Shown here piece after piece: positions 1 through 61,328 of a stretch of DNA of 61,328 nucleotides (position 1 is the stretch's first letter; each line of letters opens with the position of its first letter). The stretch comes from Cenarchaeum sp. SB0675_bin_21 (GTDB lineage Archaea; Thermoproteota; Nitrososphaeria; Nitrososphaerales; Nitrosopumilaceae): NCBI GenBank assembly GCA_009843815.1, contig VYCS01000010.1, positions 1 to 61,328 of the forward strand. Direction: 5' to 3'. The notes below the pieces were generated by a model that was not told where the DNA came from, did not search any database, and was given only the letters and a program-made list of their open reading frames with translations. The position numbers and the translations under genes are program-made.

Positions 1-83
1 TCCATGCCGGCCTGTCTGGCCAACATCTCCTTCTTGAACCCTTTACGGAATCTAATGCCGAATGTGTATGTGCGTAGTACCAT
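1..83 (-). CDS. partial small basic protein, 5' end only
   Basis: The first 27 codons of a minus-strand gene begin at an ATG at 83 and run off the window. The peptide is strongly basic and opens MVLRTYTFGIRFRKGF. A TATA-like TTTTTAAATA lies about 25 nt upstream of the ATG, the spacing expected for a leaderless archaeal transcript. The product is not recognised. It probably lies inside the small transposable element whose right end is at 160, so it may be element cargo rather than a host gene. Confidence 0.4.
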   Translation of the reverse strand, partial: MVLRTYTFGIRFRKGFKKEMLARQAGM

Positions 84-160
84 TAGCGTACAGTACGGTC
101 TACATATTTAAAAAGATAGTTGAGGTGTTACACATAGCACCCGTCCTTGCGGGAGGAACC
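1..160 (+). mobile_element. right end of a small TIR element (family of the 59847 element), cut by the window edge
   Basis: Positions 138-160 (CACCCGTCCTTGCGGGAGGAACC, given here in two parts: CACCCGTC then CTTGCGGGAGGAACC) match the right terminal repeat of the complete element at 59847-60284. If the size is similar (about 440 bp), the left end lies outside the window and the small minus-strand gene at 1-83 would be inside the element. The next 8 bases (161-168, CAGACTAT) would be the right copy of the target duplication; the left copy cannot be seen. Family assignment rests on one end only. Confidence 0.5.
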
Positions 161-182
161 CAGACTATCAATAAATTTTGGT

Positions 183-338
183 CTATTCGCCACAGGAACC
201 ACAAGAGCAGAAACCATACTCGTCAATCCGAGAACCACACAACGAACATTTGTTGGTGTATTCAATCTCCCAGGGCTCTTTGCCATACATTTTGAAATGA
301 TCATCTATCTCTTCAGGTATTATACGCTCCTCATCCAT
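183..338 (-). CDS. 51-aa zinc-ribbon-like protein
   Basis: This short gene runs from an ATG at 338 to a TAG at 183. The N-terminal half is acidic (MDEERIIPEEIDDHF). The C-terminal third has five cysteines: CSLC, then CSCGSC near the end, a plausible metal-binding knuckle. It is divergent from the next zinc-ribbon gene at 393, and the 54-bp spacer holds AT-rich TATA-like sequence in both directions. Small zinc proteins of this sort are common in thaumarchaea and are often regulators or nucleic-acid binders, but no function can be assigned. It ends 15 nt from the flanking repeat of the element end at 160. Confidence 0.6.
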   Translation of the reverse strand: MDEERIIPEEIDDHFKMYGKEPWEIEYTNKCSLCGSRIDEYGFCSCGSCGE

Positions 339-392
339 CTATTATGAATAGACATTATACGTATATAGACTGTAACTAACACAATTCCATAC

Positions 393-575
393 ATGATACC
401 AAAATGCGGCTGCCGTTGTATACGATGTAAAAGTACAGACTTGACATCACAAAAGGTAGGGCCAACCGAACAGGACGGATACTATGACATGCATCATACA
501 TGTAAAACATGTGGAACTCACTTTGATCATTTAGATGGTACAATCTTTGAGACATGCACAAAGTGTGGTGTGTAA
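393..575 (+). CDS. 60-aa zinc-ribbon protein
   Basis: This small protein has four cysteine pairs or near-pairs: CGCRC and C..C near residues 5-12, CKTC around 37-40, and CTKC at the C terminus. That is enough for one or two zinc knuckles. The TATA-like stretch ATTATACGTATATAG at 353-367 lies 25-35 nt before the start. The stop is 5 nt before the ATG of the sugar-kinase fusion at 580, so the two are probably co-transcribed. No membrane segment or known family signature was seen beyond the zinc motif. Confidence 0.65.
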   Translation: MIPKCGCRCIRCKSTDLTSQKVGPTEQDGYYDMHHTCKTCGTHFDHLDGTIFETCTKCGV

Positions 576-579
576 TACA

Positions 580-1803
580 ATGTTAACAATATTTGGCTCG
601 ATGGTGCTTGATACCATACATACACCTAATCATATGTATAAAGAGGCCTTGGGGGGCTCATCCACATATGCGGCCTTGGCCGCCAGCCGCTTCTCAAAGA
701 CCAACTTAGTGGCGGTGGCAGGAACGGACTTTCCCAAATCATACATAGATGTACTGTCTGGTATAATAGACACATCTGGCATAGACACAAGAGATGGAAA
801 GACATTCAGATATGAGGCCCGCTACGAGAACAACTTTAAGGACCGTATAGACATACTCGTGGAGCCTAACGTATCACTAAATTATGAACCACATCTCCCT
901 TCACAATACAAAAAGTCTGAGTTTGTATATCTGGCAAATACTGACCCGAACCAACACATTACAATACTACAACAGTTTGATGCACCAAAGTTTGTGATGT
1001 GTGATACCATACAACACTGGATAAAATCTGTACCAGACAGAATAATAGAGTTGATACAGATGGTCGATGCCGTTATAATAAACGAAGATGAGGCGCGCCT
1101 TCTTACAGATAGATATAACCTAAAAAAGTGCGCAGATACTATACAGGGTTGGGGCGCAAAATATGTAATAATAAAAAAGGCCGAGCATGGCTCACTACTA
1201 TTTCATAATAACCATACATATTCACTTCCAGGATTTCCCATAGACAGACTACAAGACCCCACCGGAGCCGGTGACTCCTTTGCCGGAGCTGTAATGGGAT
1301 ACCTAAACTCCACAAACACCGTAAATATGGAGAATTTGAGACGAGCCTGCATATACGGCAACGTGGTGGGTTCCATCACAGTAGAACAATACAATATAAC
1401 AGGACTATTACACCTCACCCCCTCAGACATTCAAGACCGTACCAAAAGATACAGCTCAATGATATCCATGTATGATGATAGACTAAGTGAGATATTCAGA
1501 ATGCAAAAGAGCCTAGCATCCATAATGGACTCTAGCAGGTATCCAGATGATAACAACAAGAGAGTCTCTGCTCTATGTACAGCTATAATACACGAGGCGG
1601 TCGAGTTGCAACGACTGACAGACTGGAAGTGGTGGAAGAGGCCCGTACCATTTGATGATGCGGCTGCCCGGGAAGAGTTGGCCGATATCTGGCACTTTGT
1701 AGTACAGGCGTCCATAGAGCTGGGAATGTCGCCTCAAGACATACTAGACGAATACACAAAGAAGAATCACATCAATGTACAGCGTCAAAAGAGTGGTTAT
1801 TGA
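580..1803 (+). CDS. PfkB-family kinase fused to a dimeric-dUTPase/MazG-like domain
   Basis: Residues 1 to about 290 form a ribokinase/PfkB fold: GGSSTYAA near residue 25 and the signature DPTGAGDSF at 226-234, with Asp232 as the likely catalytic base. Residues about 300-407 look like an all-alpha NTP pyrophosphatase of the dimeric dUTPase/MazG type: HEAVEL around 338-343, then EELADIWHF, then a KKNHINVQRQKSGY tail resembling dimeric dUTPases. Both domains lie in one uninterrupted frame. The ATG at 580 is chosen over the earlier in-frame start at 535, which would overlap the zinc-ribbon gene. The sugar or nucleoside substrate is unknown; coupling of nucleoside phosphorylation with (d)NTP sanitation is inference. 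Confidence 0.75.
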   Translation: MLTIFGSMVLDTIHTPNHMYKEALGGSSTYAALAASRFSKTNLVAVAGTDFPKSYIDVLSGIIDTSGIDTRDGKTFRYEARYENNFKDRIDILVEPNVSLNYEPHLPSQYKKSEFVYLANTDPNQHITILQQFDAPKFVMCDTIQHWIKSVPDRIIELIQMVDAVIINEDEARLLTDRYNLKKCADTIQGWGAKYVIIKKAEHGSLLFHNNHTYSLPGFPIDRLQDPTGAGDSFAGAVMGYLNSTNTVNMENLRRACIYGNVVGSITVEQYNITGLLHLTPSDIQDRTKRYSSMISMYDDRLSEIFRMQKSLASIMDSSRYPDDNNKRVSALCTAIIHEAVELQRLTDWKWWKRPVPFDDAAAREELADIWHFVVQASIELGMSPQDILDEYTKKNHINVQRQKSGY

Positions 1804-2872
1804 TTATTCTGGAGATCTCTGATATATCATCAGGCGTTACTGCAGGATGGACGGGTATAGACATTGCATTGGCGGCGGCCTCATCAGTATGTGGCAGTAT
1901 AGTTTTAGATGAGTAATGCGACATCCTATGTATGGGTGTCTTGTAGTAAATGGCGGCGCCCACATTATTCTGATTTAATGTAGAAAGTAGTTTATCGCGC
2001 GCCCTTACAGATACAGTATATAAATTCCAATTTGGGCTCTCACCAGACCGTATTACAGGAAACCTCACCACATCACTATCTAAACTACTATTCAATATGG
2101 CAGCATTCCGCCGACGTATGTCCAAGAATGATGGCAGCTTCTCAATCTGAACACAAGCAATGGCAGCAGACACCTCGGGCATACGCGCATTTATACCAAA
2201 TGTTGCAAAAGTACCTCGTACATTGCCGTGGTTGCGTATGGCCAGCAGACTCTCGTATGTTTTATGATCATTAGTTACTATTATGCCCCCCTCTCCTGCA
2301 GTAGCCACCTTACCCGGGTATAGACTATAACATCCTACATCTGCCAGCGTACCTGTATGTCTATTATGTATGGTGGAACCCAACGATTGGGCCGCATCCT
2401 CTATAACTGGAATACTGCCAGATACCTCTTGTATCTGTCTTATGTCTGCAACCAGTCCGTACAGATGTACAGGTATGATGGCTGCAGTACGACTTGTAAT
2501 ACAATCCCGTATGGCATCTGGACTTATTGTATAGTTGTCTAATGATATATCTGCAAAGACCGGCGTAGCTCCCACCGATCTTACTGCATTGGCCGTGGCT
2601 ACATAAGTAAATGATGGAACTATCACCTCGTCGTTTGGTCCTATGTTTAGTGACAGTAATGCCGCCTGTAGAGCCACAGTACCTGAATTTACTGCCACTG
2701 CATACTGAGCCCCCGTAAAGTCACAGACTGCCCCCTCTAATCTCTGTACCATCTCCCCACCTTCAGGTTTGGGTGATGTCAATATGCCAGACTTTATCAC
2801 AGATGTAACAGCATCAATCTCGGCATCACCTAGTATGGGACGATTAATTGGTATGTAATCATCAAACATCAT
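1772..2872 (-). CDS. DegT/DnrJ/EryC1-type PLP aminotransferase
   Basis: This 366-aa protein is full length for sugar aminotransferases of the DegT/DnrJ/EryC1/StrS family, which aminate keto-sugars for surface polysaccharides. Visible hallmarks are PVFADISLDNYTISP (PLP Asp region), PVIEDAAQSLGS, and the lysine segment GCYSLYPGKVATAGEGG, in which the Lys would form the PLP aldimine. The C terminus has the family's YYKTPIHRM segment. The start could be either of two adjacent ATGs at 2872 or 2869. It overlaps the 3' end of the kinase fusion convergently by 32 bp. The sugar substrate is not deducible. Confidence 0.85.
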   Translation of the reverse strand: MMFDDYIPINRPILGDAEIDAVTSVIKSGILTSPKPEGGEMVQRLEGAVCDFTGAQYAVAVNSGTVALQAALLSLNIGPNDEVIVPSFTYVATANAVRSVGATPVFADISLDNYTISPDAIRDCITSRTAAIIPVHLYGLVADIRQIQEVSGSIPVIEDAAQSLGSTIHNRHTGTLADVGCYSLYPGKVATAGEGGIIVTNDHKTYESLLAIRNHGNVRGTFATFGINARMPEVSAAIACVQIEKLPSFLDIRRRNAAILNSSLDSDVVRFPVIRSGESPNWNLYTVSVRARDKLLSTLNQNNVGAAIYYKTPIHRMSHYSSKTILPHTDEAAANAMSIPVHPAVTPDDISEISRIINNHSFDAVH

Positions 2873-2891
2873 TTTATTAGAATAACGAGAG

Positions 2892-3449
2892 TTATTTTAG
2901 AATTTTGCGGGGGCGTGTACTAAGATAGAATGCATGAGCGCTAATTAATAATGCAGCCAGAAATACCTTTGTTGCAAATACCAGGTTCCATGGAGCGTTA
3001 GCATCCGGATACGCCACGTATAATCTATCTATATCGGGAACTACACCATTTATGACACCCGCAGATATTTTTGCATTTAGTACGGTAAAGTTGTAGAGCA
3101 CCTCGTATAGTGATATTATCAAAAGGCCCAGCAACATTAACTGGAGTAGCGCCATTCTCCGGCTAGAAATCTTACCTGCAACCGTCCTCTTCCAACCTAT
3201 TCGGGAGACACAGTACCACCCTATTATACTGGAAAAGAACAACCAGGTGGATAGTCGGGCAAAGTTCTCAAAGGGTATTGTGGTATTATGTATTACTTCC
3301 CCCATCACATAGGTGCCATTCTCCAACCATTCTATCGTGGAATGATAAAACCCAAAGACGGTTATACCAAGCATTATGGCGCCACATACATAAAATATGT
3401 ACAGATACACCTTGTAAGCGGCATCGGTCTCTTCTAGATGCTCAGGCAT
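2892..3449 (-). CDS. four-helix membrane protein, unknown function
   Basis: This 185-aa protein has four predicted membrane segments: around residues 17-38, 65-83, 100-120 and 158-178. The loops contain W and N residues, and the C terminus is basic (RPRKILK). It lies 19 bp upstream of the DegT aminotransferase in the same direction, so the pair may form an operon. It is divergent from tyrS across a 79-bp spacer with TATA-like sequence for both. It is not recognised as a named family. Confidence 0.65.
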   Translation of the reverse strand: MPEHLEETDAAYKVYLYIFYVCGAIMLGITVFGFYHSTIEWLENGTYVMGEVIHNTTIPFENFARLSTWLFFSSIIGWYCVSRIGWKRTVAGKISSRRMALLQLMLLGLLIISLYEVLYNFTVLNAKISAGVINGVVPDIDRLYVAYPDANAPWNLVFATKVFLAALLISAHAFYLSTRPRKILK

Positions 3450-3528
3450 GACTACACCTTTTTACTCTCCGTATAAAAATTGACAAATCATAGAACATAG
3501 GTTTATACAATTTCTCATACATACAATC

Positions 3529-4569
3529 ATGGTGGATATAGAAGAGAAGATACGTTTAATGTACGAGCCACCCACACAAGAGGTAGTTACAAGAGACGAG
3601 CTGGTAAACCTCTTTCAGACAAACGACTCTCCAAAACACTACATCGGCTTAGAGATATCCGGATTTCTACATCTGGGCAGCCTAATCAGTACAGGCTTTA
3701 AGATAAACGACATGATGAGCGCTGGCGTAAGATGTACTATATTTCTGGCCGACTGGCACACTTTTATCAACGACAAACTAGAAGGCAACTGGGATATTAT
3801 ATCTAAAGTGGCCAAATACTACAAACGAGCATTTGAGGTGGTCTGCCCGGGTGTAAATATTATACTGGGAACAGACCTTTATGATGATAAAAGAGAGTAC
3901 TGGTCTGATTTTGTACGTTTTACAAAACATTTGAGTCTGGCACGAACCAGAAGGGCAATCACAATAATGGGCAGGACCGACTCGGACAACCTTGATCTGG
4001 CAAAACTACTATATCCTCCCATGCAGGCAACAGACATTCACATGTTGGACTTGGATATAGTACATGCAGGCATGGATCAGAGAAGAATTCACATGGTGGT
4101 TCGCGATATATTTCCAAAGGTAAACTGGAAGGTGCCTGTTGCTATACATCACAAACTGTTACCTGGCCTGTCGGCGCCCACAGATACAGAGATCCCCGGC
4201 AAGATGAGCAAGTCGGATCCCAACTCGGGCATACTAATACATGACACCAACAAAGAGATTGCAACAAAGATATCCCGAGCATGGTGCCCACAAGGCCATA
4301 CACAGAACAATCCATTGCTGGAGATTCTACAAAATATAATATTTCACAGGCGGGACGACATAACAATATACAGACCTGAAAAGTTTGGCGGCAATATGTC
4401 ATATTACAACTTTGATGATCTACAGAATGACTTTGCTGCTAAAAAGATACATCCTGCCGATTTAAAAAAGACCGTATCGGATAATTTAATTGAAATATTA
4501 CAGCCAATACGAGACAAAATACCACTAAATGATGAATTATACAGTGATATTCAGAGAACCATCATGTAA
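3529..4569 (+). CDS. tyrS: tyrosyl-tRNA synthetase
   Basis: Class I aminoacyl-tRNA synthetase charging tRNA-Tyr. The HIGH-type motif is HLGS at residues 48-51 and the KMSKS motif is intact at 225-229. YIGLEISG, LLYPPMQATDIHML and GMDQRRIHM match the archaeal TyrRS active site, where Tyr and Gln/Asp residues bind tyrosine. Its 346 aa is slightly longer than short archaeal TyrRS proteins such as that of Methanocaldococcus. The ATG at 3529 follows a TATA-like TTTATACAATTT by about 25 nt, as expected for a leaderless mRNA. It converges on cobJ with an 8-bp overlap. A TrpRS identity is less likely because the motif spacing fits TyrRS. Confidence 0.9.
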   Translation: MVDIEEKIRLMYEPPTQEVVTRDELVNLFQTNDSPKHYIGLEISGFLHLGSLISTGFKINDMMSAGVRCTIFLADWHTFINDKLEGNWDIISKVAKYYKRAFEVVCPGVNIILGTDLYDDKREYWSDFVRFTKHLSLARTRRAITIMGRTDSDNLDLAKLLYPPMQATDIHMLDLDIVHAGMDQRRIHMVVRDIFPKVNWKVPVAIHHKLLPGLSAPTDTEIPGKMSKSDPNSGILIHDTNKEIATKISRAWCPQGHTQNNPLLEILQNIIFHRRDDITIYRPEKFGGNMSYYNFDDLQNDFAAKKIHPADLKKTVSDNLIEILQPIRDKIPLNDELYSDIQRTIM

Positions 4570-5329
4570 TGTTATACTTTGATTTGTAGCCGCGAGGGTT
4601 TATCATTAGATCTTTGTATGTATATGTGGATGAGTTACCAACTATTACAGTGCTTATCATACCTAAATGCTCTGAATGTTTTGGGAGATCATCGAGTGTT
4701 GTTAGTATGACAGTCTGAGAGTCTCTATATGCCCCTTTTATTATGGCTACAGGAGTCTCGGGTTTTCTATACTTTAGTATTATATTTCTAGAGTCTTGCA
4801 GCTGGTGAATGCGCTTCTTACTGGCAGGATTATATATTACAATTACAAAGTCTCCTGCTGCAGCAGACTCTACACGTTTTGTAATTATCTCCCAGGGTAC
4901 TAGTAAATCACTCATACTTAGAACGGCAAAGTCGGCCATTAATGGGGAGCCTATTATGGCAGAGCAGGAGTTTAGAGCCGAAACACCAGGGATTATCTCC
5001 ACAGGAAGATCCGCATCTGGATTCCAACCAGACTTTGCCAGTACTTCGTATATTAGACCGGCCATACCGTATATTCCTGGGTCTCCACTGGACACCAACG
5101 ATACAATACTGCCAGACTTTGCCAGCTCTATACACTGATGAGCTCTCTCGACCTCCTGTGTCATGGCGTACCTGTATACGTCTTTATCTACTATCAGATC
5201 TTCGACCAGATTTACATATGTAGTATACCCCACAATGGTGTCACTCTCTGCTATGGCCTCTTTGGCACGAAAAGTCATATGGTCATGGTGACCAGGACCC
5301 ACACCCACAATGTACAATTTCCCAGCCAT
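4562..5329 (-). CDS. cobJ: precorrin-3B/cobalt-factor III C17-methyltransferase
   Basis: This SAM-dependent tetrapyrrole methylase performs the ring-contracting C17 methylation in cobalamin (B12) synthesis (CobJ in the aerobic nomenclature, CbiH in the anaerobic). The N-terminal VGVGPG loop (residues 8-13), the VSSGDPGIYGMAG motif near residues 78-90, and VEIIPGVSALNS near 112 are diagnostic of this family. Length 255 aa is typical. It is unlinked here to other cob genes except cbiE at 24781 and a Ni/Co transporter at 57566. The ATG at 5329 is the only reasonable start. Confidence 0.88.
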   Translation of the reverse strand: MAGKLYIVGVGPGHHDHMTFRAKEAIAESDTIVGYTTYVNLVEDLIVDKDVYRYAMTQEVERAHQCIELAKSGSIVSLVSSGDPGIYGMAGLIYEVLAKSGWNPDADLPVEIIPGVSALNSCSAIIGSPLMADFAVLSMSDLLVPWEIITKRVESAAAGDFVIVIYNPASKKRIHQLQDSRNIILKYRKPETPVAIIKGAYRDSQTVILTTLDDLPKHSEHLGMISTVIVGNSSTYTYKDLMINPRGYKSKYNIT

Positions 5330-5594
5330 AATATATCACAGTATGATATTGTGGCGATTAATTATAGTTTAAACATATCGGGTACCGGCTCAACATACTC
5401 TAAAACTAATTATGATGGCTGGAGTCGTCCCCTCTGTTATGTATGGATTGTTCTAACAGAATTGGTAAGGGGCATCGATTCTAAGACCTTCTCACCCACT
5501 GTTTTGCATGCTGCAGCCCCATGGCTAGCATACTCTCTACAATCTTAGTCTAGTTGATTCTCTTACATATAATCAAACTACAAATACGGGACAC
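5330..5594. other. 265-bp gap with no convincing gene
   Basis: The cobJ-proximal part holds AT-rich promoter-like sequence (TTAATTATAGTTTAAAC around 5358-5374 read on either strand). The remainder is less AT-rich. On the minus strand an open stretch ending near 5446 reads like a protein tail (…GEKVLESMPLTNSV…) but lacks a start codon in a sensible position, so it is at most a gene relic. Confidence 0.3.
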
Positions 5595-7049
5595 TCACTG
5601 GAACGGGTCTATAAACGGACAGTTCACTATGTGGTCTGTATTCATGGGCCGAGCTAAAGATGTGGTTACCATCTCATTACTTACATAACGGTCAATATCT
5701 GCGCGAGTCTCCAAGAGAGTGGCTGCAGATGGATCATTCCATGATACCAAGTAAATACGCCACATGGGACTGTACTCCTCATCACCAGGAGCAGCTGATG
5801 CTATGCCGGGTTGGAACCCTAATGGACCTGAACTCATCAATCCGTTTGAGAACTGGAAGAGATCCACGGCCGCTGCGTTTGTTATGAGACTGGCTGTTGT
5901 GGGAGTGTGTAGTACGCCCATGGCCCCTGCTGGGTCTGAAGGCGTGGCATCTGTAACTATATAATATATGGTTCGGCCATCTGGACCCCACCCTCTGTGG
6001 GCTACAAATGTGACCGTCATCTCTTCTTCATTTATCTCGGTTATTTGACCGCCTCCATACTCCATATCATTTGTTATGGTAGGGTCAGAGCGTACCATCA
6101 TCTGACCATCTGGCCACACTATCTGAGGAGCATTTACCACAATGCCCTCGTCTCTGACAAGCACACGGCCTGCATCTATGAGATCTAGTATATCTGATGC
6201 GTACTCTTGCACCTGTTGGTTTTGGCCTGGCTTCCAGGTTATCTCGACTAGTTTGCTTAGGGCGTTATACTTGTCGCTCTGTTCTGGTGTGTATGCGAAC
6301 ACTTCACTCTGATATCCATATATGCCATCACCCTTCTCACCATTGGTGAATACATACATGGTATTCAAATTGTCTGCACTTGCTAGCGGCGGAGCCAGCT
6401 CTACCCTCCACTCTTGGCGTTCGGATACATCCTCGGCCCATTCCGCATCACTGGCATCGGTTATTATGTATAATATATCTCCACCATCATGCATTCCCGC
6501 ATGTAGGGGTATGGTGGCAGGTACACTGGCATCACCCAACTCTATGGAGGGTTCTGGTATGTCGACACTTGGATTTTGCAGTATTATATCGGTGGGTTGA
6601 CCACGAATCCATCCATCCACACTTATAGTAGCAGTAAACTCATCACCCCGGGTGTGTAGACCTACTGCGGCCCCTGTATACTCAAACGAACCCGAGGATT
6701 TGCCCTCATCAATGAAAGTCCAACCATATACTGTTTCACCATCTACAGTCCATGTGGGTTGGCCACGAGCGTCTGACTCGTCAATCTCATGTAGTACCAC
6801 CAACTGTACAGGGGTACTGGCCGTATACGTCATGGAACCATCATATATTGTGCCTTTGTTAGGCGAGAGTATCATGCTTAGTTGATGCGTCTCATGACCT
6901 ACTCCTGGGGATAATGATGAGACAACCGTCTCTGTAAAATGAAATTTTTTATTAGAACCGGCCTGAGCGGTCTGCTCGGGCATGGATGCTGCAAATATCA
7001 GACCTGCTGCTACTCCAGACACTATGATGGCAAGTAAGATACGGTTCAA
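5595..7049 (-). CDS. secreted protein with duplicated C-terminal domain (DUF7482-like)
   Basis: The 484-aa protein starts with a classic signal peptide (residues 1 to about 30, hydrophobic core LLAIIVSGVAAGLIFAA, Ala-x-Ala cleavage region AQA). An N-terminal beta-rich domain occupies roughly residues 35-150. Two later segments resemble each other: ILYIITDASD…FTNGEKGDGIYGYQ and IYYIVTDATP…FSNGLMSSGPLGFQ, so the C-terminal two thirds look like a tandem duplication. The second copy resembles thaumarchaeal proteins often labelled DUF7482, from memory. It is probably an extracellular or S-layer-associated protein. A TATA-like ATTATAAATTG lies about 25 nt upstream. Confidence 0.7.
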   Translation of the reverse strand: MNRILLAIIVSGVAAGLIFAASMPEQTAQAGSNKKFHFTETVVSSLSPGVGHETHQLSMILSPNKGTIYDGSMTYTASTPVQLVVLHEIDESDARGQPTWTVDGETVYGWTFIDEGKSSGSFEYTGAAVGLHTRGDEFTATISVDGWIRGQPTDIILQNPSVDIPEPSIELGDASVPATIPLHAGMHDGGDILYIITDASDAEWAEDVSERQEWRVELAPPLASADNLNTMYVFTNGEKGDGIYGYQSEVFAYTPEQSDKYNALSKLVEITWKPGQNQQVQEYASDILDLIDAGRVLVRDEGIVVNAPQIVWPDGQMMVRSDPTITNDMEYGGGQITEINEEEMTVTFVAHRGWGPDGRTIYYIVTDATPSDPAGAMGVLHTPTTASLITNAAAVDLFQFSNGLMSSGPLGFQPGIASAAPGDEEYSPMWRIYLVSWNDPSAATLLETRADIDRYVSNEMVTTSLARPMNTDHIVNCPFIDPFQ

Positions 7050-7118
7050 TGCTTGAATACCAATAAACTATTATAAATTGTTTAGGCTTTTAGAATTTCC
7101 ATCCTAATCGCGGGTGCC

Positions 7119-7134
7119 GGATGCCCTGGCATCC
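7119..7134. repeat. perfect 7-bp inverted repeat
   Basis: GGATGCC-ct-GGCATCC forms a tight hairpin in the spacer between the secreted-protein gene and the coiled-coil gene. It is GC-rich against an AT-rich background and could be an operator or part of a small RNA. It is not followed by a T tract, which argues against a simple terminator. Confidence 0.4.
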
Positions 7135-7211
7135 TCAGAAAACACACCGTATTCTACTATGAACCGCGAGGCGTTATGATTAATATATCGTCTGACTTAT
7201 GTTTAGGTAGC

Positions 7212-7406
7212 ATGGACGAGCAAACACTCATACAGGAGTTACGGCGCACAAACCAGAACCTAGCTAAGGCACTTGAGCGTCTGGAGTCAAATGCGGCAAA
7301 GATAGAGGCGAATGCCGACAAGATAGAGGCGAATGCGGCGGCCATACAGGCGAACTCCCAGTTGATAGGGACTGTCATAGAGCAGCTGGACAAGCGGCAC
7401 GGCTAG
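7212..7406 (+). CDS. 64-aa coiled-coil protein
   Basis: This small alpha-helical protein contains near-perfect heptad repeats: NAAKIEANADKIEANAAA around residues 27-44, with Ile/Ala at core positions, so a dimeric or trimeric coiled coil is expected. The ATG at 7212 (MDEQTLIQEL) is preferred over an earlier in-frame ATG at 7176 because the TATA-like GATTAATATATC at 7179-7190 sits about 25 nt before it. No enzymatic motif was seen. The low-complexity repeat recalls tail or adaptor proteins, but nothing else supports that. Confidence 0.6.
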   Translation: MDEQTLIQELRRTNQNLAKALERLESNAAKIEANADKIEANAAAIQANSQLIGTVIEQLDKRHG

Positions 7407-7643
7407 TCATATGGCCCCAGATACGGCCACACACTTTGTTTTCATTGAGTCATGAGATGGTCGCGCGGCGCCGTTCCAAATAAAAGAGTCTGGTACGGTG
7501 TGGTTCTATTACGGGCCGCTGGGATGTACTGCTCCGGCGTACTTGTGCAAAAAGATGTAGTATCCTTCAAATTTGTATGTGAGAAGAATCCAACATATCG
7601 TACCCATCAAGACTTAAAAATAGAGTATTTGATAGTAGATTTA
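7407..7643. other. 237-bp spacer upstream of pcn
   Basis: It contains the likely pcn promoter (CTTAAAAATAG at 7613-7623). The pcn frame happens to stay open back to 7452, but that extra peptide does not look like any clamp sequence. No other gene was recognised here. Confidence 0.4.
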
Positions 7644-8390
7644 TTGACTTTTGAGGCAAAGACCAACGGGCCTAATGATCTAAAGGCTGTGGTTGGCGCC
7701 ATTGCCACACTTGTCGAGGAGGCGACCTTTGAGGCCACCACCGAAGGGATATCCTTCAAGGGAATGGACCCCTCACATATAGCATTGATAGATGTGTATT
7801 GGCCGAACGCGGCATTTGCCTCCTATATCTGTGACTCGGAGATAAAGTTTGGTGTACGTATAGACGAGCTTGCAAAACTGATTCGCCGAGCATCAAAAAG
7901 TGATGATGTCAAAATTACATTAACCGATGACAACTTTCTACAATTGTATATGGGTACCAGTAAACGTTACAAGATGAGACTAGTAGAGAGCTTGGCTACT
8001 GAAGCGCCTCTACCAAAATTAACATTTGATGCAAAGATAACAATGCCACCAGCAACACTAGACAAAATACTAGGAGATGTCAGCGTCGTGACCGACTATG
8101 TGACTATACAGATAGACAACAACAATGCCACCTTTTCAGGTAAGGGTGACTCTGGTGAGGCCAGTATAGATGTACCACAAGATACAGAGAACTCTGTTAC
8201 CATATCGGCGGAACAACAGAGTGAGGGTACTTATAGCCTCGAATATCTGACCCCCGTGGTAAAGGCCGTGGGCGGTGCTTCAAGTACAATAACATGTGAG
8301 TTCTCCAACAAGAAACCCCTCCGAGTGGGATTTGACATATCCAACATGGGTCATATTCACTTTTACATGGCTCCCCGTACAGAGTCCTGA
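7644..8390 (+). CDS. pcn: DNA sliding clamp (PCNA)
   Basis: This homotrimeric clamp tethers replicative polymerase, FEN1, ligase and other PIP-box partners to DNA. GISFKGMDPSHIALIDVYW near residues 33-51 is the PCNA signature, and the C terminus (HFYMAPRTES) matches archaeal clamps. A TTG start at 7644 gives 248 aa, the usual size. The longer ATG at 7452 would add 64 residues with no homology. The TATA box at 7613-7623 is about 25 nt before the TTG, fitting a leaderless start. The stop overlaps the lysC start (TGATG), so translation is probably coupled. Confidence 0.9.
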   Translation: MTFEAKTNGPNDLKAVVGAIATLVEEATFEATTEGISFKGMDPSHIALIDVYWPNAAFASYICDSEIKFGVRIDELAKLIRRASKSDDVKITLTDDNFLQLYMGTSKRYKMRLVESLATEAPLPKLTFDAKITMPPATLDKILGDVSVVTDYVTIQIDNNNATFSGKGDSGEASIDVPQDTENSVTISAEQQSEGTYSLEYLTPVVKAVGGASSTITCEFSNKKPLRVGFDISNMGHIHFYMAPRTES

Positions 8391-9811
8391 TGCCTTCTGA
8401 TAGACCAAGACTGGTAATAAAGTACGGCGGTTCTACCATCTCTGGAGCAGATGACATTGCAAAGATCACAAAATATCTATCTGAGATATCGCACCACTAC
8501 AAACTAGTGGTAGTCTGCTCTGCTATGGGAGAGACCACCAACCATCTACTAAAACTGTCTTCTAGTATGGAGACTGGCGAGCGGCAAGAGATAATCAAAA
8601 TACTCCATGATATAATAGACTATCACAGAACAACATCTGACAATCTAAAAGATACCATAATAACTGATCATACGATATCACAAAACCTTGATGAATCACT
8701 AGACCAAACATTTGATGAACTACAAGTATTGGTGGATGGCCTCATACTGTTATCTGAAGAGACCCCCCGCTCACGAGACTATCTGGTCTCTTTTGGTGAG
8801 CGGTTCTCCACACTCTTGATGGCCTCGGCACTACAATCTATGGGTGTGGATACAGTACCTCTCAGTGGTAAGGAGGCCGGCATACTCACTGATTCAAGAT
8901 TTGGCAAGTCCAAACCATTAATGGATACCACCAAACTACGGGTATCAAAGAATCTAAATGAGCACATCGATAAAGGCGTGGTTCCTGTGTTGGGGGGATA
9001 TACTGCTGCCGACCAGCATGGCCGCATTACAACATTTGGGAGAGGCGGCTCTGACTATACGGCCACCATAATCGCTGCATGTATTGATGCTGATCAAGTA
9101 TGGCTTATGGGTGAGATGGATGGCATGATGACTGCCGATCCATATATCGTACCTGAGGCACAAACATTACAAAAGATATCATACTCTGAAGCTCGTGAAA
9201 TGTCGATGTTTGGCGAAAGGGAGATACATCCACGTACCTTTGAGCCTGTCTTAGACAGAGGGATACCTCTGCGCATACGCAGCGCCACCAACACTAAAAA
9301 TTCTGGAACACTCATTGTGCCCTCTCATATGGTTGATAACACAATAAAATGTGTCAGTATGATAAGGGATAGCGGCCTTATCGACATGCAGGGATTTGGA
9401 ATGGCGGCCTCTCCGGGTACGGCAGCTGCAATATTTGGTACACTGGCCGCACCAGGTATCAGCGTAATGATGATATCGCAGAACCCATCAGAGTCCAGTA
9501 TCAGTATTGTATTGAAGAATCAGGACTTACATAAAGCCGTAAATGTTTTAGAGATGGAACACTTGGGCAAAAAGATCAAAAACCTTAATGTCACCACCAA
9601 TGTAGCCGTCGTATCCCTGATAGGTTTGGGACTGCGTGGAACCGTTGGAACAGCATCTCGAGTATTCAATACTGTAAGCAACAAAGATGTAAACGTAATA
9701 ATGATAACGCAGGGCTCCTCAGAGATTAATCTCTCCTTTGTGATAAAAAACTCTGATGTAAAGACCGTCGTACAAGCCTTACACGCCGAGTTTCATTTAA
9801 CAGATCTTTAA
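8390..9811 (+). CDS. lysC: aspartate kinase
   Basis: Phosphorylates aspartate, the first step toward threonine, methionine and lysine. The amino-acid kinase signature KYGGS is at residues 11-15, SFGERFS near 140 and FGRGGSDYTA near 222 line the ATP and aspartate sites, and MDGMMTADPYIV near 243-254 is typical. Residues about 310-473 form paired ACT domains (GFGMAASPGTAAAIFGTL and LGLRGTVGTASRVF) that usually give allosteric feedback inhibition. The 473-aa length is that of monofunctional archaeal enzymes. It overlaps pcn by one base at the start. Confidence 0.92.
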   Translation: MPSDRPRLVIKYGGSTISGADDIAKITKYLSEISHHYKLVVVCSAMGETTNHLLKLSSSMETGERQEIIKILHDIIDYHRTTSDNLKDTIITDHTISQNLDESLDQTFDELQVLVDGLILLSEETPRSRDYLVSFGERFSTLLMASALQSMGVDTVPLSGKEAGILTDSRFGKSKPLMDTTKLRVSKNLNEHIDKGVVPVLGGYTAADQHGRITTFGRGGSDYTATIIAACIDADQVWLMGEMDGMMTADPYIVPEAQTLQKISYSEAREMSMFGEREIHPRTFEPVLDRGIPLRIRSATNTKNSGTLIVPSHMVDNTIKCVSMIRDSGLIDMQGFGMAASPGTAAAIFGTLAAPGISVMMISQNPSESSISIVLKNQDLHKAVNVLEMEHLGKKIKNLNVTTNVAVVSLIGLGLRGTVGTASRVFNTVSNKDVNVIMITQGSSEINLSFVIKNSDVKTVVQALHAEFHLTDL

Positions 9812-10113
9812 GAGTAGTCACGCCAAGTGTGGCCGCATTTGACACATCTGTAAAACTGTGTTGTGGGCTCATCTGCACTACGAGTCTGTAGCATCCACCA
9901 TACTGCCTCATCATGACCACATCTGTCACAGTCTATCTTTGTGGTTGGCAGCATATCTTTACCATCCTCCTCGGTTAGAACATCCAATTCGGGAACCACA
10001 TCTGTATGTTGAGATGTGACGCTTGAGCCGTCTTCCTTATGGTCGCACTTTGAGCATATTAGGACACCATCCATCTTTCGAAGACGTGTATTGCAACTGG
10101 GACAAAACTTCAT
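9808..10113 (-). CDS. tfs: transcription factor S (TFIIS/RPB9-like cleavage factor)
   Basis: This 101-aa protein has two zinc ribbons: CPSC…CSKC (residues 4-23) and CDRCG…CVKCG (62-93). The C-terminal ribbon carries the acidic Asp81-Glu82 hairpin tip (RSADEPTTQFYRC) that reaches into the RNA polymerase active site and triggers cleavage of backtracked RNA. The start MKFCP at 10113 is chosen over 10128 because it removes an overlap with rpoL and matches the family. It follows rpoL after 1 nt, so the two form an operon encoding polymerase components. The 3' end overlaps lysC convergently by 4 bp. Confidence 0.9.
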   Translation of the reverse strand: MKFCPSCNTRLRKMDGVLICSKCDHKEDGSSVTSQHTDVVPELDVLTEEDGKDMLPTTKIDCDRCGHDEAVWWMLQTRSADEPTTQFYRCVKCGHTWRDYS

Positions 10114-10114
10114 C

Positions 10115-10390
10115 TCAAACCAAAACATCCATGGCCATTATATCTTTCATTTCGTTGGCGGAGATGATGGCTGCATCTACTGCATCGCGTATGTTTTGTT
10201 TGGGGTCTGATTTTGAGGTCACCCGCATCCAGCACTCGTTTGTGAGGGGATGTTTGAGAATAACTCCCACAAACTCCACATCTGGGTTCTTTTGGAGTTC
10301 GTGTTGTATTATGTATAGTGTCGCGATATCCACATCTGTAAATGATAATCCTACCTCGTTGGCGGTGGAGCTGATAGCTTCGACCTTCAT
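10115..10390 (-). CDS. rpoL: DNA-directed RNA polymerase subunit L
   Basis: This 91-aa archaeal Rpb11 homologue pairs with RpoD (Rpb3-like) to form the polymerase assembly platform. DVDIATLYIIQHELQKNPDV followed by GVILKHPLTNECWMRV matches the conserved alpha-like dimerisation motif, with the usual HPL. Length is normal. The ATG at 10390 has an AT-rich promoter (TAATTAAAAAAAG) immediately upstream, shared divergently with the 10434 gene. The next gene downstream is tfs. Confidence 0.88.
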   Translation of the reverse strand: MKVEAISSTANEVGLSFTDVDIATLYIIQHELQKNPDVEFVGVILKHPLTNECWMRVTSKSDPKQNIRDAVDAAIISANEMKDIMAMDVLV

Positions 10391-10433
10391 ATAATTAAAA
10401 AAAGAACATATTACGGATATAAATCAACCGAGC

Positions 10434-10964
10434 ATGGATCGAATTGATAAGATAGAGGTTATACCATCAAAGTCATCATATTCACTTGATGACACAATAC
10501 ATTTGCTGGTAAAGTTTTCTGTACAAGGCAAGAACCGGGAGTCATTCACCGAACAGAACTGGACTGAGGCGTACAATGCCAACGATGTATCCGTCAAGAT
10601 GAAGTATGAGGTTCATATAACCTCTACAGGGTTGAGGCGCCAAAAACTGGGCAAACCCATCATATCATACAAGAAGGCAGCAATATTTTGGACCAGAAAC
10701 CCAAAACTAGTAAATCCCATGAAGGAGAAGCGGGTCTGGGTGCAGGTTGCAAAGAATTTTACGCCCATCATAAAACTGACTGAAGAAGATGTACGCCAAG
10801 AGCTGTTCGACTTTGAGGAGGACTATACCATCAAAGCATCAGAGCTGGGTAAGGGTACACACAAAGTAAGAGGCAACGTGCAAGTGTCATGGCAGAAACA
10901 TCATTTCTTAGACAAGAACGATGTACATGGTGATATTCTACCTGTAGATATACAGGTAGACTAA
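10434..10964 (+). CDS. conserved-looking beta-rich protein, unknown function
   Basis: This 176-aa soluble protein has no signal peptide and alternates hydrophobic and polar residues, suggesting a beta sandwich (DKIEVIPSKSSYSLDDTIHLLVKFSV; THKVRGNVQVSWQKHHF). The pattern is loosely like arrestin or immunoglobulin-type folds, but I do not recognise a family. The ATG at 10434 lies about 30 nt from the TATA-like GGATATAAATC. The stop codon TAA (10962-10964) forms the last three bases of the 8-bp repeat flanking the tnpB element, so the gene survived the insertion intact. Confidence 0.65.
   Translation: MDRIDKIEVIPSKSSYSLDDTIHLLVKFSVQGKNRESFTEQNWTEAYNANDVSVKMKYEVHITSTGLRRQKLGKPIISYKKAAIFWTRNPKLVNPMKEKRVWVQVAKNFTPIIKLTEEDVRQELFDFEEDYTIKASELGKGTHKVRGNVQVSWQKHHFLDKNDVHGDILPVDIQVD
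10957..10964. repeat. 8-bp target duplication, left copy (TAGACTAA)
   Basis: TAGACTAA directly precedes the left terminal repeat of the tnpB element. An identical copy follows the right repeat at 12450-12457. The last three bases are the stop codon of the upstream gene. Confidence 0.8.
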
Positions 10965-11077
10965 TGGGCTGGTAACTAAACGTCGCGTAGGTTACCGGCC
11001 TGCCGTATGGCAGATGTTGGCGGCAAACCGCCATTCAGAGGAGTTACATTGAGACGTTCTTTGTTGGCTGGACTTTG
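10965..11077 (+). repeat. left terminal inverted repeat with three internal hairpins
   Basis: Three nested dyads are visible: GTAAC…GTTAC, CTGCC-gtat-GGCAG and TGGCGG-caa-ACCGCCA. The third hairpin is preserved in the right copy by paired changes (TGGTGG…CCACCA), as if base pairing is selected. Confidence 0.8.
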
Positions 11078-11130
11078 TACAACCTTTGGATAGGAACACC
11101 GCTTAAATATCACCGAATCATGTGTAATAC

Positions 11131-12438
11131 ATGAAGTACAAAGGTGAAAAGTACATCATTAGGACTCTGCAGTACCGTTTAAAGACATCAACCAAACTAA
11201 CACAATACTTTGACTCCATGTATTCTGAATCGCACATGTGGCTCAATGCCGGAATTGAGGCGCGTCGGGCCGGCCTGTCGGTATTTGATACCAATAAAGT
11301 AGCCACCATATGCCAGACAATCCCCCAAGCTTGGGTTCGTGGCGCAATACAAGAAGGCTATAAGATGGAGGGTTGTGCACATGTAAAGTACGGGCGTAAG
11401 ATATATCCACTATACAGCGCGGTTCCATTGGGCAAAAAGTCCAAGGGTAATACTGTATACTTCCCAAAGTGCGACAAACCCTTCAAACTGCAAAAGGACA
11501 CGCTTCCAAAATCCTCACAGTCCTACAAGATTGTGGATGTTACAAATCACGATGATAAAGAGAGGCAGTTCGAGTTGCACGTAACTATTCGTGAGCACGT
11601 CCCGGACCGTGTATGTACCGGCATACACGCGGGTATTGACATGGGCGGCAAGCACACGCTTATAGTTGGAAAGTCGGATGGGGGTATTGCGATGCTGACA
11701 CTTCGTGAAAAAGATACCATGCGGAACATCGCGCGAATACAAAAGAAGATGGCGCGGTGCAAGCTTCATTCTCACAAGTGGCGCAACCTGCATGCGCAGC
11801 TGCAATCGGTCTACAAGAAGATGGGAAATAAACAGATGGATGATCTGCGCAAGTTCTCCAAAAAACTGATGCTGCAGTGCGATAAAATCATCATGGAGGG
11901 CATGAACCTTCGTACAATGACTACAAAAGGGAAGGGTCAGAAAGCCAAGAATAAATTGATGCGACAAAGCAAGTGTGGTGAGGCGCGGAACTTGCTTGCG
12001 CAACAATCACTCAAGTATAATACAGAGTATGCCGAGATAGACCAGAAAGGCACCTCACAGCAGTGCTGTGTATGCGGCAACACAAACACATGGCGCAAAA
12101 GCAGCCAGTTTCGGTGTTATGATTGCGGTGTTCTGATGCACGTGGATGTCAACGCGGCATTCAACATATTATTCACTTTTTACACAGTGCAGTGGTCTAA
12201 GCGTGCGCAAGCCGTTTACGCGCTGCAAGACAAGGCCGGAATGGTCTTGAGAGGGAAGATACATCTTGGCACTTGCATGCCTCCTCCAAGTGTTAACGAC
12301 GTGATGGCCGGTACAGGCTGTCCAAAGGTCGGGCGTCAAAGTCCAGCCAACAAAGAACGTCTCAATGTAGCTCCTCTGGATGGTGGTCCGCCACCAACAT
12401 CTGCCGCACGGCAGGCCGGTAACCTACGCGACGTTTAG
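11131..12438 (+). CDS. tnpB: TnpB-family RuvC nuclease, catalytically intact
   Basis: This 435-aa TnpB (IS605 OrfB/IS1341-type) protein is an RNA-guided DNA endonuclease in characterised relatives. The RuvC triad is complete: Asp170 in GIDMGGKH, Glu256 in IIMEGMNL and Asp339 in HVDVNAAFNI. The zinc ribbon CCVCGNTNTW…CYDCG lies between the last two parts. The N terminus (YRLKTSTKLTQYFDSMYSESHMWLNAGIEARR) is the usual helical wedge region. The ATG at 11131 follows GCTTAAATATC (about 11101-11111) by 20-25 nt. The last ~35 codons lie inside the right terminal repeat, where TnpB guide RNAs normally overlap the gene end. The C-terminal tail is longer than usual after the zinc ribbon. Confidence 0.9.
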   Translation: MKYKGEKYIIRTLQYRLKTSTKLTQYFDSMYSESHMWLNAGIEARRAGLSVFDTNKVATICQTIPQAWVRGAIQEGYKMEGCAHVKYGRKIYPLYSAVPLGKKSKGNTVYFPKCDKPFKLQKDTLPKSSQSYKIVDVTNHDDKERQFELHVTIREHVPDRVCTGIHAGIDMGGKHTLIVGKSDGGIAMLTLREKDTMRNIARIQKKMARCKLHSHKWRNLHAQLQSVYKKMGNKQMDDLRKFSKKLMLQCDKIIMEGMNLRTMTTKGKGQKAKNKLMRQSKCGEARNLLAQQSLKYNTEYAEIDQKGTSQQCCVCGNTNTWRKSSQFRCYDCGVLMHVDVNAAFNILFTFYTVQWSKRAQAVYALQDKAGMVLRGKIHLGTCMPPPSVNDVMAGTGCPKVGRQSPANKERLNVAPLDGGPPPTSAARQAGNLRDV

Positions 12439-12449
12439 TTACCAGCTCA
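12337..12449 (-). repeat. right terminal inverted repeat, overlapping the tnpB 3' end
   Basis: This is the reverse complement of 10965-11077 at about 92% identity. It encodes the tnpB C terminus and its stop at 12438. It contains the same hairpins, and is the likeliest place for the scaffold of a TnpB guide RNA whose guide would read into the flank after 12449. Confidence 0.8.
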
Positions 12450-12457
12450 TAGACTAA
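12450..12457. repeat. 8-bp target duplication, right copy (TAGACTAA)
   Basis: Identical to 10957-10964 and immediately adjacent to the right terminal repeat. Confidence 0.8.
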
Positions 12458-12648
12458 GATGTAGTTATACACTAGAGATAAAACGCATGCGTAGTGCTCA
12501 GATATTGGAGTGTACAATACGGGGAGGATAGCCGGAATAATGCCGTATCATCATAATGACTAATACCCCTTTTGGATAGTGCAGGTGGCACACTGTATAT
12601 TGATCAGAGGAACCTAAGATATAAAAAAGTCGCTCAAGTGTAGATTGT

Positions 12649-12801
12649 ATGGCAAAGTATGATGGTCTACTAGGACAACCTCTCCTAGAAGTGGAAGAAC
12701 CAGACAAGGAAGGAGGAATCACCTTCATCTTTAAAGATAATCGGTTTTTGTTTGTAAAGGCTGAAGATGGCAAGATACAGACCATATCGATACCCGAGTG
12801 A
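12649..12801 (+). CDS. 50-aa beta-rich small protein, first of a pair
   Basis: ATG at 12649 to TGA at 12801. The sequence (MAKYDGLLGQPLLEVEE…GITFIFKDNRFLFVKAEDG) predicts a small beta barrel. GATATAAAAAAGTC at 12618-12631 is a strong TATA box 25 nt upstream, so a leaderless start is likely. The next gene starts 5 nt later and shows the same layout (LLG/LVG, then I.FxF/ILQF, then KIQTI/RLQSQV), suggesting a tandem duplication. The function is unknown. The spacer 12458-12648 upstream otherwise looks empty. Confidence 0.6.
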   Translation: MAKYDGLLGQPLLEVEEPDKEGGITFIFKDNRFLFVKAEDGKIQTISIPE

Positions 12802-12806
12802 TTGAG

Positions 12807-12947
12807 ATGGCTGACTATGAAAAACTCAAGATGACCGAACTAGTGGGCGTACAAGAGGAGAACGACCAGATAATATTGCAGTTTCAAGAGGGCCGGCGAG
12901 TTATAATCAGTATACAGGATGGAAGACTACAATCTCAAGTGTCCTGA
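12807..12947 (+). CDS. 46-aa beta-rich small protein, second of a pair
   Basis: ATG at 12807 to TGA at 12947, 5 nt behind the 50-aa gene and so probably in its operon. The sequence MADYEKLKMTELVGVQEE, then IILQFQEGRRVIISIQDGR, mirrors the strand pattern of its neighbour. Its 3' end overlaps the phosphatase gene convergently by 13 bp. No cysteines, membrane segment or known motif are present. Confidence 0.55.
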   Translation: MADYEKLKMTELVGVQEENDQIILQFQEGRRVIISIQDGRLQSQVS

Positions 12948-13435
12948 AGTGTGTGTTTTTTATACATAGAGATGGCAATCTCCTGCACCTCTGACTGTAT
13001 GGAGCCGTGCCTCTCTCTTCGTATGGTGTCAATGGCCTGCTGCGCATCATAATCCTTGTATTTTATCAGATAGCATGCTAGAATGGTTCCCGCCCGTCCC
13101 AGACCCGCTGCGCAGTGCACCATGACCGGCCTCTTTGCTATTATATTCTGATGTATAAAATCTACAGTCTCATCTATCTCTTCTGGCGTGGGAGCCGTCA
13201 TGTCTGGCGTGGGAGTGTGTTTGTATTGTACATTATTAGTCCATGATTTTGGTAGTGGTTCCTCGGTCATTGTGACCACACATTCTACTCCCTGACTTAA
13301 CAACCACTCAAACTCATTCTCTGAGGTGGGAAACCCTGATCCCGCCAATATGTCTGGTAAGACCCAAGAGAAGTTGGTGGGTCGGCGTGTGACACGTCCA
13401 TGTATGCTTCTCCATAGATTTCCAGGCCGACTCAT
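12935..13435 (-). CDS. dual-specificity/tyrosine-type protein phosphatase
   Basis: This 166-aa cytosolic phosphatase has the P-loop HCAAGLGRAG, with Cys108 as nucleophile and Arg114 binding phosphate (CX5R). PDILAGSGFPTSENEFEWLLSQG resembles the N-terminal recognition region of dual-specificity phosphatases. The general acid is probably Asp78 in the PTPDMTAPT loop. The ATG at 13435 is preferred to an upstream TTG at 13453 because TTTTAAAAG lies about 30 nt before it. Substrates may be phosphoproteins or phosphorylated RNA/inositol; the archaeal kinase at 28660 could be a functional counterpart, which is speculation. Confidence 0.85.
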   Translation of the reverse strand: MSRPGNLWRSIHGRVTRRPTNFSWVLPDILAGSGFPTSENEFEWLLSQGVECVVTMTEEPLPKSWTNNVQYKHTPTPDMTAPTPEEIDETVDFIHQNIIAKRPVMVHCAAGLGRAGTILACYLIKYKDYDAQQAIDTIRRERHGSIQSEVQEIAISMYKKHTLQDT

Positions 13436-13467
13436 ACGTATACACACAAGCAATAATCCTTTTAAAA

Positions 13468-14112
13468 TTATTCTAAGACTGCCACTGCTCGAACTGGCGA
13501 AGCTGTACTGTCTAATATTTTGAGGGGCAAAATAATATAGTTAAATTGCACACCTGGTATCTTGTCGAGATGGGCAAGATTTTCCACATTTATCGTACCT
13601 GCACGAGCCAATATGTGGTGCGCAGGAAATGTAGCATCCAATCCAGCATCAATGCTAGGCGAGTCCATCCCCACCAGTGAGACTGATATGGATGCCAAAT
13701 ATTCGGCCGCGTCCTTTGAAAGACCTGGATTCTCAGAAAAGTAATTGTCATCATTGATGTGCGTCTGCCACCCGGTCCGAAATATTACCGGCGAACCGTG
13801 CGGAATTGTACAGTTTTCCTTCTGCCACCGTATAATATCGTCTCTTTGAATATACCCGTTGGCATCTTTATGTATATGAAGCAGTGTGGCTCTACCAACC
13901 AATACATTCAGGGGGATTTGGTGTATGCGTAGACCATCTTGTCTAAAGTGATATGGTGCGTCCATATGAGTTCCCAAATGTGAACTTAGAAACAACATCT
14001 CAGAGTTGTATCCCTCCCCTTTTATGGTGCTCCATGGTATCGTGTGCATTGATGGCGAGCCTGGGAACACAGGCAGTGTATCGGACATCTCCAATGTCAA
14101 ATCCAATAACAT
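13468..14112 (-). CDS. cyclase/kynurenine-formamidase-like metal hydrolase
   Basis: A 214-aa member of the putative cyclase family (kynurenine formamidase KynB and relatives). The metal motif SHLGTHMDAP is at residues 44-53, with His45, His49 and Asp51 as ligands. LVGRATLLHI near 79 and the late TFPAHHILA segment are also typical. In other organisms the family hydrolyses formylkynurenine, cyclic imides or isatin. No tryptophan-catabolism genes are nearby, so the substrate is open. It is 32 bp upstream of the phosphatase in the same direction. Confidence 0.8.
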   Translation of the reverse strand: MLLDLTLEMSDTLPVFPGSPSMHTIPWSTIKGEGYNSEMLFLSSHLGTHMDAPYHFRQDGLRIHQIPLNVLVGRATLLHIHKDANGYIQRDDIIRWQKENCTIPHGSPVIFRTGWQTHINDDNYFSENPGLSKDAAEYLASISVSLVGMDSPSIDAGLDATFPAHHILARAGTINVENLAHLDKIPGVQFNYIILPLKILDSTASPVRAVAVLE

Positions 14113-14193
14113 ACACTACATAGTCTAGTTGCACATTTAACGCTGCTGTTTTGAATCCTTAAAAGTTAAATATCAACTATCAGTAGTTACATT

Positions 14194-14454
14194 GTGCCAA
14201 CGGCGTATGTATTATTGAATTCTGATCTGGGCTCTGACGCATCAGTTATCACAGACATAAAGAGAGTTTTAGCTGAAGAGTCAGATATAGATTTTGAACT
14301 GCAGGGTGTCTATGGTGTCTATGATATCGTCTTAAAGTTAACTGCTCAAAAGACAGAGAATCTACGATTTGTAATTACCAACAAGATACGCAAGATAACA
14401 AAAGTTCAATCAACATTAACCATGATGGTTATAGAAGAACAAGAAACATCATAA
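14194..14454 (+). CDS. stand-alone Lrp/AsnC effector (RAM/ACT-like) domain
   Basis: An 86-aa protein consisting only of the ligand-binding dimerisation domain of Lrp/AsnC regulators (AYVLLNSDLGSDASVITDIKR; GVYGVYDIVLKL; ITKVQSTLTMMVIEE), without a helix-turn-helix. Such stand-alone RAM proteins form oligomers and sense amino acids in other archaea. The GTG at 14194 follows TTAAATATC (14166-14174) by about 22 nt, fitting a leaderless start. The 3' end overlaps the aminotransferase gene convergently by 6 bp. Confidence 0.85.
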   Translation: MPTAYVLLNSDLGSDASVITDIKRVLAEESDIDFELQGVYGVYDIVLKLTAQKTENLRFVITNKIRKITKVQSTLTMMVIEEQETS

Positions 14455-15615
14455 ACACTCTTTAATTATATCTACAGTCGCATCGATCTCGTTATATGTG
14501 TTGTAAAAATGGGGTGATACTCGTACTATGTCCAGGTCGCCGATCTCTCGCTGAGCCACAACCACACCCCGTTCGTCCAACATCTTTACCACATCTGATG
14601 ACTTTTGATTATCAATACGAAACGACACAATGCCAATGTGCTCATCCTCTGGTCCGTATATGGTAACGCCGGACATATCAGATATACTCTCTCTAAACGC
14701 CTGACTCAACTTGTTGTTCTTGTATTGTATTGTGTCAAGCCCTATGCCTGTGATGTATTCTAAAGAGGCCGCAAGGCCTGCTAGACCTGCATAGTTGCGG
14801 TATCCAGCTTCAAACTTATCAGGCATATCTTTGAATGCTATCTTTGTGTTATCATAGAGCATGGCAGACTCCCCACCAATGGCAACAGGACGCAGTTGCG
14901 ATGCGGCCTTCCTGCTACAATAGAGGAGTCCTGTTCCCATGGGGCCGCAGAGCCACTTTGAACCATTAAACGCCATAGAATCACAGTACAGTCTTGAGAA
15001 ATCATAACTACCAAAATTTCCCATAGTCTGCGCAGCGTCTACAAAAAAGTGACTAGTCCCTTTTGTCATGCGGCCCACCTGCTCTAATGGTAGGATGGCG
15101 CCCGTATTGTATAGCGCATGGGTCAAGGCTACTACAACAGTATTATTATCAATATACGACTCTATATCTCTGATATCAAACAGTCCGTTTTGATCAACTT
15201 TGAGTATTCTGTGCTCTGCCTGTAGATTGAGCCAGGGAAATGAGTTGGCGTGGTGCTCGTGTGTCACATCACGTATTACCACATTATTGTGTAGTTTTAC
15301 ATCAAGTCCATTGGATATGATATTTACGCCATCTGTTATGCTCTGTGTCAATACTATCTCATCGGGTTGGCAGTGTATTATATTAGAGATGATGCGTCGT
15401 ATCTGGCGCCCCAGATCTAGTACCATCTGTCTGCCCGTCGCTGAGTCCGGTCCGACACTATTATATTCTGTAATAAAATCAGACATGGCTGTAATTGTTG
15501 AGGTTGGCATTCGGGATATCGAGGCATTGTTCAGGTATATGCGGCCTTCACCGGGAAACTCTTCATAATAATCCGACTCTATATCTTGTCTTGACATGTA
15601 TCTGATTAGTGGCAT
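14449..15615 (-). CDS. class V aminotransferase (cysteine desulfurase/epimerase-like)
   Basis: A PLP enzyme of the NifS/SufS/isopenicillin-epimerase superfamily. HEHHANSFPW contains the His that stacks on PLP, HFFVDAAQTMG the Asp/Gln pair, and AFNGSKWLCGPMGTGLLY the Schiff-base lysine. I see no obvious mobile-loop cysteine of SufS type, so an epimerase/lyase role is as likely as cysteine desulfuration. The start is uncertain: ATG at 15615 is used, since ATG at 15597 and an open frame back to 15663 are alternatives. It is divergent from the RecA-like gene. Confidence 0.8.
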   Translation of the reverse strand: MPLIRYMSRQDIESDYYEEFPGEGRIYLNNASISRMPTSTITAMSDFITEYNSVGPDSATGRQMVLDLGRQIRRIISNIIHCQPDEIVLTQSITDGVNIISNGLDVKLHNNVVIRDVTHEHHANSFPWLNLQAEHRILKVDQNGLFDIRDIESYIDNNTVVVALTHALYNTGAILPLEQVGRMTKGTSHFFVDAAQTMGNFGSYDFSRLYCDSMAFNGSKWLCGPMGTGLLYCSRKAASQLRPVAIGGESAMLYDNTKIAFKDMPDKFEAGYRNYAGLAGLAASLEYITGIGLDTIQYKNNKLSQAFRESISDMSGVTIYGPEDEHIGIVSFRIDNQKSSDVVKMLDERGVVVAQREIGDLDIVRVSPHFYNTYNEIDATVDIIKECL

Positions 15616-15730
15616 GTTTTCATTATAAATTATGGCTGATTCTATACAAGGTTCGTTCACCAAATATTATAAAAGAGAAAAAATTCTAAATCACAGCAGG
15701 TTTATTTGACAATATATGACACAATAATAG

Positions 15731-16264
15731 ATGCAGCTGCACAACATAAAACAGATACTGGACAAATTTTTATCACAAAAAACAACGGGTCCCGATATTA
15801 TATTATGTTCAAACCCTCTCTTGAAATGTGTTTTTTTAGAGAAGTTAGTACATCATACCAATCATGGCGTAATATATCTGGATTTTGATATGTTGTATAG
15901 TGGTTATGTTAATTCAGGCATATTTGACCTCCCCGCCAATGTACTGGTGCGTCGTCCCAATTTATCAGATTGGCGAGCAGAGATCACAAGTATAATACAA
16001 ACAACATCTGCACATGAGTATATGATTATAATAGATTCACTAAACGGAATGATGACATCCTTTGGACATAAGCGTCTGACACTTCATTCCATAATGCTGA
16101 TGTCATCATTAGGAGTTAATGTCAATACTCGAGTAATAATTGCTGCCATAACAAAAAAGACCACGGACAGCTGGAAGATTCCTGGCGGTCATACCAACTT
16201 ACCAAACAACATGTATACACTAGATATTGCAGATAACTCTGCAAAACTGACAAAAGCGACTTAA
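15731..16264 (+). CDS. RecA/KaiC-like protein lacking a Walker A motif
   Basis: The 177-aa protein has a RecA-type core: VIYLDFDMLYSGYV (strand and helix after the P-loop region) and MIIIDSLNGMM (Walker-B-like), followed by VIIAAITKKT. The place where GxxxxGKT should occur reads GPDIILCSNPLLK, so ATP hydrolysis is doubtful. It resembles regulatory paralogues of RadB/KaiC-type ATPases. An overlapping frame from 15706 could supply a different N terminus (…DTGQIFITKNNGS…), so a small frameshift near 15800 is possible. Confidence 0.5.
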   Translation: MQLHNIKQILDKFLSQKTTGPDIILCSNPLLKCVFLEKLVHHTNHGVIYLDFDMLYSGYVNSGIFDLPANVLVRRPNLSDWRAEITSIIQTTSAHEYMIIIDSLNGMMTSFGHKRLTLHSIMLMSSLGVNVNTRVIIAAITKKTTDSWKIPGGHTNLPNNMYTLDIADNSAKLTKAT

Positions 16265-16355
16265 ACTAAACGTGACACTGCTAGTGGTTTTAAACGGTGT
16301 TATGAGTGTACAGACTGCAATAAGCTATATTAACTAAAACAGCATTTTGTATGGT

Positions 16356-16655
16356 ATGCCAGTAGCAATACTACCAGACATCAACGATGCAATGTGTATT
16401 GGATGTGCACTTTGTGTACAGGTCTGCACTGCTCTGGGACCAGATGTTCTCAGAATTAAGTCCGTTGAAGGCTGGAGCCGAAGCAAAGCATTCGTCTTTT
16501 ATCCAGAGAGATGTATCTCTGATGGCGCATGTATAGGTGTGTGTCCCACAAAGGCAATCTTTTGGATGAGACCAACAGAGTTCACTGTTGGACAACCAAT
16601 TCCACTACGTGAGAATGGTCTCTTCGTAAAGGGTTGGGACGAACTCGCAGCTTAA
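16356..16655 (+). CDS. ferredoxin with two iron-sulfur cluster motifs
   Basis: A 99-aa soluble electron carrier. The first motif CIGCALCVQVC and a second CISDGACIGVCP supply cysteines for two clusters; the insertion in the second is like that of archaeal zinc/7Fe-type ferredoxins, so one cluster may be 3Fe-4S. The ATG at 16356 is selected over an upstream TTG because CTATATTAAC (16325-16334) is about 25 nt before it. A T-rich stretch directly downstream suggests a monocistronic mRNA. Thaumarchaea have several such ferredoxins; the partner enzyme is unknown. Confidence 0.85.
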   Translation: MPVAILPDINDAMCIGCALCVQVCTALGPDVLRIKSVEGWSRSKAFVFYPERCISDGACIGVCPTKAIFWMRPTEFTVGQPIPLRENGLFVKGWDELAA

Positions 16656-16663
16656 TTTTACAG

Positions 16664-16690
16664 GTTTTTTTATTTTGTTTTATTTGTTGT
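16664..16690 (+). terminator. T-rich terminator after the ferredoxin gene
   Basis: The stretch GGTTTTTTTATTTTGTTTTA follows the stop by about 10 nt. Runs of T are the usual archaeal intrinsic terminator; no strong hairpin is needed. Confidence 0.6.
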
Positions 16691-16761
16691 ATGCTACATT
16701 TGGTACAACAATTTTTACTCGATTATCTGTTGTATATTTTTATAAATAAAAAAAGAGGGGG

Positions 16762-17193
16762 TTAATCCACCCTTATCTTTTTACCCTTAGGTTTATTCTC
16801 TGTACTAAAGACAATCTCTAGTATGCCGTTTCTGTACGATGCCTTTATGTCATCATCAATAATTGTGTGTTGAATTGGTACGCGAGCATGATACTTTTTG
16901 TCTGCGCGCGTAGCATCAATCACCAAATCGTCTTCATCGACATAGACGTTTATGTCATCTTTTGCCACACCTGGCATTTCAGCAACCACCTTTATCTCAC
17001 TATTTTCTTCATTTGGTATTACATCTACCTCAATGGTGTTCCTTTGTAAGTTTCCAAACTCTTGTATCTTTGGTGGCCCATCTGGTCTTGATTCAACACG
17101 ACATCCATACCATACAGGGTTGGTCATAAATGATGAATCCGAGAGCATTCTGTCAAAGACTCTGTCGAATTCCTCAAATATTGTCATTTTCAT
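16762..17193 (-). CDS. small heat shock protein Hsp20
   Basis: A 143-aa ATP-independent chaperone. The alpha-crystallin domain occupies roughly residues 50-140: IEVDVIPNEENSEIKVVAEMPGVAKDDINVYVDEDDLVIDA, then the ASYRNGILEIVF strand motif equivalent to the A-x-x-x-n-G-v-L signature. The C-terminal tail ends KKIRVD rather than the usual I-x-I. ATG at 17193 is chosen; ATG at 17187 is also possible, and the earlier in-frame ATG at 17250 would add a hydrophobic stretch unlike the family. Tandem TATATATT-like sequences precede the gene. Confidence 0.88.
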   Translation of the reverse strand: MKMTIFEEFDRVFDRMLSDSSFMTNPVWYGCRVESRPDGPPKIQEFGNLQRNTIEVDVIPNEENSEIKVVAEMPGVAKDDINVYVDEDDLVIDATRADKKYHARVPIQHTIIDDDIKASYRNGILEIVFSTENKPKGKKIRVD

Positions 17194-17434
17194 GTTACTT
17201 ATGTAATATATATGACATAATATAAAGCATACTGTCAAATTAAACAACATTAAAAATGTCGCTTACATACAGCCTGCATATATTTTGCCAAAAAATAGAT
17301 TGCAACATGCTCTTTTGATATATATGCAATATAACAAAATGACATACTGTCTAAATAATTGTGCTTGACGTATAGTATCAATCTTTATGTCGCAACTCAA
17401 ATATATACTAGTATTTTACATATACAATTTAGTT

Positions 17435-17527
17435 ATGCCTGCCCATGTAAGTCGGAGTGTAGATGACCCATCACAGAGAGTTGGGGACTGCTACATCAGA
17501 ATGTACTGGAGATATTATACACTATGA
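17435..17527 (+). CDS. possible 30-aa upstream ORF coupled to the first NDH-2 gene
   Basis: This ORF starts at ATG 17435 and its TGA overlaps the ATGA start of the NDH-2 gene at 17524. ATTTTACATATAC (about 17413-17425) is a TATA-like sequence before it, whereas nothing good lies at the right distance before 17524. It may be a translated leader peptide or merely part of the 5' region. The rest of the spacer 17194-17434 is AT-rich and shows no gene. Confidence 0.3.
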   Translation: MPAHVSRSVDDPSQRVGDCYIRMYWRYYTL

Positions 17528-18849
17528 AAACGACAATTATAATATTAGGTGGTGGTTTTGCGGGGGTCGAGTGCGCCCGTAGACTAGAGAAGCGCATGCG
17601 AAGTAACTCTTTAACCGAGATTATACTGGTCAGCGAAGACAACTTTTTATTATTCACACCAATGCTGCCTCAGGTGGCCTCTGGAACGGTGCAGACCAGA
17701 AATATAGTCATACCGATAAGGGCTATGATTAAAAAAACAACATTTTATGAGGGGAGGGTAAGGCACATAGACCCTGTTGCACGCCGGATAAGTTTGTGGG
17801 GTACACCCGAGAAGCCCGGCATTGTATTAAATTATGATTATCTGGTGGTGGCTTTAGGTAGTGAGACCAACTTTTTTGGTATGAATGACTTGGAGAATAA
17901 TGCCTTTAGAATGAAGACATTGAACGATGCAGTCATTGTGCGCAACCGTATTATAGATATGCTGGAGCAGGCCAACAATGAACCTGATACCGAGACAAGA
18001 AAGAGTCTCTTGACCATTGTTATAGTTGGAGGTGGCTTTGCAGGTATAGAGACGGCAGGAGAGCTGAATGATTTTCTAAACGATGCAACAAAATATTATC
18101 CTAAAATAAGTATGAGTGACATATCTGTAAAGGTGCTGGAGGCCTTGCCTACCATACTACCCGGCTTCTCTCAAAGACTGGCCCAATTTACAAAGAACCA
18201 GATGATACAGAGGGGTATAGAGATAAACCTTCGAACAGCAGTGACTGGATTTGATGGAGCTACAATAACCACTAAAAACTTGGATGATCAAATGACAGAC
18301 AACATATCCACAAAGACGGTGATATGGACGGCAGGTGTTACTCCTACAAATACAATAAAACGGTCAATATTCAAGACCGAGAAGGGTAAAATGCTGATAA
18401 ATGAATATCTAGAAGCTGATGGATACAAAGGCGTATTTGCAGCTGGAGACTGCGCATTATGTATAGATCCGGCCACACAGAAACCATTTGCGGCCACCGC
18501 CCAATTGGCCGAGGCTCAAGCCAAAAAAATAGCCTCCAATCTATTCTTATTAATAAATAATAATTCGATGGAAGAGTTCACATACACACCCCGAGGACAG
18601 ATGGCGATAATTGGCAAGCGAACAGGCATTGCATCCATCTTTGGGTTGAACATTCAAGGAATGACTGCTTGGTTATTGTGGAGAAATGTATATCTATCAA
18701 AGATGCCTTCAATATCCAAACGTGTTAGATTGTTGATGGACTGGTTTCAGGATGCCCTCTTTGATCGAGACATATCCAGACTAAAGATAATGAGAGACGC
18801 CCCAGTCAAAGAGTATGAGACATTACAGGCGTTGGATGACTTTTGGTAA
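17524..18849 (+). CDS. type II NADH dehydrogenase-like flavoprotein, copy 1
   Basis: A 441-aa two-dinucleotide-binding flavoprotein. The FAD loop GGGFAG is near residue 9, the NAD(P)H loop VGGGFAGIETAGEL is near 170, and FAAGDCAL near 305 is the FAD ribityl motif. The C-terminal MAIIGKRTGIASIFG…TAWLLWRNVYLSKMPS is the amphipathic membrane-anchoring region of NDH-2. It transfers electrons from NAD(P)H to quinone without proton pumping. A close paralogue lies 775 bp downstream. Confidence 0.88.
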   Translation: MKTTIIILGGGFAGVECARRLEKRMRSNSLTEIILVSEDNFLLFTPMLPQVASGTVQTRNIVIPIRAMIKKTTFYEGRVRHIDPVARRISLWGTPEKPGIVLNYDYLVVALGSETNFFGMNDLENNAFRMKTLNDAVIVRNRIIDMLEQANNEPDTETRKSLLTIVIVGGGFAGIETAGELNDFLNDATKYYPKISMSDISVKVLEALPTILPGFSQRLAQFTKNQMIQRGIEINLRTAVTGFDGATITTKNLDDQMTDNISTKTVIWTAGVTPTNTIKRSIFKTEKGKMLINEYLEADGYKGVFAAGDCALCIDPATQKPFAATAQLAEAQAKKIASNLFLLINNNSMEEFTYTPRGQMAIIGKRTGIASIFGLNIQGMTAWLLWRNVYLSKMPSISKRVRLLMDWFQDALFDRDISRLKIMRDAPVKEYETLQALDDFW

Positions 18850-18941
18850 AATACCATATCTTGGCAAATAAATTCAACATCATGGTCCAGCAATAACTAA
18901 TTTGGGCAACGCTAATATCTTGATTGTGTACATATACAAGT

Positions 18942-19598
18942 ATGCGCACAAGTGGTGTATCAGTACCAGAGGCCGTTCGTGAGGTCATATCCAGAAATCG
19001 TGCAGTATATGACTGTCTCAGAATGAATGTAATCAATTACACTGCCTTGGCAGTTCGTATACAACACGAAGTCGAAGTTGAGATCAGTAGACCAGTTAAC
19101 CTCAATACACTGGTGGTGGCCATCAAGAGATACGCCGACTCTTTCAAAGATCAGGACTGGGGGGAGAATGAACGTGTATTGGAGAACTCTCGAATGACAC
19201 TAACTGACGGAATGCTCGATGTGCGTGTCTCTGTGAGCGAAGAGGGCCTAGACACTGCAGATATCTTGACAAAGTTCTCGGAAGCTACAGATAACTATGA
19301 CTTTTTTAGAATGTCTGATTCGGTAAGGTTTTTGGTGGAAGATGAAGAGTCCATACGAGAAATTTTGGACAACATACTAGGTAAGCGTACATATGTTAGA
19401 GGATTGGCACGAATAAGGATTAGTGTGCCCACCAATAGGTCTTGGCCTGATGCTATATCGTTTATAGCAGACGTACTTCATAACAATGGCATAGAGCTAA
19501 GAGATGCATTCTTTAACTTGGATTACATAACATTGGTGGTCGAAGAGAGTCATGCTTCTAGAGCTTATGAAATACTGCGTTCAGTGAGAGCCTTATAA
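18942..19598 (+). CDS. ACT-like regulatory protein between the two NDH-2 genes
   Basis: A 218-aa soluble protein. Its N terminus (VPEAVREVISRNRAVYDCLRMNVINYTALAVRIQHEVE) resembles a winged-helix-like module seen in archaeal ACT-domain proteins. The rest contains two alpha-beta units, and ARIRISVPTNRSWPDAISFIADVLHNNGIEL looks like an ACT domain that senses small ligands. The ATG at 18942 follows a weak promoter. It lies between two NDH-2 genes in the same direction, so it may be transcribed with one or both. Function is inferred only from fold resemblance. Confidence 0.6.
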   Translation: MRTSGVSVPEAVREVISRNRAVYDCLRMNVINYTALAVRIQHEVEVEISRPVNLNTLVVAIKRYADSFKDQDWGENERVLENSRMTLTDGMLDVRVSVSEEGLDTADILTKFSEATDNYDFFRMSDSVRFLVEDEESIREILDNILGKRTYVRGLARIRISVPTNRSWPDAISFIADVLHNNGIELRDAFFNLDYITLVVEESHASRAYEILRSVRAL

Positions 19599-19624
19599 GT
19601 AAAATTTGCTATATTTCATGTGTA

Positions 19625-20947
19625 ATGAAAAAAAGGATAGTGATATTAGGTGGTGGTTTTGCGGGGGTCGAGTGCGCCCGTAGAATAGAGAAGCACGTGC
19701 GAAGTAACTCATCAACCGAGATTGCACTGGTCAGTGAAGACAACTTTTTACTATTTACGCCCCTTCTACCGCAAGTAGCCTCTGGTATGGTGCAGACCAG
19801 AAATATTGTGATACCAATTCGAACCATATTAAAGAAGACAAAATTTTATGAGAACAGAGTACAGGGCATAGACCCAGTATCCCAAAAGGTGAGTCTGTGG
19901 GGCACTCCTGAAAGGCATGGTATTACACTAGACTATGATTTTTTAGTGGTGGCTTTAGGTAGTGAGACTAACTTCTTTGGTATGCAAGACGTGGAGGATA
20001 ACTCGTTTAAGATGAAGACACTAAAAGATGCGGTCGATGTACGAAACAGAGTAATTGACATATTAGAACAGGCCGATAATGAAAGTGATCCCGATATAAA
20101 AAAGAGTCTGCTTACAATTGTAATCGTGGGGGGAGGTTTTGCAGGTATAGAGACGGCAGGCGAGCTGCATGACCTTTTAACGGATGCCGTCAAGTACTAC
20201 CATACCATATCAAGGGAGGAGATACATGTTATAGTTCTGGAATCGGGCGATGTCATACTGCCTAGTATTACTAAAAAACTGGCCCACATTGCTCATACAA
20301 AGATACTACAAGATGGCATTGATGTTCGCTTAAGGACTGTCGTAGTATCTTTTGATGGGGATACTGTTGGAGTAGAGGATGTCGATGGTAACATGCATGA
20401 TGACATACATACTAAAACAGTGATATGGACGGCAGGTGTCACACCAGTGAATACCGTAAAGAGATCTGTCTTCAAGACAAAACAAGGAAAGATAGAAGTA
20501 GACGACCATCTAGAGGCCAAGGAGTACAAAAACGTCTTTGTTGCAGGAGACTGTGCATTATTTCATGATGTGGATGGTAAACCATTGCCACCCACTGCTC
20601 AAGTGGCTTCATCTCAAGCTAAATGTGTAGCAGACAATTTAGTCTCAATAATAAACGGCAAACCCATACGTACCTATGAGTTCAAACATAAATCACATAT
20701 GGCCCTAATAGGAAAACGCTCCGGAATAGCCTCTCTCTTTGGCATGAGTGTGGGAGGGATTCTAGCTTGGATGATGTGGAGGAATCTATTTATCACCAAA
20801 GTACCGACCTTCTCCAAAAAGATTCGACTCATATTAGACTGGACCGGCGATGCCATATTTGATAGGGATATATCCAGACTAAAGTTTACCAACAACAAGA
20901 AAGTCAAAGAGTATGAGACCGAGGCCGAGTTAGACGACTTTTGGTGA
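19625..20947 (+). CDS. type II NADH dehydrogenase-like flavoprotein, copy 2
   Basis: 440 aa, paralogous to the gene at 17524 along its whole length, with the same FAD, NAD and C-terminal membrane-binding motifs (GGGFAG, VGGGFAGIETAGEL, FVAGDCAL, MALIGKRSGIASLFG). The first 50 bp of both genes share a run of over 30 identical bases although later regions differ much more, suggesting gene conversion or strong local constraint. GCTATATTTC upstream is TATA-like. It converges with the cyclophilin gene, overlapping by 18 bp. Confidence 0.88.
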   Translation: MKKRIVILGGGFAGVECARRIEKHVRSNSSTEIALVSEDNFLLFTPLLPQVASGMVQTRNIVIPIRTILKKTKFYENRVQGIDPVSQKVSLWGTPERHGITLDYDFLVVALGSETNFFGMQDVEDNSFKMKTLKDAVDVRNRVIDILEQADNESDPDIKKSLLTIVIVGGGFAGIETAGELHDLLTDAVKYYHTISREEIHVIVLESGDVILPSITKKLAHIAHTKILQDGIDVRLRTVVVSFDGDTVGVEDVDGNMHDDIHTKTVIWTAGVTPVNTVKRSVFKTKQGKIEVDDHLEAKEYKNVFVAGDCALFHDVDGKPLPPTAQVASSQAKCVADNLVSIINGKPIRTYEFKHKSHMALIGKRSGIASLFGMSVGGILAWMMWRNLFITKVPTFSKKIRLILDWTGDAIFDRDISRLKFTNNKKVKEYETEAELDDFW

Positions 20948-22489
20948 TGTGCTGTATGGTGCTACTCTGCGACGTATCAATATAGCGGCTAGAATGGGTG
21001 GACCAACATATATCAACAGTGTCAAAAGTATGACCGAAACGCCATACACAACAACTTCAATATCACTATTCATATCCACAAGAGTCAGTATTGATAGTGT
21101 ATGTATCATCGGTGTTATGGAGAGGCGTACCAAGTCACGAAATAGAGGATTTTCACGCTCATAATCTGCTATACTGGGACTGAACGTGTAATATATGGTG
21201 TTAAATCCAGTTACAAAACTGTATCCGGCATCAGTCTGCATCAATGTCTCATCCCGCAGCTCCCGAAGTTGTTGTATGGGAGAAGATAGTTCCGAGCCAA
21301 AGGCTGCAGTCGCAATTAGACACCCGCCCCCTTCTGATGTTGTATCATCAGGCTCCTCGGCTGGAGTCTCTTCAGGAGTATCTACCGTTAACACTGTAAA
21401 CGAATCTAATGATTCAGAAAAGGAGCGCACATCTGAGTCATAGTCACTCAAGACTGAGCTAAACAGAAAAGTGTAGATTTTACCTGATGACACTATGGTC
21501 ACTTCGCGATATCCAATATCAAAAGGCCCAGTACCTATATCAAATATACCAGTGGCATCTAATACAAACGCATCAAAGTTGTTTATGGTCGTCAGCTCAT
21601 GATTTACAATCTGCAGACTGTCCCCCATCGCCTCTACGTCTGCGAGTTTGCTCTCACGAACAGTATTTATCGTGTGATTGCCGGCCTCTTCGATGTATAC
21701 AGCGATACTTGGAGGTATCGGAGCATCACTAGAACTTACTGCTGCTATGTTTGGTCCGCCTTCACTATCGATATTTTGTACTACCCACCCTTCAGGAAAT
21801 TTAATGGAAAAGTTGTATATCTCACTTGTATACTCTCCACTGGAAGAAGGCTCCTCAAAACCTGATTGCATTCGCAGGGGCGGGTCCATATCTTGTATAT
21901 CGGCAACCTGATCACGAGTCAACACCTGCGCAGAGATTATTCGAACCAAGTCTGGCGATACGGGACGGTCTATGGCATCCACCTCTATACCAGCTATGGC
22001 ATCCAATGTTTCATAACTCTCAGCAGTAGCTAAACGACCAAAGACCGTATATGATGCATCTAAAAAGTTAGAGTCCTGATGTACTATAAAGAACTGTGAA
22101 CCTGCACTATTTGGGTCACTGGAGCGGGCCATGGATACTATGCCGCGATTGTGCATTATATCGTTAAACTCTGCATCTAAGGTGGTATCGGGTCCGCCCA
22201 TGCCCCACCGGTCTTGTCCGACTCCGGAATCGGGCTTTGTGTGCGGATCTCCACCCTGTATCATAAAGTTAGGTATGATGCGATGAAATAAGGTGTTGTC
22301 ATAAAAGCCACTACGAGATAGTTCAATAAAGTTTGCTACATGATTTGGTGCATCTTCAGGGAAGAACTCGATAACCAGTGGACCTTGCTCTGTCTGCAGT
22401 ACCACTACTGTGTCTGTATTCTGGCCATACACCAGACTCGTTGAGCCCAATATCAGTGCCGCTATTAAGACAAACACAATACCATTCAA
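20930..22489 (-). CDS. secreted cyclophilin with PsbP-like and CFI-box C-terminal regions
   Basis: A 519-aa extracytoplasmic protein. The signal peptide is residues 1-22. The cyclophilin peptidyl-prolyl isomerase domain is about 26-195 (FHRIIPNFMIQGGDP, GSQFFIVH). A PsbP/Mog1-like domain is about 222-370 (YNFSIKFPEGWVV). An acidic linker is followed by GGGCLIATAAFGSELS, a CFI-box-type C-terminal motif, and a final membrane segment with basic end (YVGPPILAAILIRRR). The protein is probably anchored by its C terminus facing outside. The TTG at 22489 is preceded by CTTTTATAG at about 27 nt. Confidence 0.85.
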   Translation of the reverse strand: MNGIVFVLIAALILGSTSLVYGQNTDTVVVLQTEQGPLVIEFFPEDAPNHVANFIELSRSGFYDNTLFHRIIPNFMIQGGDPHTKPDSGVGQDRWGMGGPDTTLDAEFNDIMHNRGIVSMARSSDPNSAGSQFFIVHQDSNFLDASYTVFGRLATAESYETLDAIAGIEVDAIDRPVSPDLVRIISAQVLTRDQVADIQDMDPPLRMQSGFEEPSSSGEYTSEIYNFSIKFPEGWVVQNIDSEGGPNIAAVSSSDAPIPPSIAVYIEEAGNHTINTVRESKLADVEAMGDSLQIVNHELTTINNFDAFVLDATGIFDIGTGPFDIGYREVTIVSSGKIYTFLFSSVLSDYDSDVRSFSESLDSFTVLTVDTPEETPAEEPDDTTSEGGGCLIATAAFGSELSSPIQQLRELRDETLMQTDAGYSFVTGFNTIYYTFSPSIADYERENPLFRDLVRLSITPMIHTLSILTLVDMNSDIEVVVYGVSVILLTLLIYVGPPILAAILIRRRVAPYSTSPKVV

Positions 22490-22647
22490 TGACTGTTAAA
22501 AATACCCACTCTATAAAAGCTCTAGTGTTCTGCATATACTGAGAAGCCACTCCCAGCACCTGATATCAGAACGCCGACAGACCTCAACGAATTACACATC
22601 AAATACATCAGAATTTATTATAGTACTCTGGTCATCGTAAACAAGAG

Positions 22648-22698
22648 ATGTACACACTTGGAATAAAACAGAAGATTATCTTTGGTTTTTTCTATTAA
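22648..22698 (+). CDS. possible 16-aa ORF with its own promoter and hairpin
   Basis: ATG TAC ACA CTT… to TAA; TTTATTATAG (about 22615-22624) lies at leaderless spacing. The peptide MYTLGIKQKIIFGFFY looks like the start of a sensor-kinase membrane helix, so it may be a relic. It is the only candidate gene in the spacer 22490-22732. Confidence 0.2.
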   Translation: MYTLGIKQKIIFGFFY

Positions 22699-22717
22699 AT
22701 GTTGAATTTACAACATT
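22698..22717. terminator. inverted repeat AATGTTG…CAACATT
   Basis: A perfect 7-bp stem with a 6-nt loop between the 16-aa ORF and the end of the CrtI-like gene. It could serve as a terminator or RNA-processing stem. Confidence 0.4.
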
Positions 22718-22732
22718 ATACTGTGTGTATAT

Positions 22733-24082
22733 CTAGGCTGGCGCTGATATGATGGGCGCCGCCCCCAAAATATGCGCCTTTACGTGGGGGTAGCACAGTA
22801 GCGCGCTGTGAGCCGCCGAATCTGTACCTATGCCATAGCTTATGGTCGAGTCACCCACAAAAAACAACCCATTCACCTCGGATGTATAGTGAGGCATCTT
22901 GGACCGCCAGACCATGCCAGGCATCTTTGCAACCGATTCCACCAACTTCCACGCCTGCGGCCTCTCCCAGATGATACTATCTTGGAATCCGGGATATATT
23001 GACTCTAAATCCTGACGCATCTCACTGGTAGTCTGTCGGAGTTTTGAACCGGTCATATGATTAGGATCTATGGGCGCTCCACATATGAGCTGGTGCTCTC
23101 CAGAAGGACAGAGTTGGGAGGATATGTTGGATGTAAAGAATATGCCCTTGGCGGTATAGTCGCCCACAGGAAAGACTATCTGACGGGTATCGATTCGCCT
23201 GTTAGTGGCGTAGTGTACCTCCACAACGGCAGTACTACTCTTTAGGCTGTCTATGTGGCGTTTTGTACTATTATTCAATATGTGGTCATCTAAAAGATTA
23301 GGTATCTGGTAGGCAGGCGGTGATGCTACCACACAACTTGCCTTTATTATGTTCCCTTTAGAGTCAATTACACCACATGCGGAATCTTGACGTATCTCTA
23401 TCTTTTGTATGGGTGATGATAAGAGTATCCGGCCACCATGACTCTCTATATATGTAGCCAACATTTTACATATGGTGTCGTATCCCTTGGCTGGATAGGC
23501 AAATTGGCTGGTTCCACCCCGAAAAGGATTGGCCCTTATTATGGTTCGAATGAACTCCCCCAACGAGACACGATCAGGTGTGTCTGCAAAGGCTAACATA
23601 CATACGGCATCAAAGAAAGCCCGGGTACGACTGTCCATGGATGTGGTTATGGACGACAACGACATGTTATCCTTCTTCTCGGCAGCGGTCATTGTACTAA
23701 ACGCCATGGGTAACAATATTCGAAGTAGTACCATTCTACTCTTGAATGGAATAAGACTCATCCTAAGTATGTCCAGTATGCCTTTTGGATACCTGTGAAA
23801 TTTATTCTTGGAGTAGAATGCAATATCAGATACTGGTGATAGACCAGTCTTGTGTAGTATGCCCGTCATGGACAGCACATCATACAAGGCGGACTTTTTG
23901 TAGAATGGCATTATGTGAAATCCATTATCCAGTGTGTGGTTTTTGTAGGTGGTTGACGCTGTACGACCACCTATCTTCTTGTCCTTCTCAAATATGGTGA
24001 CTGCATATCCGTCACGTGCCAAAAGGGCCCCCATGGATAACCCTCCAACACCTGCGCCTACTATTATTACCGAGGATTTCAT
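22733..24082 (-). CDS. CrtI/amine-oxidase-type FAD oxidoreductase
   Basis: A 449-aa flavoprotein of the phytoene desaturase/NAD(P)-binding amine-oxidoreductase group. The N-terminal FAD motif VGAGVGGLSMGALLARDGYAVTIFEK (about residues 7-32) is followed by GGRTAS. The second FAD contact is near the C terminus (GLFFVGDSTISYGIGTDSAAHSALL). Such enzymes desaturate carotenoids or reduce isoprenoid (geranylgeranyl) chains. No other carotenoid genes are nearby, so the substrate is unknown. A length of about 450 aa is shorter than CrtI (about 490). Confidence 0.8.
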   Translation of the reverse strand: MKSSVIIVGAGVGGLSMGALLARDGYAVTIFEKDKKIGGRTASTTYKNHTLDNGFHIMPFYKKSALYDVLSMTGILHKTGLSPVSDIAFYSKNKFHRYPKGILDILRMSLIPFKSRMVLLRILLPMAFSTMTAAEKKDNMSLSSITTSMDSRTRAFFDAVCMLAFADTPDRVSLGEFIRTIIRANPFRGGTSQFAYPAKGYDTICKMLATYIESHGGRILLSSPIQKIEIRQDSACGVIDSKGNIIKASCVVASPPAYQIPNLLDDHILNNSTKRHIDSLKSSTAVVEVHYATNRRIDTRQIVFPVGDYTAKGIFFTSNISSQLCPSGEHQLICGAPIDPNHMTGSKLRQTTSEMRQDLESIYPGFQDSIIWERPQAWKLVESVAKMPGMVWRSKMPHYTSEVNGLFFVGDSTISYGIGTDSAAHSALLCYPHVKAHILGAAPIISAPA

Positions 24083-24284
24083 ATGTATAATGTGTTGTTA
24101 ATCATATTTTAGCGATAATATGACAATCTTTCTAGTGCCAACTAATGTAAAATCAGATGATGTACATCTTGGTATGATGCCAATGCGCGACACACACTCA
24201 TAATTGAACATATGGCAGGTTGGTCAACATTGCAGTATCTGATACATAACCATCCTTTTTAATGGAGTATGTCTCCCTATCAAC

Positions 24285-24779
24285 ATGCCAGATTATGATG
24301 AAACAATGGAGGCGCATTTGGTGTCTGTATGGCGAGAGTCAGCAAAATTCTTTAGTTTAGGGGGGCGAGAGGGAATGTTGGTGCTAACTGATAAGCACCT
24401 ATACTTTATACAAAAGACCAAAGCCAAGTCGGCATGGTGGCAGGCGATACGGCGACGACAAGCCTTGAATTTTATGAAGTCCAAAGATGTCATGATATTA
24501 CATGATGGGTACGATGAGGATAACCTCAAAGTCGATATGGAAAATCCAAAGAATGAGAAGCTGAACTTTGATGACATATCTGATGTGTGGTATGACGAAA
24601 AAGATTGGGGCAGTGTATTGTATATAGAGTATACACATAATGGCACGGCCCAGAAATATCAATACAGCATAGCTCAGGATTGGGTAAAGTATCCCATGAA
24701 GGATGCCCTCAAATTTATGCATGTGGATTGGCAACCATTTGTCGCATTCATAAAAGAGCGCCAGAGGATAACAAGATAG
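24285..24779 (+). CDS. PH-like-domain protein of unknown function
   Basis: A 164-aa soluble protein. EGMLVLTDKHLYFIQKTKAKSAWW followed by FDDISDVWYDEKDWGSVLYIEYTHNG has the strand pattern of bacterial/archaeal PH-like (GRAM-type) domains. The TTTTTAATGG at 24258-24267 is a plausible TATA region upstream. It is separated by 1 nt from cbiE, so the two are co-transcribed, but a role in cobalamin synthesis is not evident from sequence. The 200-bp spacer before it holds only a doubtful 27-aa ORF (24120-24203). Confidence 0.6.
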   Translation: MPDYDETMEAHLVSVWRESAKFFSLGGREGMLVLTDKHLYFIQKTKAKSAWWQAIRRRQALNFMKSKDVMILHDGYDEDNLKVDMENPKNEKLNFDDISDVWYDEKDWGSVLYIEYTHNGTAQKYQYSIAQDWVKYPMKDALKFMHVDWQPFVAFIKERQRITR

Positions 24780-24780
24780 A

Positions 24781-25503
24781 TTGGCAAAAGTATACGCGGT
24801 CGGTGTGGGGCCTGGCTCTCCCGAATATATCACAAAAATAGTCATGGATATAATACAGAACGCTGATGTGGTGGCTGGATACGACTACACATTAAATACA
24901 ATAAACCAGCATTTAATCGGAAAAAAAGTACACCACATTACAATGAGCAATCAGGAGAATGCATATCAAAGACTGGCAAAAGACTTGAGAGATGAAACCT
25001 TGGTGATACCATTTACAGGAGATGTTAACTTCTCCGAGTCCGAGGTGATAGACAGACTCATACAGATATTTAGTGATGTGACACTAATACCTGGTGTCAG
25101 CTCCACTCAGGTGGCCGCCTCTCGAGCTTGTATTCCCACTGATAAATGTCAAGTTATATCGATGCATATAACAGGGGATATTGAAGATAAGAAACATCGC
25201 ATGATACAAGCTCTAAAAGATAAACTTAGTGTGATATTAGTACCAAGACCCTGGCCTAGCAGACCGGACTTGTCTTTTATGCCATCAGATGTCTCAAAGT
25301 ATTTAGCTGATAAGGGGTTTGACACAAAGCAACAGAGGGTACTAGTATATGAGTATCTTACAATGCCTACAGAGAAGGTCTTTGAGGGCAGTATGGCTGA
25401 ATTGATAGGAAGAGAGTTTTCAGATATGACCGTAATGGTGATTGATCAGAATAAATCTGACTCGTATATGAACTACCCCTGGCAATGGGCTAAGGCTGTA
25501 TAA
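24781..25503 (+). CDS. cbiE: cobalt-precorrin-7 C5-methyltransferase
   Basis: A 240-aa SAM-dependent tetrapyrrole methylase in cobalamin synthesis, corresponding to the N-terminal half of CobL. AVGVGPGSPEYIT (residues 6-18), VAGYDYTL and TLIPGVSSTQVAASRA near 104-119 fit CbiE/precorrin-6Y methylase. The TTG at 24781 directly follows the previous stop. Its partner decarboxylase (CbiT) is not in the window. The 3' end overlaps the convergent small membrane gene by 14 bp. Confidence 0.82.
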   Translation: MAKVYAVGVGPGSPEYITKIVMDIIQNADVVAGYDYTLNTINQHLIGKKVHHITMSNQENAYQRLAKDLRDETLVIPFTGDVNFSESEVIDRLIQIFSDVTLIPGVSSTQVAASRACIPTDKCQVISMHITGDIEDKKHRMIQALKDKLSVILVPRPWPSRPDLSFMPSDVSKYLADKGFDTKQQRVLVYEYLTMPTEKVFEGSMAELIGREFSDMTVMVIDQNKSDSYMNYPWQWAKAV

Positions 25504-25714
25504 TATTAGCAGTGGTGTTTAGAACTTCTTCGGTAATTGTATCTAGCGCATCACTTGCCTGCTCCTCTATTCTCGATGTGATGGCATCCACATCTTCTCT
25601 GATTGTGTCAGGTATTGTGGATACTGTATTGGGAAGTATCGTTTGTAACTGGGTCTGAAATATTATGGCGCCAGCTACCAGTACTGTTGCTATTAAGAGA
25701 AGCTTTATCAGCAT
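25490..25714 (-). CDS. 74-aa membrane-anchored helical protein
   Basis: Residues 3-22 form a hydrophobic anchor (MLIKLLLIATVLVAGAIIF). The remainder is an amphipathic helical tail (IREDVDAITSRIEEQASDALDTITEEVL), probably outside the membrane. ATG at 25714 is preferred to GTG at 25726 because TTTTTAAGCAG lies 25 nt upstream. Small proteins of this layout are common in thaumarchaea; the function is unknown. Confidence 0.6.
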   Translation of the reverse strand: MLIKLLLIATVLVAGAIIFQTQLQTILPNTVSTIPDTIREDVDAITSRIEEQASDALDTITEEVLNTTANIIQP

Positions 25715-25761
25715 ATTACATATCACACAAAACTGCTTAAAAACACAACGTTCTTTTCACA

Positions 25762-26154
25762 TTAAATATGTGAAAACCACTCTATGACACCTTGTATATC
25801 TGGAGATGTTAGTGTAATTTTAATGGGGCCTAGTGGGGACTCGTCGGCCTCTTCACATATGGCAGCAATACCCACAAAGGCAGCTTGGCGATTCAAAAAG
25901 AGCCACGTGCTTGTATCATCTGCATTGCGCAATAGACTCTTCCTTAAACTGTTTGATAACTGCCTGGATAACATCGATTTGCGTATGGTATCTAAATCCA
26001 TAATATTTTTGGAGTGTACCTGAACTGTATTGTGTGTGGTTCTGTACTCACAATCCGGTAGTATATTGAGCATGGCCTTTAACACCTTTTTGTGACTCTC
26101 TGATGGACTAATCTGAGACTCTGCGTGTACTTGACAGTCTATAATTGTCTCCAT
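25762..26154 (-). CDS. UPF0201-type RNA-binding-fold protein
   Basis: A 130-aa protein like archaeal UPF0201. The N-terminal half (CQVHAESQISPSESHKKVLKAMLNILPD) is the conserved ESP/KV..A…P pattern, and the remainder is a second alpha-beta unit (ESPLGPIKITLTSPDIQGVIEWF). These proteins have an RNA-binding-like fold and usually neighbour UPF0200 kinase-like genes, as here: its start overlaps the UPF0200 stop by 16 bp. Biochemical function is unsettled. Confidence 0.75.
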   Translation of the reverse strand: METIIDCQVHAESQISPSESHKKVLKAMLNILPDCEYRTTHNTVQVHSKNIMDLDTIRKSMLSRQLSNSLRKSLLRNADDTSTWLFLNRQAAFVGIAAICEEADESPLGPIKITLTSPDIQGVIEWFSHI

Positions 26155-26690
26155 CTTTGTATTGTATCTGCTGCTGTGCTTATTAGCATATTTTTATCTA
26201 AATTATTATTTGATATGGATTCATCAGCAAGAGCTATAGGATCACTGATACCAATACCCATCTCTCTCTGATCCCGTTTTTGAAGCATCTCTTGGCTGTC
26301 TGGATCATCAGAACGTCTCCTCTTCTTTAGAAATGTAAATCGTGTATCCTGAGATGCATGAATGGCTAGCACCTTTACAACACCACACTCCTGCAACACT
26401 TTGATCTCATCTGAGGAACGTATTCCATCTACTATTACAATATCTGATTGGGCGCTAATAACCTGTGGTTTTATTAGATGAGCAACGGCTCCTGGCCCAT
26501 AATGTGAACGCATCTCCACCATTATCTTGCCTAAATTTTTACTAGTGGGTTCTATCTGGCGCTTTGTAGCCTCTGCGCGAATAGAGTCGCCCATATTTAC
26601 CATATCATATCCTTGACTGGCCAAGCCATTGGCAATTGTGGATTTACCTGCCCCGGGCATTCCCACAAGACAGACAATTAACTTTGGCAT
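26139..26690 (-). CDS. UPF0200-type nucleotide kinase (dephospho-CoA kinase-like)
   Basis: A 183-aa P-loop protein. Walker A is GMPGAGKST near residues 9-17, followed by YDMVNMGDSIRAEATKR, DIVIVDGIRSSDEI (Walker-B-like) and RRRSDDPD near the lid. The layout is that of adenylate-kinase/dephospho-CoA-kinase relatives in UPF0200. The ATG at 26690 is chosen over 26792 because AAGTAAATATG is 25-30 nt before it. It forms an operon with UPF0201. Confidence 0.78.
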   Translation of the reverse strand: MPKLIVCLVGMPGAGKSTIANGLASQGYDMVNMGDSIRAEATKRQIEPTSKNLGKIMVEMRSHYGPGAVAHLIKPQVISAQSDIVIVDGIRSSDEIKVLQECGVVKVLAIHASQDTRFTFLKKRRRSDDPDSQEMLQKRDQREMGIGISDPIALADESISNNNLDKNMLISTAADTIQRWRQL

Positions 26691-26877
26691 AATGGATGAA
26701 CATTCTACCTCATATTTACTTGGTTCGGTGTTGTGGTGTTTATTTGCATTCTTACTCTTTGGGTTGGTATTGCCCACATAATCTAGAACCAACTAAAAGA
26801 CTGACAGAAAACACATCCACAAATAATTCATAACAAAAAGATGGTAAATTCTATTAATGTCTAATTAAACGTACTAT

Positions 26878-27384
26878 ATGATGAGAGTATTTGTGGCAGC
26901 TGACATAACTGATAATGTCCTTATAAACAATATAATATCTGCGCAAAGCGTTATAGGAGGACGAAATGTCAAACAGGAAAATCTACATTTTACACTACAG
27001 TTTTTGGGGGAGGTAGATGAGTCATCTATTCCAGATATAATTAATAAACTTCAAACTATAAAATTTGATGGGTTTGATGTGACACTACATGGCATTGGTA
27101 CATTTGGAAGGCCAGCTAGATTAATCTGGGTCGGCGTAACTGATCACACACCACTCCAAGAGCTCTCCGACAGTATAGGCCATACACTAGAACAAAAATC
27201 TAATAAAAAATTTACGCCCCACCTTACAATCTCCCGCTTAAAGAAGAACGATAAAATTAACATCACACCATACAAGGATTACACTTGGGGCGTACAACAT
27301 ATGGACAGATTTAAAATAAAAAGAAGTGTTCTAGCTCCGACAGGACCTGTATATACTGATATGGCCGAGGTGACTTGCAATTGA
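26878..27384 (+). CDS. thpR: RNA 2',3'-cyclic phosphodiesterase
   Basis: A 168-aa 2H phosphoesterase (LigT/ThpR). The two catalytic motifs are HFTLQFLG near residue 38 and HLTISRL near 120 (HxT/S). Enzymes of this family open 2',3'-cyclic phosphates on tRNA ends or ligate 2',5' bonds in vitro. The gene overlaps the CCA-adding enzyme by 10 bp, so co-expression in tRNA 3'-end metabolism is likely. Two adjacent ATGs (26878, 26881) are equally plausible starts. Confidence 0.87.
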   Translation: MMRVFVAADITDNVLINNIISAQSVIGGRNVKQENLHFTLQFLGEVDESSIPDIINKLQTIKFDGFDVTLHGIGTFGRPARLIWVGVTDHTPLQELSDSIGHTLEQKSNKKFTPHLTISRLKKNDKINITPYKDYTWGVQHMDRFKIKRSVLAPTGPVYTDMAEVTCN

Positions 27385-28688
27385 TAAACATACAAGACAT
27401 AATTCAAGAGGCACGGCCCACAGAAGAAGAGATAAAAGAAAAATCCTGTACGGTGGATAAAGTTTTAACATTGATATCAAACGAAGCAGAGAAGGTGCCC
27501 CAGATATCTGGTATAGAAGTGGGTGGGTCATACGCCAAGGGTACATGGTTGGCTAACTCGGCGGATATTGATGTTTTTGTAAAATTTAACAAGGATGTAC
27601 GCCGAGAGATGTTTACAAAACTATCAAAAAGGGTGGGGTATAATGCCCTCAAAGACTTTGATCCATATGAGAAGTATGCCGAACACCCATATCTCATTGC
27701 AGAGGTTGATGGTGTAATAATAAATGTAGTACCATGTTATGATGTTGAAAAAGGCAGATGGCAGAGCGCCGCAGATAGGTCCCCATATCATACAAGACAC
27801 ATGCAAGAACACCTTACAGAATCTCAAAAAGACGAGGTACGCACTCTAAAAAAATTTCTTAAAAATTATAACATATATGGCGCAGAGATAGCAAGCCAAG
27901 GATTTAGTGGATATGCTGCTGAGACATTAATACTAAACTTTGGAGGATTTTTAAACGTAATACAAAACATTGCCCACATAAAACCTGGTGGCGTTATTGG
28001 TATTACATCTAAAAACTTTGATACCGCAGTTACCATTACAGACCCCATAGATAATAATCGCAATCTGGCAGCCGCCATATCCAAGAGAAATATTGCATTA
28101 TTCATACTTGCTTGCCGAGCTTTTTTAAAAAATCCGTCTCGTTATACATTTGAGAATAGACATACCAAAAATCATAACAATTGGAGTAATGTGATATGTA
28201 TAAAATTTAGACATACCGATAAATCTCTTGATGTGGTGTGGGGACAGACCAAAAAGACACTTTCGGCATTGAAACGCCAGTTACAATTACACAATTTTAT
28301 AGTAATAAAACACCATATTGCCATACTTGAGCAGCAGATATACATATTTCTTTTTTTGGAGTCATTCTACCTATCTAAAATATTTATCCGCCAAGGCCCG
28401 AGTGTATTTTTAAAGAACGCTACAACTAGTTTTATTGCAAAAAATAATAATATTATTTGGGTCTCTGATGACATGACATTGCTATGCCTGGAGGACAGGC
28501 AGTACACCAGCATATTTGAGATATTAGATCATCTTTTAACAAACCCTACTGCAGCAGGAATCCCTGCTGGTCTGCACAACGATATAAAGACGTACACACT
28601 AACAGGCGGAGAGCAATTTAATGATTTAATTAAACAATACGCCGCCCCTTTGATGTCTGATGATGGAGCCGCAGTTTCTTCCCATTGA
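27375..28688 (+). CDS. cca: CCA-adding enzyme (class I tRNA nucleotidyltransferase)
   Basis: A 437-aa class I enzyme that builds or repairs the CCA end of tRNA. GGSYAKGTWLANSADIDVFV near residues 50-69 contains the nucleotidyltransferase GS and the two catalytic aspartates; a third lies in EVDGVIINVVPCYDV near 112. Length and the body/tail sequence fit archaeal enzymes. The start is TTG at 27375 or 27381. It lies between thpR and a protein kinase with overlaps on both sides (10 and 29 bp). Confidence 0.9.
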   Translation: MQLINIQDIIQEARPTEEEIKEKSCTVDKVLTLISNEAEKVPQISGIEVGGSYAKGTWLANSADIDVFVKFNKDVRREMFTKLSKRVGYNALKDFDPYEKYAEHPYLIAEVDGVIINVVPCYDVEKGRWQSAADRSPYHTRHMQEHLTESQKDEVRTLKKFLKNYNIYGAEIASQGFSGYAAETLILNFGGFLNVIQNIAHIKPGGVIGITSKNFDTAVTITDPIDNNRNLAAAISKRNIALFILACRAFLKNPSRYTFENRHTKNHNNWSNVICIKFRHTDKSLDVVWGQTKKTLSALKRQLQLHNFIVIKHHIAILEQQIYIFLFLESFYLSKIFIRQGPSVFLKNATTSFIAKNNNIIWVSDDMTLLCLEDRQYTSIFEILDHLLTNPTAAGIPAGLHNDIKTYTLTGGEQFNDLIKQYAAPLMSDDGAAVSSH

Positions 28689-29463
28689 TACACTAGATGC
28701 CAAACGATACAGTATCATCTTTGACTACCCCCGCGCAGACTTTGGCATTAGCTTGGACAGAATATCTATTCTGTCTGATATGGGAGTAGATGGTATATCA
28801 TTTGCTGGTCGTATTCAATTACAGGGGATTCCCATATTGGGCAAAGGTCACTCTGGTATAGTTTTACTGGCACTCTTAAACAACCAAAGAGTGGCACTAA
28901 AGATTAAGCGCTCCGACTCTGTTAGGGATACGATGGTACCCGAGGCCAGACTGTTAAAGCTGGCAAATGGGGTGGATGTGGGTCCGCGTTTATTGGAGTT
29001 TCATGATGATATTATTGTCATGGAGTATCTGAGTGGATTTGGTATTGGTGAATGGATATTAAATATTGTTAGTAATGCTCAGCAACTAAAGCGCGTAATA
29101 CGTAATATATTGAAAGATTGTTTCCGTCTGGATTGCCTGGGGTTGGATCATGGTGAGCTAACCAACATATACAAACATGTCATCATAAATAATAATACTC
29201 CTACACTAATCGACTTTGAGAGTAGTAGTCTGGATAGACGCGTATCCAATGTAACCTCAGCAACTCAAAGCATGCTGATAAACTCGGCACTGGCATCAAA
29301 GATACATACAATATATGATTCGCCAAAACCCTCCACACTGATACCTGAACTACGCATTTACAAACGCAATCCATCATACGAGACGTTTCAAAGACTACTA
29401 GACGTAGTTATGGGCGGTGATGCCTCAACCACATCTGAAAGCGAAAAACAGGGACAAATTTAA
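28660..29463 (+). CDS. RIO/Bud32-like Ser/Thr protein kinase
   Basis: A 267-aa protein with the small-lobe glycine loop GKGHSGIVLLAL near residue 64, Lys in VALKIKR near 83, catalytic loop LDHGELTNIYKHVII near 168 and metal-binding LIDFESS near 187. These resemble Bud32/RIO-type kinases with a shortened activation segment. The N-terminal ~55 residues (SDMGVDGISFAGRIQ) may be a winged-helix-like module. It overlaps cca by 29 bp. The stop codon is followed directly by a short transposon-like hairpin at 29464. Confidence 0.75.
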   Translation: MMEPQFLPIDTLDAKRYSIIFDYPRADFGISLDRISILSDMGVDGISFAGRIQLQGIPILGKGHSGIVLLALLNNQRVALKIKRSDSVRDTMVPEARLLKLANGVDVGPRLLEFHDDIIVMEYLSGFGIGEWILNIVSNAQQLKRVIRNILKDCFRLDCLGLDHGELTNIYKHVIINNNTPTLIDFESSSLDRRVSNVTSATQSMLINSALASKIHTIYDSPKPSTLIPELRIYKRNPSYETFQRLLDVVMGGDASTTSESEKQGQI

Positions 29464-29500
29464 GGGAATTATATATGAATGTTTATTCATGTATATAATG
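29464..29500. mobile_element. 37-bp relic or minimal element with GGGAATTATATA end
   Basis: GGGAATTATATATGAAT, then gttt, then ATTCATGTATATAAT forms a near-perfect hairpin. The left arm matches the terminal repeats of the elements at 35943 and 47450. The 8 bases before it (AAATTTAA, containing the kinase stop codon) resemble the 8 after it (CTATTTAA). It may also act as the transcript terminator. Origin by deletion of a larger element is inference. Confidence 0.4.
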
Positions 29501-29631
29501 CTATTTAACAATATAGATCACTAAAAAATACTATATGCAACACCAAAGGTAGTTTGCTGTACGCTAGGCCGAGCACAAAGGACTATCAATTTTTTGAACT
29601 AATCCTTCCCCTCTATAATAATACCACAGAA

Positions 29632-29709
29632 TGGTGGGACCGGTGAGATTCGAACTCACGACCTCTAGCACCCCAGGCTAGCATCATGGCCAAGCTAGAC
29701 GACGGTCCC
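29632..29709 (-). tRNA. tRNA-Pro (anticodon GGG), CCA encoded
   Basis: Reading the minus strand from 29709: acceptor GGGACCG pairs with CGGTCCC, and the anticodon stem CTAGC/GCTAG encloses loop CTGGGGT, anticodon GGG. The T arm GTGAG-TTCGAAT-CTCAC is perfect. The discriminator is A, and CCA is encoded at 29634-29632. No intron was seen. TAATAATTTC-type AT-rich sequence upstream of 29709 is a likely promoter. The spacer on the other side (29501-29631) shows no gene. Confidence 0.93.
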
Positions 29710-29768
29710 ATACTATACAGCACATATTTTGAAATTATTAAATTGTCGTTTTTTTTAATAACTATAAC

Positions 29769-29963
29769 ATGTTGTGTTCAATCTGCAATCGCATATCTGC
29801 CACAGGCAGAGACCACATAGACTGCATAGAGAAAGCAAGGTTGGAGATGGAGAATGAGGACTTGAAGAAGAAGGCTATAACAAATTTGGGCTCCAGCGAT
29901 ATTAAGCTTGGAAAGGAGCTCCAGGCCCTCTTGGAACATATGAATAAAAGTGATACAAACTAG
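29769..29963 (+). CDS. 64-aa small zinc-finger protein
   Basis: CSIC near residue 3 and a downstream HIDC (residues 16-19) give a probable CCHC-type zinc site. The remainder is a charged helix (EMENEDLKKKAIT). A T-rich TTTTTTTTAATAACTATAACATG stretch, taken as two pieces (TTTTTTTTAATAAC; TATAAC), places a promoter right before the ATG at 29769. It overlaps the SQR-like gene convergently by 4 bp. Function unknown. Confidence 0.65.
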   Translation: MLCSICNRISATGRDHIDCIEKARLEMENEDLKKKAITNLGSSDIKLGKELQALLEHMNKSDTN

Positions 29964-31093
29964 CCCAGCCAGCCCTGCAGATGGTCTTTCTCAAACTGCA
30001 GCTTTGCTTCAAGATTAGACTGTGTGGGCTCACTCAGTGTGGTTGACGGCTCAAAAGCATCTACCTGTATTATGGATGCTGTACTCTGGCCAGACTCTAT
30101 AAAACAGCCTCCCTTACCATCGTAGGGCTCAGGACCATCACCATCTGTTATCTTTGCTATGATATCTCTGGCAACCACCGCCCCTTCCCCTTCGGCAAAT
30201 ACACCCGCCTTTGGAACCGGACCCTTGCCACCAGGTAGTGTGGTGATGTCGCCCACTGCATAGACATTATGTAGACGTGTTCTTCCAAAACGATCTATTT
30301 TAATAAATGGTTCTGAATCTGTTAAAACCGATACTACTGGTGGCACTACATGGGGTGGAACAACAAGCAATACATCGAACTTTTTGGTTACATCTTCAAA
30401 TATAATGTCGGACTCTTTCACTGAAACCAACTTGTGAGATCCATGAAACTGTATATCTCTCTGCCGTATCATATCTAAGATGCGGCCGCTGATCTCTGGA
30501 CCTGCTGCAGGCAGTGTAATGGGCCCTGGACCATACACCTCTATCGATATGCTTTTACGACTACCTATTTCGTTGAGTAGCGAGTCTATCAACATGGCCG
30601 CCTCAAAGGGAGCCGGCGGGCATTTGTAAGGCATGGATGATATGACGATGGCAACTGAACCGGACTTTATATCCATTAATCTTTTACGTATGGTTTCTAG
30701 ATGGTCATGATCATACAGGTTGAGACCATACTCGGCCAGACCCGGTATACTATTTGGTGCCAAGTGGGCACCCATGGCCACTATCAGATAGTCATAGGAT
30801 AGTCGTCCTTTGGATGTCTCCACATGTTTCTGTATAGTGTTTAACTCTAGTACTTCTGCTTTGACAAATTCTATATCCTTTTTTGAGAGGTTCTCCAAAG
30901 GGGCGGTGGACTCTTCAAATGTACGTGTCCCTCGAATTATCCAGAGCTTGGCAAAACCCACCATGAACCAATCCTTTCTATCCACAACTGTCACGCGAGC
31001 CTGCGCAGCAGACAACCGAGTACGAATCTCTAATGCGGCAGATAGCCCTCCAAATCCACCACCTAATATCACAATATGAGGAATCTTTGCCAC
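29960..31093 (-). CDS. sulfide:quinone-oxidoreductase-like flavoprotein
   Basis: A 377-aa FAD/NAD(P)-binding protein. ILGGGFGGLSAALEIR (about residues 9-24) is the FAD loop; YDYLIVAMGAHL near 100, SSMPYKCPPAPFEAAMLID near 152 and VYAVGDITTLP near 278 match SQR/FCSD-type proteins. I do not see the cysteine pair of true sulfide:quinone oxidoreductases in the usual places, so an NDH-2-like or ferredoxin/quinone reductase role is as possible. It is one base from the SDR gene upstream, probably one operon. Confidence 0.8.
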   Translation of the reverse strand: MAKIPHIVILGGGFGGLSAALEIRTRLSAAQARVTVVDRKDWFMVGFAKLWIIRGTRTFEESTAPLENLSKKDIEFVKAEVLELNTIQKHVETSKGRLSYDYLIVAMGAHLAPNSIPGLAEYGLNLYDHDHLETIRKRLMDIKSGSVAIVISSMPYKCPPAPFEAAMLIDSLLNEIGSRKSISIEVYGPGPITLPAAGPEISGRILDMIRQRDIQFHGSHKLVSVKESDIIFEDVTKKFDVLLVVPPHVVPPVVSVLTDSEPFIKIDRFGRTRLHNVYAVGDITTLPGGKGPVPKAGVFAEGEGAVVARDIIAKITDGDGPEPYDGKGGCFIESGQSTASIIQVDAFEPSTTLSEPTQSNLEAKLQFEKDHLQGWLG

Positions 31094-31094
31094 T

Positions 31095-31835
31095 CTATCG
31101 CTCCTGAGCGGTGGGGCGAATTAGTATCTCGTTGACATTAACGTGATTGGGTGAGAATACTGCATATAGTATAGCATCTGCTATATCTTGAGACTGTAAG
31201 GCCGCCATCTTCTTTGCGCCCTCAACATATTCCTGTAGCGACTCATCTGTTATTGTACTGGTAAGCTCGGTCGCAACAACCCCCGGTTCAATACATGTCA
31301 CCCGAATATTCTTTCGTGTGCTTAACTCTTGTCGTAACCCTTCACTAAAGGCTGTAACCGCATGCTTTGTTGCGCAGTAAACACTGCCGGCCGGAAACAC
31401 TATGCGGCCCGCAACTGACGAGACGTTGACTATGTGACCGGACTTTGCAGTTAGCATGTGGGGTAAGGCGGCAGCCGTACAATACAGCACACCCTTGATG
31501 TTTACATCAATCATCCTATCCCATTCGTCTACATGTAGATTCTTTATGAAACTGAGAGGCATAAGGCCAGCATTGTTCACTAAGATGTCTATACGGCCCC
31601 ACTGTTCTATGGCGTACCGTATTAAATCCTCACAACTCTGTCGTTGCGCAACATCAGTTACAAACGATAAGGCCTGACCTCCAACACTTTGAATCTCAGA
31701 CGCCAACTCATCTAGTCTATCACGCCTTCTAGCTCCCAAGACTACTCGAACTCCTTTCTTTGCCAGACTTTGAGCTGTAGCACGACCAATACCACTACTG
31801 GCACCAGTGACTATGGCAACTTTATCAGTCAACAC
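31095..31835 (-). CDS. short-chain dehydrogenase/reductase
   Basis: A 246-aa classical SDR. The cofactor loop TGASSGIGRA is near residues 10-19, NNAGLMP near 87, and the catalytic Ser/Tyr/Lys set appears as VNVSSVAG…YCATKHA (YxxxK). Arg residues after the second strand (GARRRDR) favour NADPH. The TTG start at 31835 has TTTTTAGAG 25 nt upstream. It is co-directional with the flavoprotein gene. Substrate unknown. Confidence 0.87.
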   Translation of the reverse strand: MLTDKVAIVTGASSGIGRATAQSLAKKGVRVVLGARRRDRLDELASEIQSVGGQALSFVTDVAQRQSCEDLIRYAIEQWGRIDILVNNAGLMPLSFIKNLHVDEWDRMIDVNIKGVLYCTAAALPHMLTAKSGHIVNVSSVAGRIVFPAGSVYCATKHAVTAFSEGLRQELSTRKNIRVTCIEPGVVATELTSTITDESLQEYVEGAKKMAALQSQDIADAILYAVFSPNHVNVNEILIRPTAQER

Positions 31836-31970
31836 GTTGCGTGCAATTTTGGTCTCTAAAAATGTTTACTTGAACCCCCAAACTTGTGCGGAGGAGGACT
31901 TGTGCCAAAGTCGGACCATGAAAGTTATAATTTTAGTAGAATTTACAATACTGGATCTACCCGAAGACAC

Positions 31971-32525
31971 TCAAACGGGATCCGCGGCACGGCGACGCAC
32001 CATTGAGAGGATGGCATCCTTCTCCTCACGACTCTCAAATATTCCACGATATGCAGCCGAAGTCACTTTGGCATGGCTGCGCACACCCCGCATCTTCATA
32101 CAGAGATGCTCGGCATCAGCAAATACTGCCACACCCCGGACTCCTCGGGAGTATAACTCGTCTGCAACATTTTTTGTGAGTCGCTCCTGTATCTGGAGAC
32201 GTTTTGCATACTTTTCTACTACGCGCACCAACTTTGATATTCCAAAGACTCGGCCATTGGGGGAGTATGCGATGCTGACCTTACCATAAAATGGCATCAT
32301 ATGATGTTCACACATTGAGTAGAACTGTATGTCCCGGACCACTACGACATCTGAATCTTCACAGAACTGTACCTCCAATTCAGATGGGGCATCATATCCT
32401 GCAAATATCTCCTTATACATATTTGCTATTCTTGCAGGGGTGTCCCGAAGCCCCTCACGTGTGGGGTCCTCACCTATCTCTATTATCAACTCTCGAACAA
32501 GTTTTTGTACTCTCTCGCTATCCAT
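31971..32525 (-). CDS. folE: GTP cyclohydrolase I
   Basis: A 184-aa FolE enzyme forming 7,8-dihydroneopterin triphosphate from GTP. FYSMCEHHMMPFYGKVSIAY (around residues 68-87) supplies zinc ligand Cys and His, and AEHLCMKMRGVR near 137-148 the second Cys. Length is normal. With queE 67 bp upstream in the same direction, it most likely feeds 7-deazaguanine (archaeosine) synthesis rather than folate. The 135-bp spacer downstream (31836-31970) shows no gene. Confidence 0.92.
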   Translation of the reverse strand: MDSERVQKLVRELIIEIGEDPTREGLRDTPARIANMYKEIFAGYDAPSELEVQFCEDSDVVVVRDIQFYSMCEHHMMPFYGKVSIAYSPNGRVFGISKLVRVVEKYAKRLQIQERLTKNVADELYSRGVRGVAVFADAEHLCMKMRGVRSHAKVTSAAYRGIFESREEKDAILSMVRRRAADPV

Positions 32526-32591
32526 GTAATATAATATTGTACTGTGTTATTTGAACCGTGCGCATGATAACAAAAAGTTAGAACACAAATG

Positions 32592-33305
32592 TTATGGAGC
32601 GCCTAAATACTTGTGCAATTGGGGCACTACTCTAACATCCGAGTATCTTGTATGTATTGTATCATACATCTCTAATAGACTACCTAATGATGGCTCTTCA
32701 ACACCATACGTTGGCTGTATAATAAATCCAGATAACTCCTGCGGGGTTGCAACACCACATATGTCCTGAATGAGCCTTTGCATGTACTCTAAAGTGGTAC
32801 GACTACTCACCACCACTTTGATATAGGTGGTTTTATCAGACTGAACCGACTTGGCCAAACACTGTAACATATTTTCATATACCGTGCTATAATTATGCGA
32901 TTTAACAAATTCTGAATCCGGAGTCTTGAACTCTATCTTGATGTAGTCAAAGTAAGGTAGCACATGAGCGAATCGTTTTGAATCAAAACACGCGGATTCC
33001 AGATATGTGAATACTCCCAACGTCTGAACATATTTGGCTAGTAATGCCACGGATTTATACTGTATTAAAGGATCTCCACCTGTAAAATTTACTTTATGGG
33101 TGTGTTCTTGTAGATTTTTGTCTATCAAAACCTGTGCATCATGCAGTGAATACTCAACCCCCGAGTCAGCAGGCAGTGCCTCAGTAGTGTCACAGTAAAA
33201 ACACGAGAACGGACAACCAGCCAGCCTAAAGAAGAGTGTCTTTGTTCCACACAATATACCCTCACCCTCAATCGATGTAAACACCTCAAATACGCGAACA
33301 CTCAT
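32592..33305 (-). CDS. queE: 7-carboxy-7-deazaguanine synthase
   Basis: A 237-aa radical-SAM enzyme. The cluster motif is CPFSCFYC (CX3CX2C) near residues 31-38, preceded by SIEGEG, and VNFTGGDPLIQ near 72 is the SAM-binding GGDP. The family converts 6-carboxytetrahydropterin to 7-carboxy-7-deazaguanine in queuosine/archaeosine synthesis. ATG at 33305 (MSVRVFEVF) is preferred to an upstream GTG at 33314. It probably forms a functional pair with folE. Confidence 0.9.
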   Translation of the reverse strand: MSVRVFEVFTSIEGEGILCGTKTLFFRLAGCPFSCFYCDTTEALPADSGVEYSLHDAQVLIDKNLQEHTHKVNFTGGDPLIQYKSVALLAKYVQTLGVFTYLESACFDSKRFAHVLPYFDYIKIEFKTPDSEFVKSHNYSTVYENMLQCLAKSVQSDKTTYIKVVVSSRTTLEYMQRLIQDICGVATPQELSGFIIQPTYGVEEPSLGSLLEMYDTIHTRYSDVRVVPQLHKYLGAP

Positions 33306-33339
33306 GTCTCCCACACATCATACAAACGTCTCATTATAT

Positions 33340-33534
33340 CTAATGTAGTACCGGCTCTTTTGTGTAAAAGAGTCCAGATATGAAAAAGACCACCCCTAAT
33401 ATTCCAATCAGACTACCTACAAACTCAACTGTTGGCTGTATATCCCCCTCCAACGGAGCCCATAATACTGCCATAAGGGCGCCCACCACAATCATGGGTA
33501 TTCCTACCCCAACTGTAATAGCCCTAGATGCCAT
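33340..33534 (-). CDS. 64-aa two-helix membrane protein
   Basis: Two membrane segments, around residues 6-25 (VGVGIPMIVVGALMAVLWA) and 36-56 (FVGSLIGILGVVFFISGLFY), are joined by a short acidic loop. The start at 33534 (MASRAITV) is chosen over 33582 because TTCATATATTTT lies about 22 nt before it. Unknown function; it resembles numerous small thaumarchaeal membrane proteins. Confidence 0.6.
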   Translation of the reverse strand: MASRAITVGVGIPMIVVGALMAVLWAPLEGDIQPTVEFVGSLIGILGVVFFISGLFYTKEPVLH

Positions 33535-33581
33535 AAAGTTGACACAATTGGAAAATATATGAATTTTTGGTCTGCTCACCA

Positions 33582-34538
33582 CTAACCTTCTATATCCACA
33601 AGCCAGTTGTTCAACTCATCTAGTAGCGTTTCGGCCTCATCTATCTCTTCTATATCCAAAAAGAATCGGCACTTTTCTAGTGTCACTAAAGCCGATGTAT
33701 ATTCGGCATCATCTATTTTGTCATCTATCCAAAATTGCCTGACAGTATCCTCAAGTTGCAGGCCCCATAACTGTAACTGATCAACAGTATCCAAACTTAA
33801 GCCCTCCTTTATGGATATTATCTCTAGTATTATAGATACAATGACATCGGACTGTGTGGCCTCCTCTAATTTACTACGCAATGCCTGTATCTCTTCTATA
33901 ACATCATCTGGTATGTCCGAGTCATCGGCGACCTCCAAAAACCTGTCCAGCTGAATCAGATACTCCTGGGCGTATTGAATGGCGCGTTCTTGTTCCTTCT
34001 CTGTGGCAACTACTGTTATCTCTTCCCGCAGACTCTCAATACCTAATGCTATACTGTCTAGCACCTCTTCAACGTCCCCATCATTATCTTGCAGCATGGC
34101 TCTGGCCGTACTAAACAGGCCTTCTAGCTCTGCTACATCTATACTCATGTCGTATGCGTCGACCAGGTACAACAACTGCTCAAAGTATCGAGCATCTCTT
34201 TCAAGCCTCTCTGAATAGTCAGATATATCCTCAATAGGCGTATCCTTCCCCATTATCTCGACTGCCTGTCTAAACGCCTCCATGGCAGCTAGAAAATGAT
34301 CTGATGACTCCTCAACGGTTGTAGCATTGAGTATAAAATTTACATGTGCAGTACCATTGTTCAAAAGATTCCACACCTGAGGCGCATCAGACTCTTGTAT
34401 CTGCTCCTCAACGTGAATCTGCGCCTCCGTTGCCAGTTTATGTAGTATTGCCGGGTCAGTCTCAGTCTCCGTCTCCGCACTGGCCATGGGTATTAGAACT
34501 GCCACCAAAACCGTAACTACCAGTGTTGGTATAATCAT
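33582..34538 (-). CDS. secreted helical protein, unknown
   Basis: 318 aa; signal peptide residues 1-21 (LVVTVLVAVLIPMASAE), followed by an almost entirely helical acidic protein with repeated leucine-rich amphipathic helices (EYLIQLDRFLEVADD; LEEATQSDVIVSIILEIISIK). It may form a spectrin-like bundle at the cell surface. Its start overlaps the stop of the membrane-tethered regulator at 34535 by 4 bp (ATGA-type), so translation is coupled and the two may act together as sensor and partner. No known family recognised. Confidence 0.65.
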   Translation of the reverse strand: MIIPTLVVTVLVAVLIPMASAETETETDPAILHKLATEAQIHVEEQIQESDAPQVWNLLNNGTAHVNFILNATTVEESSDHFLAAMEAFRQAVEIMGKDTPIEDISDYSERLERDARYFEQLLYLVDAYDMSIDVAELEGLFSTARAMLQDNDGDVEEVLDSIALGIESLREEITVVATEKEQERAIQYAQEYLIQLDRFLEVADDSDIPDDVIEEIQALRSKLEEATQSDVIVSIILEIISIKEGLSLDTVDQLQLWGLQLEDTVRQFWIDDKIDDAEYTSALVTLEKCRFFLDIEEIDEAETLLDELNNWLVDIEG

Positions 34539-35503
34539 GGTACGACCTCCGAATTAGACTTTAATCTTACAACATTAAGAGAGTCCTTTTTTACGACACT
34601 GACGGCTCCAACCCTCTCTAATCTTTTTATCGTCCTCCACATAGTGGTGCGCGGTTGTAGGAACTTTTTACGAATACTACTCTCGGATGCTTCTCCGCCA
34701 TTTTGAAAGAGATACCTAACTATCTCCTTATCATCCTCCCTCAAATCAGGTATGCGCTCAAAGATACTCTCAGGCGTGGGTGTGGTATCATTGACTTGTA
34801 CACCTTCAGACATATACATTTCTCTGGTCTTCTCTGGTGTGGTATCATTGACTTGTACACCTGCAGCAGGCCTCTTGTAGTACCATACAGCTATAAAAGC
34901 GCCCACAGCACCAAAAGCAATCAACACCCATAATACTGTGCTATCCTCAGATGTATTATCAGAACTCATGTCAGACTCAACAGAGTCTCGGACTGCGCTA
35001 AGAATGTATGTTATTACCGCATCTCCTGATGGTAACTCTAGATGCGTCTTTCCATCTATCATATCTAATGATATTGGTATGATGTTCATCCCCACAATGA
35101 CCGCCCCACTGGGCATTATCAGCGTATATTTTATGGTAGAGTTGAGAGCAAAAGTCCAGACACGCCCATCTTTGGATATCAGATCATGCACATCATACTT
35201 TACAGATACAGTACCCGAGTCGAATGTGTTAAGCAAAGCTGAATCCCCCGCAACCTCGGCGGCCAGCAATACGTCGTTCTGTCCCATTGCTATAAAGTTG
35301 TCTATCTCCGAACCTAAAAGGGCGATATTCAAGGCTGGACTCTCCTCTTCTGGTGTTATGTATGTGGATATGTGGGCAAGACCATCCGAATACACCTCCA
35401 CACTCATTGTCTGGGTTGAGCCATATGCCATACCCATTACACTGCAAACAATCACCACAATAAAAACAACTTTCAAGGACAGCATCAGGTATGATATTAA
35501 CAT
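34535..35503 (-). CDS. membrane-tethered winged-helix regulator
   Basis: 322 aa. Signal/anchor at residues about 8-28; an extracellular beta-rich domain about 30-180; a membrane helix near 190-210 (VLWVLIAFGAVGAFIAVWYY) with positive-inside KRP; then a linker and a C-terminal winged helix (IVRYLFQNGGEASESSIRKKFLQPRTTMWRTIKRLERVGAVSV). This fits archaeal one-component membrane regulators. The linker has a direct repeat, GVQVNDTTP, twice, 21 residues apart. It is in an operon with the secreted helical protein at 33582. Confidence 0.78.
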   Translation of the reverse strand: MLISYLMLSLKVVFIVVIVCSVMGMAYGSTQTMSVEVYSDGLAHISTYITPEEESPALNIALLGSEIDNFIAMGQNDVLLAAEVAGDSALLNTFDSGTVSVKYDVHDLISKDGRVWTFALNSTIKYTLIMPSGAVIVGMNIIPISLDMIDGKTHLELPSGDAVITYILSAVRDSVESDMSSDNTSEDSTVLWVLIAFGAVGAFIAVWYYKRPAAGVQVNDTTPEKTREMYMSEGVQVNDTTPTPESIFERIPDLREDDKEIVRYLFQNGGEASESSIRKKFLQPRTTMWRTIKRLERVGAVSVVKKDSLNVVRLKSNSEVVP

Positions 35504-35571
35504 GATTGTTACAAAAACTATTCCCTAGATCAAAGTTTGTCGTTACACATACGACAGCCTGCGCAGACATA

Positions 35572-35859
35572 TCAAAACCTCAAATTAAGGCCTTGGGCGG
35601 TGATACGAAATCTCTCTAACTCATGGATAAACTGTCGACCCTTGTCAGTTATCAGAAATACACGACTACGTCCATTTCTGTCTGGCTTTACCAAGCCAGC
35701 ACTAACCAGTTTGTCACATTTTGCTAGAGTTACATAGTGTGAGAGGTTGGCGCATCTTGTAATCTCTGAAACTAGGGCACCATCTCTCCCTGCATCTGCT
35801 GTAACATCAAGTATGTCTCCGACTATTCCAATCTCGGACCTGTACTGTTTCTTTACCAT
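35572..35859 (-). CDS. ArnR1-like winged-helix DNA-binding protein
   Basis: A 95-aa transcription factor: RSEIGIVGDILDVTADAGRDGALVSEITRCANLSHYVTLAKCDKLVSAGLV is a typical winged helix in the family of ArnR1-like regulators, and FLITDKGRQFIHEL is the wing and last helix. It probably dimerises and represses or activates neighbouring genes. ATG at 35859 lies 76 bp from the tnpB element at 35943, which sits just upstream of its promoter. Confidence 0.8.
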   Translation of the reverse strand: MVKKQYRSEIGIVGDILDVTADAGRDGALVSEITRCANLSHYVTLAKCDKLVSAGLVKPDRNGRSRVFLITDKGRQFIHELERFRITAQGLNLRF

Positions 35860-35934
35860 ACTGAGTATACATCAAGAGGTATTAAGAGGAGTGTTATGAA
35901 ACACTTCTTTACGCCTGTGTGGAACAACTGTTTC

Positions 35935-35942
35935 ATGAACAA
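35935..35942. repeat. 8-bp flanking repeat, left copy (ATGAACAA)
   Basis: Adjacent to the terminal repeat of the second tnpB element. The right copy at 37365-37372 is ATAAACAA, one difference. Confidence 0.6.
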
Positions 35943-37364
35943 GGGAATTATATACCTGGGTATGCACGCGTAACATACGCGTACATTCCTAGGTGCTTCA
36001 TGGCGCTTGATGTTTTGGGTCGATTGCACGCTTGATTCTCACGCCGCCGTCTGGCGTCCGGAACTGCACAAACAGGTGGCTTCCGGGTCCGGCCCATTTC
36101 ACGCCTTTCGAGGGCTATTCCTTCCCCCGCGGGAACCTCTCGTCTGGTTCCCCGTTGTATGATGTTTACCGACGCATTGCCGTCGGCGTTTGCCACGTGG
36201 TTACATCTGAGACACTTGAACATCTCCCCATTTCGGTTCTCCTTGGATATGTAGCCGCACACACTGCACTCCTGGCTCGTGTGTTTTGGACTTACCTCTA
36301 CTACACGGATGACCAACCGCTCTGCGATGATGTGGATCTTTCGCAGTATTGCATAATGCCGAATAAACATCATTCCCCTGTTCAGACCCTTCTTGTGCCT
36401 GCCACCGCGCCTGCTCATGGCCTCAAGGTTGAGCTGCTCGACATATATTACATCCACGCCCTCGCATATCTTCTTGGCCAATAACCACTCTGCATACTCG
36501 CGGTCGTTCGCATTACCACGATTGTACTTTTCTCGCTTGCGTTTAATTTTACACGTCGAGTTGGAGTGTTTATTGCGGTGTGATATAGTACGGCGCGTCT
36601 CATCATTCCATGTACGGTTCGTGCGGAATGCGGTTGCGGTATCGTATGATGTTATATTTGAGGTGTTATGGTCTGTCTTGCACACGACGGTCGGATTTGA
36701 TACCCCTCGATCTATGCCGACAACAACACCGGTCTTGGCGCGCCGTTCGGGTACCGGTACGTCATATGTTATGTGCAGCCGGTAGATATGGTCACATGAC
36801 TTGACGTGCCCCCACGACTTTGGTGTAACCTGCACCAAATGGAAAGACCTTGAGCCATACAGCCAGTTGTGTGGAAATTGATATGGCTGCTCCTCAGGCA
36901 ACTCAACAACACCAAGGCCCGGCAATGACGCGTGCCTGTTGTCCACAAATCGCGGCTGTACATCACATGATACTGCCTTTGTATTATCGCGCTTTCTGGC
37001 GCGGAAACTCAGCTCGCCGTTGCCGTATTTGTTCGAGACATCCGCAGCAGTGCGGGCCTGATGGATGGCCGTATTTTGGTATATGCGCTCTACTGTTTGC
37101 AGTCACTGCACGGAACGCCTCACCTTGGTGAACTCTCTGGAGAGGTCATATGTAGTAAGTGTGGGGTTAGTAAGCAGCCGCTCCACGGCCCAGTTGTACA
37201 CGAACCGTTGTGAGTCCCGTATTTTGGATATGTAACGCGCCTGAGAGCGCGTCAGGTTTACGCGGAAGCCATAAGACCGATACATGTAGTCTTATACACC
37301 ATAATACTTTATAAACATGTACCCATTACAGGACTTGCCTTGCCTACCCAAGTCTATAATTCCC
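35943..37364 (-). mobile_element. 1422-bp tnpB element with short TIRs and 8-bp flanking repeats
   Basis: Both ends carry an inverted repeat of about 24 bp: GGGAATTATATACCTGGGTA inward from 35943 and GGGAATTATAGACTTGGGTA inward (reverse strand) from 37364. It contains one tnpB gene with a stop codon in it and no transposase. The 3' end of tnpB is followed by a strong stem (35957-35996, arms ACCTGGGTATGCACGCGTA and TACGCGTACATTCCTAGGT) just inside the end. As with the first tnpB unit, repeat and duplication do not fit IS200/IS605 transposition. Confidence 0.75.
35948..37285 (-). pseudogene. tnpB: tnpB with a single in-frame stop codon
   Basis: From ATG 37285 to the stop at 35948 one frame encodes a 445-codon TnpB, broken only by TGA at 37105-37103 (codon 61; sense …RRSVQ, stop, LQTVER…). 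A Trp codon TGG is the likely ancestor, since W-L is common there. Downstream, RuvC motifs are intact: VVGIDRGVSN, IYVEQLNLEAM, ADGNASVNI, with zinc ribbon CSVCGY…CLRCN. ATG at 36946 could start an N-truncated protein. TTTATAAAG precedes the ATG at 37285. Either a recent pseudogene or, less likely, readthrough. Confidence 0.85.
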
Positions 37365-37789
37365 ATAAACAATACTATGTTCTTTATATACTAAAAGGAG
37401 AAATATTGTAAATTCAGCTGATGCTATAAAGGCAAAATGGGGAAACAGTGACGGTCCTAAAGATATATTGTGCTGACATCACCCGTCAAGGCAGGACTCA
37501 TTATACAGTATACATAAAACTACCCTGTCTAGTACTAAGACGAGACACTGTACAAATTTGATGATATTGCAAGGTTGCATCTACATATACTGTAGAGCAT
37601 TCTGTGTAGAGCAGCACTAAATCTTTTGAAATTCGAGTAGTTTTGCTATATTTCTGAATAATTTATACAAAAATTTGAGATTTTTACATATTTAACTAAT
37701 TAAAAAACTATATTTGATATCTAATCTTAAATACTAATATTCATAGTATAATACGATGGCGATGATAGTAATATCAATCGACTAGAACT
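37365..37789. other. 425-bp AT-rich spacer; weak C/D-box RNA candidate near 37417-37476
   Basis: CTTTATATACTAAAAGG at 37382-37398 is a good TATA region, but no start codon follows at a useful distance. Downstream, a C-like TGATGC (37419-37424) and a D-like CTGA (about 37472-37475) enclose about 50 nt, the size of archaeal C/D sRNAs, though internal boxes are poor. The stretch 37620-37760 is extremely AT-rich, with several possible TATA boxes. No protein gene is supported. Confidence 0.25.
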
Positions 37790-37870
37790 GCGCAATCCTG
37801 CAAAGCGTAGTAGTGCGTCGGATACGTCCGACATTGAGAGGACTCTCTCATGGCTTTCGCAGGGTTGCGC
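37790..37870 (+). ncRNA. candidate three-way-junction structured RNA
   Basis: Outer stem of 17 pairs: GCGCAATCCTGC-AAAGC (37790-37806) with GCTTT-c-GCAGGGTTGCGC (37853-37870), one bulge and one or two G-U pairs. Inside are two hairpins: GTCGGA-tacg-TCCGAC (37817-37832) and TGAGAG-gact-CTCTCA (37835-37850). It is GC-rich in a very AT-rich region and follows AGTATAATACG at 37745-37755, a TATA-like sequence, at leaderless spacing. The strand is not proven; it also lies just past the minus-strand gene ending at 37873. No known RNA family recognised. Confidence 0.5.
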
Positions 37871-37872
37871 CC

Positions 37873-38298
37873 TTAATTCTTAATCAAAGTTACAGATACC
37901 GGCCCCATTGTATTGCCATGCGGGTCTATGGTTATTCTTACTTGCTGCTCAGATGGTATTACTACCTGACTATCTCCGATATATTCCCATGTGTAATATT
38001 CAGAGATACCAGTGTCATGTATGATTCCATTCAACTTGAACTGCTCCTCAAACAAGAGAGCCGAACCACTTATAGTTATGGTCAAGTATTGCGGACTGTC
38101 TCCGTTGGGAACAAATCGTAATATGTGTTCACCTGAAGGCAGAGTGAACTCATCTGTATATACGCCTTCAGAGTACTGCGCAGAGCCTGCTAATGTAACA
38201 TGAAATAGAGTATCATCATTGCCACCACTAACTCCCAGAGATATCAAGAGTACGGCCACTGCAATAACTGGTACTGAAAATAAAAGGTATCTCATCAT
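37873..38298 (-). CDS. secreted or membrane-anchored beta-rich protein
   Basis: 141 aa; N-terminal membrane segment (residues 3-22, YLLFSVPVIAVAVLLISLGV), then a beta-rich domain with alternating strands (FHVTLAGSAQYSEGVYTDEFTLPSGEHILRFVPNG; QVRITIDPHGNTMGPVSVTLI). ATG 38298 is chosen over 38361 because GTTATAAAGG lies 25 nt before it. The fold may be immunoglobulin- or lectin-like. Not recognised; likely exposed outside the cell. Confidence 0.62.
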   Translation of the reverse strand: MMRYLLFSVPVIAVAVLLISLGVSGGNDDTLFHVTLAGSAQYSEGVYTDEFTLPSGEHILRFVPNGDSPQYLTITISGSALLFEEQFKLNGIIHDTGISEYYTWEYIGDSQVVIPSEQQVRITIDPHGNTMGPVSVTLIKN

Positions 38299-38397
38299 TA
38301 TAGATGCGTGATCTTTGGCCTTTATAACTGAGGTTTGACCAAAGAGTAAAAAAAATTTCACAAGCCTCCCTAAGTACTCAATATATGATAGCCATAT

Positions 38398-39042
38398 ATG
38401 GAAAAGTTCACGAATAGCTGGAACCCGCCGTATAAGCCTAGCACAACTGACAAAATATCTGATTCATTACATGATCAAGGACCACTCAAACCACGCCTAA
38501 GGGAAGGTACACACATACTTGCATCTCAAAAGACGAAACTAGATGGTATAATATCAAAGATGGATTACCACGACCAAAAGATGTTGAGGGATGTAGCTAA
38601 AGCCAAACAGTCAGGAAACATGTATCAAGCCAAAACACTAGCCAACGAACTAGCACAAGCACGCGAAACCAAACGAATGATGCAGAGCCTGAGAATCATG
38701 ATAGAGAAGACAGAACACCGATTTGTAGCGTATGATGGTATTGGAGATATGGCTGTGACCATAGAGCCCATAATTGTACTCATGAAGAATCTAAAGTCTT
38801 CACTGAGAGGATTTCTACCAAGTGTTGCTGGTGAGGTAACAGAGATGACTGAGATGTTGGGCAGTTACATGTCACAGACTCAGAACCAGATAGAGTTCAA
38901 TGTTAATACGAGTTCGTTGACTTTGGATGTTGAGAATATAATGTCTGAAGCCGCCGCAGTGGCATCGGATTCGGTGAATGCCCGCCTACCATCAACACCG
39001 GCCGAAGTAAACCGAGTAACCACAAGTAATAACACTATATAG
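38398..39042 (+). CDS. cdvB: CdvB-family ESCRT-III-like protein
   Basis: 214 aa. The Snf7/CdvB core has basic helices alpha1-alpha2 (KPRLREGTHILASQKTKLDGIISKMDYHDQKMLRDVAKAKQSGNMYQAKTLANELAQARETKRMMQSL, here cited as residues about 32-95), then the alpha3-alpha4 region and an acidic C terminus. It lacks the winged helix and obvious MIM2 of the main CdvB, so it is one of the shorter paralogues. In thaumarchaea Cdv proteins mediate cell division by membrane constriction. CATATATGG region at 38390-38399 lies just before the ATG. Confidence 0.82.
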   Translation: MEKFTNSWNPPYKPSTTDKISDSLHDQGPLKPRLREGTHILASQKTKLDGIISKMDYHDQKMLRDVAKAKQSGNMYQAKTLANELAQARETKRMMQSLRIMIEKTEHRFVAYDGIGDMAVTIEPIIVLMKNLKSSLRGFLPSVAGEVTEMTEMLGSYMSQTQNQIEFNVNTSSLTLDVENIMSEAAAVASDSVNARLPSTPAEVNRVTTSNNTI

Positions 39043-39126
39043 TAGTCTATACCCCTCTGATTTGTTATTATATTTTGTAATCTACAGTCAATCTATGATT
39101 ATACCACAATATTTCTAACTGATATA

Positions 39127-40410
39127 ATGAGAAAGATAATCGCAATAGCAACCATAGCAGTTTTACTGACTGCAGCTATACCCTCTACACAGTCCGCCTT
39201 TGCCCAAACACTAATTGAGGCATCTGGCGCCACCTTTGCATTTCCACTCTTGGACTTGTGGAGAGTACAATACTCTGAGGTAGAGCCGAACATTGCGTTC
39301 AACTACCAGTCTATAGGAAGCGGAGGCGGAGTTAAAGATCACATAAATAAGTTGGGCCAATTTGGCGCCACCGATGCACCACTTACTGATGCCGAATATG
39401 ATGCAGCTCCTGGTACTATCACAATACCTGAAATGGTTGGCGCCATATCCATTGCGTATAATGTAGATAACGTTGGTAGCGGACTAAATATATCCGAGGA
39501 AGCCATATGTGGTATATTCTTGGGTGAGATAACAAATTGGAGTGATGATGAGATCAAAGATGACAACCCCGGTGTTGAACTACCCAATGCCGCCATACAG
39601 ACTGTTCACCGCTCAGATGGTTCAGGTACGACATTTGCCTTTACCAGCTATCTGACTAAAGTGTGTCCAGAATGGGATGAGCAAGTTGGTGCCGCAAAGT
39701 CAGTACCCTGGCCTAGCGGACTAGGTTCTCCTGGTAATGAGGGTGTAGCTGGAACAATCAACTCTACACCTAACTCTATAGGCTATGTTACATTGGCATA
39801 TGCCTTCCAGAATGACATGACTGTTGCAGATCTACAGAATGGTGACCACACAAACTTTGTACCCCCATCACTTGATACGGCTAGTGCCGCTTCTGGTTCT
39901 GCAGCATTTTGGCTACCCAACGCCGAGGAGAGTTGGAGAGATGTGGATCTTTTGGCCGCACCCGGCTTTAATTCATATCCGATCACCAGCTTTTCATACC
40001 TCATAATTCACCCTGACCTGAAAGACTCTGCCGACAACCTTGAGCATGCATCTGCAATAGCTGATATGATTGCTTGGATGATCACCGATGGACAACAATA
40101 CAGCTCACAACTGTTGTATGTGCCCATTGCAGATTTGGTAAAGAACATAGGCCTTGACGGCCTTTCACAAGTTACATATGATGGTGAACCAGTGTACACA
40201 GGCCCCACCAACGTTTGGGTTAGTGATACTGTATCTGATGATATTGAAGATTACATCGATACTGTAAATGAGATGTATGAAGACGATGAGATTGATCAGT
40301 CGACATTCCTCAACATGATAAGTGCTGCCTCAGAACTGTTTGAACTGTATGAGGGTGGTCAGATAACCAACAATGAACTACACGACGCTCTAGACAACCT
40401 TCTATCTTAA
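39127..40410 (+). CDS. pstS: phosphate ABC transporter substrate-binding protein
   Basis: 427 aa; signal peptide 1-26 (IAIATIAVLLTAAIPSTQSAFA). The PstS fold is clear: IEASGATFAFPLLDLW, YQSIGSGGGVKDH, FGATDAPL, VHRSDGSGTTFAF are phosphate-pocket motifs (Ser, Asp, Arg). The last ~60 residues (DDIEDYIDTVNEMYEDDEI…) form an acidic helical extension not usual in PstS. No pstCAB genes are adjacent; this gene stands alone with a T-rich terminator after it. Pho-type regulation is likely but not visible. Confidence 0.9.
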   Translation: MRKIIAIATIAVLLTAAIPSTQSAFAQTLIEASGATFAFPLLDLWRVQYSEVEPNIAFNYQSIGSGGGVKDHINKLGQFGATDAPLTDAEYDAAPGTITIPEMVGAISIAYNVDNVGSGLNISEEAICGIFLGEITNWSDDEIKDDNPGVELPNAAIQTVHRSDGSGTTFAFTSYLTKVCPEWDEQVGAAKSVPWPSGLGSPGNEGVAGTINSTPNSIGYVTLAYAFQNDMTVADLQNGDHTNFVPPSLDTASAASGSAAFWLPNAEESWRDVDLLAAPGFNSYPITSFSYLIIHPDLKDSADNLEHASAIADMIAWMITDGQQYSSQLLYVPIADLVKNIGLDGLSQVTYDGEPVYTGPTNVWVSDTVSDDIEDYIDTVNEMYEDDEIDQSTFLNMISAASELFELYEGGQITNNELHDALDNLLS

Positions 40411-40411
40411 C

Positions 40412-40440
40412 GATTTTTTCATTTTAAAAAAAAGGGGTAA
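40412..40440. terminator. bidirectional T/A-rich terminator
   Basis: GATTTTTTCATTTTAAAAAA between the convergent pstS and tfb genes ends transcripts in both directions, with T tracts on each strand. Confidence 0.6.
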
Positions 40441-40448
40441 TGCGCCCT

Positions 40449-41375
40449 CTACGCATACTCGGGTAAGCTGTCTTTAATGTTTAAGGCGTTACGTATTAGA
40501 TTGACACTACTACGAATTGTTACATCACTGACACCAGCATTCCGGGATAGTAAACTCTGGGTTATATTCTCATTATTCAATAATGTGGACATGTAGACTG
40601 ATGCTGCGGCCATCGCTACCGGATGCTTACCTGCCGTAAGTCTCTTCTTCTTACTACGTCGCAGTATCTCTAATGCCATCCTCTTGGTCTTCTCTGAGAG
40701 TTTCATGTTATTGGACAGTTTCACTACAAACGAGGATGTATCGTACTGCCCCAAAGTTATGTCCAGACGCTTTAAGATGACCGACAAGTCCCGAAAGAGT
40801 GCCTTCTTTTCTATATTTGATATGGCTACTAACTCATCTAGCGTACGTGGTATGTCACTCTCACGACAGGCAATATACAAAGCCGCGGTCAACAAGGATG
40901 CTATGGTTCTACCCCGAGTCAGATTTGCAGCCACCACCTTGCGGTATATGAAGGCGGTCCTCTCCACTACACTGTCGGGTATGGCCAGCTTTGTCTTCAT
41001 TGAGTTTAACAGTGTGAAGGCCTTACTTAATGAGACTGATGAGCGGGACTTACTTCGTCTATCCCACATACGGAGCCGATTAAACTCATACTTTGATTTT
41101 ACCGAAAGGGCGTTTCCAGCAGAGTCTCTATTGGTACCAATAACGGTGGAGAGTCCTTGATCATACATCACCAAAGATGAAGTTGGGCCATTTTGTGCCC
41201 GTTTCATAAATTGTTCGGACGTGTATAGTTGATCAGGACGAGCTCCATCTGTTAGAGAGACTGCCATCACTTCCCCACACACACTACAGATGACCTCCCC
41301 TCGCTCATAATCGGTTATGAAGGTAGAGGATTGGCATCTTTGATCGTGATGTGTGGTATTATATGTATCAACCAC
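40449..41375 (-). CDS. tfb: transcription initiation factor TFB
   Basis: 308 aa general factor that bridges TBP and RNA polymerase. Two cyclin folds occupy about residues 115-305 (SLSKAFTLLNSMKTKLAIPDSVVERTAF; ITLGQYDTSSFVVKLSNNMKLS), with the conserved GRTIASLLTAALYIACR. The N-terminal zinc ribbon has only one normal knuckle (CSVCGE, residues 30-35); the first reads HHDQRC, so a His-Cys or incomplete site is expected. Thaumarchaea carry many TFBs, and this looks like a specialised one. GTG at 41375; CTTTTTAAG is the TATA box. Confidence 0.9.
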   Translation of the reverse strand: MVDTYNTTHHDQRCQSSTFITDYERGEVICSVCGEVMAVSLTDGARPDQLYTSEQFMKRAQNGPTSSLVMYDQGLSTVIGTNRDSAGNALSVKSKYEFNRLRMWDRRSKSRSSVSLSKAFTLLNSMKTKLAIPDSVVERTAFIYRKVVAANLTRGRTIASLLTAALYIACRESDIPRTLDELVAISNIEKKALFRDLSVILKRLDITLGQYDTSSFVVKLSNNMKLSEKTKRMALEILRRSKKKRLTAGKHPVAMAAASVYMSTLLNNENITQSLLSRNAGVSDVTIRSSVNLIRNALNIKDSLPEYA

Positions 41376-41412
41376 TATACTTAATACGTTGTAATTACTT
41401 AAAAAGATATAT

Positions 41413-41422
41413 TTACCGGTAA
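41413..41422. promoter_or_regulatory. palindrome TTACCGGTAA upstream of the tfb TATA box
   Basis: A perfect 10-bp dyad lies directly upstream of the tfb TATA sequence (CTTTTTAAG, about 41396-41404). Its location at the BRE/activator position suggests a regulator site. Confidence 0.4.
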
Positions 41423-41499
41423 TTTTTACTATAAAAATGTTTTTAAAACAAATTTATGATCTATAATCCTGAAATCAGTTCACTATTTAAGACATAGGC

Positions 41500-41660
41500 T
41501 CGGCAAGCAATACGTATGGAATAAGGACAAACACTAGGGGCCGAAGCCGTTAAAATGAACCCCTATCATACTTCCAAACTTTGCGCAGTCTGTCGCGGTG
41601 TCCTTACTGGGGACTATCATACGAGACACTATCGTCACCACCCGTCTTTGCGAGAGGAAC
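41500..41660 (+). mobile_element. degenerate right end of a small TIR element
   Basis: CACCCGTCTTTGCGAGAGGAACC at 41638-41660 (cite as CACCCGTC + TTTGCGAGAGGAACC) matches the right repeats at 138-160 and 60262-60284. Upstream, GTCGCGG…GTCC and GACTATC also occur in the right half of the 59847 element, so a truncated copy is likely. No left end was found. A short open frame here (41555-) is probably not a gene. A TAGGGG…CCCCTA dyad is at 41537-41565. Confidence 0.45.
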
Positions 41661-41732
41661 CCATTATGCATAAACTTTTGTTTATCTGCCGCATGGTATG
41701 GATTTTAAAGCGTATATGGAGACTACAATATA

Positions 41733-41939
41733 ATGTTAAACAAAAAAGGCAAGATACGACTTTTGATACTCTTGGGTGTTATATGGGTAGTGGTGACACT
41801 GCCTCTGCCTTGGGTAGTGGGGAACCCTGACATTCCAGAGTCTCAAGTGTTTACCATACTGGGCATAATCGGAATTGTGTCTATACCATTTGTAATGTTA
41901 GCAGTGGTCTGGATGCTCAAACCCGAGTTGGCCACATGA
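41733..41939 (+). CDS. 68-aa two-helix membrane protein
   Basis: Residues about 10-28 (LLILLGVIWVVVTLPLPWV) and 41-62 (ILGIIGIVSIPFVMLAVVW) are hydrophobic, with a short loop carrying NPDIPES. The stop overlaps the ATG of the cysQ-like gene (ATGA), so the genes are translationally coupled. Function unknown. Confidence 0.65.
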   Translation: MLNKKGKIRLLILLGVIWVVVTLPLPWVVGNPDIPESQVFTILGIIGIVSIPFVMLAVVWMLKPELAT

Positions 41940-42754
41940 ATTGGTCTGCAGATACCCAGCTGGCGATAAAGGCTGCTAGACAGGGTGGAGAGGCAGTTAT
42001 GAGACTGTATGATAAAACCATAACATATGAGTTAAAGAGTGATGACTCGCCTGTCACAGATGCTGACATACAGAGTAATGATATAATTAGCGATATACTG
42101 ACAGCTGGAGATTATCCCATATTGACCGAAGAGGGTGCTGATGATGCATCCCGTCTTGATGCTGAATACGTGTGGGTGGTTGACCCTTTAGATGGCACTG
42201 CGGAGTTTGTAAACCGCACAGGTGAATTTACCGTTATGGTCTCGTTGGTAAAGAATGGAGTGCCGGTGGTGGGCGTGATTGACTCCCCTCATGAAGGCTT
42301 AACATATGCGGCCGAGTTAGGACAAGGTGCCTGGATGTATCAGAAGGGCATGTGGAGCAGAATCGGAGTATCCAAGATCAGTAACGTACTACAGTCCAGA
42401 GTGCTTGTATCACGAACCCACAACCCTGAATCTGAACGTAATTTTATAGAGGAGTTACATGTAAAGAGTCTGCAGTCCAAGGGAAGTTCTCTCAAGGTGA
42501 TGGCGGTAAGCTCCGGCGAGGCCGATGCATACATTACATTCTCAAACCGCATAAAAGAGTGGGATACAGCTGCTTCATACTGTATACTACACGAGGCCGG
42601 CGGTGTGATGACTGATATGCAAGGATGCCGTCTTGTGTATAACCAGGCGGATGTCTGCCACCAAAACGGCATACTGGCTACAAACGGACATCTTCATGAT
42701 TGTATGGTGAAGTCTTATAGTAGATTACGTGCCCGCAAAAAGTCGACAAGTTGA
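41936..42754 (+). CDS. cysQ: inositol-monophosphatase family, probably 3'(2'),5'-bisphosphate nucleotidase
   Basis: 272 aa Li-sensitive-type Mg phosphatase. Motifs: SPVTDADIQSND, LTEEGADD (Glu metal ligands near residue 63), WVVDPLDGTAEFVNRTGEF (near 80, metal ligands Asp), and KEWDTAASYCILHEAGG (near 200). The DPLDGT…F pattern and location opposite cysC favour a CysQ role, removing PAP made in sulfate assimilation; an inositol or fructose phosphatase role remains possible. It overlaps cysC convergently by 40 bp. Confidence 0.82.
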   Translation: MNWSADTQLAIKAARQGGEAVMRLYDKTITYELKSDDSPVTDADIQSNDIISDILTAGDYPILTEEGADDASRLDAEYVWVVDPLDGTAEFVNRTGEFTVMVSLVKNGVPVVGVIDSPHEGLTYAAELGQGAWMYQKGMWSRIGVSKISNVLQSRVLVSRTHNPESERNFIEELHVKSLQSKGSSLKVMAVSSGEADAYITFSNRIKEWDTAASYCILHEAGGVMTDMQGCRLVYNQADVCHQNGILATNGHLHDCMVKSYSRLRARKKSTS

Positions 42755-43230
42755 GCCGAGCTGGCTTCCAGCGTATCTAACTCTGTATCTATTATAATAT
42801 CTGGACTCTCTGGCGCCTCATACGGATCATCAATTCCTGTGAAACCCTTTATCTCGCCCCGTCTGGCCTTTGCGTACATGCCTTTTACATCCCGTTCTTC
42901 ACACTTCTCTAGAGAACATCGCACGTAACATTCAGCAAATGCCGGCCCCGCGTCTATTATTTGACGGGCTACTTCACGATTCTCCCTGTAGGGTGATACC
43001 AGAGATACTATTGCAGGCACCTTGTGTTTTAGGAGCATCTTGGCCAAGTGCGCAACACGTCTGTTATGTTCGTCCCGTCCTGCCTTTGAAAAGTCCTGAG
43101 GAGAGAACCACTCTCGTAACTCATCACCATCCAACATGGCCAAGTTGGGTATCTTCTTTTGAAGATGTCGGACGATGGTGCTTTTGCCCGAGCACGGAAG
43201 CCCGGTCATCCATATTACAAATGGTTTCAT
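42715..43230 (-). CDS. cysC: adenylylsulfate kinase
   Basis: 171 aa APS kinase making PAPS. The P-loop GLPCSGKST lies at residues 10-18; LDGDELREWFS near 34, RRVAHLAKMLLKHKVPAIVSLVSPYRENREVAR near 57-88 and FTGIDDPYEAPESPDIIIDT near 129 are family marks. Length is typical. Together with the CysQ-like phosphatase it indicates PAPS/PAP metabolism, perhaps for sulfated lipids or glycans. Confidence 0.92.
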   Translation of the reverse strand: MKPFVIWMTGLPCSGKSTIVRHLQKKIPNLAMLDGDELREWFSPQDFSKAGRDEHNRRVAHLAKMLLKHKVPAIVSLVSPYRENREVARQIIDAGPAFAECYVRCSLEKCEERDVKGMYAKARRGEIKGFTGIDDPYEAPESPDIIIDTELDTLEASSAQLVDFLRARNLL

Positions 43231-43256
43231 TGTTGAAGTTACACAATCTGGGATTT

Positions 43257-43811
43257 TTATTTCTTGGGGTATTCCTTACACCAGCTACAGCCTTCCAGAT
43301 ATGATATATCATCTAGAATACGATCCAACTGTATGGCAGCCTTTGTAGTTTGAAACTGCGCAGACATCTCCAGGCCTTCCTCTCTGGATATGTGTTGTCT
43401 CTGTGCCTCCTCAAAGAACTTTTCCTCTTTATCCATGTGATCATTAAGATATATCCAATACGTCTTCATGTAGCGGCCTACTGGCTCTCGGGAGTCATGA
43501 CCTTCGCGCCAGGCTGCCAAATGTCTGGATATCTGGCGAGACACCCTTCTGGAAAATTCATGCTCAATCAAGAGTTTACGTATATCACTGTTTAGTGTAT
43601 TATAGCTGGCCACACACGGAAAGTAAGAGTCTTCCTCCCGGGAGTAGTGTATTGAGTCCAGAAAATCATCTATTATGCTTGATATTAGTTCCATGTCATC
43701 TATGGGTATGTCATGACCCGCCTCTAACTGCTTATGACATTGTAAAATGACATGGCCCAAACGTCTTATCTGACGATGGTCCTCTAACAGTATGTCTATA
43801 CCACTCATCAT
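43257..43811 (-). CDS. hemerythrin-like HHE-domain protein
   Basis: 184 aa four-helix bundle with metal ligands: LLEDHRQIRRLGHV (H near 12), FLDSIHYSREEDSYFP (H..E near 54-58), IEHEFSRRVSRQISRHL (H, E near 83) and LNDHMDKEEKFFEEAQ (H, E). These are the HHE cation-binding repeats that hold a di-iron site for O2, NO or iron sensing. The C terminus has a CSWC pair. It is 26 bp upstream of cysC in the same direction. Role in oxygen or iron handling is inference. Confidence 0.82.
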   Translation of the reverse strand: MMSGIDILLEDHRQIRRLGHVILQCHKQLEAGHDIPIDDMELISSIIDDFLDSIHYSREEDSYFPCVASYNTLNSDIRKLLIEHEFSRRVSRQISRHLAAWREGHDSREPVGRYMKTYWIYLNDHMDKEEKFFEEAQRQHISREEGLEMSAQFQTTKAAIQLDRILDDISYLEGCSWCKEYPKK

Positions 43812-43852
43812 ACTATTACTGCCTTTAAATCAATTTTGGCCACGCCTAAATC

Positions 43853-44998
43853 TTATAATGACGATAGTTTTTGGCTGGCAACTTTTAATCCAGCCTCAGG
43901 ATCCGTATCGTACCCCATCATGGCTAATGTGGACGATATTGCCGAGATGGTTCTCATGACATGATATCTGTGTACCTCTCCCATGCAGCCGACACGAAAG
44001 ACCTTGCCTTTCAGATTACCAAAACCACCAGCCACCAGCACACGAAACTCTTTTGCCAATGTATTTCTGAATGTTGCATCCTCCAAATTTGGCAGATAGT
44101 TTAAAGCAATGACCACAGTGGAACGTGAGTCCTCATTAGCAAAAGGCGTAAGGCCAATGGCACTCAATCCCGCGTATAGGGCGGCCGAGCAGGTTCTATG
44201 TCGCTGTATGCGATTGTCAATGCCTTCCTCGAGTATTATGTCCATGGCCTCATTATACGCGTATAAGAGTGGCAAGGCAGGTGTAAATGGTGTATGTTTG
44301 GACTCATCATAATATCTAAAGTAACGGGGCAGATTAAAGTACATGGTATCTGGTGGATTATTCATCATGTACTTTTTAGTACGTTCATTAACACAGATGG
44401 GTGATATACCTGGAGGGGCAGCGAATGCCTTCTGCGCACCAGTCATTGCTATGTCGACACCCCATTTGTCCATCTCTAACTCTTCACCTCCTACAATGGA
44501 GACACCATCTACAACGTAGAATGCATCATTGCGCGAGGTTAAATCCTTTATCCTATCTAGATACTTTATCATTGTACCAGTGGAGGTCTCATTCCACACA
44601 CAATAGAACGCCTTAACATCTGGATTGTTGTCAAAGGCTTCACGAACTTGATCCAATGTGGCAGTAACGCCCGGCTTGGTCTCTACGCGAATAGTCTGAC
44701 CACCGGCCCACTCTATCATCTGAGCCAAGCGATTGCTGAACTCTCCGTTTACTGGTACTATGACCTTGTCTCCCTTTTTAACTAGATTTACCACACTTGC
44801 TTCAACCGCACCTGTTCCTGACGCGGAGAGGCAGACTGCATCTCCCTCCGTCTTGAAGACCTGTTTTGTCTTCTCTATACATGGTACGTACAAGTCTACA
44901 AAATCAGCACTTCGGTGATTAATCATGGGTACATACATGGCCCTTGCCACTCTCTCTGGCACATTGGTGGGACCAGGAAGCATTACCAGATATTCCAA
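43853..44998 (-). CDS. class V aminotransferase (serine-pyruvate/alanine-glyoxylate type)
   Basis: 381 aa PLP enzyme. PGPTNVPERVARAM at the start, LSASGTGAVEASVVNLVKKGD (phosphate loop), VVDGVSIVGGEELEMDKWGVDIAMTGAQKAFAAPPG with the Schiff-base lysine around residue 195, and the C-terminal VFRVGCMGEVHRY fit serine:glyoxylate or alanine:glyoxylate aminotransferases. TTG at 44998 lies 27 nt after CACTATAAATAG. A perfect palindrome sits over the start region and may be an operator. Confidence 0.88.
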   Translation of the reverse strand: MEYLVMLPGPTNVPERVARAMYVPMINHRSADFVDLYVPCIEKTKQVFKTEGDAVCLSASGTGAVEASVVNLVKKGDKVIVPVNGEFSNRLAQMIEWAGGQTIRVETKPGVTATLDQVREAFDNNPDVKAFYCVWNETSTGTMIKYLDRIKDLTSRNDAFYVVDGVSIVGGEELEMDKWGVDIAMTGAQKAFAAPPGISPICVNERTKKYMMNNPPDTMYFNLPRYFRYYDESKHTPFTPALPLLYAYNEAMDIILEEGIDNRIQRHRTCSAALYAGLSAIGLTPFANEDSRSTVVIALNYLPNLEDATFRNTLAKEFRVLVAGGFGNLKGKVFRVGCMGEVHRYHVMRTISAISSTLAMMGYDTDPEAGLKVASQKLSSL

Positions 44999-45016
44999 AT
45001 CAATGTAAATTGATTT
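44997..45016. promoter_or_regulatory. perfect 8-bp dyad over the aminotransferase start
   Basis: AAATCAAT-gtaa-ATTGATTT overlaps the TTG start codon and probable transcription start, a usual place for a repressor to act in archaea. Confidence 0.5.
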
Positions 45017-45106
45017 TAGCGCTATTTATAGTGTTGAAATTTCCGATAGACCAAAAGCAGATTGTTTGAGCCAGAATCTACTACACTTGTGGCTTTGTTG
45101 AATCAC

Positions 45107-45598
45107 CTACTCACATATCCTATCTTGTAGGGGTTCTACGACTGTCACTGTGCCGGGCGGTACAAGATGATGCCATCTCTCTCCAACAGATATACCATGG
45201 CGTATACTTGTACCTGAAAGATGCGCCCTGTCCAGAAACGGTATACTACACACCGGCATCTTCTTCTGCGTATACAATCTACGTGTAATCTCATCATTGG
45301 TAAATACAACATCAAACTGCGGTAGGGTCTGCTGTATAAGGGCAATCCACTTTATATGGTTCTGCACATCGGGTATGAAACAGATGGTGACTCTGTCGTG
45401 TTGTTGTTGGGTTAATGATCCCTGTATCATCTCTTTGCGTTCTTGCGCAGTAAAGGGATTTTCTCTCTCCATGGAGCGATTGGAACTACCAATTCCCAGT
45501 AACAGATGGCTGACCTGACCCAAGACATACTTGATGGCATGCATATGTCCATTGTGAAATGGTTGAAAACGACCTATCAAAAGTCCTTTATCATACAT
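45107..45598 (-). CDS. nadM: nicotinamide-nucleotide adenylyltransferase
   Basis: 163 aa archaeal NMN adenylyltransferase making NAD. GRFQPFHNGHMHAIKYVL (residues 9-26) holds the (H/T)xGH nucleotidyl-transfer motif HNGH; GIGSSNRSMERENPFTAQER is the family's second motif; and HLSGTSIRHGIS near 128 is the ISxTxxR phosphate motif. Length is typical. The ATG is at 45598 and a divergent promoter region to the thermosome gene follows. Confidence 0.9.
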   Translation of the reverse strand: MYDKGLLIGRFQPFHNGHMHAIKYVLGQVSHLLLGIGSSNRSMERENPFTAQERKEMIQGSLTQQQHDRVTICFIPDVQNHIKWIALIQQTLPQFDVVFTNDEITRRLYTQKKMPVCSIPFLDRAHLSGTSIRHGISVGERWHHLVPPGTVTVVEPLQDRICE

Positions 45599-45718
45599 GG
45601 TTTGAAGTTACTATGTCATGTATAAAAACAGATTACAACTAATTACATCTGCCCAACAAAAATTACATACTATACATAATTTATAATAAAATGTAAGAAA
45701 GCATACGTTTTTCAGAAC

Positions 45719-45730
45719 ATATAAAAGAGG
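45719..45730 (+). promoter_or_regulatory. thermosome promoter
   Basis: CATATAAAAGAGG is a strong TATA box about 25 nt upstream of the expected start. GAAGGT at 45737-45742 could act as a weak ribosome-binding site before the ATG at 45750. Confidence 0.6.
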
Positions 45731-45749
45731 CCTGTAGAAGGTAATTTCG

Positions 45750-47444
45750 ATGAGTGTACAAATGGCTTCTCAGGGAAAGATGCCCGTAGTGCTACTAAAA
45801 GATGGTTCTACTGAGACAAAAGGACGTGATGCTCACAAGAACAACATTGCAGCATCAAAGATAATCGCCGAGATAGTACGTACGAGTCTAGGCCCTCGAG
45901 GAATGGACAAGATGTTGGTGGACTCTTTGGGCGATGTCACAATAACCAATGATGGCGCCACCATACTCAAAGAGATAGATGTACAACACCCTGCCGCAAA
46001 GATGCTCGTCGAGATCTCAAAGACTACCGATAATGAGGTGGGTGATGGAACTACATCTGCAGTAGTCCTGGCAGGTGCCCTATTGGAGAATGCTGAGGTT
46101 TTGGTTAATCAGGATGTACACCCTACCATAATTGTGGATGGCTACAGAAAGGCCTCAAAGCAGGCAGGTTCCTTCTTGGCTGAGATCAGCGAGACTGTGT
46201 CTGCTGATGATGTGGATACTCTAAAGAAGGTGGCACGAACTGCCATGCAAACAAAACTGGTAAAGAGCGATTCAGATCAACTCGCAGATATTGTGGTACA
46301 AGCTGTAATGTCAGTTACAGAGAAAGATGATGGTGATTACAAGGTAGATGTTGATGATATAAAGGTGGAGAAGAAGGCAGGTGCCTCAATTAAAAACTCT
46401 GAGATTGTAAAGGGAGTGGTTTTGGACAAAGAGATAGTCCATGGTGGAATGCCACGCAGAGTATCAAATGCCCGAATTGCACTGTTAAACTCTGCTTTGG
46501 AGATAAATAAGACCGAGACGGATGCCAAGATAAACATCTCAAACCCCCAACAAATAAAGATCTTTTTGGAAGAAGAGAACCGAATGTTAAAGTCCATGGT
46601 TGACAAGATTGTTGGCAGCGGCGCCAACGTAGTCTTGTGCCAGAAAGGAATCGATGATATGGCTCAACACTATCTAGCAAAGGCAGGTGTCTTGGCGGTA
46701 CGTCGTATCAAAGAGAGTGACTTGACAAAGTTAGCCAAGGCTACCGGCACACAGATAGTTACCAATCTCGACGACTTGCCCAGTGTCAAGCTAGGCGTAG
46801 CAGAAGTTGTTGAGGAACAAAAGATTGAAGAAGACAAGTGGGTCTTTATACGAGGTTGTGACAATCCAAAATCCGTTACCATACTACTCCGGGGAGGCTC
46901 ACAAAGAGTTGTAGATGAAGTAGAACGTTCTGTACATGATGCGTTGATGGTGGTTCGAGACGTTACACTAAGACCATCAGTTGTGGCTGGGGGTGGAGCT
47001 CCCGAGACATTTGTAGCCACAAGCTTACAGAATTGGTCTAATACGCTAGATGGCCGTGAACAGTTGGCTGCAGAAAAGTTCGCCGACAGCATGGAGTCCA
47101 TACCACTGGCTTTGGCAGAGAATGCAGGCATGGATCCCATTGATACACTGACCTCCCTACGAAGCCGCCATTTGAAGGGTGAGCGATGGGTTGGTATTGA
47201 TGTAACAAAGGCTGCGGTCTCTGATATGAAGGAGAGCGAGATTATTGAACCACTCTCTGTCAAACTACAAGTAGTCATGGCTGCCACCGAAGCTGCCTGT
47301 ATGCTATTGCGCATAGATGATGTTATTACCACTGCAAAGTCTGCAGGACCTCCACCTGGAGCCGAAGGCGGTATGCCTGGTATGGGTGGTATGGGAGGAA
47401 TGCCCGGTATGGGTGGTATGCCTGATATGGGCGGCATGATGTAA
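45750..47444 (+). CDS. thsA: thermosome subunit (group II chaperonin)
   Basis: 564 aa ATP-driven folding machine subunit. Hallmarks: [28 protein letters not shown] near residues 46-73, [14 protein letters not shown] near 95, GGGAPE near 415, and the C-terminal glycine-methionine tail (GGMPGMGGM repeats). All ATPase residues are present. The stop codon TAA (47442-47444) is the first part of the 8-bp repeat flanking the 47450 element, so the insertion did not change the protein. Confidence 0.93.
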
Positions 47445-47449
47445 ATTTA
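47442..47449. repeat. 8-bp target duplication, left copy (TAAATTTA)
   Basis: It contains the thermosome stop codon and directly precedes the GGGAATC end of the element. The right copy is at 47830-47837. Confidence 0.75.
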
Positions 47450-47829
47450 GGGAATCATACACGAAAGTAGCGCAATATACTAAGTCACCTCTAAAAGGAA
47501 CCGATGACAACGCATGACACGGTCTACAAGGTAAGATTACAGCATAACATAAAACTATACGAGTGGACCGTCCGCACGAATCATACATTTTATGGTACGT
47601 TTACAACAACACTGTCTCATCATACCTACTTGGCGGGGAGATAACCAAATGCATAGTAGTGTCGTACAAACCAAAAAAGACTGGCAATATGTGGGGTGTT
47701 GGTGTTGGCGGCAGACACTTGGCAGCAACTACTGATCTCGAAAGATGCAACACCATACGCGCCACTATCAAAGGCTCTAGGAAAAGGCAAGATTAACACC
47801 AATTGGTGTCAACTTCGTATATAATTCCC
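47450..47829. mobile_element. 380-bp non-autonomous element, same end family as the 35943 tnpB unit
   Basis: Ends: GGGAATCATACACGAA (47450 inward) and, on the other strand, GGGAATTATATACGAA (47829 inward), flanked by TAAATTTA. The terminal 13 bases of the right end equal those of the tnpB element at 35943. A perfect ACACCAATTGGTGT palindrome lies near the right end (about 47798-47811). It contains short ORFs but no TnpB or transposase, so it must be moved in trans (inference). Confidence 0.8.
47563..47796 (+). CDS. doubtful 77-aa ORF inside the 380-bp element
   Basis: GTG-initiated frame whose second half (YKPKKTGNMWGVGVGGRHL, then DLERCNTIRATIKGSRKRQ) looks like a basic protein tail. Another frame from ATG 47504 encodes MTTHDTVYKVRLQHNIKLYEW and stops at about 47644, so a frameshift between the two may have split one ORF. 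Cargo or relic of a larger element; function unknown. Confidence 0.3.
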   Translation: MDRPHESYILWYVYNNTVSSYLLGGEITKCIVVSYKPKKTGNMWGVGVGGRHLAATTDLERCNTIRATIKGSRKRQD

Positions 47830-47837
47830 TAAATTTA
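47830..47837. repeat. 8-bp target duplication, right copy (TAAATTTA)
   Basis: Identical to 47442-47449. It also serves as the TATA-like sequence about 30 nt before the gene at 47867. Confidence 0.75.
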
Positions 47838-47866
47838 TTACCGACTTTTGTTCGTACTGTTTGTAG

Positions 47867-48136
47867 TTGCCTGAAAATACAACAAAATCATTATCCTCCT
47901 TCAAGTACGTATACTTGATAGTATTCTTTATGCTGTTGTCAGGCCTTTTTCAGCCTCTAGTATCTGGTACCGATGGTGACATGCTTATTGCCGGCGTATT
48001 TGTGCTGCTCTTGGGCCTTTTAGGAGGCGTACTACTCTGGAAGTCAACATATGACAAGAATAATCGGGTTGTATATATGGGCCTGGGCTTTAGCTTGATG
48101 GGTGGTTCCATATATCTGATATTCCTAATATCTTGA
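47867..48136 (+). CDS. 89-aa three-helix membrane protein
   Basis: Three hydrophobic segments, near residues 13-32 (YVYLIVFFMLLSGLFQPLV), 41-58 (IAGVFVLLLGLLGGVLLW) and 69-88 (VYMGLGFSLMGGSIYLIFL). TTG at 47867 lies about 28 nt from TAAATTTATTA, which includes the duplicated target site of the 47450 element. No family recognised. Confidence 0.6.
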   Translation: MPENTTKSLSSFKYVYLIVFFMLLSGLFQPLVSGTDGDMLIAGVFVLLLGLLGGVLLWKSTYDKNNRVVYMGLGFSLMGGSIYLIFLIS

Positions 48137-48169
48137 AACTATATTAGTTAGAAGAGCTATTCTTGCATT

Positions 48170-48388
48170 ATGATGCAAGAGCGGTGTTGTTACTGTGGAG
48201 AGATGACCGATATGCCGTTTCAATGTAACTACTGTGGGGACTATTTTTGTCCAGAACATCGCCTTCCTGAAGAGCACCGATGCGTAAAACTTACACTCAT
48301 ACGGGCAAAAAAGTTTGGTCAAAAGAAGGTTATACGAGACGGTAATACCGACAAAAAGGGCTTCTTTAAACGATTTCTGGGACGTTAG
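48170..48388 (+). CDS. AN1-type zinc-finger protein
   Basis: 72 aa. CCYCGEMTDMPFQCNYCGDYFCPEHRLPEEHRC is a near-canonical AN1 zinc finger (C2…C2…C..H..H.C order, residues 6-38), followed by a basic tail (KKFGQKKVIRDGNTDKKGFF). AN1 proteins in eukaryotes bind ubiquitin-pathway partners; thaumarchaeal homologues are of unknown function. It overlaps the next gene convergently by 4 bp. Confidence 0.8.
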   Translation: MMQERCCYCGEMTDMPFQCNYCGDYFCPEHRLPEEHRCVKLTLIRAKKFGQKKVIRDGNTDKKGFFKRFLGR

Positions 48389-48669
48389 TATGGACTCTTG
48401 TCTGGAGAGATGCGGGCGCGCTTACCCTGATATATGAGGGCTACAGCTAAAGCGAGTAATACAAGACCTGTCAGTGGAAAGTTTTGGGGGGCTGGCAGTA
48501 TGAACCAATAATATATGCCAAACCCCATGGAGACTCCTGCTTGTGCCCACAACTTTATCCACTTTGGTATTCGTGCCAGACGGCTGATTCCTTCTACCAC
48601 GAATATACCTAGTACGGGATATATTGTATAGTATAGAAAATCTATTACATCCACACCCGTATGAGACAC
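48385..48669 (-). CDS. 94-aa membrane protein
   Basis: Three probable membrane segments: residues 10-27 (FLYYTIYPVLGIFVVEGI), 40-60 (WAQAGVSMGFGIYYWFILP) and 65-83 (FPLTGLVLLALAVALIYQG). Basic ends (GKRARISPDK) face the cytoplasm. Unknown function. Confidence 0.6.
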   Translation of the reverse strand: MSHTGVDVIDFLYYTIYPVLGIFVVEGISRLARIPKWIKLWAQAGVSMGFGIYYWFILPAPQNFPLTGLVLLALAVALIYQGKRARISPDKSPY

Positions 48670-48738
48670 TACGCTTCAGTAGATGTGCCTCATTTATTTA
48701 ATCCATGGGTGTGACAAGACAGACGAGTCTGTACTAAT

Positions 48739-49287
48739 TCAATCCGTCCATCTGATACGAGTGGCGCTGCCCTGCGACATCAATGCTCGCGCGTTGACAT
48801 ATGGAATGGTCGCAACATCTTCCGCCTCAAAGGGACCATAAGACTCATAGTCTGATCCGGTCAATGTATCAACATCTTTGAGAAGTCTCACCGTGATCAT
48901 TCTACTTCTATATCTATCTGAAACATATTTCAGCAACTGCGTCTTCCCCTTGGATGTTGCTGCGGCTACCAAGGCCAATCTCTCTTGTTGTTCCTCATAA
49001 GCATCCAGAATGTATCTCTCCTCGTCCACCAAATTGTTGGTGTCTACATTAGCAGATTTAGAGGCTTTCTCCAATCGCATGCGCAACAACATTCCACTTA
49101 GATCAGACATTGCATTTACTAGACTGTCTCGTAGATCATTCTCCATACCATCAAAGGCTTGTCTTCGTAGACGACTCAAAAGCTCTGATATACTCTGATA
49201 TGTATTGGCATCTATCTCTAATATGGCATCACTCTCCGATTCACGCAAGACAATTCCGTGCAGTTGGTTTACAGTAATATCTCCCAT
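48739..49287 (-). CDS. GINS complex subunit (Gins51-like)
   Basis: 182 aa. The N-terminal helical A domain spans about 1-125 and a small beta B domain follows (VRLLKDVDTLTGSDYESYGPFEAEDVATIPYVNARALMSQG, about 133-172), the A-B order of Sld5/Psf1-like archaeal Gins51. GINS joins MCM helicase and Cdc45/RecJ in the replication CMG complex. The ATG at 49287 has a divergent promoter region shared with glnA. Assignment to Gins51 rather than Gins23 relies on domain order. Confidence 0.75.
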   Translation of the reverse strand: MGDITVNQLHGIVLRESESDAILEIDANTYQSISELLSRLRRQAFDGMENDLRDSLVNAMSDLSGMLLRMRLEKASKSANVDTNNLVDEERYILDAYEEQQERLALVAAATSKGKTQLLKYVSDRYRSRMITVRLLKDVDTLTGSDYESYGPFEAEDVATIPYVNARALMSQGSATRIRWTD

Positions 49288-49334
49288 GTTGTTCTTAAAG
49301 CTTAAATCACGGTTCTATATAACTGAATTAATAA

Positions 49335-50792
49335 TTGCCTTACAGATTCAACGGTGGAGACCCTAAACGTATCACATACACTTCAGAACAAGTATTTGAG
49401 ATGCTAGAACAGGACAGGATTAGATTCATTGATATGCAGTTTACCAGCCTACCTGGCCGTTTCCATCACACCACAATATCCAGAAAAACCTTTACTCCAG
49501 AACAGATGAAATACGGTCTACCAAAGCTGGACGGTTCATCCATAGTGGGATTTGCCAGCATAGAGGATTCAGATCTTGTACTAAAGCCTGACCCGAACAC
49601 ATACGCCATAATACCCTGGCTTACCGAAAACAGGACAGCACGGTTAATCTGTGATGTATACTGGGGCGAGGGTCGCGGAAGGCTGTCCCGAGATCCTAGA
49701 GGTATTGCGCAAAAGGCTGAACAATTCATTACAGATGCCGGATACGGGAGCTTTTGGGGTCCGGAAGTTGAATTCTTTGTCTTTGATAAGATACATTGGG
49801 ATGTATTGACACCCTATAAAGGACAGTCTTACTCTATAGAATCCCAAGAAGCTCCATGGAATCAGGAGGGTACTGGCTATCCGATGGGACTCAAACGCGG
49901 CTACTATCCTAGCACTCCTTCAGACACATTGACACCCTTCCGTAATGAGTGTGTCAACATACTGAACTCTAGTTTTGGCATATTATGTGATAATCATCAC
50001 CATGAAGTGGCTACTGCAGGTCAATGTGAGATAGATATTATGTATGATAAGCTGACCAATGCCGCCGACTCGGCCCAGTCCTACAAGTTTATTGTCAGAA
50101 ACGTGGCGCAAAAATTCAACAAGGTGGCCACGATGATGCCCAAACCTATAACCATGGATGCGGGAAGCGGTATGCACACCAACGTCAGTCTTTGGAAGGG
50201 TGATGAGAACGCATTCTTTGATGAGAATGCGCCTGATGAATTAAGCCAGTTGGCCTTGTACTTTTGTGGGGGCATTATGGATCACGCAAAAGCACTATCT
50301 GCAATCTGTAATCCTACTACAAACTCTTATCATCGACTGGTTCCTGGCTATGAAGCTCCTGCCTATATTGCATGGAGTTCAAGTAACCGTTCTGCAATAG
50401 TTCGTGTACCAAAACACTTCAAGGGTTCTAGACATGCCAAATTGAAACGGCTGGAGTTTAGAGCACCGGATCCGTCATCAAATCCGTATCTGGTCTTTTC
50501 AGCAGTTACTGCTGCGGGTATGGATGGTGTCAGAAAGAAGACAAGTCCTGCTGACCCCGTTCAGGAAGACATCTTCAAGATGAGTAAGAAGGAACGTAGG
50601 CAGAGGGGTATAGATACATTACCAGCTACTTTGGGTGAAGCACTAGACTCGCTAGAGAGTGACTGTGACTTTCTAAATCCAATATTTACTCACGATGTTA
50701 TTGAGAGACTGATAGAGTTGGGAAAGCAAGATCAATTGGAGATATCTGTACGGCCCCATCCCCACGAGTTCTACCTGTACTTTGATGTGTGA
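49335..50792 (+). CDS. glnA: glutamine synthetase type I
   Basis: 485 aa enzyme assimilating ammonia into glutamine. DGSSIVGFASIEDSDLVLKPDP near residues 65-85, FWGPEVEFFVFD (metal-binding Glu) near 140, DNHHHEVATAGQCEID near 217-232, MDAGSGMHTNVSLW near 273 and NRSAIVRVP near 350 are all present. The adenylylation-type C-terminal Tyr loop is not obvious. TTG at 49335 follows CTATATAACTG by about 25 nt. Central to nitrogen metabolism in an ammonia-oxidising lineage. Confidence 0.93.
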   Translation: MPYRFNGGDPKRITYTSEQVFEMLEQDRIRFIDMQFTSLPGRFHHTTISRKTFTPEQMKYGLPKLDGSSIVGFASIEDSDLVLKPDPNTYAIIPWLTENRTARLICDVYWGEGRGRLSRDPRGIAQKAEQFITDAGYGSFWGPEVEFFVFDKIHWDVLTPYKGQSYSIESQEAPWNQEGTGYPMGLKRGYYPSTPSDTLTPFRNECVNILNSSFGILCDNHHHEVATAGQCEIDIMYDKLTNAADSAQSYKFIVRNVAQKFNKVATMMPKPITMDAGSGMHTNVSLWKGDENAFFDENAPDELSQLALYFCGGIMDHAKALSAICNPTTNSYHRLVPGYEAPAYIAWSSSNRSAIVRVPKHFKGSRHAKLKRLEFRAPDPSSNPYLVFSAVTAAGMDGVRKKTSPADPVQEDIFKMSKKERRQRGIDTLPATLGEALDSLESDCDFLNPIFTHDVIERLIELGKQDQLEISVRPHPHEFYLYFDV

Positions 50793-51086
50793 CACTCGTC
50801 TGAAATGTCGTTGCCGAACATAATCTGTATTCACCTTTAGTGTCCTGTATTATCTGCTCTAATGTTTTAGTCTCCCACTTCATAAGACGATAGACTACCA
50901 ATTGACAGAATTTAGGTTCTCTCGTAAATACGGTTGATACTGCGCCCACCACATTACACGTCATGCCAAAGAGCGAGGTGTTCCATGTACCATCGTTCTC
51001 TGGCGTGATGGGTAATGTTGCAAGCTGGGAAACAACCGTGTTTGCACAAGAACCATACCATCATAGTATCGCTCGGACTCAAACAT
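50698..51086 (-). pseudogene. frameshifted small gene upstream of the oligopeptide-binding gene
   Basis: On the minus strand a good start (ATG 51086, MFESERYYDGMVLVQ; TTAAAAG 25-30 nt before it) runs in one frame, but a protein-like sequence continues in another frame (TVVSQLATLPITPENDG, then FGMTCNVVGAVSTVFTREPKF, then LMKWETKTLEQIIQDTKGEYR). A single-base indel near 51030-51045 would join them. The second frame stays open into the antisense of glnA until 50698; the real end is probably nearer 50795. Unknown family. Confidence 0.4.
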
Positions 51087-51143
51087 GTGATTCCCATATA
51101 ACTCTTCAAAACGCTTTTAACATACAATTATGCATTTAGAACC

Positions 51144-53666
51144 GTGAATACGCAGATCTTAGTACTGACTGCTCTATTATGCGTAGTATCGACAGTATCA
51201 TCAGCTGCAGCCCTTCCCTACGTTGACTCTGTACTGTTCTATCGTGTGGACAGTGCCGAGCATGCCCTGGAACTGGTTGATGATGGCCTATTAGATATGT
51301 ACTATCATAATGTACCTGCGCATCTCTTGGAAGGATTTGACAACCTTGATGTATACACAAACCCAGCTGGAGGTACCCTTAGCATACTGTTGAATCCAGC
51401 ACCTACTGATGAATTTAATCCATTTAGCATTACAAAGATACGGTCTGCCATAAATTACATGATAGACAGAGAAGATATTGTATCCCAACTACTGGATGGG
51501 TACGGCTCCGCTATTATATCCCCCTATGCACCATTTGATCCTGACTACACCAGAATGTTAGAGCCGATTGCATCCTTTGGTATACAGTACAATCTAGCCA
51601 CCGCCAAGACAATGATTGATGCCGCCATGACCGAAGCTGGCGCCACCATGAAGAAAGATGTCTGGATGATGGATGACAAACCTGTCACACTAAAGTTATT
51701 TATCCGGGATGATGACCCGATACGACACTCCATTGGGAACACACTAGCCTCTAATCTTGAGAATATGGGGTTTGTAGTGGAGAGAATGTATGGGAACCTG
51801 GCACTGGCATACGAGGTGGTATATGGCTCTAATCCCGCAGATTTAGGCTGGCATGTATATACGGAAGGTTGGGGAGGCAGTTTTAACAAGTATGATGATA
51901 GTAGTTTGGCAGTATTCTATGCACCATGGCGTACCAATATGCCTGGCGCTCAGAACCCTGAATTTTGGTCATATGAGAACGACAAACTCGATAGAATCAC
52001 CCGTACAGTGTATAATGGTGAATATGAAGACGAGGATGAACGTACACAACTGCTCCGCGAGGCTCTAACTTTGGGCGTACAGGAGGCAGTGCGCGTATTT
52101 GTGGCTGCACCATATGACACATTTGTAGTGAACAATAATGTTAAAGGTGTGATAAACTCTGTAAGTGGCGGCATAACCAACCCTCTCACTTTAAACAATG
52201 TTCAGACAGGTGATGTTGTACTCCGAGTTGGCATGAAACATCTTGGCCAGTCATCCTGGAACCCTGTGGCCGGATACGGTGATGTGTACAGTCGCCATAT
52301 AGTCAACCCTCTCTCAGACTCTGCAGCAATCTCACATCCATATACTGGTGGTATAATCCCAGTGAGAGTAGAACGCTCAGTTGACACTGCTGGCCCTGAT
52401 GGCACCTTGGAAGTGCCCTCTGATGCCATAACTTGGAATTCATACATACAAAAATGGACCCCTGTAGGCTCTGGTACCACTGCTATTAGTGTTGTAACGA
52501 TGGATTACACCTTCAGTGATTGGCATCATGGCCCTACCATTGACATGCGGGACATACTCTTTGGTGTTTACTTTATGTATGAATGGGGTACTAACACTGG
52601 AGTCTCAGACAATACAAAAGACTCTGAGTATACGACTACAGTAGGGCCGTTCCTTGAAGACACCTTTGTAGCAGTTCGCCAACTAGATGATGACACACTA
52701 GAGGTGTATGTCAACTATTGGCACTTTGATGAAGATGAGATTGGAACCACGGCCACACGATGGACAAGCACACCATGGGAGATATTCTTTGCAATGGAGC
52801 AGATTGTTAAAGATGATAAGGGAGCATTTTCGTCGACCGAGTCCACCAGCAAGAGTGTCCCATGGCTGTCTGTGATTGATAGTGATGATGTTATCCTAAT
52901 TCGTGCATACCTAGAACATTTCGCAAATTATGCCATAGCTCCAAAAGCTATAGCCGGCCTGGACAACTCGTATTACACTGATAGGTATTTGGCCAGCATA
53001 AAGTGGATAGACCAACACGGCCACGCCGAGATTGGTCATGGATCATTTTATCTTTCATCATACAATGATAAAGATGGTATAGCCCTAATACGGGAGTTCA
53101 GAGATGACTCTTATCCGTATAAAGTCGGAATGTGGTCTCATTTCGTTGAACCTACATATCCACATGTAACTAGTGTTGAGTTTGATGCTGCATCCTCAAA
53201 TGAATCCCTCATCATAAATGTAGACTCAATGGATACTGATACACTGCGCTACTTTTTGACACACGATGGCGAAATAGTGCATACAGGCGAGATGCCGTCC
53301 ACGGGTATGGATCAAATAATGATACCGACCGGCGAGTCTACATGCCCAGCCACGTTGCTACTATTTGCCGTATCTAATAATGTGATAATACCGGATGTCT
53401 ACTCTTCGGATGTTGTGGCGGGTATATGTAGTCATACTGCAATCAACGATGCCCTGCTTGGTCTTACCGAGTCTGAAAGGGTAACGCTTCTAAGAGTTAT
53501 GTTGCAGCTACTAGATGATGGTATTGATGACATATCAACTAGTGATGCGGATATGCTCTTTACAAACCCCAAGCTGAATGATGCTTTGCTAAATATACTC
53601 TCACTGACTCTAAATAATGAGATATCTGCGAATGATATACGTGAACTAGTTTTAAACTATCAATGA
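51144..53666 (+). CDS. family 5 extracellular solute-binding protein
   Basis: 840 aa, secreted (signal peptide 1-23, ILVLTALLCVVSTVSSAAA). The SBP_bac_5/OppA-like domain is clear: IRSAINYMIDREDIVSQLLDGYG near 93-115, YNLATAKTMIDAAM near 150, GWHVYTEGWGGSF near 232. It lacks an obvious lipobox. After about residue 680 an Ig-like and then a helical acidic region follows (LTESERVTLLRVMLQLLDDGIDD…). GTG at 51144. No permease or ATPase gene is adjacent. Ligand probably peptides or similar, unproven. Confidence 0.85.
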   Translation: MNTQILVLTALLCVVSTVSSAAALPYVDSVLFYRVDSAEHALELVDDGLLDMYYHNVPAHLLEGFDNLDVYTNPAGGTLSILLNPAPTDEFNPFSITKIRSAINYMIDREDIVSQLLDGYGSAIISPYAPFDPDYTRMLEPIASFGIQYNLATAKTMIDAAMTEAGATMKKDVWMMDDKPVTLKLFIRDDDPIRHSIGNTLASNLENMGFVVERMYGNLALAYEVVYGSNPADLGWHVYTEGWGGSFNKYDDSSLAVFYAPWRTNMPGAQNPEFWSYENDKLDRITRTVYNGEYEDEDERTQLLREALTLGVQEAVRVFVAAPYDTFVVNNNVKGVINSVSGGITNPLTLNNVQTGDVVLRVGMKHLGQSSWNPVAGYGDVYSRHIVNPLSDSAAISHPYTGGIIPVRVERSVDTAGPDGTLEVPSDAITWNSYIQKWTPVGSGTTAISVVTMDYTFSDWHHGPTIDMRDILFGVYFMYEWGTNTGVSDNTKDSEYTTTVGPFLEDTFVAVRQLDDDTLEVYVNYWHFDEDEIGTTATRWTSTPWEIFFAMEQIVKDDKGAFSSTESTSKSVPWLSVIDSDDVILIRAYLEHFANYAIAPKAIAGLDNSYYTDRYLASIKWIDQHGHAEIGHGSFYLSSYNDKDGIALIREFRDDSYPYKVGMWSHFVEPTYPHVTSVEFDAASSNESLIINVDSMDTDTLRYFLTHDGEIVHTGEMPSTGMDQIMIPTGESTCPATLLLFAVSNNVIIPDVYSSDVVAGICSHTAINDALLGLTESERVTLLRVMLQLLDDGIDDISTSDADMLFTNPKLNDALLNILSLTLNNEISANDIRELVLNYQ

Positions 53667-53859
53667 TATAATTTAGCGTCTTGTGGGGTATGGCCGAACC
53701 TGCCTATCATTACTTGTGGTAGATGTTCCTCGCATCATTTTGGCTCAAATTGAGGAATTATGTATCTAGGAAGGTACTCATACCACGCGGTTTCCTCAAG
53801 TATGTGATTTTCCACATTGAACACAAGATCTTTATATAATATAAAAAGCATAGTTTATA
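53667..53859. other. 193-bp spacer before the symporter gene
   Basis: Only the promoter of the next gene is apparent (TTTATATAATATAAAAAGC at 53831-53849). No gene was seen. Confidence 0.4.
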
Positions 53860-55401
53860 TTGGCCGAGTTTAGCGACTTTGGGATTGCAGTTGCAGTATT
53901 CATTGCTGTAACGCTGGCAGTAGGTATACTGACCACCAAACTTGTACAAAAGAGCGGAAAGCGGCTAATTATTGCTGGCAAGAGTCTCCCACTAGTAATG
54001 GTGGGTACCATGTTGGCAGCCCAGGCGGTTGATGGTAACTCATCACTGGGCAACGTCTCTTTGGTCTTTCAGTTTGGATTCTGGGCGGGCGCCATGATAC
54101 CATTGGGTCTAGGTTCGTGCCTTTTGGTTGTGGCCGCATTCTATGCTAAACCACTAAACAAGATGTCGATGATAACATTACCGGACTTTTATTATCGTCG
54201 ATTTGGTAACGGTGCCGAGGGCATATCCTCTGTACTCATGATAATTAGTTTTATTATACTGGTCGCCGGCAATCTGGCAGCTTGTGGATTCATACTGGAG
54301 ACTGTATTTGGTATCGACTACTTTTGGGGAATACTGATAGCGTCACTTGTTGTGTTGGCATATACGACGGCAGGGGGACTCTTTGCATCTGCATATACTA
54401 ATTTGTTTCAAGTTTATATCGCCATAGGCGCCTTCTGGGCTGGATTCATATTCTTTGTTGGTGGGTTCTCAGGAACGCCATGGGAGACTATAGTGGGCAG
54501 CGCTCCTCCCGAGTTCATGGACCTATCTGGTCTGTTTGATGTGGCAAATGGTGCGCTGATAAACTGGGGCGGCTTTTTAGCGTTGGCTCTTGGTGATATA
54601 ATTGCCATGGACTTTATGGAGAGGGTCTTTGCCGCTCGAAATCCAAAGACTGCGCAGCGGGGTGCCTTTATGGGCGGTGCACTCACCATATTTACCGTTG
54701 TCCCCACCAGCATGTTGGGTATTGTGGCATTATACTACCTTCCCGCAGACACAATTCCGGATTTGGCTTTACCACTACTTAGTGTTGAGTATATGCCGTT
54801 TGCCATAGGTGCGGCCATCTTAATGGGAGTTGTGGGCGCCTCGATGTCTACTGCTAGTGGCGGTCTACTTGCCATATCCAGTGTCGTGTCACGTAATTTG
54901 GTGAATCGTATAATACGTCAACGATGGCTGGGCAGGCCCGGGACTAGCGATCATAAGATGCTTTTAATGACACGATTTGCCCTCTTTCCCATGATTGGTG
55001 CAGGCATGACTCTGGGATACTTCCTTCCAGCTCCTGGCATATACTTGATACTGGCCTTTGATCTTGTTTTTGCTGGCGCACTAGCCCCACTGACTATGGG
55101 CCTATTCTGGAAGAAGGCAAATATGCCCGCTACAATAGTATCTTTGTTGGTTGGTACTGGCCTTCGCATGATGTTCTTCTTTGTGATGCCCGCGGATCTG
55201 GCAGGACTGGAGACCATGATATGCCCCATAGTCTCATTCATACTATTCATACTGGTGGCTCTGGCAACCCAGAACAAGTATCCAGGCAAGGCCCGTCACG
55301 ATGTACGGGACTATGTACCACCCGAAGAGGATGTCATATCCGGTGAAGACCTGAAACACTTCAAGGCTGATGATATACCAGATAAACCCATTGACAACTA
55401 G
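53860..55401 (+). CDS. sodium:solute symporter family protein
   Basis: 513 aa with about 13 membrane segments, SSS family. Motifs: GKSLPLVMVGTMLAAQAVDGNSSLGNVSL near residues 38-66, YTTAGGLFASAYTNLFQ near 168, and SGGLLAISSVVSRNLV near 332-347, which bears the conserved Na2-site region. In ammonia oxidisers such symporters often carry urea (DUR3-type) or other small nitrogenous solutes; the substrate is not readable here. TTG at 53860 has a strong TATA box about 25 nt upstream. Acidic C-terminal tail. Confidence 0.85.
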   Translation: MAEFSDFGIAVAVFIAVTLAVGILTTKLVQKSGKRLIIAGKSLPLVMVGTMLAAQAVDGNSSLGNVSLVFQFGFWAGAMIPLGLGSCLLVVAAFYAKPLNKMSMITLPDFYYRRFGNGAEGISSVLMIISFIILVAGNLAACGFILETVFGIDYFWGILIASLVVLAYTTAGGLFASAYTNLFQVYIAIGAFWAGFIFFVGGFSGTPWETIVGSAPPEFMDLSGLFDVANGALINWGGFLALALGDIIAMDFMERVFAARNPKTAQRGAFMGGALTIFTVVPTSMLGIVALYYLPADTIPDLALPLLSVEYMPFAIGAAILMGVVGASMSTASGGLLAISSVVSRNLVNRIIRQRWLGRPGTSDHKMLLMTRFALFPMIGAGMTLGYFLPAPGIYLILAFDLVFAGALAPLTMGLFWKKANMPATIVSLLVGTGLRMMFFFVMPADLAGLETMICPIVSFILFILVALATQNKYPGKARHDVRDYVPPEEDVISGEDLKHFKADDIPDKPIDN

Positions 55402-55445
55402 GCAACTTTATAATTTTAATTGGCTTTGAATATACGTATATTGTA

Positions 55446-57110
55446 ATGAAGTATCCAGACATCTTTAACCCCGATATATCCCGAGTTGGTCTGGCCGAAT
55501 CTCGAGCATACAACATTGAAGCGGCAATATTGATGGCTGGAATGGTAAAGACATCCTTTGGCCCTAGAGGCATGGAGAAGATGTATGTGGACATAATCGG
55601 GGAGGAGACCATCACCAAACACGGCGGGGCGTTTCTACGAAAGATTGACGTGGACCATCCCGCTGCAAAGGCCGTTGTTGATGCAGTCAATACGGTGGAT
55701 ACGCATGTGGGAGATGGTACCATTACATCTGCGTTACTCATAAGAGCATTACTCATAAGGGCGAAAAAATTAATGATTCAAAAGATTCCTGTCTCCAAGG
55801 TTATACGTGGATTTGAGATGGCCCTACAACAGGCGTTGGTAATTTTAGAGCAGATAGCAGTAAAACCAGACTCTCAAAATGACTATAATGTTGTATCGAC
55901 ATCTCTGTTCGGTACGGCCATGTACAACTCACTGGTCGACAGTAGAAGATTAACTAATCTAATAATTGATGCTGTAAAATGTGTTACCGATGGAACTGGC
56001 CGTGTAGATACAGACCTAATAAAGATAGAAGAGAAGATGGGAAACTCTGCAGACATACAGCTAATTCGGGGAACTGTAATTGACAAACCCCTTGATAGTC
56101 CACAAATGCCCCACACACTGAATAATGTACGCGTGTTACTGCTCAATGATCCCCTTGAGGCTACACGTACAAAGACTGAGTCCTCAATAGAGATAACATC
56201 CCCATATGATATGATGACATTTGCGCAACAACAAGACTCTGACATATTGGATGTTGTACAGAAAGTGATTGATAGCGGAGCTGGCCTTGTCATATCACGT
56301 AAAGGTATAAGTGAGTTGGCTCAGGAACAGTTGGCCCGCCAGGGAATCGTCTCAATTCGACGTGCTAAATATAATGACATATGGTGGCTTGAAAAGTCTA
56401 CTGGCGCAAAGACATGTTCTAGTGTATATGACATATCATCCGATGAGCTGGGATTTGCTAGTGCCGTATATCAAAAGACTGTGGGTGATGATCAGATGGT
56501 CTTTGTAGAGTCTAATGTGCCATCCTCTGTTACATTGTTGTTGCGTGCCACATCCAAACGTTATCTAGATGAGTTTCATCGCACGACACTTAATGCAGTA
56601 CGCTCCCTTCAAAACTTTGTTGAGGAGCCTCGTATCGTGTATGGTGGGGGGTCTTGCGAGATAATATTGGCAAAGAAGATACGGAGTTGGTCATATGGTA
56701 TAGAAGGTCGCGAACAGCTAGCGGCAGAGGCATTTGCAGATGTACTTGAGGAGATACCATGTACATTGGCAATAAACGCGGGAATGGATGCACTAGATAC
56801 AATAACTGCCCTAAGAGCAAAGAGTGCTGCAGAGCCGAATAAATGGTGGGGTATTGATACAATATCTCACAGTGTAAAACATATACGCAATATAGTGGAT
56901 ACTTGCGCAGTAAAGAGACAGGCCCTAAAGACTGCTGTAGAGGCCGCCAACCAAATACTGAGAGTCGATGATGTATTCATGAAGGACATAATGGATAATA
57001 CACACTCCCACATTGATGGTAAGGTTCATACTCACAAAGACCCCGGAAGAAACCACAACTACTGGGAGCAGGAGGGCATTGAACAGAGACAGATGCATCA
57101 CTACTACTAG
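55446..57110 (+). CDS. divergent thermosome-like chaperonin
   Basis: 554 aa, clearly a group II chaperonin paralogue of the gene at 45750: TSFGPRGMEKMYVDIIGEETIT, DHPAAKAVVDAV, HVGDGTITSALL, and the GGGSCEIILAK and [31 protein letters not shown] blocks. The ATP-binding NDGATI element reads KHGGAFL, so a metal/phosphate Asp is lost; GDGTT is GDGTI. The C terminus is His-rich (THSHIDGKVHTHKDPGRNHN) instead of GGM repeats. Probably a minor or regulatory subunit. Confidence 0.88.
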   Translation: MKYPDIFNPDISRVGLAESRAYNIEAAILMAGMVKTSFGPRGMEKMYVDIIGEETITKHGGAFLRKIDVDHPAAKAVVDAVNTVDTHVGDGTITSALLIRALLIRAKKLMIQKIPVSKVIRGFEMALQQALVILEQIAVKPDSQNDYNVVSTSLFGTAMYNSLVDSRRLTNLIIDAVKCVTDGTGRVDTDLIKIEEKMGNSADIQLIRGTVIDKPLDSPQMPHTLNNVRVLLLNDPLEATRTKTESSIEITSPYDMMTFAQQQDSDILDVVQKVIDSGAGLVISRKGISELAQEQLARQGIVSIRRAKYNDIWWLEKSTGAKTCSSVYDISSDELGFASAVYQKTVGDDQMVFVESNVPSSVTLLLRATSKRYLDEFHRTTLNAVRSLQNFVEEPRIVYGGGSCEIILAKKIRSWSYGIEGREQLAAEAFADVLEEIPCTLAINAGMDALDTITALRAKSAAEPNKWWGIDTISHSVKHIRNIVDTCAVKRQALKTAVEAANQILRVDDVFMKDIMDNTHSHIDGKVHTHKDPGRNHNYWEQEGIEQRQMHHYY

Positions 57111-57274
57111 TTACGCCGTATATCCTTGATTATGATGACCACAATCCACACTATAGCCATAATGACAACACCAATACCCAGACCAAAAAGAAATATTGCC
57201 TGCTCGCCACCAATCTGAGTCAGTCCTAGTCCGATTAGTATCAGTATGACTGCCATGGCGTACTGCTTGTCCAT
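57107..57274 (-). CDS. 55-aa two-helix membrane protein
   Basis: ATG at 57274 to TAG at 57107, overlapping the chaperonin stop by 4 bp. Two hydrophobic helices: AMAVILILIGLGLTQIG and AIFLFGLGIGVVIMAIVW continuing into IVVIIIK, ending with basic DIRRN. It resembles other small thaumarchaeal membrane proteins. Below the size commonly called automatically. A TTTAAAG at 57298-57304 lies about 25 nt upstream. Confidence 0.65.
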   Translation of the reverse strand: MDKQYAMAVILILIGLGLTQIGGEQAIFLFGLGIGVVIMAIVWIVVIIIKDIRRN

Positions 57275-57386
57275 ATGGTTTGTATTGTTGTAACGCCTTT
57301 AAAGATGCGCAGTGCCTATATTATCTGACAGATATTCTCATGCTGGTTTTCCTCCCATAACGTGTTATAATTTCAGTGATATAACA

Positions 57387-57518
57387 TCACGACATAGCCC
57401 ATACAGCTTTGTTCTGATATAGTCGGTGCGCACACAATTGAGGTTCAATATTCCTACCAGTCTTGGCCACTAAATTTCTGATGACTTTGCCACTATTATC
57501 CCGTTCAACCACACGCAC
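57387..57518 (-). CDS. 43-aa small basic protein
   Basis: GTG at 57518 to TGA at 57387 (MRVVERDNSGKVIRNLVAK, then TGRNIEPQLCAHRLYQ). ATATTAAATTTG lies about 25 nt upstream, a good leaderless arrangement. Amino-acid composition looks genuine (basic, no low-complexity). It is the only likely gene in the spacer 57275-57565. Function unknown. Confidence 0.5.
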   Translation of the reverse strand: MRVVERDNSGKVIRNLVAKTGRNIEPQLCAHRLYQNKAVWAMS

Positions 57519-57565
57519 CGTTAATTTATTTCTACAAATTTAATATACTATGCTACACACCATAC

Positions 57566-58333
57566 ATGGTGGATGTATCTCCAGATGTGGGTATGCTTAC
57601 ACCTGCATTTGCATTGGGACTGGGTTTGATTTTGGGTTTACAGCATGCGCTGGAACCAGATCATATTGCCACAGTGAGCGCCCTAAGTGCTAGAGCAGAA
57701 CATGTCGATAAATCACGACGAACAAGAATTCGAGAGGGCATGCAACGCTTCTCCATACTAGGTGCAGTATGGGGAGCAGGTCATGCCACAACTTTGGCAC
57801 TGTTTTCAATACTGGCTTATGTGGCCGCATCACTAATTCAAGGTTGGATGTTTTCTGGACTAGAGATACTGGTGGGTGTGATACTGTTAATATTGGGTGT
57901 AACTGTAGTGTTTGGTAAGACACCTTTAGAATTTGCTCACAAGCACCTTCACAGGCATAATAATGGAATAGTTCATTCCCACGAACATGAGCATAATAAT
58001 AGAATACACCACCATGCCCACAAGTCATACATAATAGGACTTGTGCATGGTCTAGCCGGAAGTGGAGGCGTTATAGTCTTGACTGCCGCTACACTGGAAG
58101 GGCCTGACATTGTACTGGCATTCACACTTGTCTTTGGTTTAGGTGCCACAATTGGAATGTCTCTGGTGGGTGGTCTATTGGGTATTCCTTTGGTATTGGC
58201 AGGCCGTCATAAGAGGGTACGATTACTCTTTAGGTATGCGGCAGGAGTATTTAGCATAGTGATGGGTATCATTGTCTTGTATACTACCAATATTGGAGAG
58301 TTTACGTCTAACATTCTTTCTTTGGTAGTTTAG
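57566..58333 (+). CDS. NicO/UreH-like nickel-cobalt transporter
   Basis: 255 aa with six or so membrane segments. HALEPDHIATVSAL near residues 27-40 is the HX4DH metal-transport motif. A cytoplasmic His-rich loop (HKHLHRHNNGIVHSHEHEHNN, about 130-153, cited in part) likely binds Ni or Co. VHGLAGSGGVIVL near 165 is the second conserved block. It may supply cobalt for the cobalamin enzymes in this window or nickel for urease; which is not decidable. ATG at 57566. Confidence 0.85.
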   Translation: MVDVSPDVGMLTPAFALGLGLILGLQHALEPDHIATVSALSARAEHVDKSRRTRIREGMQRFSILGAVWGAGHATTLALFSILAYVAASLIQGWMFSGLEILVGVILLILGVTVVFGKTPLEFAHKHLHRHNNGIVHSHEHEHNNRIHHHAHKSYIIGLVHGLAGSGGVIVLTAATLEGPDIVLAFTLVFGLGATIGMSLVGGLLGIPLVLAGRHKRVRLLFRYAAGVFSIVMGIIVLYTTNIGEFTSNILSLVV

Positions 58334-58336
58334 GAA

Positions 58337-58378
58337 ATAACTTATTTTTTTAAAAAATAAAAATAAAAATAAAAACTT
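58337..58378 (+). terminator. T-rich terminator after the transporter gene
   Basis: TTATTTTTTTAAAAAATAAA, with further A-rich repeats, forms a strong archaeal terminator. Confidence 0.55.
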
Positions 58379-58534
58379 GATAAAAATTCACTTTTACATC
58401 AACACTACTGTATGGTGGCCATGATTGAAGTTCTTACAAAATCATAATTTAAACTCGCATAAAAAACTACTATATACAGTACCGGCGTTAACTACTAATT
58501 TTATGATAAATAACAAATGACTTCCCAAAGGTGA

Positions 58535-58687
58535 CGACTTCATGCCAATATAACAATACGTGAAATATGCAAAAAAGAGAAAGATGCCAACGCATCTCTG
58601 AGGCTTCAGGCATGTTTCTATGGAAAGAAGAATTACTCCACGATTAGTGTCGAATTGATTGCCATAGTCTATATCTCATGCATGTGA
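58535..58687 (+). pseudogene. relic resembling the helix-turn-helix part of an IS630-type transposase
   Basis: In the 390-bp spacer 58334-58726 one frame reads ITIREICKKEKDANASLRL, then QACFYGKKNYSTISVE, before a stop at 58685-58687. The pattern (EI..KEKDA..RLRLQA…KK.YS..) resembles N-terminal HTH regions of IS630/Tc1-type transposases. There is no start codon in place and no downstream catalytic domain. Weak but worth noting, since no intact DDE transposase exists in the window. Confidence 0.25.
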
Positions 58688-58726
58688 TAAAAAAATCAAA
58701 ATAACCCATATGCGATAATATGATAC

Positions 58727-59491
58727 ATGGCCAAATTTGATGACAAAATAGTCCTTGTAACCGGTGCATCTTCAGGTATAGGGTGGGAGACGAGCTTGCT
58801 CTTTGCCAATAAAAAGGCCCATGTAATCGCCATAGCACGAAGAGAAGATCTCTTAGAGTCGTTATACAAAAAAATAAAAAAAGATAGTGGCCAAATAACT
58901 ATAATAAAATGTGATGTAACAGATCAACAACAGGTAAACCAGACTATAAAACGCGTACTGGATCAAATAGGCTGCCCTGACATATTGGTAAATAATGCAG
59001 GCATAATAGAGATTGATACTGTCATAAATACAGATATCTCTAAAATAAAACAAATAATGAATACAAATTATTTTGGCATGGTATACATGACAAAGGGTCT
59101 TTTACCACATATGGTGCAAAGGGGGAGTGGGCACATAGTCAATGTAGCATCACTAGCCGCCAGTTTTGGACTTCCCATGATATCTGCATACTGCGCATCA
59201 AAATCTGCAATGCTGGGATTTTCAGAGGGACTGCGACATGAATTATTAGAAAGCGGTATAGGCGTGACGGTGGTCAGTCCCATAATGGTGCGCACCGGAT
59301 TTGTAGACAAATCCGGATATGCTTTAAGTCCACAATCAGTTGCCAAAGCCATACTGCGAGCTTCAAACTCTCCCCGGGCAGAGATAACGGTTCCCACTAT
59401 AGCCAGGGCCGGCGTAATAATAAAACACGCAATACCGTTTCTAACAGATAGTATAATAGCTAAAGTCTTTAGAAAATCAATTAATAAATAA
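58727..59491 (+). CDS. short-chain dehydrogenase/reductase
   Basis: 254 aa SDR. TGASSGIGWET near residues 12-22 (cofactor), NNAGIIE near 88, and NVASLAASFGLPMISAYCASKSAMLGF with the Tyr-x3-Lys pair near 153-157. ARRED after the second strand suggests NADP. The C terminus (IIKHAIPFLTDSIIAKVF) is hydrophobic and could touch the membrane. It differs clearly from the SDR at 31095. Substrate unknown. Confidence 0.87.
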   Translation: MAKFDDKIVLVTGASSGIGWETSLLFANKKAHVIAIARREDLLESLYKKIKKDSGQITIIKCDVTDQQQVNQTIKRVLDQIGCPDILVNNAGIIEIDTVINTDISKIKQIMNTNYFGMVYMTKGLLPHMVQRGSGHIVNVASLAASFGLPMISAYCASKSAMLGFSEGLRHELLESGIGVTVVSPIMVRTGFVDKSGYALSPQSVAKAILRASNSPRAEITVPTIARAGVIIKHAIPFLTDSIIAKVFRKSINK

Positions 59492-59493
59492 TA

Positions 59494-59805
59494 TCAAGCT
59501 AAATTTTTGTCTTTCTTGCTCTTTTGCCACCAGTCTAAATAGTCATCCTGTATGTCCTGACGGGTCTTTACCCGACGGTTCAGTCTGGCTCGTATATCGG
59601 ATACTTGCTCTCTGGTAGCGTATAATCCACATCGTTTACAGATAAAGTGCTTAGTGCTTGGATCCGCCTTCATGGGAAAGTCTATGGCATCAAAGAGTTT
59701 GTACAAATCATCACGTCGGCGATCCTCCTCGGGAACACTAGCTTCGTATCTAGCTTGAACCTTCTTCTTCTCGGTGGCAGTGCATTCAGGGCAACTGGGC
59801 ATCAT
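59494..59805 (-). CDS. 103-aa zinc-ribbon protein
   Basis: CPEC near residue 5 and CKRC near 56 form a split zinc ribbon around a charged helical middle (KKKVQARYEASVPEEDRRRDDLYKLF). The C terminus is helical and basic (RRVKTRQDIQDDYLDWWQK). CTTTTATGG at about 59830 is its TATA box, lying outside the nearby transposable element. Start at 59805 or 59802. Function unknown; nucleic-acid binding is plausible. Confidence 0.65.
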   Translation of the reverse strand: MMPSCPECTATEKKKVQARYEASVPEEDRRRDDLYKLFDAIDFPMKADPSTKHFICKRCGLYATREQVSDIRARLNRRVKTRQDIQDDYLDWWQKSKKDKNLA

Positions 59806-59838
59806 AATATGCGGTTTTTACAATCCATAAAAGCCTTA

Positions 59839-59846
59839 CCGCTACT
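59839..59846. repeat. 8-bp target duplication, left copy (CCGCTACT)
   Basis: Directly precedes the GGTTCCTCCCGC end; identical to 60285-60292. Confidence 0.8.
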
Positions 59847-60284
59847 GGTTCCTCCCGCAAAGTTAGGTGATGGTTGATATATTGTTAGATAATGTTAAAT
59901 ACGTCATTGAACCGTACTATCTGATGGCTCTTGTCAAAAATAGCAGGGCGATAACACGTCCATACACAAAAAATTTGGGCATACAATACGTGTTTGAACA
60001 TGTCAAGAAGGTGGCAGAAGTAGCATATATTATAGCAAATAACACGGGGAAGGATACCTATGGTGTTAACGCATTGATGTATCGTATAATGCGCGGTCCT
60101 GACCCAAAGTATATTCGTCCATAACGCAGACCGCCATACGGGACGGGGTTGTCGCGGCGAAGTCCGTCGTGATGTGGATGTAATCCTCGATCCCACACCA
60201 CTCATACAGGGTTGCTGGAGCAACTTGGCTGACAGACTATCTCGTATGGCGGGGGTGTAATCACCCGACTTTGCGGGAGGAACC
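59847..60284. mobile_element. 438-bp TIR element with perfect 8-bp target duplication
   Basis: Left end GGTTCCTCCCGCAAAGT (59847 on) is the exact inverse of the right end (ACTTTGCGGGAGGAACC to 60284); similarity extends to about 26 bp (…GGTGAT). Flanks are CCGCTACT on both sides. It contains one 84-aa ORF and no transposase. The right half includes GGGTG-taat-CACCC just inside the repeat. Related right ends lie at 160 and 41660. Confidence 0.85.
59870..60124 (+). CDS. 84-aa ORF carried by the 438-bp element
   Basis: ATG at 59870, just inside the left repeat, to TAA at 60124. The peptide (MVDILLDNVKYVIEPYYLMALVKNSR…) is mixed alpha/beta with a tail RIMRGPDPKYIRP. Downstream another frame (HNADRHTGRGCRGEVRRD, then PLIQGCWSNLADRLSRMAG) is also protein-like up to about 60260, so the ORF may be a frameshifted piece of a longer cargo or an ancient transposase remnant. 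Not recognised. Confidence 0.4.
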   Translation: MVDILLDNVKYVIEPYYLMALVKNSRAITRPYTKNLGIQYVFEHVKKVAEVAYIIANNTGKDTYGVNALMYRIMRGPDPKYIRP

Positions 60285-60292
60285 CCGCTACT
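60285..60292. repeat. 8-bp target duplication, right copy (CCGCTACT)
   Basis: Directly follows the right repeat of the 438-bp element; identical to 59839-59846. Confidence 0.8.
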
Positions 60293-60353
60293 TATAGGCA
60301 TAGTTCATATCATAGACACGACTCCAAAAAGAAATTATGTGGGGGGTGTAGTC

Positions 60354-61325
60354 ATGTACACGATGGCAACAAAATCGTTTGTGGTTGTATTTACATCACT
60401 ACACGCTAAAAAGTATATACGCACGTTAATACGATGCATAAAAAACGTCCTAAAGATTGAAGACGAACCATACACCTCAATATGTAGAGATGAGCACCTT
60501 ATACTGGTCGAAGCTCATGATCCGGTCTTTGCGTCATCGGCCATTGAGCGGCTATACGGCATAGAAAAAGTGCTCATAGCCAGACAGATAAAGAATGATT
60601 ACAACGACATTGTAGAGACCGCCACTGAAGTAGGTGGAAATCTATTATTGGGAAACGAGACATTTTATGTGCAGGTAGAAGGATACTCTAGAGGATTTCT
60701 ACCAAAAGATGCCGAGATGGCAATAACTTCATCCATAATAGAAGAAAAGTCATCACAAAATGTACGACCTGGTACACAAGACCGACATGATAAACTACTA
60801 TATGTATACATGACACAGAGTAATGCTTACATATCCATATTTGAAGACAAGTGCTTTGGAGGCTTGCCAATGGGGGTGCAGGGCAAGGCGGTATCGTGCA
60901 TATTTGATGAAATGTCTGCCATGGCATGTTTGGAGACCATACGGATGGGTTACAATACCAAAATTCTTGCATTATACAGAAAGGAGAGTGATTTGACAAA
61001 TCTGGCAAAGATAATCAATAAAATACTTCCATACTTAATACACAAAAAAATACAATTAACCATACATAAAGTATCATCAGGAGGTCAAGGATTTTTAAAT
61101 ATGGTGATACTTGCCACCGAACTAGCCATTAATATCGCAAAAGATCACAATATATCACACATAACATTACCTATATCTAGAATCATTTTTCCAGGCTTAT
61201 ATGTGGATAAATTACTCCATCGAATATACGATGCCCAACTAAACCCGATACTGGCATTGCCTGACTATGAACAGATGGTTGCTATATCCGAGAGATTGAA
61301 CCTACCTTTTAATGCAGAATCCTAA
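60354..61325 (+). CDS. ThiI-like THUMP-domain protein without PP-loop signature
   Basis: 323 aa. The N-terminal ferredoxin-like/THUMP part is about residues 1-125 (ICRDEHLILVEAHDPVFASSAIERLYGIEKVLIA; FYVQVEGYSRGFL). The next part follows ThiI layout (GGLPMGVQGKAVSCIFDEMSAMACLETIRMGY), but where ThiI has SGGxDSP this protein has FDEMSAM, so thiouridine synthase chemistry is unlikely. It may bind tRNA without sulfur transfer. Start among ATGs at 60354 and 60363 is uncertain; upstream 60293-60353 is its leader. Confidence 0.7.
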   Translation: MYTMATKSFVVVFTSLHAKKYIRTLIRCIKNVLKIEDEPYTSICRDEHLILVEAHDPVFASSAIERLYGIEKVLIARQIKNDYNDIVETATEVGGNLLLGNETFYVQVEGYSRGFLPKDAEMAITSSIIEEKSSQNVRPGTQDRHDKLLYVYMTQSNAYISIFEDKCFGGLPMGVQGKAVSCIFDEMSAMACLETIRMGYNTKILALYRKESDLTNLAKIINKILPYLIHKKIQLTIHKVSSGGQGFLNMVILATELAINIAKDHNISHITLPISRIIFPGLYVDKLLHRIYDAQLNPILALPDYEQMVAISERLNLPFNAES

Positions 61326-61328
61326 CAG

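What the first reader, a model, noticed from the sequence alone, without database searches (positions are those of the whole stretch)
10957..12457. Catalytically intact TnpB inside 113-bp terminal inverted repeats with an 8-bp target duplication
Seen: inverted repeats 10965-11077 and 12337-12449 (113 bp, 9 differences counted by eye), flanked by identical TAGACTAA. Inside is a single TnpB with RuvC Asp170, Glu256 and Asp339 and its zinc ribbon. Known: IS200/IS605 and IS607, the standard TnpB carriers, have no such repeats; IS200/IS605 uses single-strand Y1 transposition without target duplication. TnpB relatives in cut-and-paste elements are known mainly from eukaryotic Fanzors. Inference: a separate transposase moves this unit in trans, and TnpB helps its retention by recutting empty sites.
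Basis: partly seen in the sequence, partly recalled or inferred. Interest (0 to 1): 0.88.

Follow-up and report, generated by a model that had tools for sequence, protein, structure and literature searches.

The report
TnpB riding in IS1595-type transposons
In a sponge-associated archaeon, genes for the RNA-guided DNA cutter TnpB sit inside short mobile elements with the inverted ends and 8-base target duplications of ordinary DDE transposons (best match: the IS1595 family), not in the transposon families that normally carry TnpB, which is an archaeal parallel to how its eukaryotic cousins (Fanzors) travel.

Summary
In detail: 113-bp TIRs at 10965-11077/12337-12449 with 9 differences, exact 8-bp TSD TAGACTAA, and one tnpB (11131-12438) with D170/E256/D339 and a zinc ribbon. 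It is not a lone oddity. The genome (a Cenarchaeum-like sponge archaeon) holds at least 26 longer tnpB loci in four families (A-D). By one mechanical test 15 of the 26 have TIR plus 8-bp TSD (11 exact), against 0 of 79 tnpB loci from other genomes. No Y1 (IS200/IS605) transposase was found in this genome or its two congeners. The TIR of families B and C (GGGAATTATATA...) is the end of IS1595-family DDE transposons in congeners; one complete element (L293:2740-5433) has perfect 30-bp TIRs, an exact 8-bp TSD, an IS1595 transposase and restriction-modification genes. The tnpB units are best read as non-autonomous IS1595-type elements with TnpB as passenger, moved in trans: firm for B and C, inferred for A, whose TGGGCTGGTAAC ends have no identified transposase, although other family-A relatives carry GGRAATTAYAT-type ends. 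TnpB is under purifying selection (dN/dS mostly 0.1-0.3), and the right end is a covarying structured RNA ending in the TIR. Recutting of empty sites is untested.

The parts
10957..10964 (.). left target-site duplication TAGACTAA
10965..11077 (+). left terminal inverted repeat (113 bp), outer end TGGGCTGGTAACTAAACG
11131..12438 (+). tnpB, 435 aa, family A; RuvC D170/E256/D339 and zinc ribbon; the frame runs into the right TIR
12337..12449 (+). right terminal inverted repeat (113 bp); overlaps the 3' end of tnpB and the putative omega-RNA
12370..12416 (+). putative omega-RNA scaffold hairpins conserved with compensatory changes across 11 right ends of family A
12418..12443 (+). subterminal palindrome GGTAAC...GTTACC in the right TIR, 6 bases from the element end
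   Evidence: sequence inspection
12450..12457 (.). right target-site duplication TAGACTAA; would be the first bases of the guide if the omega-RNA ends at the element end
   Evidence: guide role inferred
35943..37364 (-). family C tnpB element in the same window, GGGAATTATA-type TIRs, TSD ATGAACAA/ATAAACAA (7/8); tnpB decayed (longest ORF from ATG 156 aa)
47450..47829 (.). tnpB-less MITE with GGGAATYATA TIRs and exact TSD TAAATTTA; clean empty site in congener G245
59847..60284 (.). tnpB-less MITE with GGTTCCTCCCGCAA TIRs (same outer end as family D tnpB elements) and exact TSD CCGCTACT

Best explanation
The unit 10965-12449 is a non-autonomous, IS1595-type DDE transposon (a transposase-less 'transporter' element) whose passenger is an RNA-guided nuclease, TnpB, together with its omega-RNA. 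A transposase supplied in trans by an autonomous IS1595-family element recognises the terminal inverted repeats and inserts the unit with an 8-bp target duplication. The omega-RNA lies in the 3' part of tnpB and ends in the right TIR, so the guide would be the right-hand TSD plus adjoining host DNA, which would aim TnpB at the empty allele of the same site. Shown: TIRs, TSDs, multiple independent insertions, absence of the elements at orthologous sites, matching IS1595 transposon ends for families B and C, purifying selection on TnpB, structured right end. Inferred: trans mobilisation, that family A's TGGGCTGGTAAC-type TIR is served by the same transposase family, guide identity, cleavage of empty sites.
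For: (1) TIR + TSD8 passed by 15 of 26 tnpB loci in this genome (11 exact TSDs) against 0 of 79 tnpB loci from other genomes; three more exact TSDs in congener G246. (2) IS1595-family transposon ends equal the tnpB element ends: P0002/L255 begins GGGAATTATATGGATGGGTA; complete element L293:2740-5433 with perfect 30-bp TIR GGGAATTATAGGGAATAGTG..., TSD AAACATAT and a full-length DDE_Tnp_IS1595 domain; L298 has GGGATTATATACAAAAGTA where family B has GGGAATTATATACAAAAGTA. (3) TIR motif found 71 times in G000 against 2 for the reversed-pattern control, and 25 against 0 in congeners. (4) Family A links: GGAAATTACATCTCTAAGTAAACA end beside a family-A right end on C24, and GGGAATTACATC/AGGAATTATATG ends around the A2 gene. 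(5) No Y1 transposase in three genomes; the control rings in five known genomes. (6) Clean empty site with one TAAATTTA for the window MITE; tnpB elements absent at orthologous sites in G245. (7) dN/dS about 0.1-0.3 for nearly all pairs with intact ORFs in families A-C. (8) 12 compensatory cells in the right-end hairpins, none of 500 shuffles as high.
Against: No close IS1595 transposase gene is in the assembled genome of the window; only a distant one (27% identity) on C37 whose candidate ends differ. The TGGGCTGGTAAC TIR type was not found around any transposase. 11 of the 26 tnpB loci do not pass the TIR+TSD test. No expression, guide or cleavage data exist. The covarying stems overlap the coding frame. 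The structure prediction was of too low confidence to use.
Confidence: 0.8

Rival explanations
1. An IS200/IS605 or IS607 tnpB element whose own transposase was lost, with the inverted repeats arising by chance or as ordinary hairpins.
For: TnpB is of the IS605-like kind by protein family, and tnpB-only elements are common in archaea (established knowledge).
Against: Those families have no long TIRs and no TSD; here TIR + exact 8-bp TSD recurs in 11 tnpB loci, 0 of 79 elsewhere; no Y1 transposase in three genomes.
Confidence: 0.04
2. The unit belongs to a DDE family other than IS1595 (for family A's TGGGCTG and GGAACTG ends, or family D's GGTTCC ends), so that several unrelated transposases with 8-bp TSDs carry TnpB.
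For: TIR types differ between close tnpB relatives; no IS1595 transposase was found with those ends.
Against: TSD length is the same, and family-A relatives with GGRAATTAYAT ends exist. IS256 transposases are absent; other families with 8-bp TSDs (IS1, ISL3, IS66) were not searched.
Confidence: 0.25
3. Domesticated TnpB: the copies are fixed host genes and the TIRs are fossils of past insertions with no present mobility.
For: Purifying selection on TnpB; some copies decayed (window 35943-37364).
Against: Close copies at different sites with separate TSDs (family B dS down to 0.1; contig ends fall in B-type TIRs), and elements absent at orthologous sites in G245.
Confidence: 0.06
4. The element moves as proposed, but TnpB serves another role than recutting empty sites (for example excluding rival elements, or guide-programmed regulation). 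This concerns function and is compatible with the mobility part of the best explanation.
For: IS1595 is thought to be replicative, leaving the donor copy in place (PMC5704250); TnpB-derived regulators exist (established knowledge).
Against: RuvC triad intact and under purifying selection, which favours a nuclease; right end structured up to the element boundary.
Confidence: 0.3

Closest known systems
Fanzor1 in non-autonomous Mariner elements, e.g. PUl-4 (PMC3627910), and Fanzor2* in cut-and-paste transposons (PMC10711439)
   Same: A TnpB homologue alone inside TIRs identical to those of an autonomous DDE family, with that family's TSD; the guide RNA end lies at the TIR
   Different: Those are eukaryotic or of eukaryotic viruses; here a true archaeal TnpB, four families in one genome, and the DDE family is IS1595
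IS1595-family transporter elements (tISCpe8, MTnSag1; PMC5704250)
   Same: IS1595-type TIRs of about 25-30 bp, 8-bp TSD, passenger gene
   Different: tISCpe8 and MTnSag1 encode their own transposase and carry drug-resistance genes; here no transposase and a TnpB passenger
IS200/IS605 and IS607 elements with TnpB (PMC8612924)
   Same: TnpB family protein; 3'-end structured RNA; possible guide from the flank
   Different: Those have no TIR or TSD and use Y1 or serine enzymes; here TIR + 8-bp TSD and no Y1 enzyme in the genome
MITEs
   Same: Transposase-less TIR/TSD elements; TnpB-less versions with the same ends occur in the window
   Different: This unit carries an intact, selected gene of 1.3 kb

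Membership tests
IS200/IS605 | Y1 (HUH) transposase in the element or genome | tested here: not met
   PF01797: no match in G000, G245, G246; control rings in 5 genomes
IS200/IS605 | no terminal inverted repeats, no target duplication | tested here: not met
   113-bp TIR and exact 8-bp TSD
IS607 | serine recombinase TnpA in or near the element | tested here: inconclusive
   no second gene inside the unit; genome not searched for serine recombinases
TnpB RNA-guided nuclease | RuvC D-E-D and TNB zinc ribbon | tested here: met
TnpB RNA-guided nuclease | omega-RNA at the 3' end with guide from flank | tested here: inconclusive
   covarying stems and strong folds; no expression data; no Rfam match above gathering score
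TnpB RNA-guided nuclease | guided DNA cleavage | not testable with these tools
   needs an assay
IS1595-type non-autonomous element | 8-bp target duplication | tested here: met
IS1595-type non-autonomous element | TIRs shared with an autonomous IS1595 transposon (families B and C) | tested here: met
IS1595-type non-autonomous element | TIRs shared with an autonomous IS1595 transposon (this family A copy) | tested here: inconclusive
   TGGGCTGGTAAC end not found beside a transposase; related A copies have GGRAATTAYAT ends
IS1595-type non-autonomous element | mobilised in trans by an IS1595 transposase | not testable with these tools
   needs a transposition assay
IS256 (Mutator) element | IS256 transposase present | tested here: not met
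   PF00872 absent from G000, G245, G246

The most novel reading that the evidence does not exclude
In the Cenarchaeum lineage the TnpB complement as a whole has left IS200/IS605 and IS607 and lives as the passenger of DDE (IS1595-type) elements, with the omega-RNA fused to the right transposon end so that the guide starts with the 8-bp target duplication: a prokaryotic, independent parallel of Fanzor1 in DDE transposons, in which a transposase and an RNA-guided nuclease supplied by separate elements cooperate.
Probability: 0.6. Interest if true: 0.85.

Novelty: new variant of a known kind. Interest (0 to 1): 0.77.

Why it matters
TnpB is the ancestor of Cas12 and of eukaryotic Fanzors, and in prokaryotes it is described as belonging to IS200/IS605 and IS607 (PMC3627910, PMC10711439); the papers searched here report no TnpB in IS1595 elements. 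A prokaryotic TnpB population carried by DDE elements shows that TnpB is a portable module not tied to single-strand or serine-recombinase transposition, and it makes testable how a TnpB works when insertion creates a target duplication: the guide would begin with the TSD and the TAM would lie 5' of it. It also gives a prokaryotic comparison for how Fanzors entered cut-and-paste transposons.

Tried and rejected
IS256 transposase as mobiliser: absent. The IS1595-like gene on C37 near a family-A copy: its candidate inverted repeats (TCGCTCATC...) differ and no TSD was seen. A 4.3-kb TIR candidate on C33 encodes a sensor-like protein and shares only about 12 consecutive end bases; treated as chance. 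Viral contigs: no relatives of family A. Rfam: no match above gathering score. AlphaFold model of the 435-aa protein: pLDDT 49, not used. The pattern search for the C12 TIR in six relatives gave mostly chance hits and one solo end in G245. Strict empty-site test for the window copy: flanks homologous, element absent, but the intergenic DNA is unalignable.

Full report
Observation. The TIRs (10965-11077, 12337-12449; 113 bp, 9 differences) and the exact 8-bp duplication TAGACTAA (10957-10964, 12450-12457) are as described. A 20-base TIR core occurs only at the two ends of the element, with 0 expected by chance. The single gene, 11131-12438, is a TnpB (guided_TnpB E 8.8e-30; TNB and OrfB domains) with D170, E256 and D339 conserved in its family.

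Where it is. The genome is 1.61 Mb in 48 contigs. The named close relative is Cenarchaeum sp. SB0662_bin_33 (81% identity). Family A is found only in this genus among 250 genomes of the taxonomic family searched. Some sponge-associated Thaumarchaeota have been reported to be rich in transposases (PMC7848895).

Not a lone case. The genome holds many tnpB genes. I grouped them in four families, A to D. A mechanical test (TIR of at least 16/24 with matching outer bases, 8-bp TSD of at least 7/8, bracketing the gene) was passed by 15 of 26 longer tnpB loci, 11 with exact TSDs. The same scan on 79 tnpB loci of other genomes passed none; that control only asks about 8-bp TSDs, and some of its genes are truncated. 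One more C copy has an exact TSD, AACGCTGT, with a weaker TIR. Three C copies in congener G246 have exact TSDs GTTCTGGA, GAGATTCA and GGCCGCTG. TIR types: A has TGGGCTGGTAACTAAACG, TGGGCTGTGACGTTATC or GGAACTGTCAAAAAGTAGG; B has GGGAATTATATACAAAAGTA; C has GGGAATTATATACCTGGGTA; D has GGTTCCTCCCGCAAGG. MITEs without tnpB use the same ends (window 47450-47829 and 59847-60284).

Insertions are real. The MITE at 47450 has a clean empty site in congener G245 with a single TAAATTTA. At the window tnpB site G245 has the flanking genes but no element; the intergenic DNA is too diverged to ask about one TAGACTAA. Other tnpB sites are likewise unoccupied in G245 with diverged intergenic DNA.

Which transposase. 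No Y1 transposase and no IS256 transposase was found in G000, G245 or G246. The TIR pattern of B and C, searched in G245 and G246, led to a truncated transposase gene starting about 50 bp inside a GGGAATTATATGGATGGGTA end. It is IS1595 family (NF033547 E 1.8e-20, just under that model's curated cut-off because the gene is truncated; Pfam DDE_Tnp_IS1595). A search of 250 genomes gave more copies, and most of the intact ones have a GGGAATTATA-type or GGGATTATATAC end just upstream. One is complete: L293:2740-5433, 2694 bp, perfect 30-bp TIRs, exact TSD AAACATAT, with an IS1595 transposase, an N6/N4 DNA methylase and an Eco47II-type restriction enzyme. IS1595 elements are known to make 8-bp duplications with TIRs of about 25 bp and to carry passengers (PMC5704250). 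So the ends of B and C are IS1595 ends. For A, the link is indirect: a family-A right end on C24 is followed by GGAAATTACATCTCTAAGTAAACA (read inwards), and the A2 gene on C24 lies between GGGAATTACATC and AGGAATTATATG ends; the C12-type end has no identified transposase. The cognate IS1595 gene is not in the assembled genome of the window.

The right end. Right ends of 11 family-A copies, which carry different TIR types, share a scaffold with two hairpins supported by 12 compensatory cells (none of 500 shuffles reached this; sliding controls fall off). Relatedness inflates such counts, and the stems lie within the tnpB frame. In B, C and D the last 150 bases also fold strongly, with a terminal hairpin next to the TIR, and the tnpB frame stops inside the TIR in A (C12, C3), B and most C copies. 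This is the anatomy of an omega-RNA ending at the element end. In family B a G precedes the TSD in 7 of 8 copies, not so in C: a weak hint of a TAM.

Selection. dN/dS is about 0.1-0.3 in nearly all pairs with intact ORFs in A, B and C. The window C copy is decayed. D (one pair) is 0.41.

Phylogeny. In a tree of 52 proteins A, B and C fall together (94/98, just under the strict mark) and D apart, with weak deep support and long branches. So at least two entries into TIR elements are likely but not proven.

Mechanism. Shown: unit insertion with 8-bp duplication, ends equal to IS1595 ends for B and C, selection on TnpB, structured right end. Inferred: trans mobilisation, guide = TSD + flank, cleavage of the empty allele. 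As IS1595 is thought to be replicative (PMC5704250), recutting would act mainly on uninserted sister or incoming alleles rather than on a donor scar.

Known relatives. Fanzor1-only elements with Mariner TIRs (PMC3627910) and Fanzor2 in cut-and-paste elements (PMC10711439) are the closest parallels, in eukaryotes. The literature searched holds no TnpB-IS1595 case; subscription papers were not covered.

Noticed in passing
L293:2740-5433 (congener G245): Complete IS1595 transposon carrying an N6/N4 DNA methylase and an Eco47II-type restriction endonuclease as cargo, i.e. a mobile restriction-modification system; a homopolymer run may break the methylase frame.
   Followed up: partly
L061 about 13824-13875 (contig C23): A 38-bp micro-element TGAGTTGGTAACCTACGCGACGTTTAGTTACCAGCCCA flanked by CCATCTAA on both sides: essentially one palindromic family-A transposon end inserted with an 8-bp duplication.
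   Followed up: partly
window 59847-60284 and L058:1993-2454: MITEs with GGTTCCTCCCGCAA ends and exact 8-bp TSDs, the same outer ends as family D tnpB elements.
   Followed up: partly
tnpB families A-C, e.g. window 12337-12449: The tnpB reading frame runs through the structured RNA and, in most A, B and C copies, stops inside the TIR, so TIR sequence encodes the protein's tail.
   Followed up: partly
family A copies C12, C14, C3, C37, C24: Closely related tnpB cores carry different TIR types, as if ends were exchanged and then copied in inverse orientation to the other side (the long TIRs of C12 and C3 reach into the scaffold).
   Followed up: no
G000 contigs C20, C31, C38 (first ~55 bases): Several contigs end inside a family-B type TIR, a sign of near-identical recent copies that broke the assembly.
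   Followed up: no
L053:8590-9830 (C37): A distant IS1595-like transposase ORF (339 aa) about 1 kb from a family-A tnpB, with different candidate inverted repeats.
   Followed up: partly
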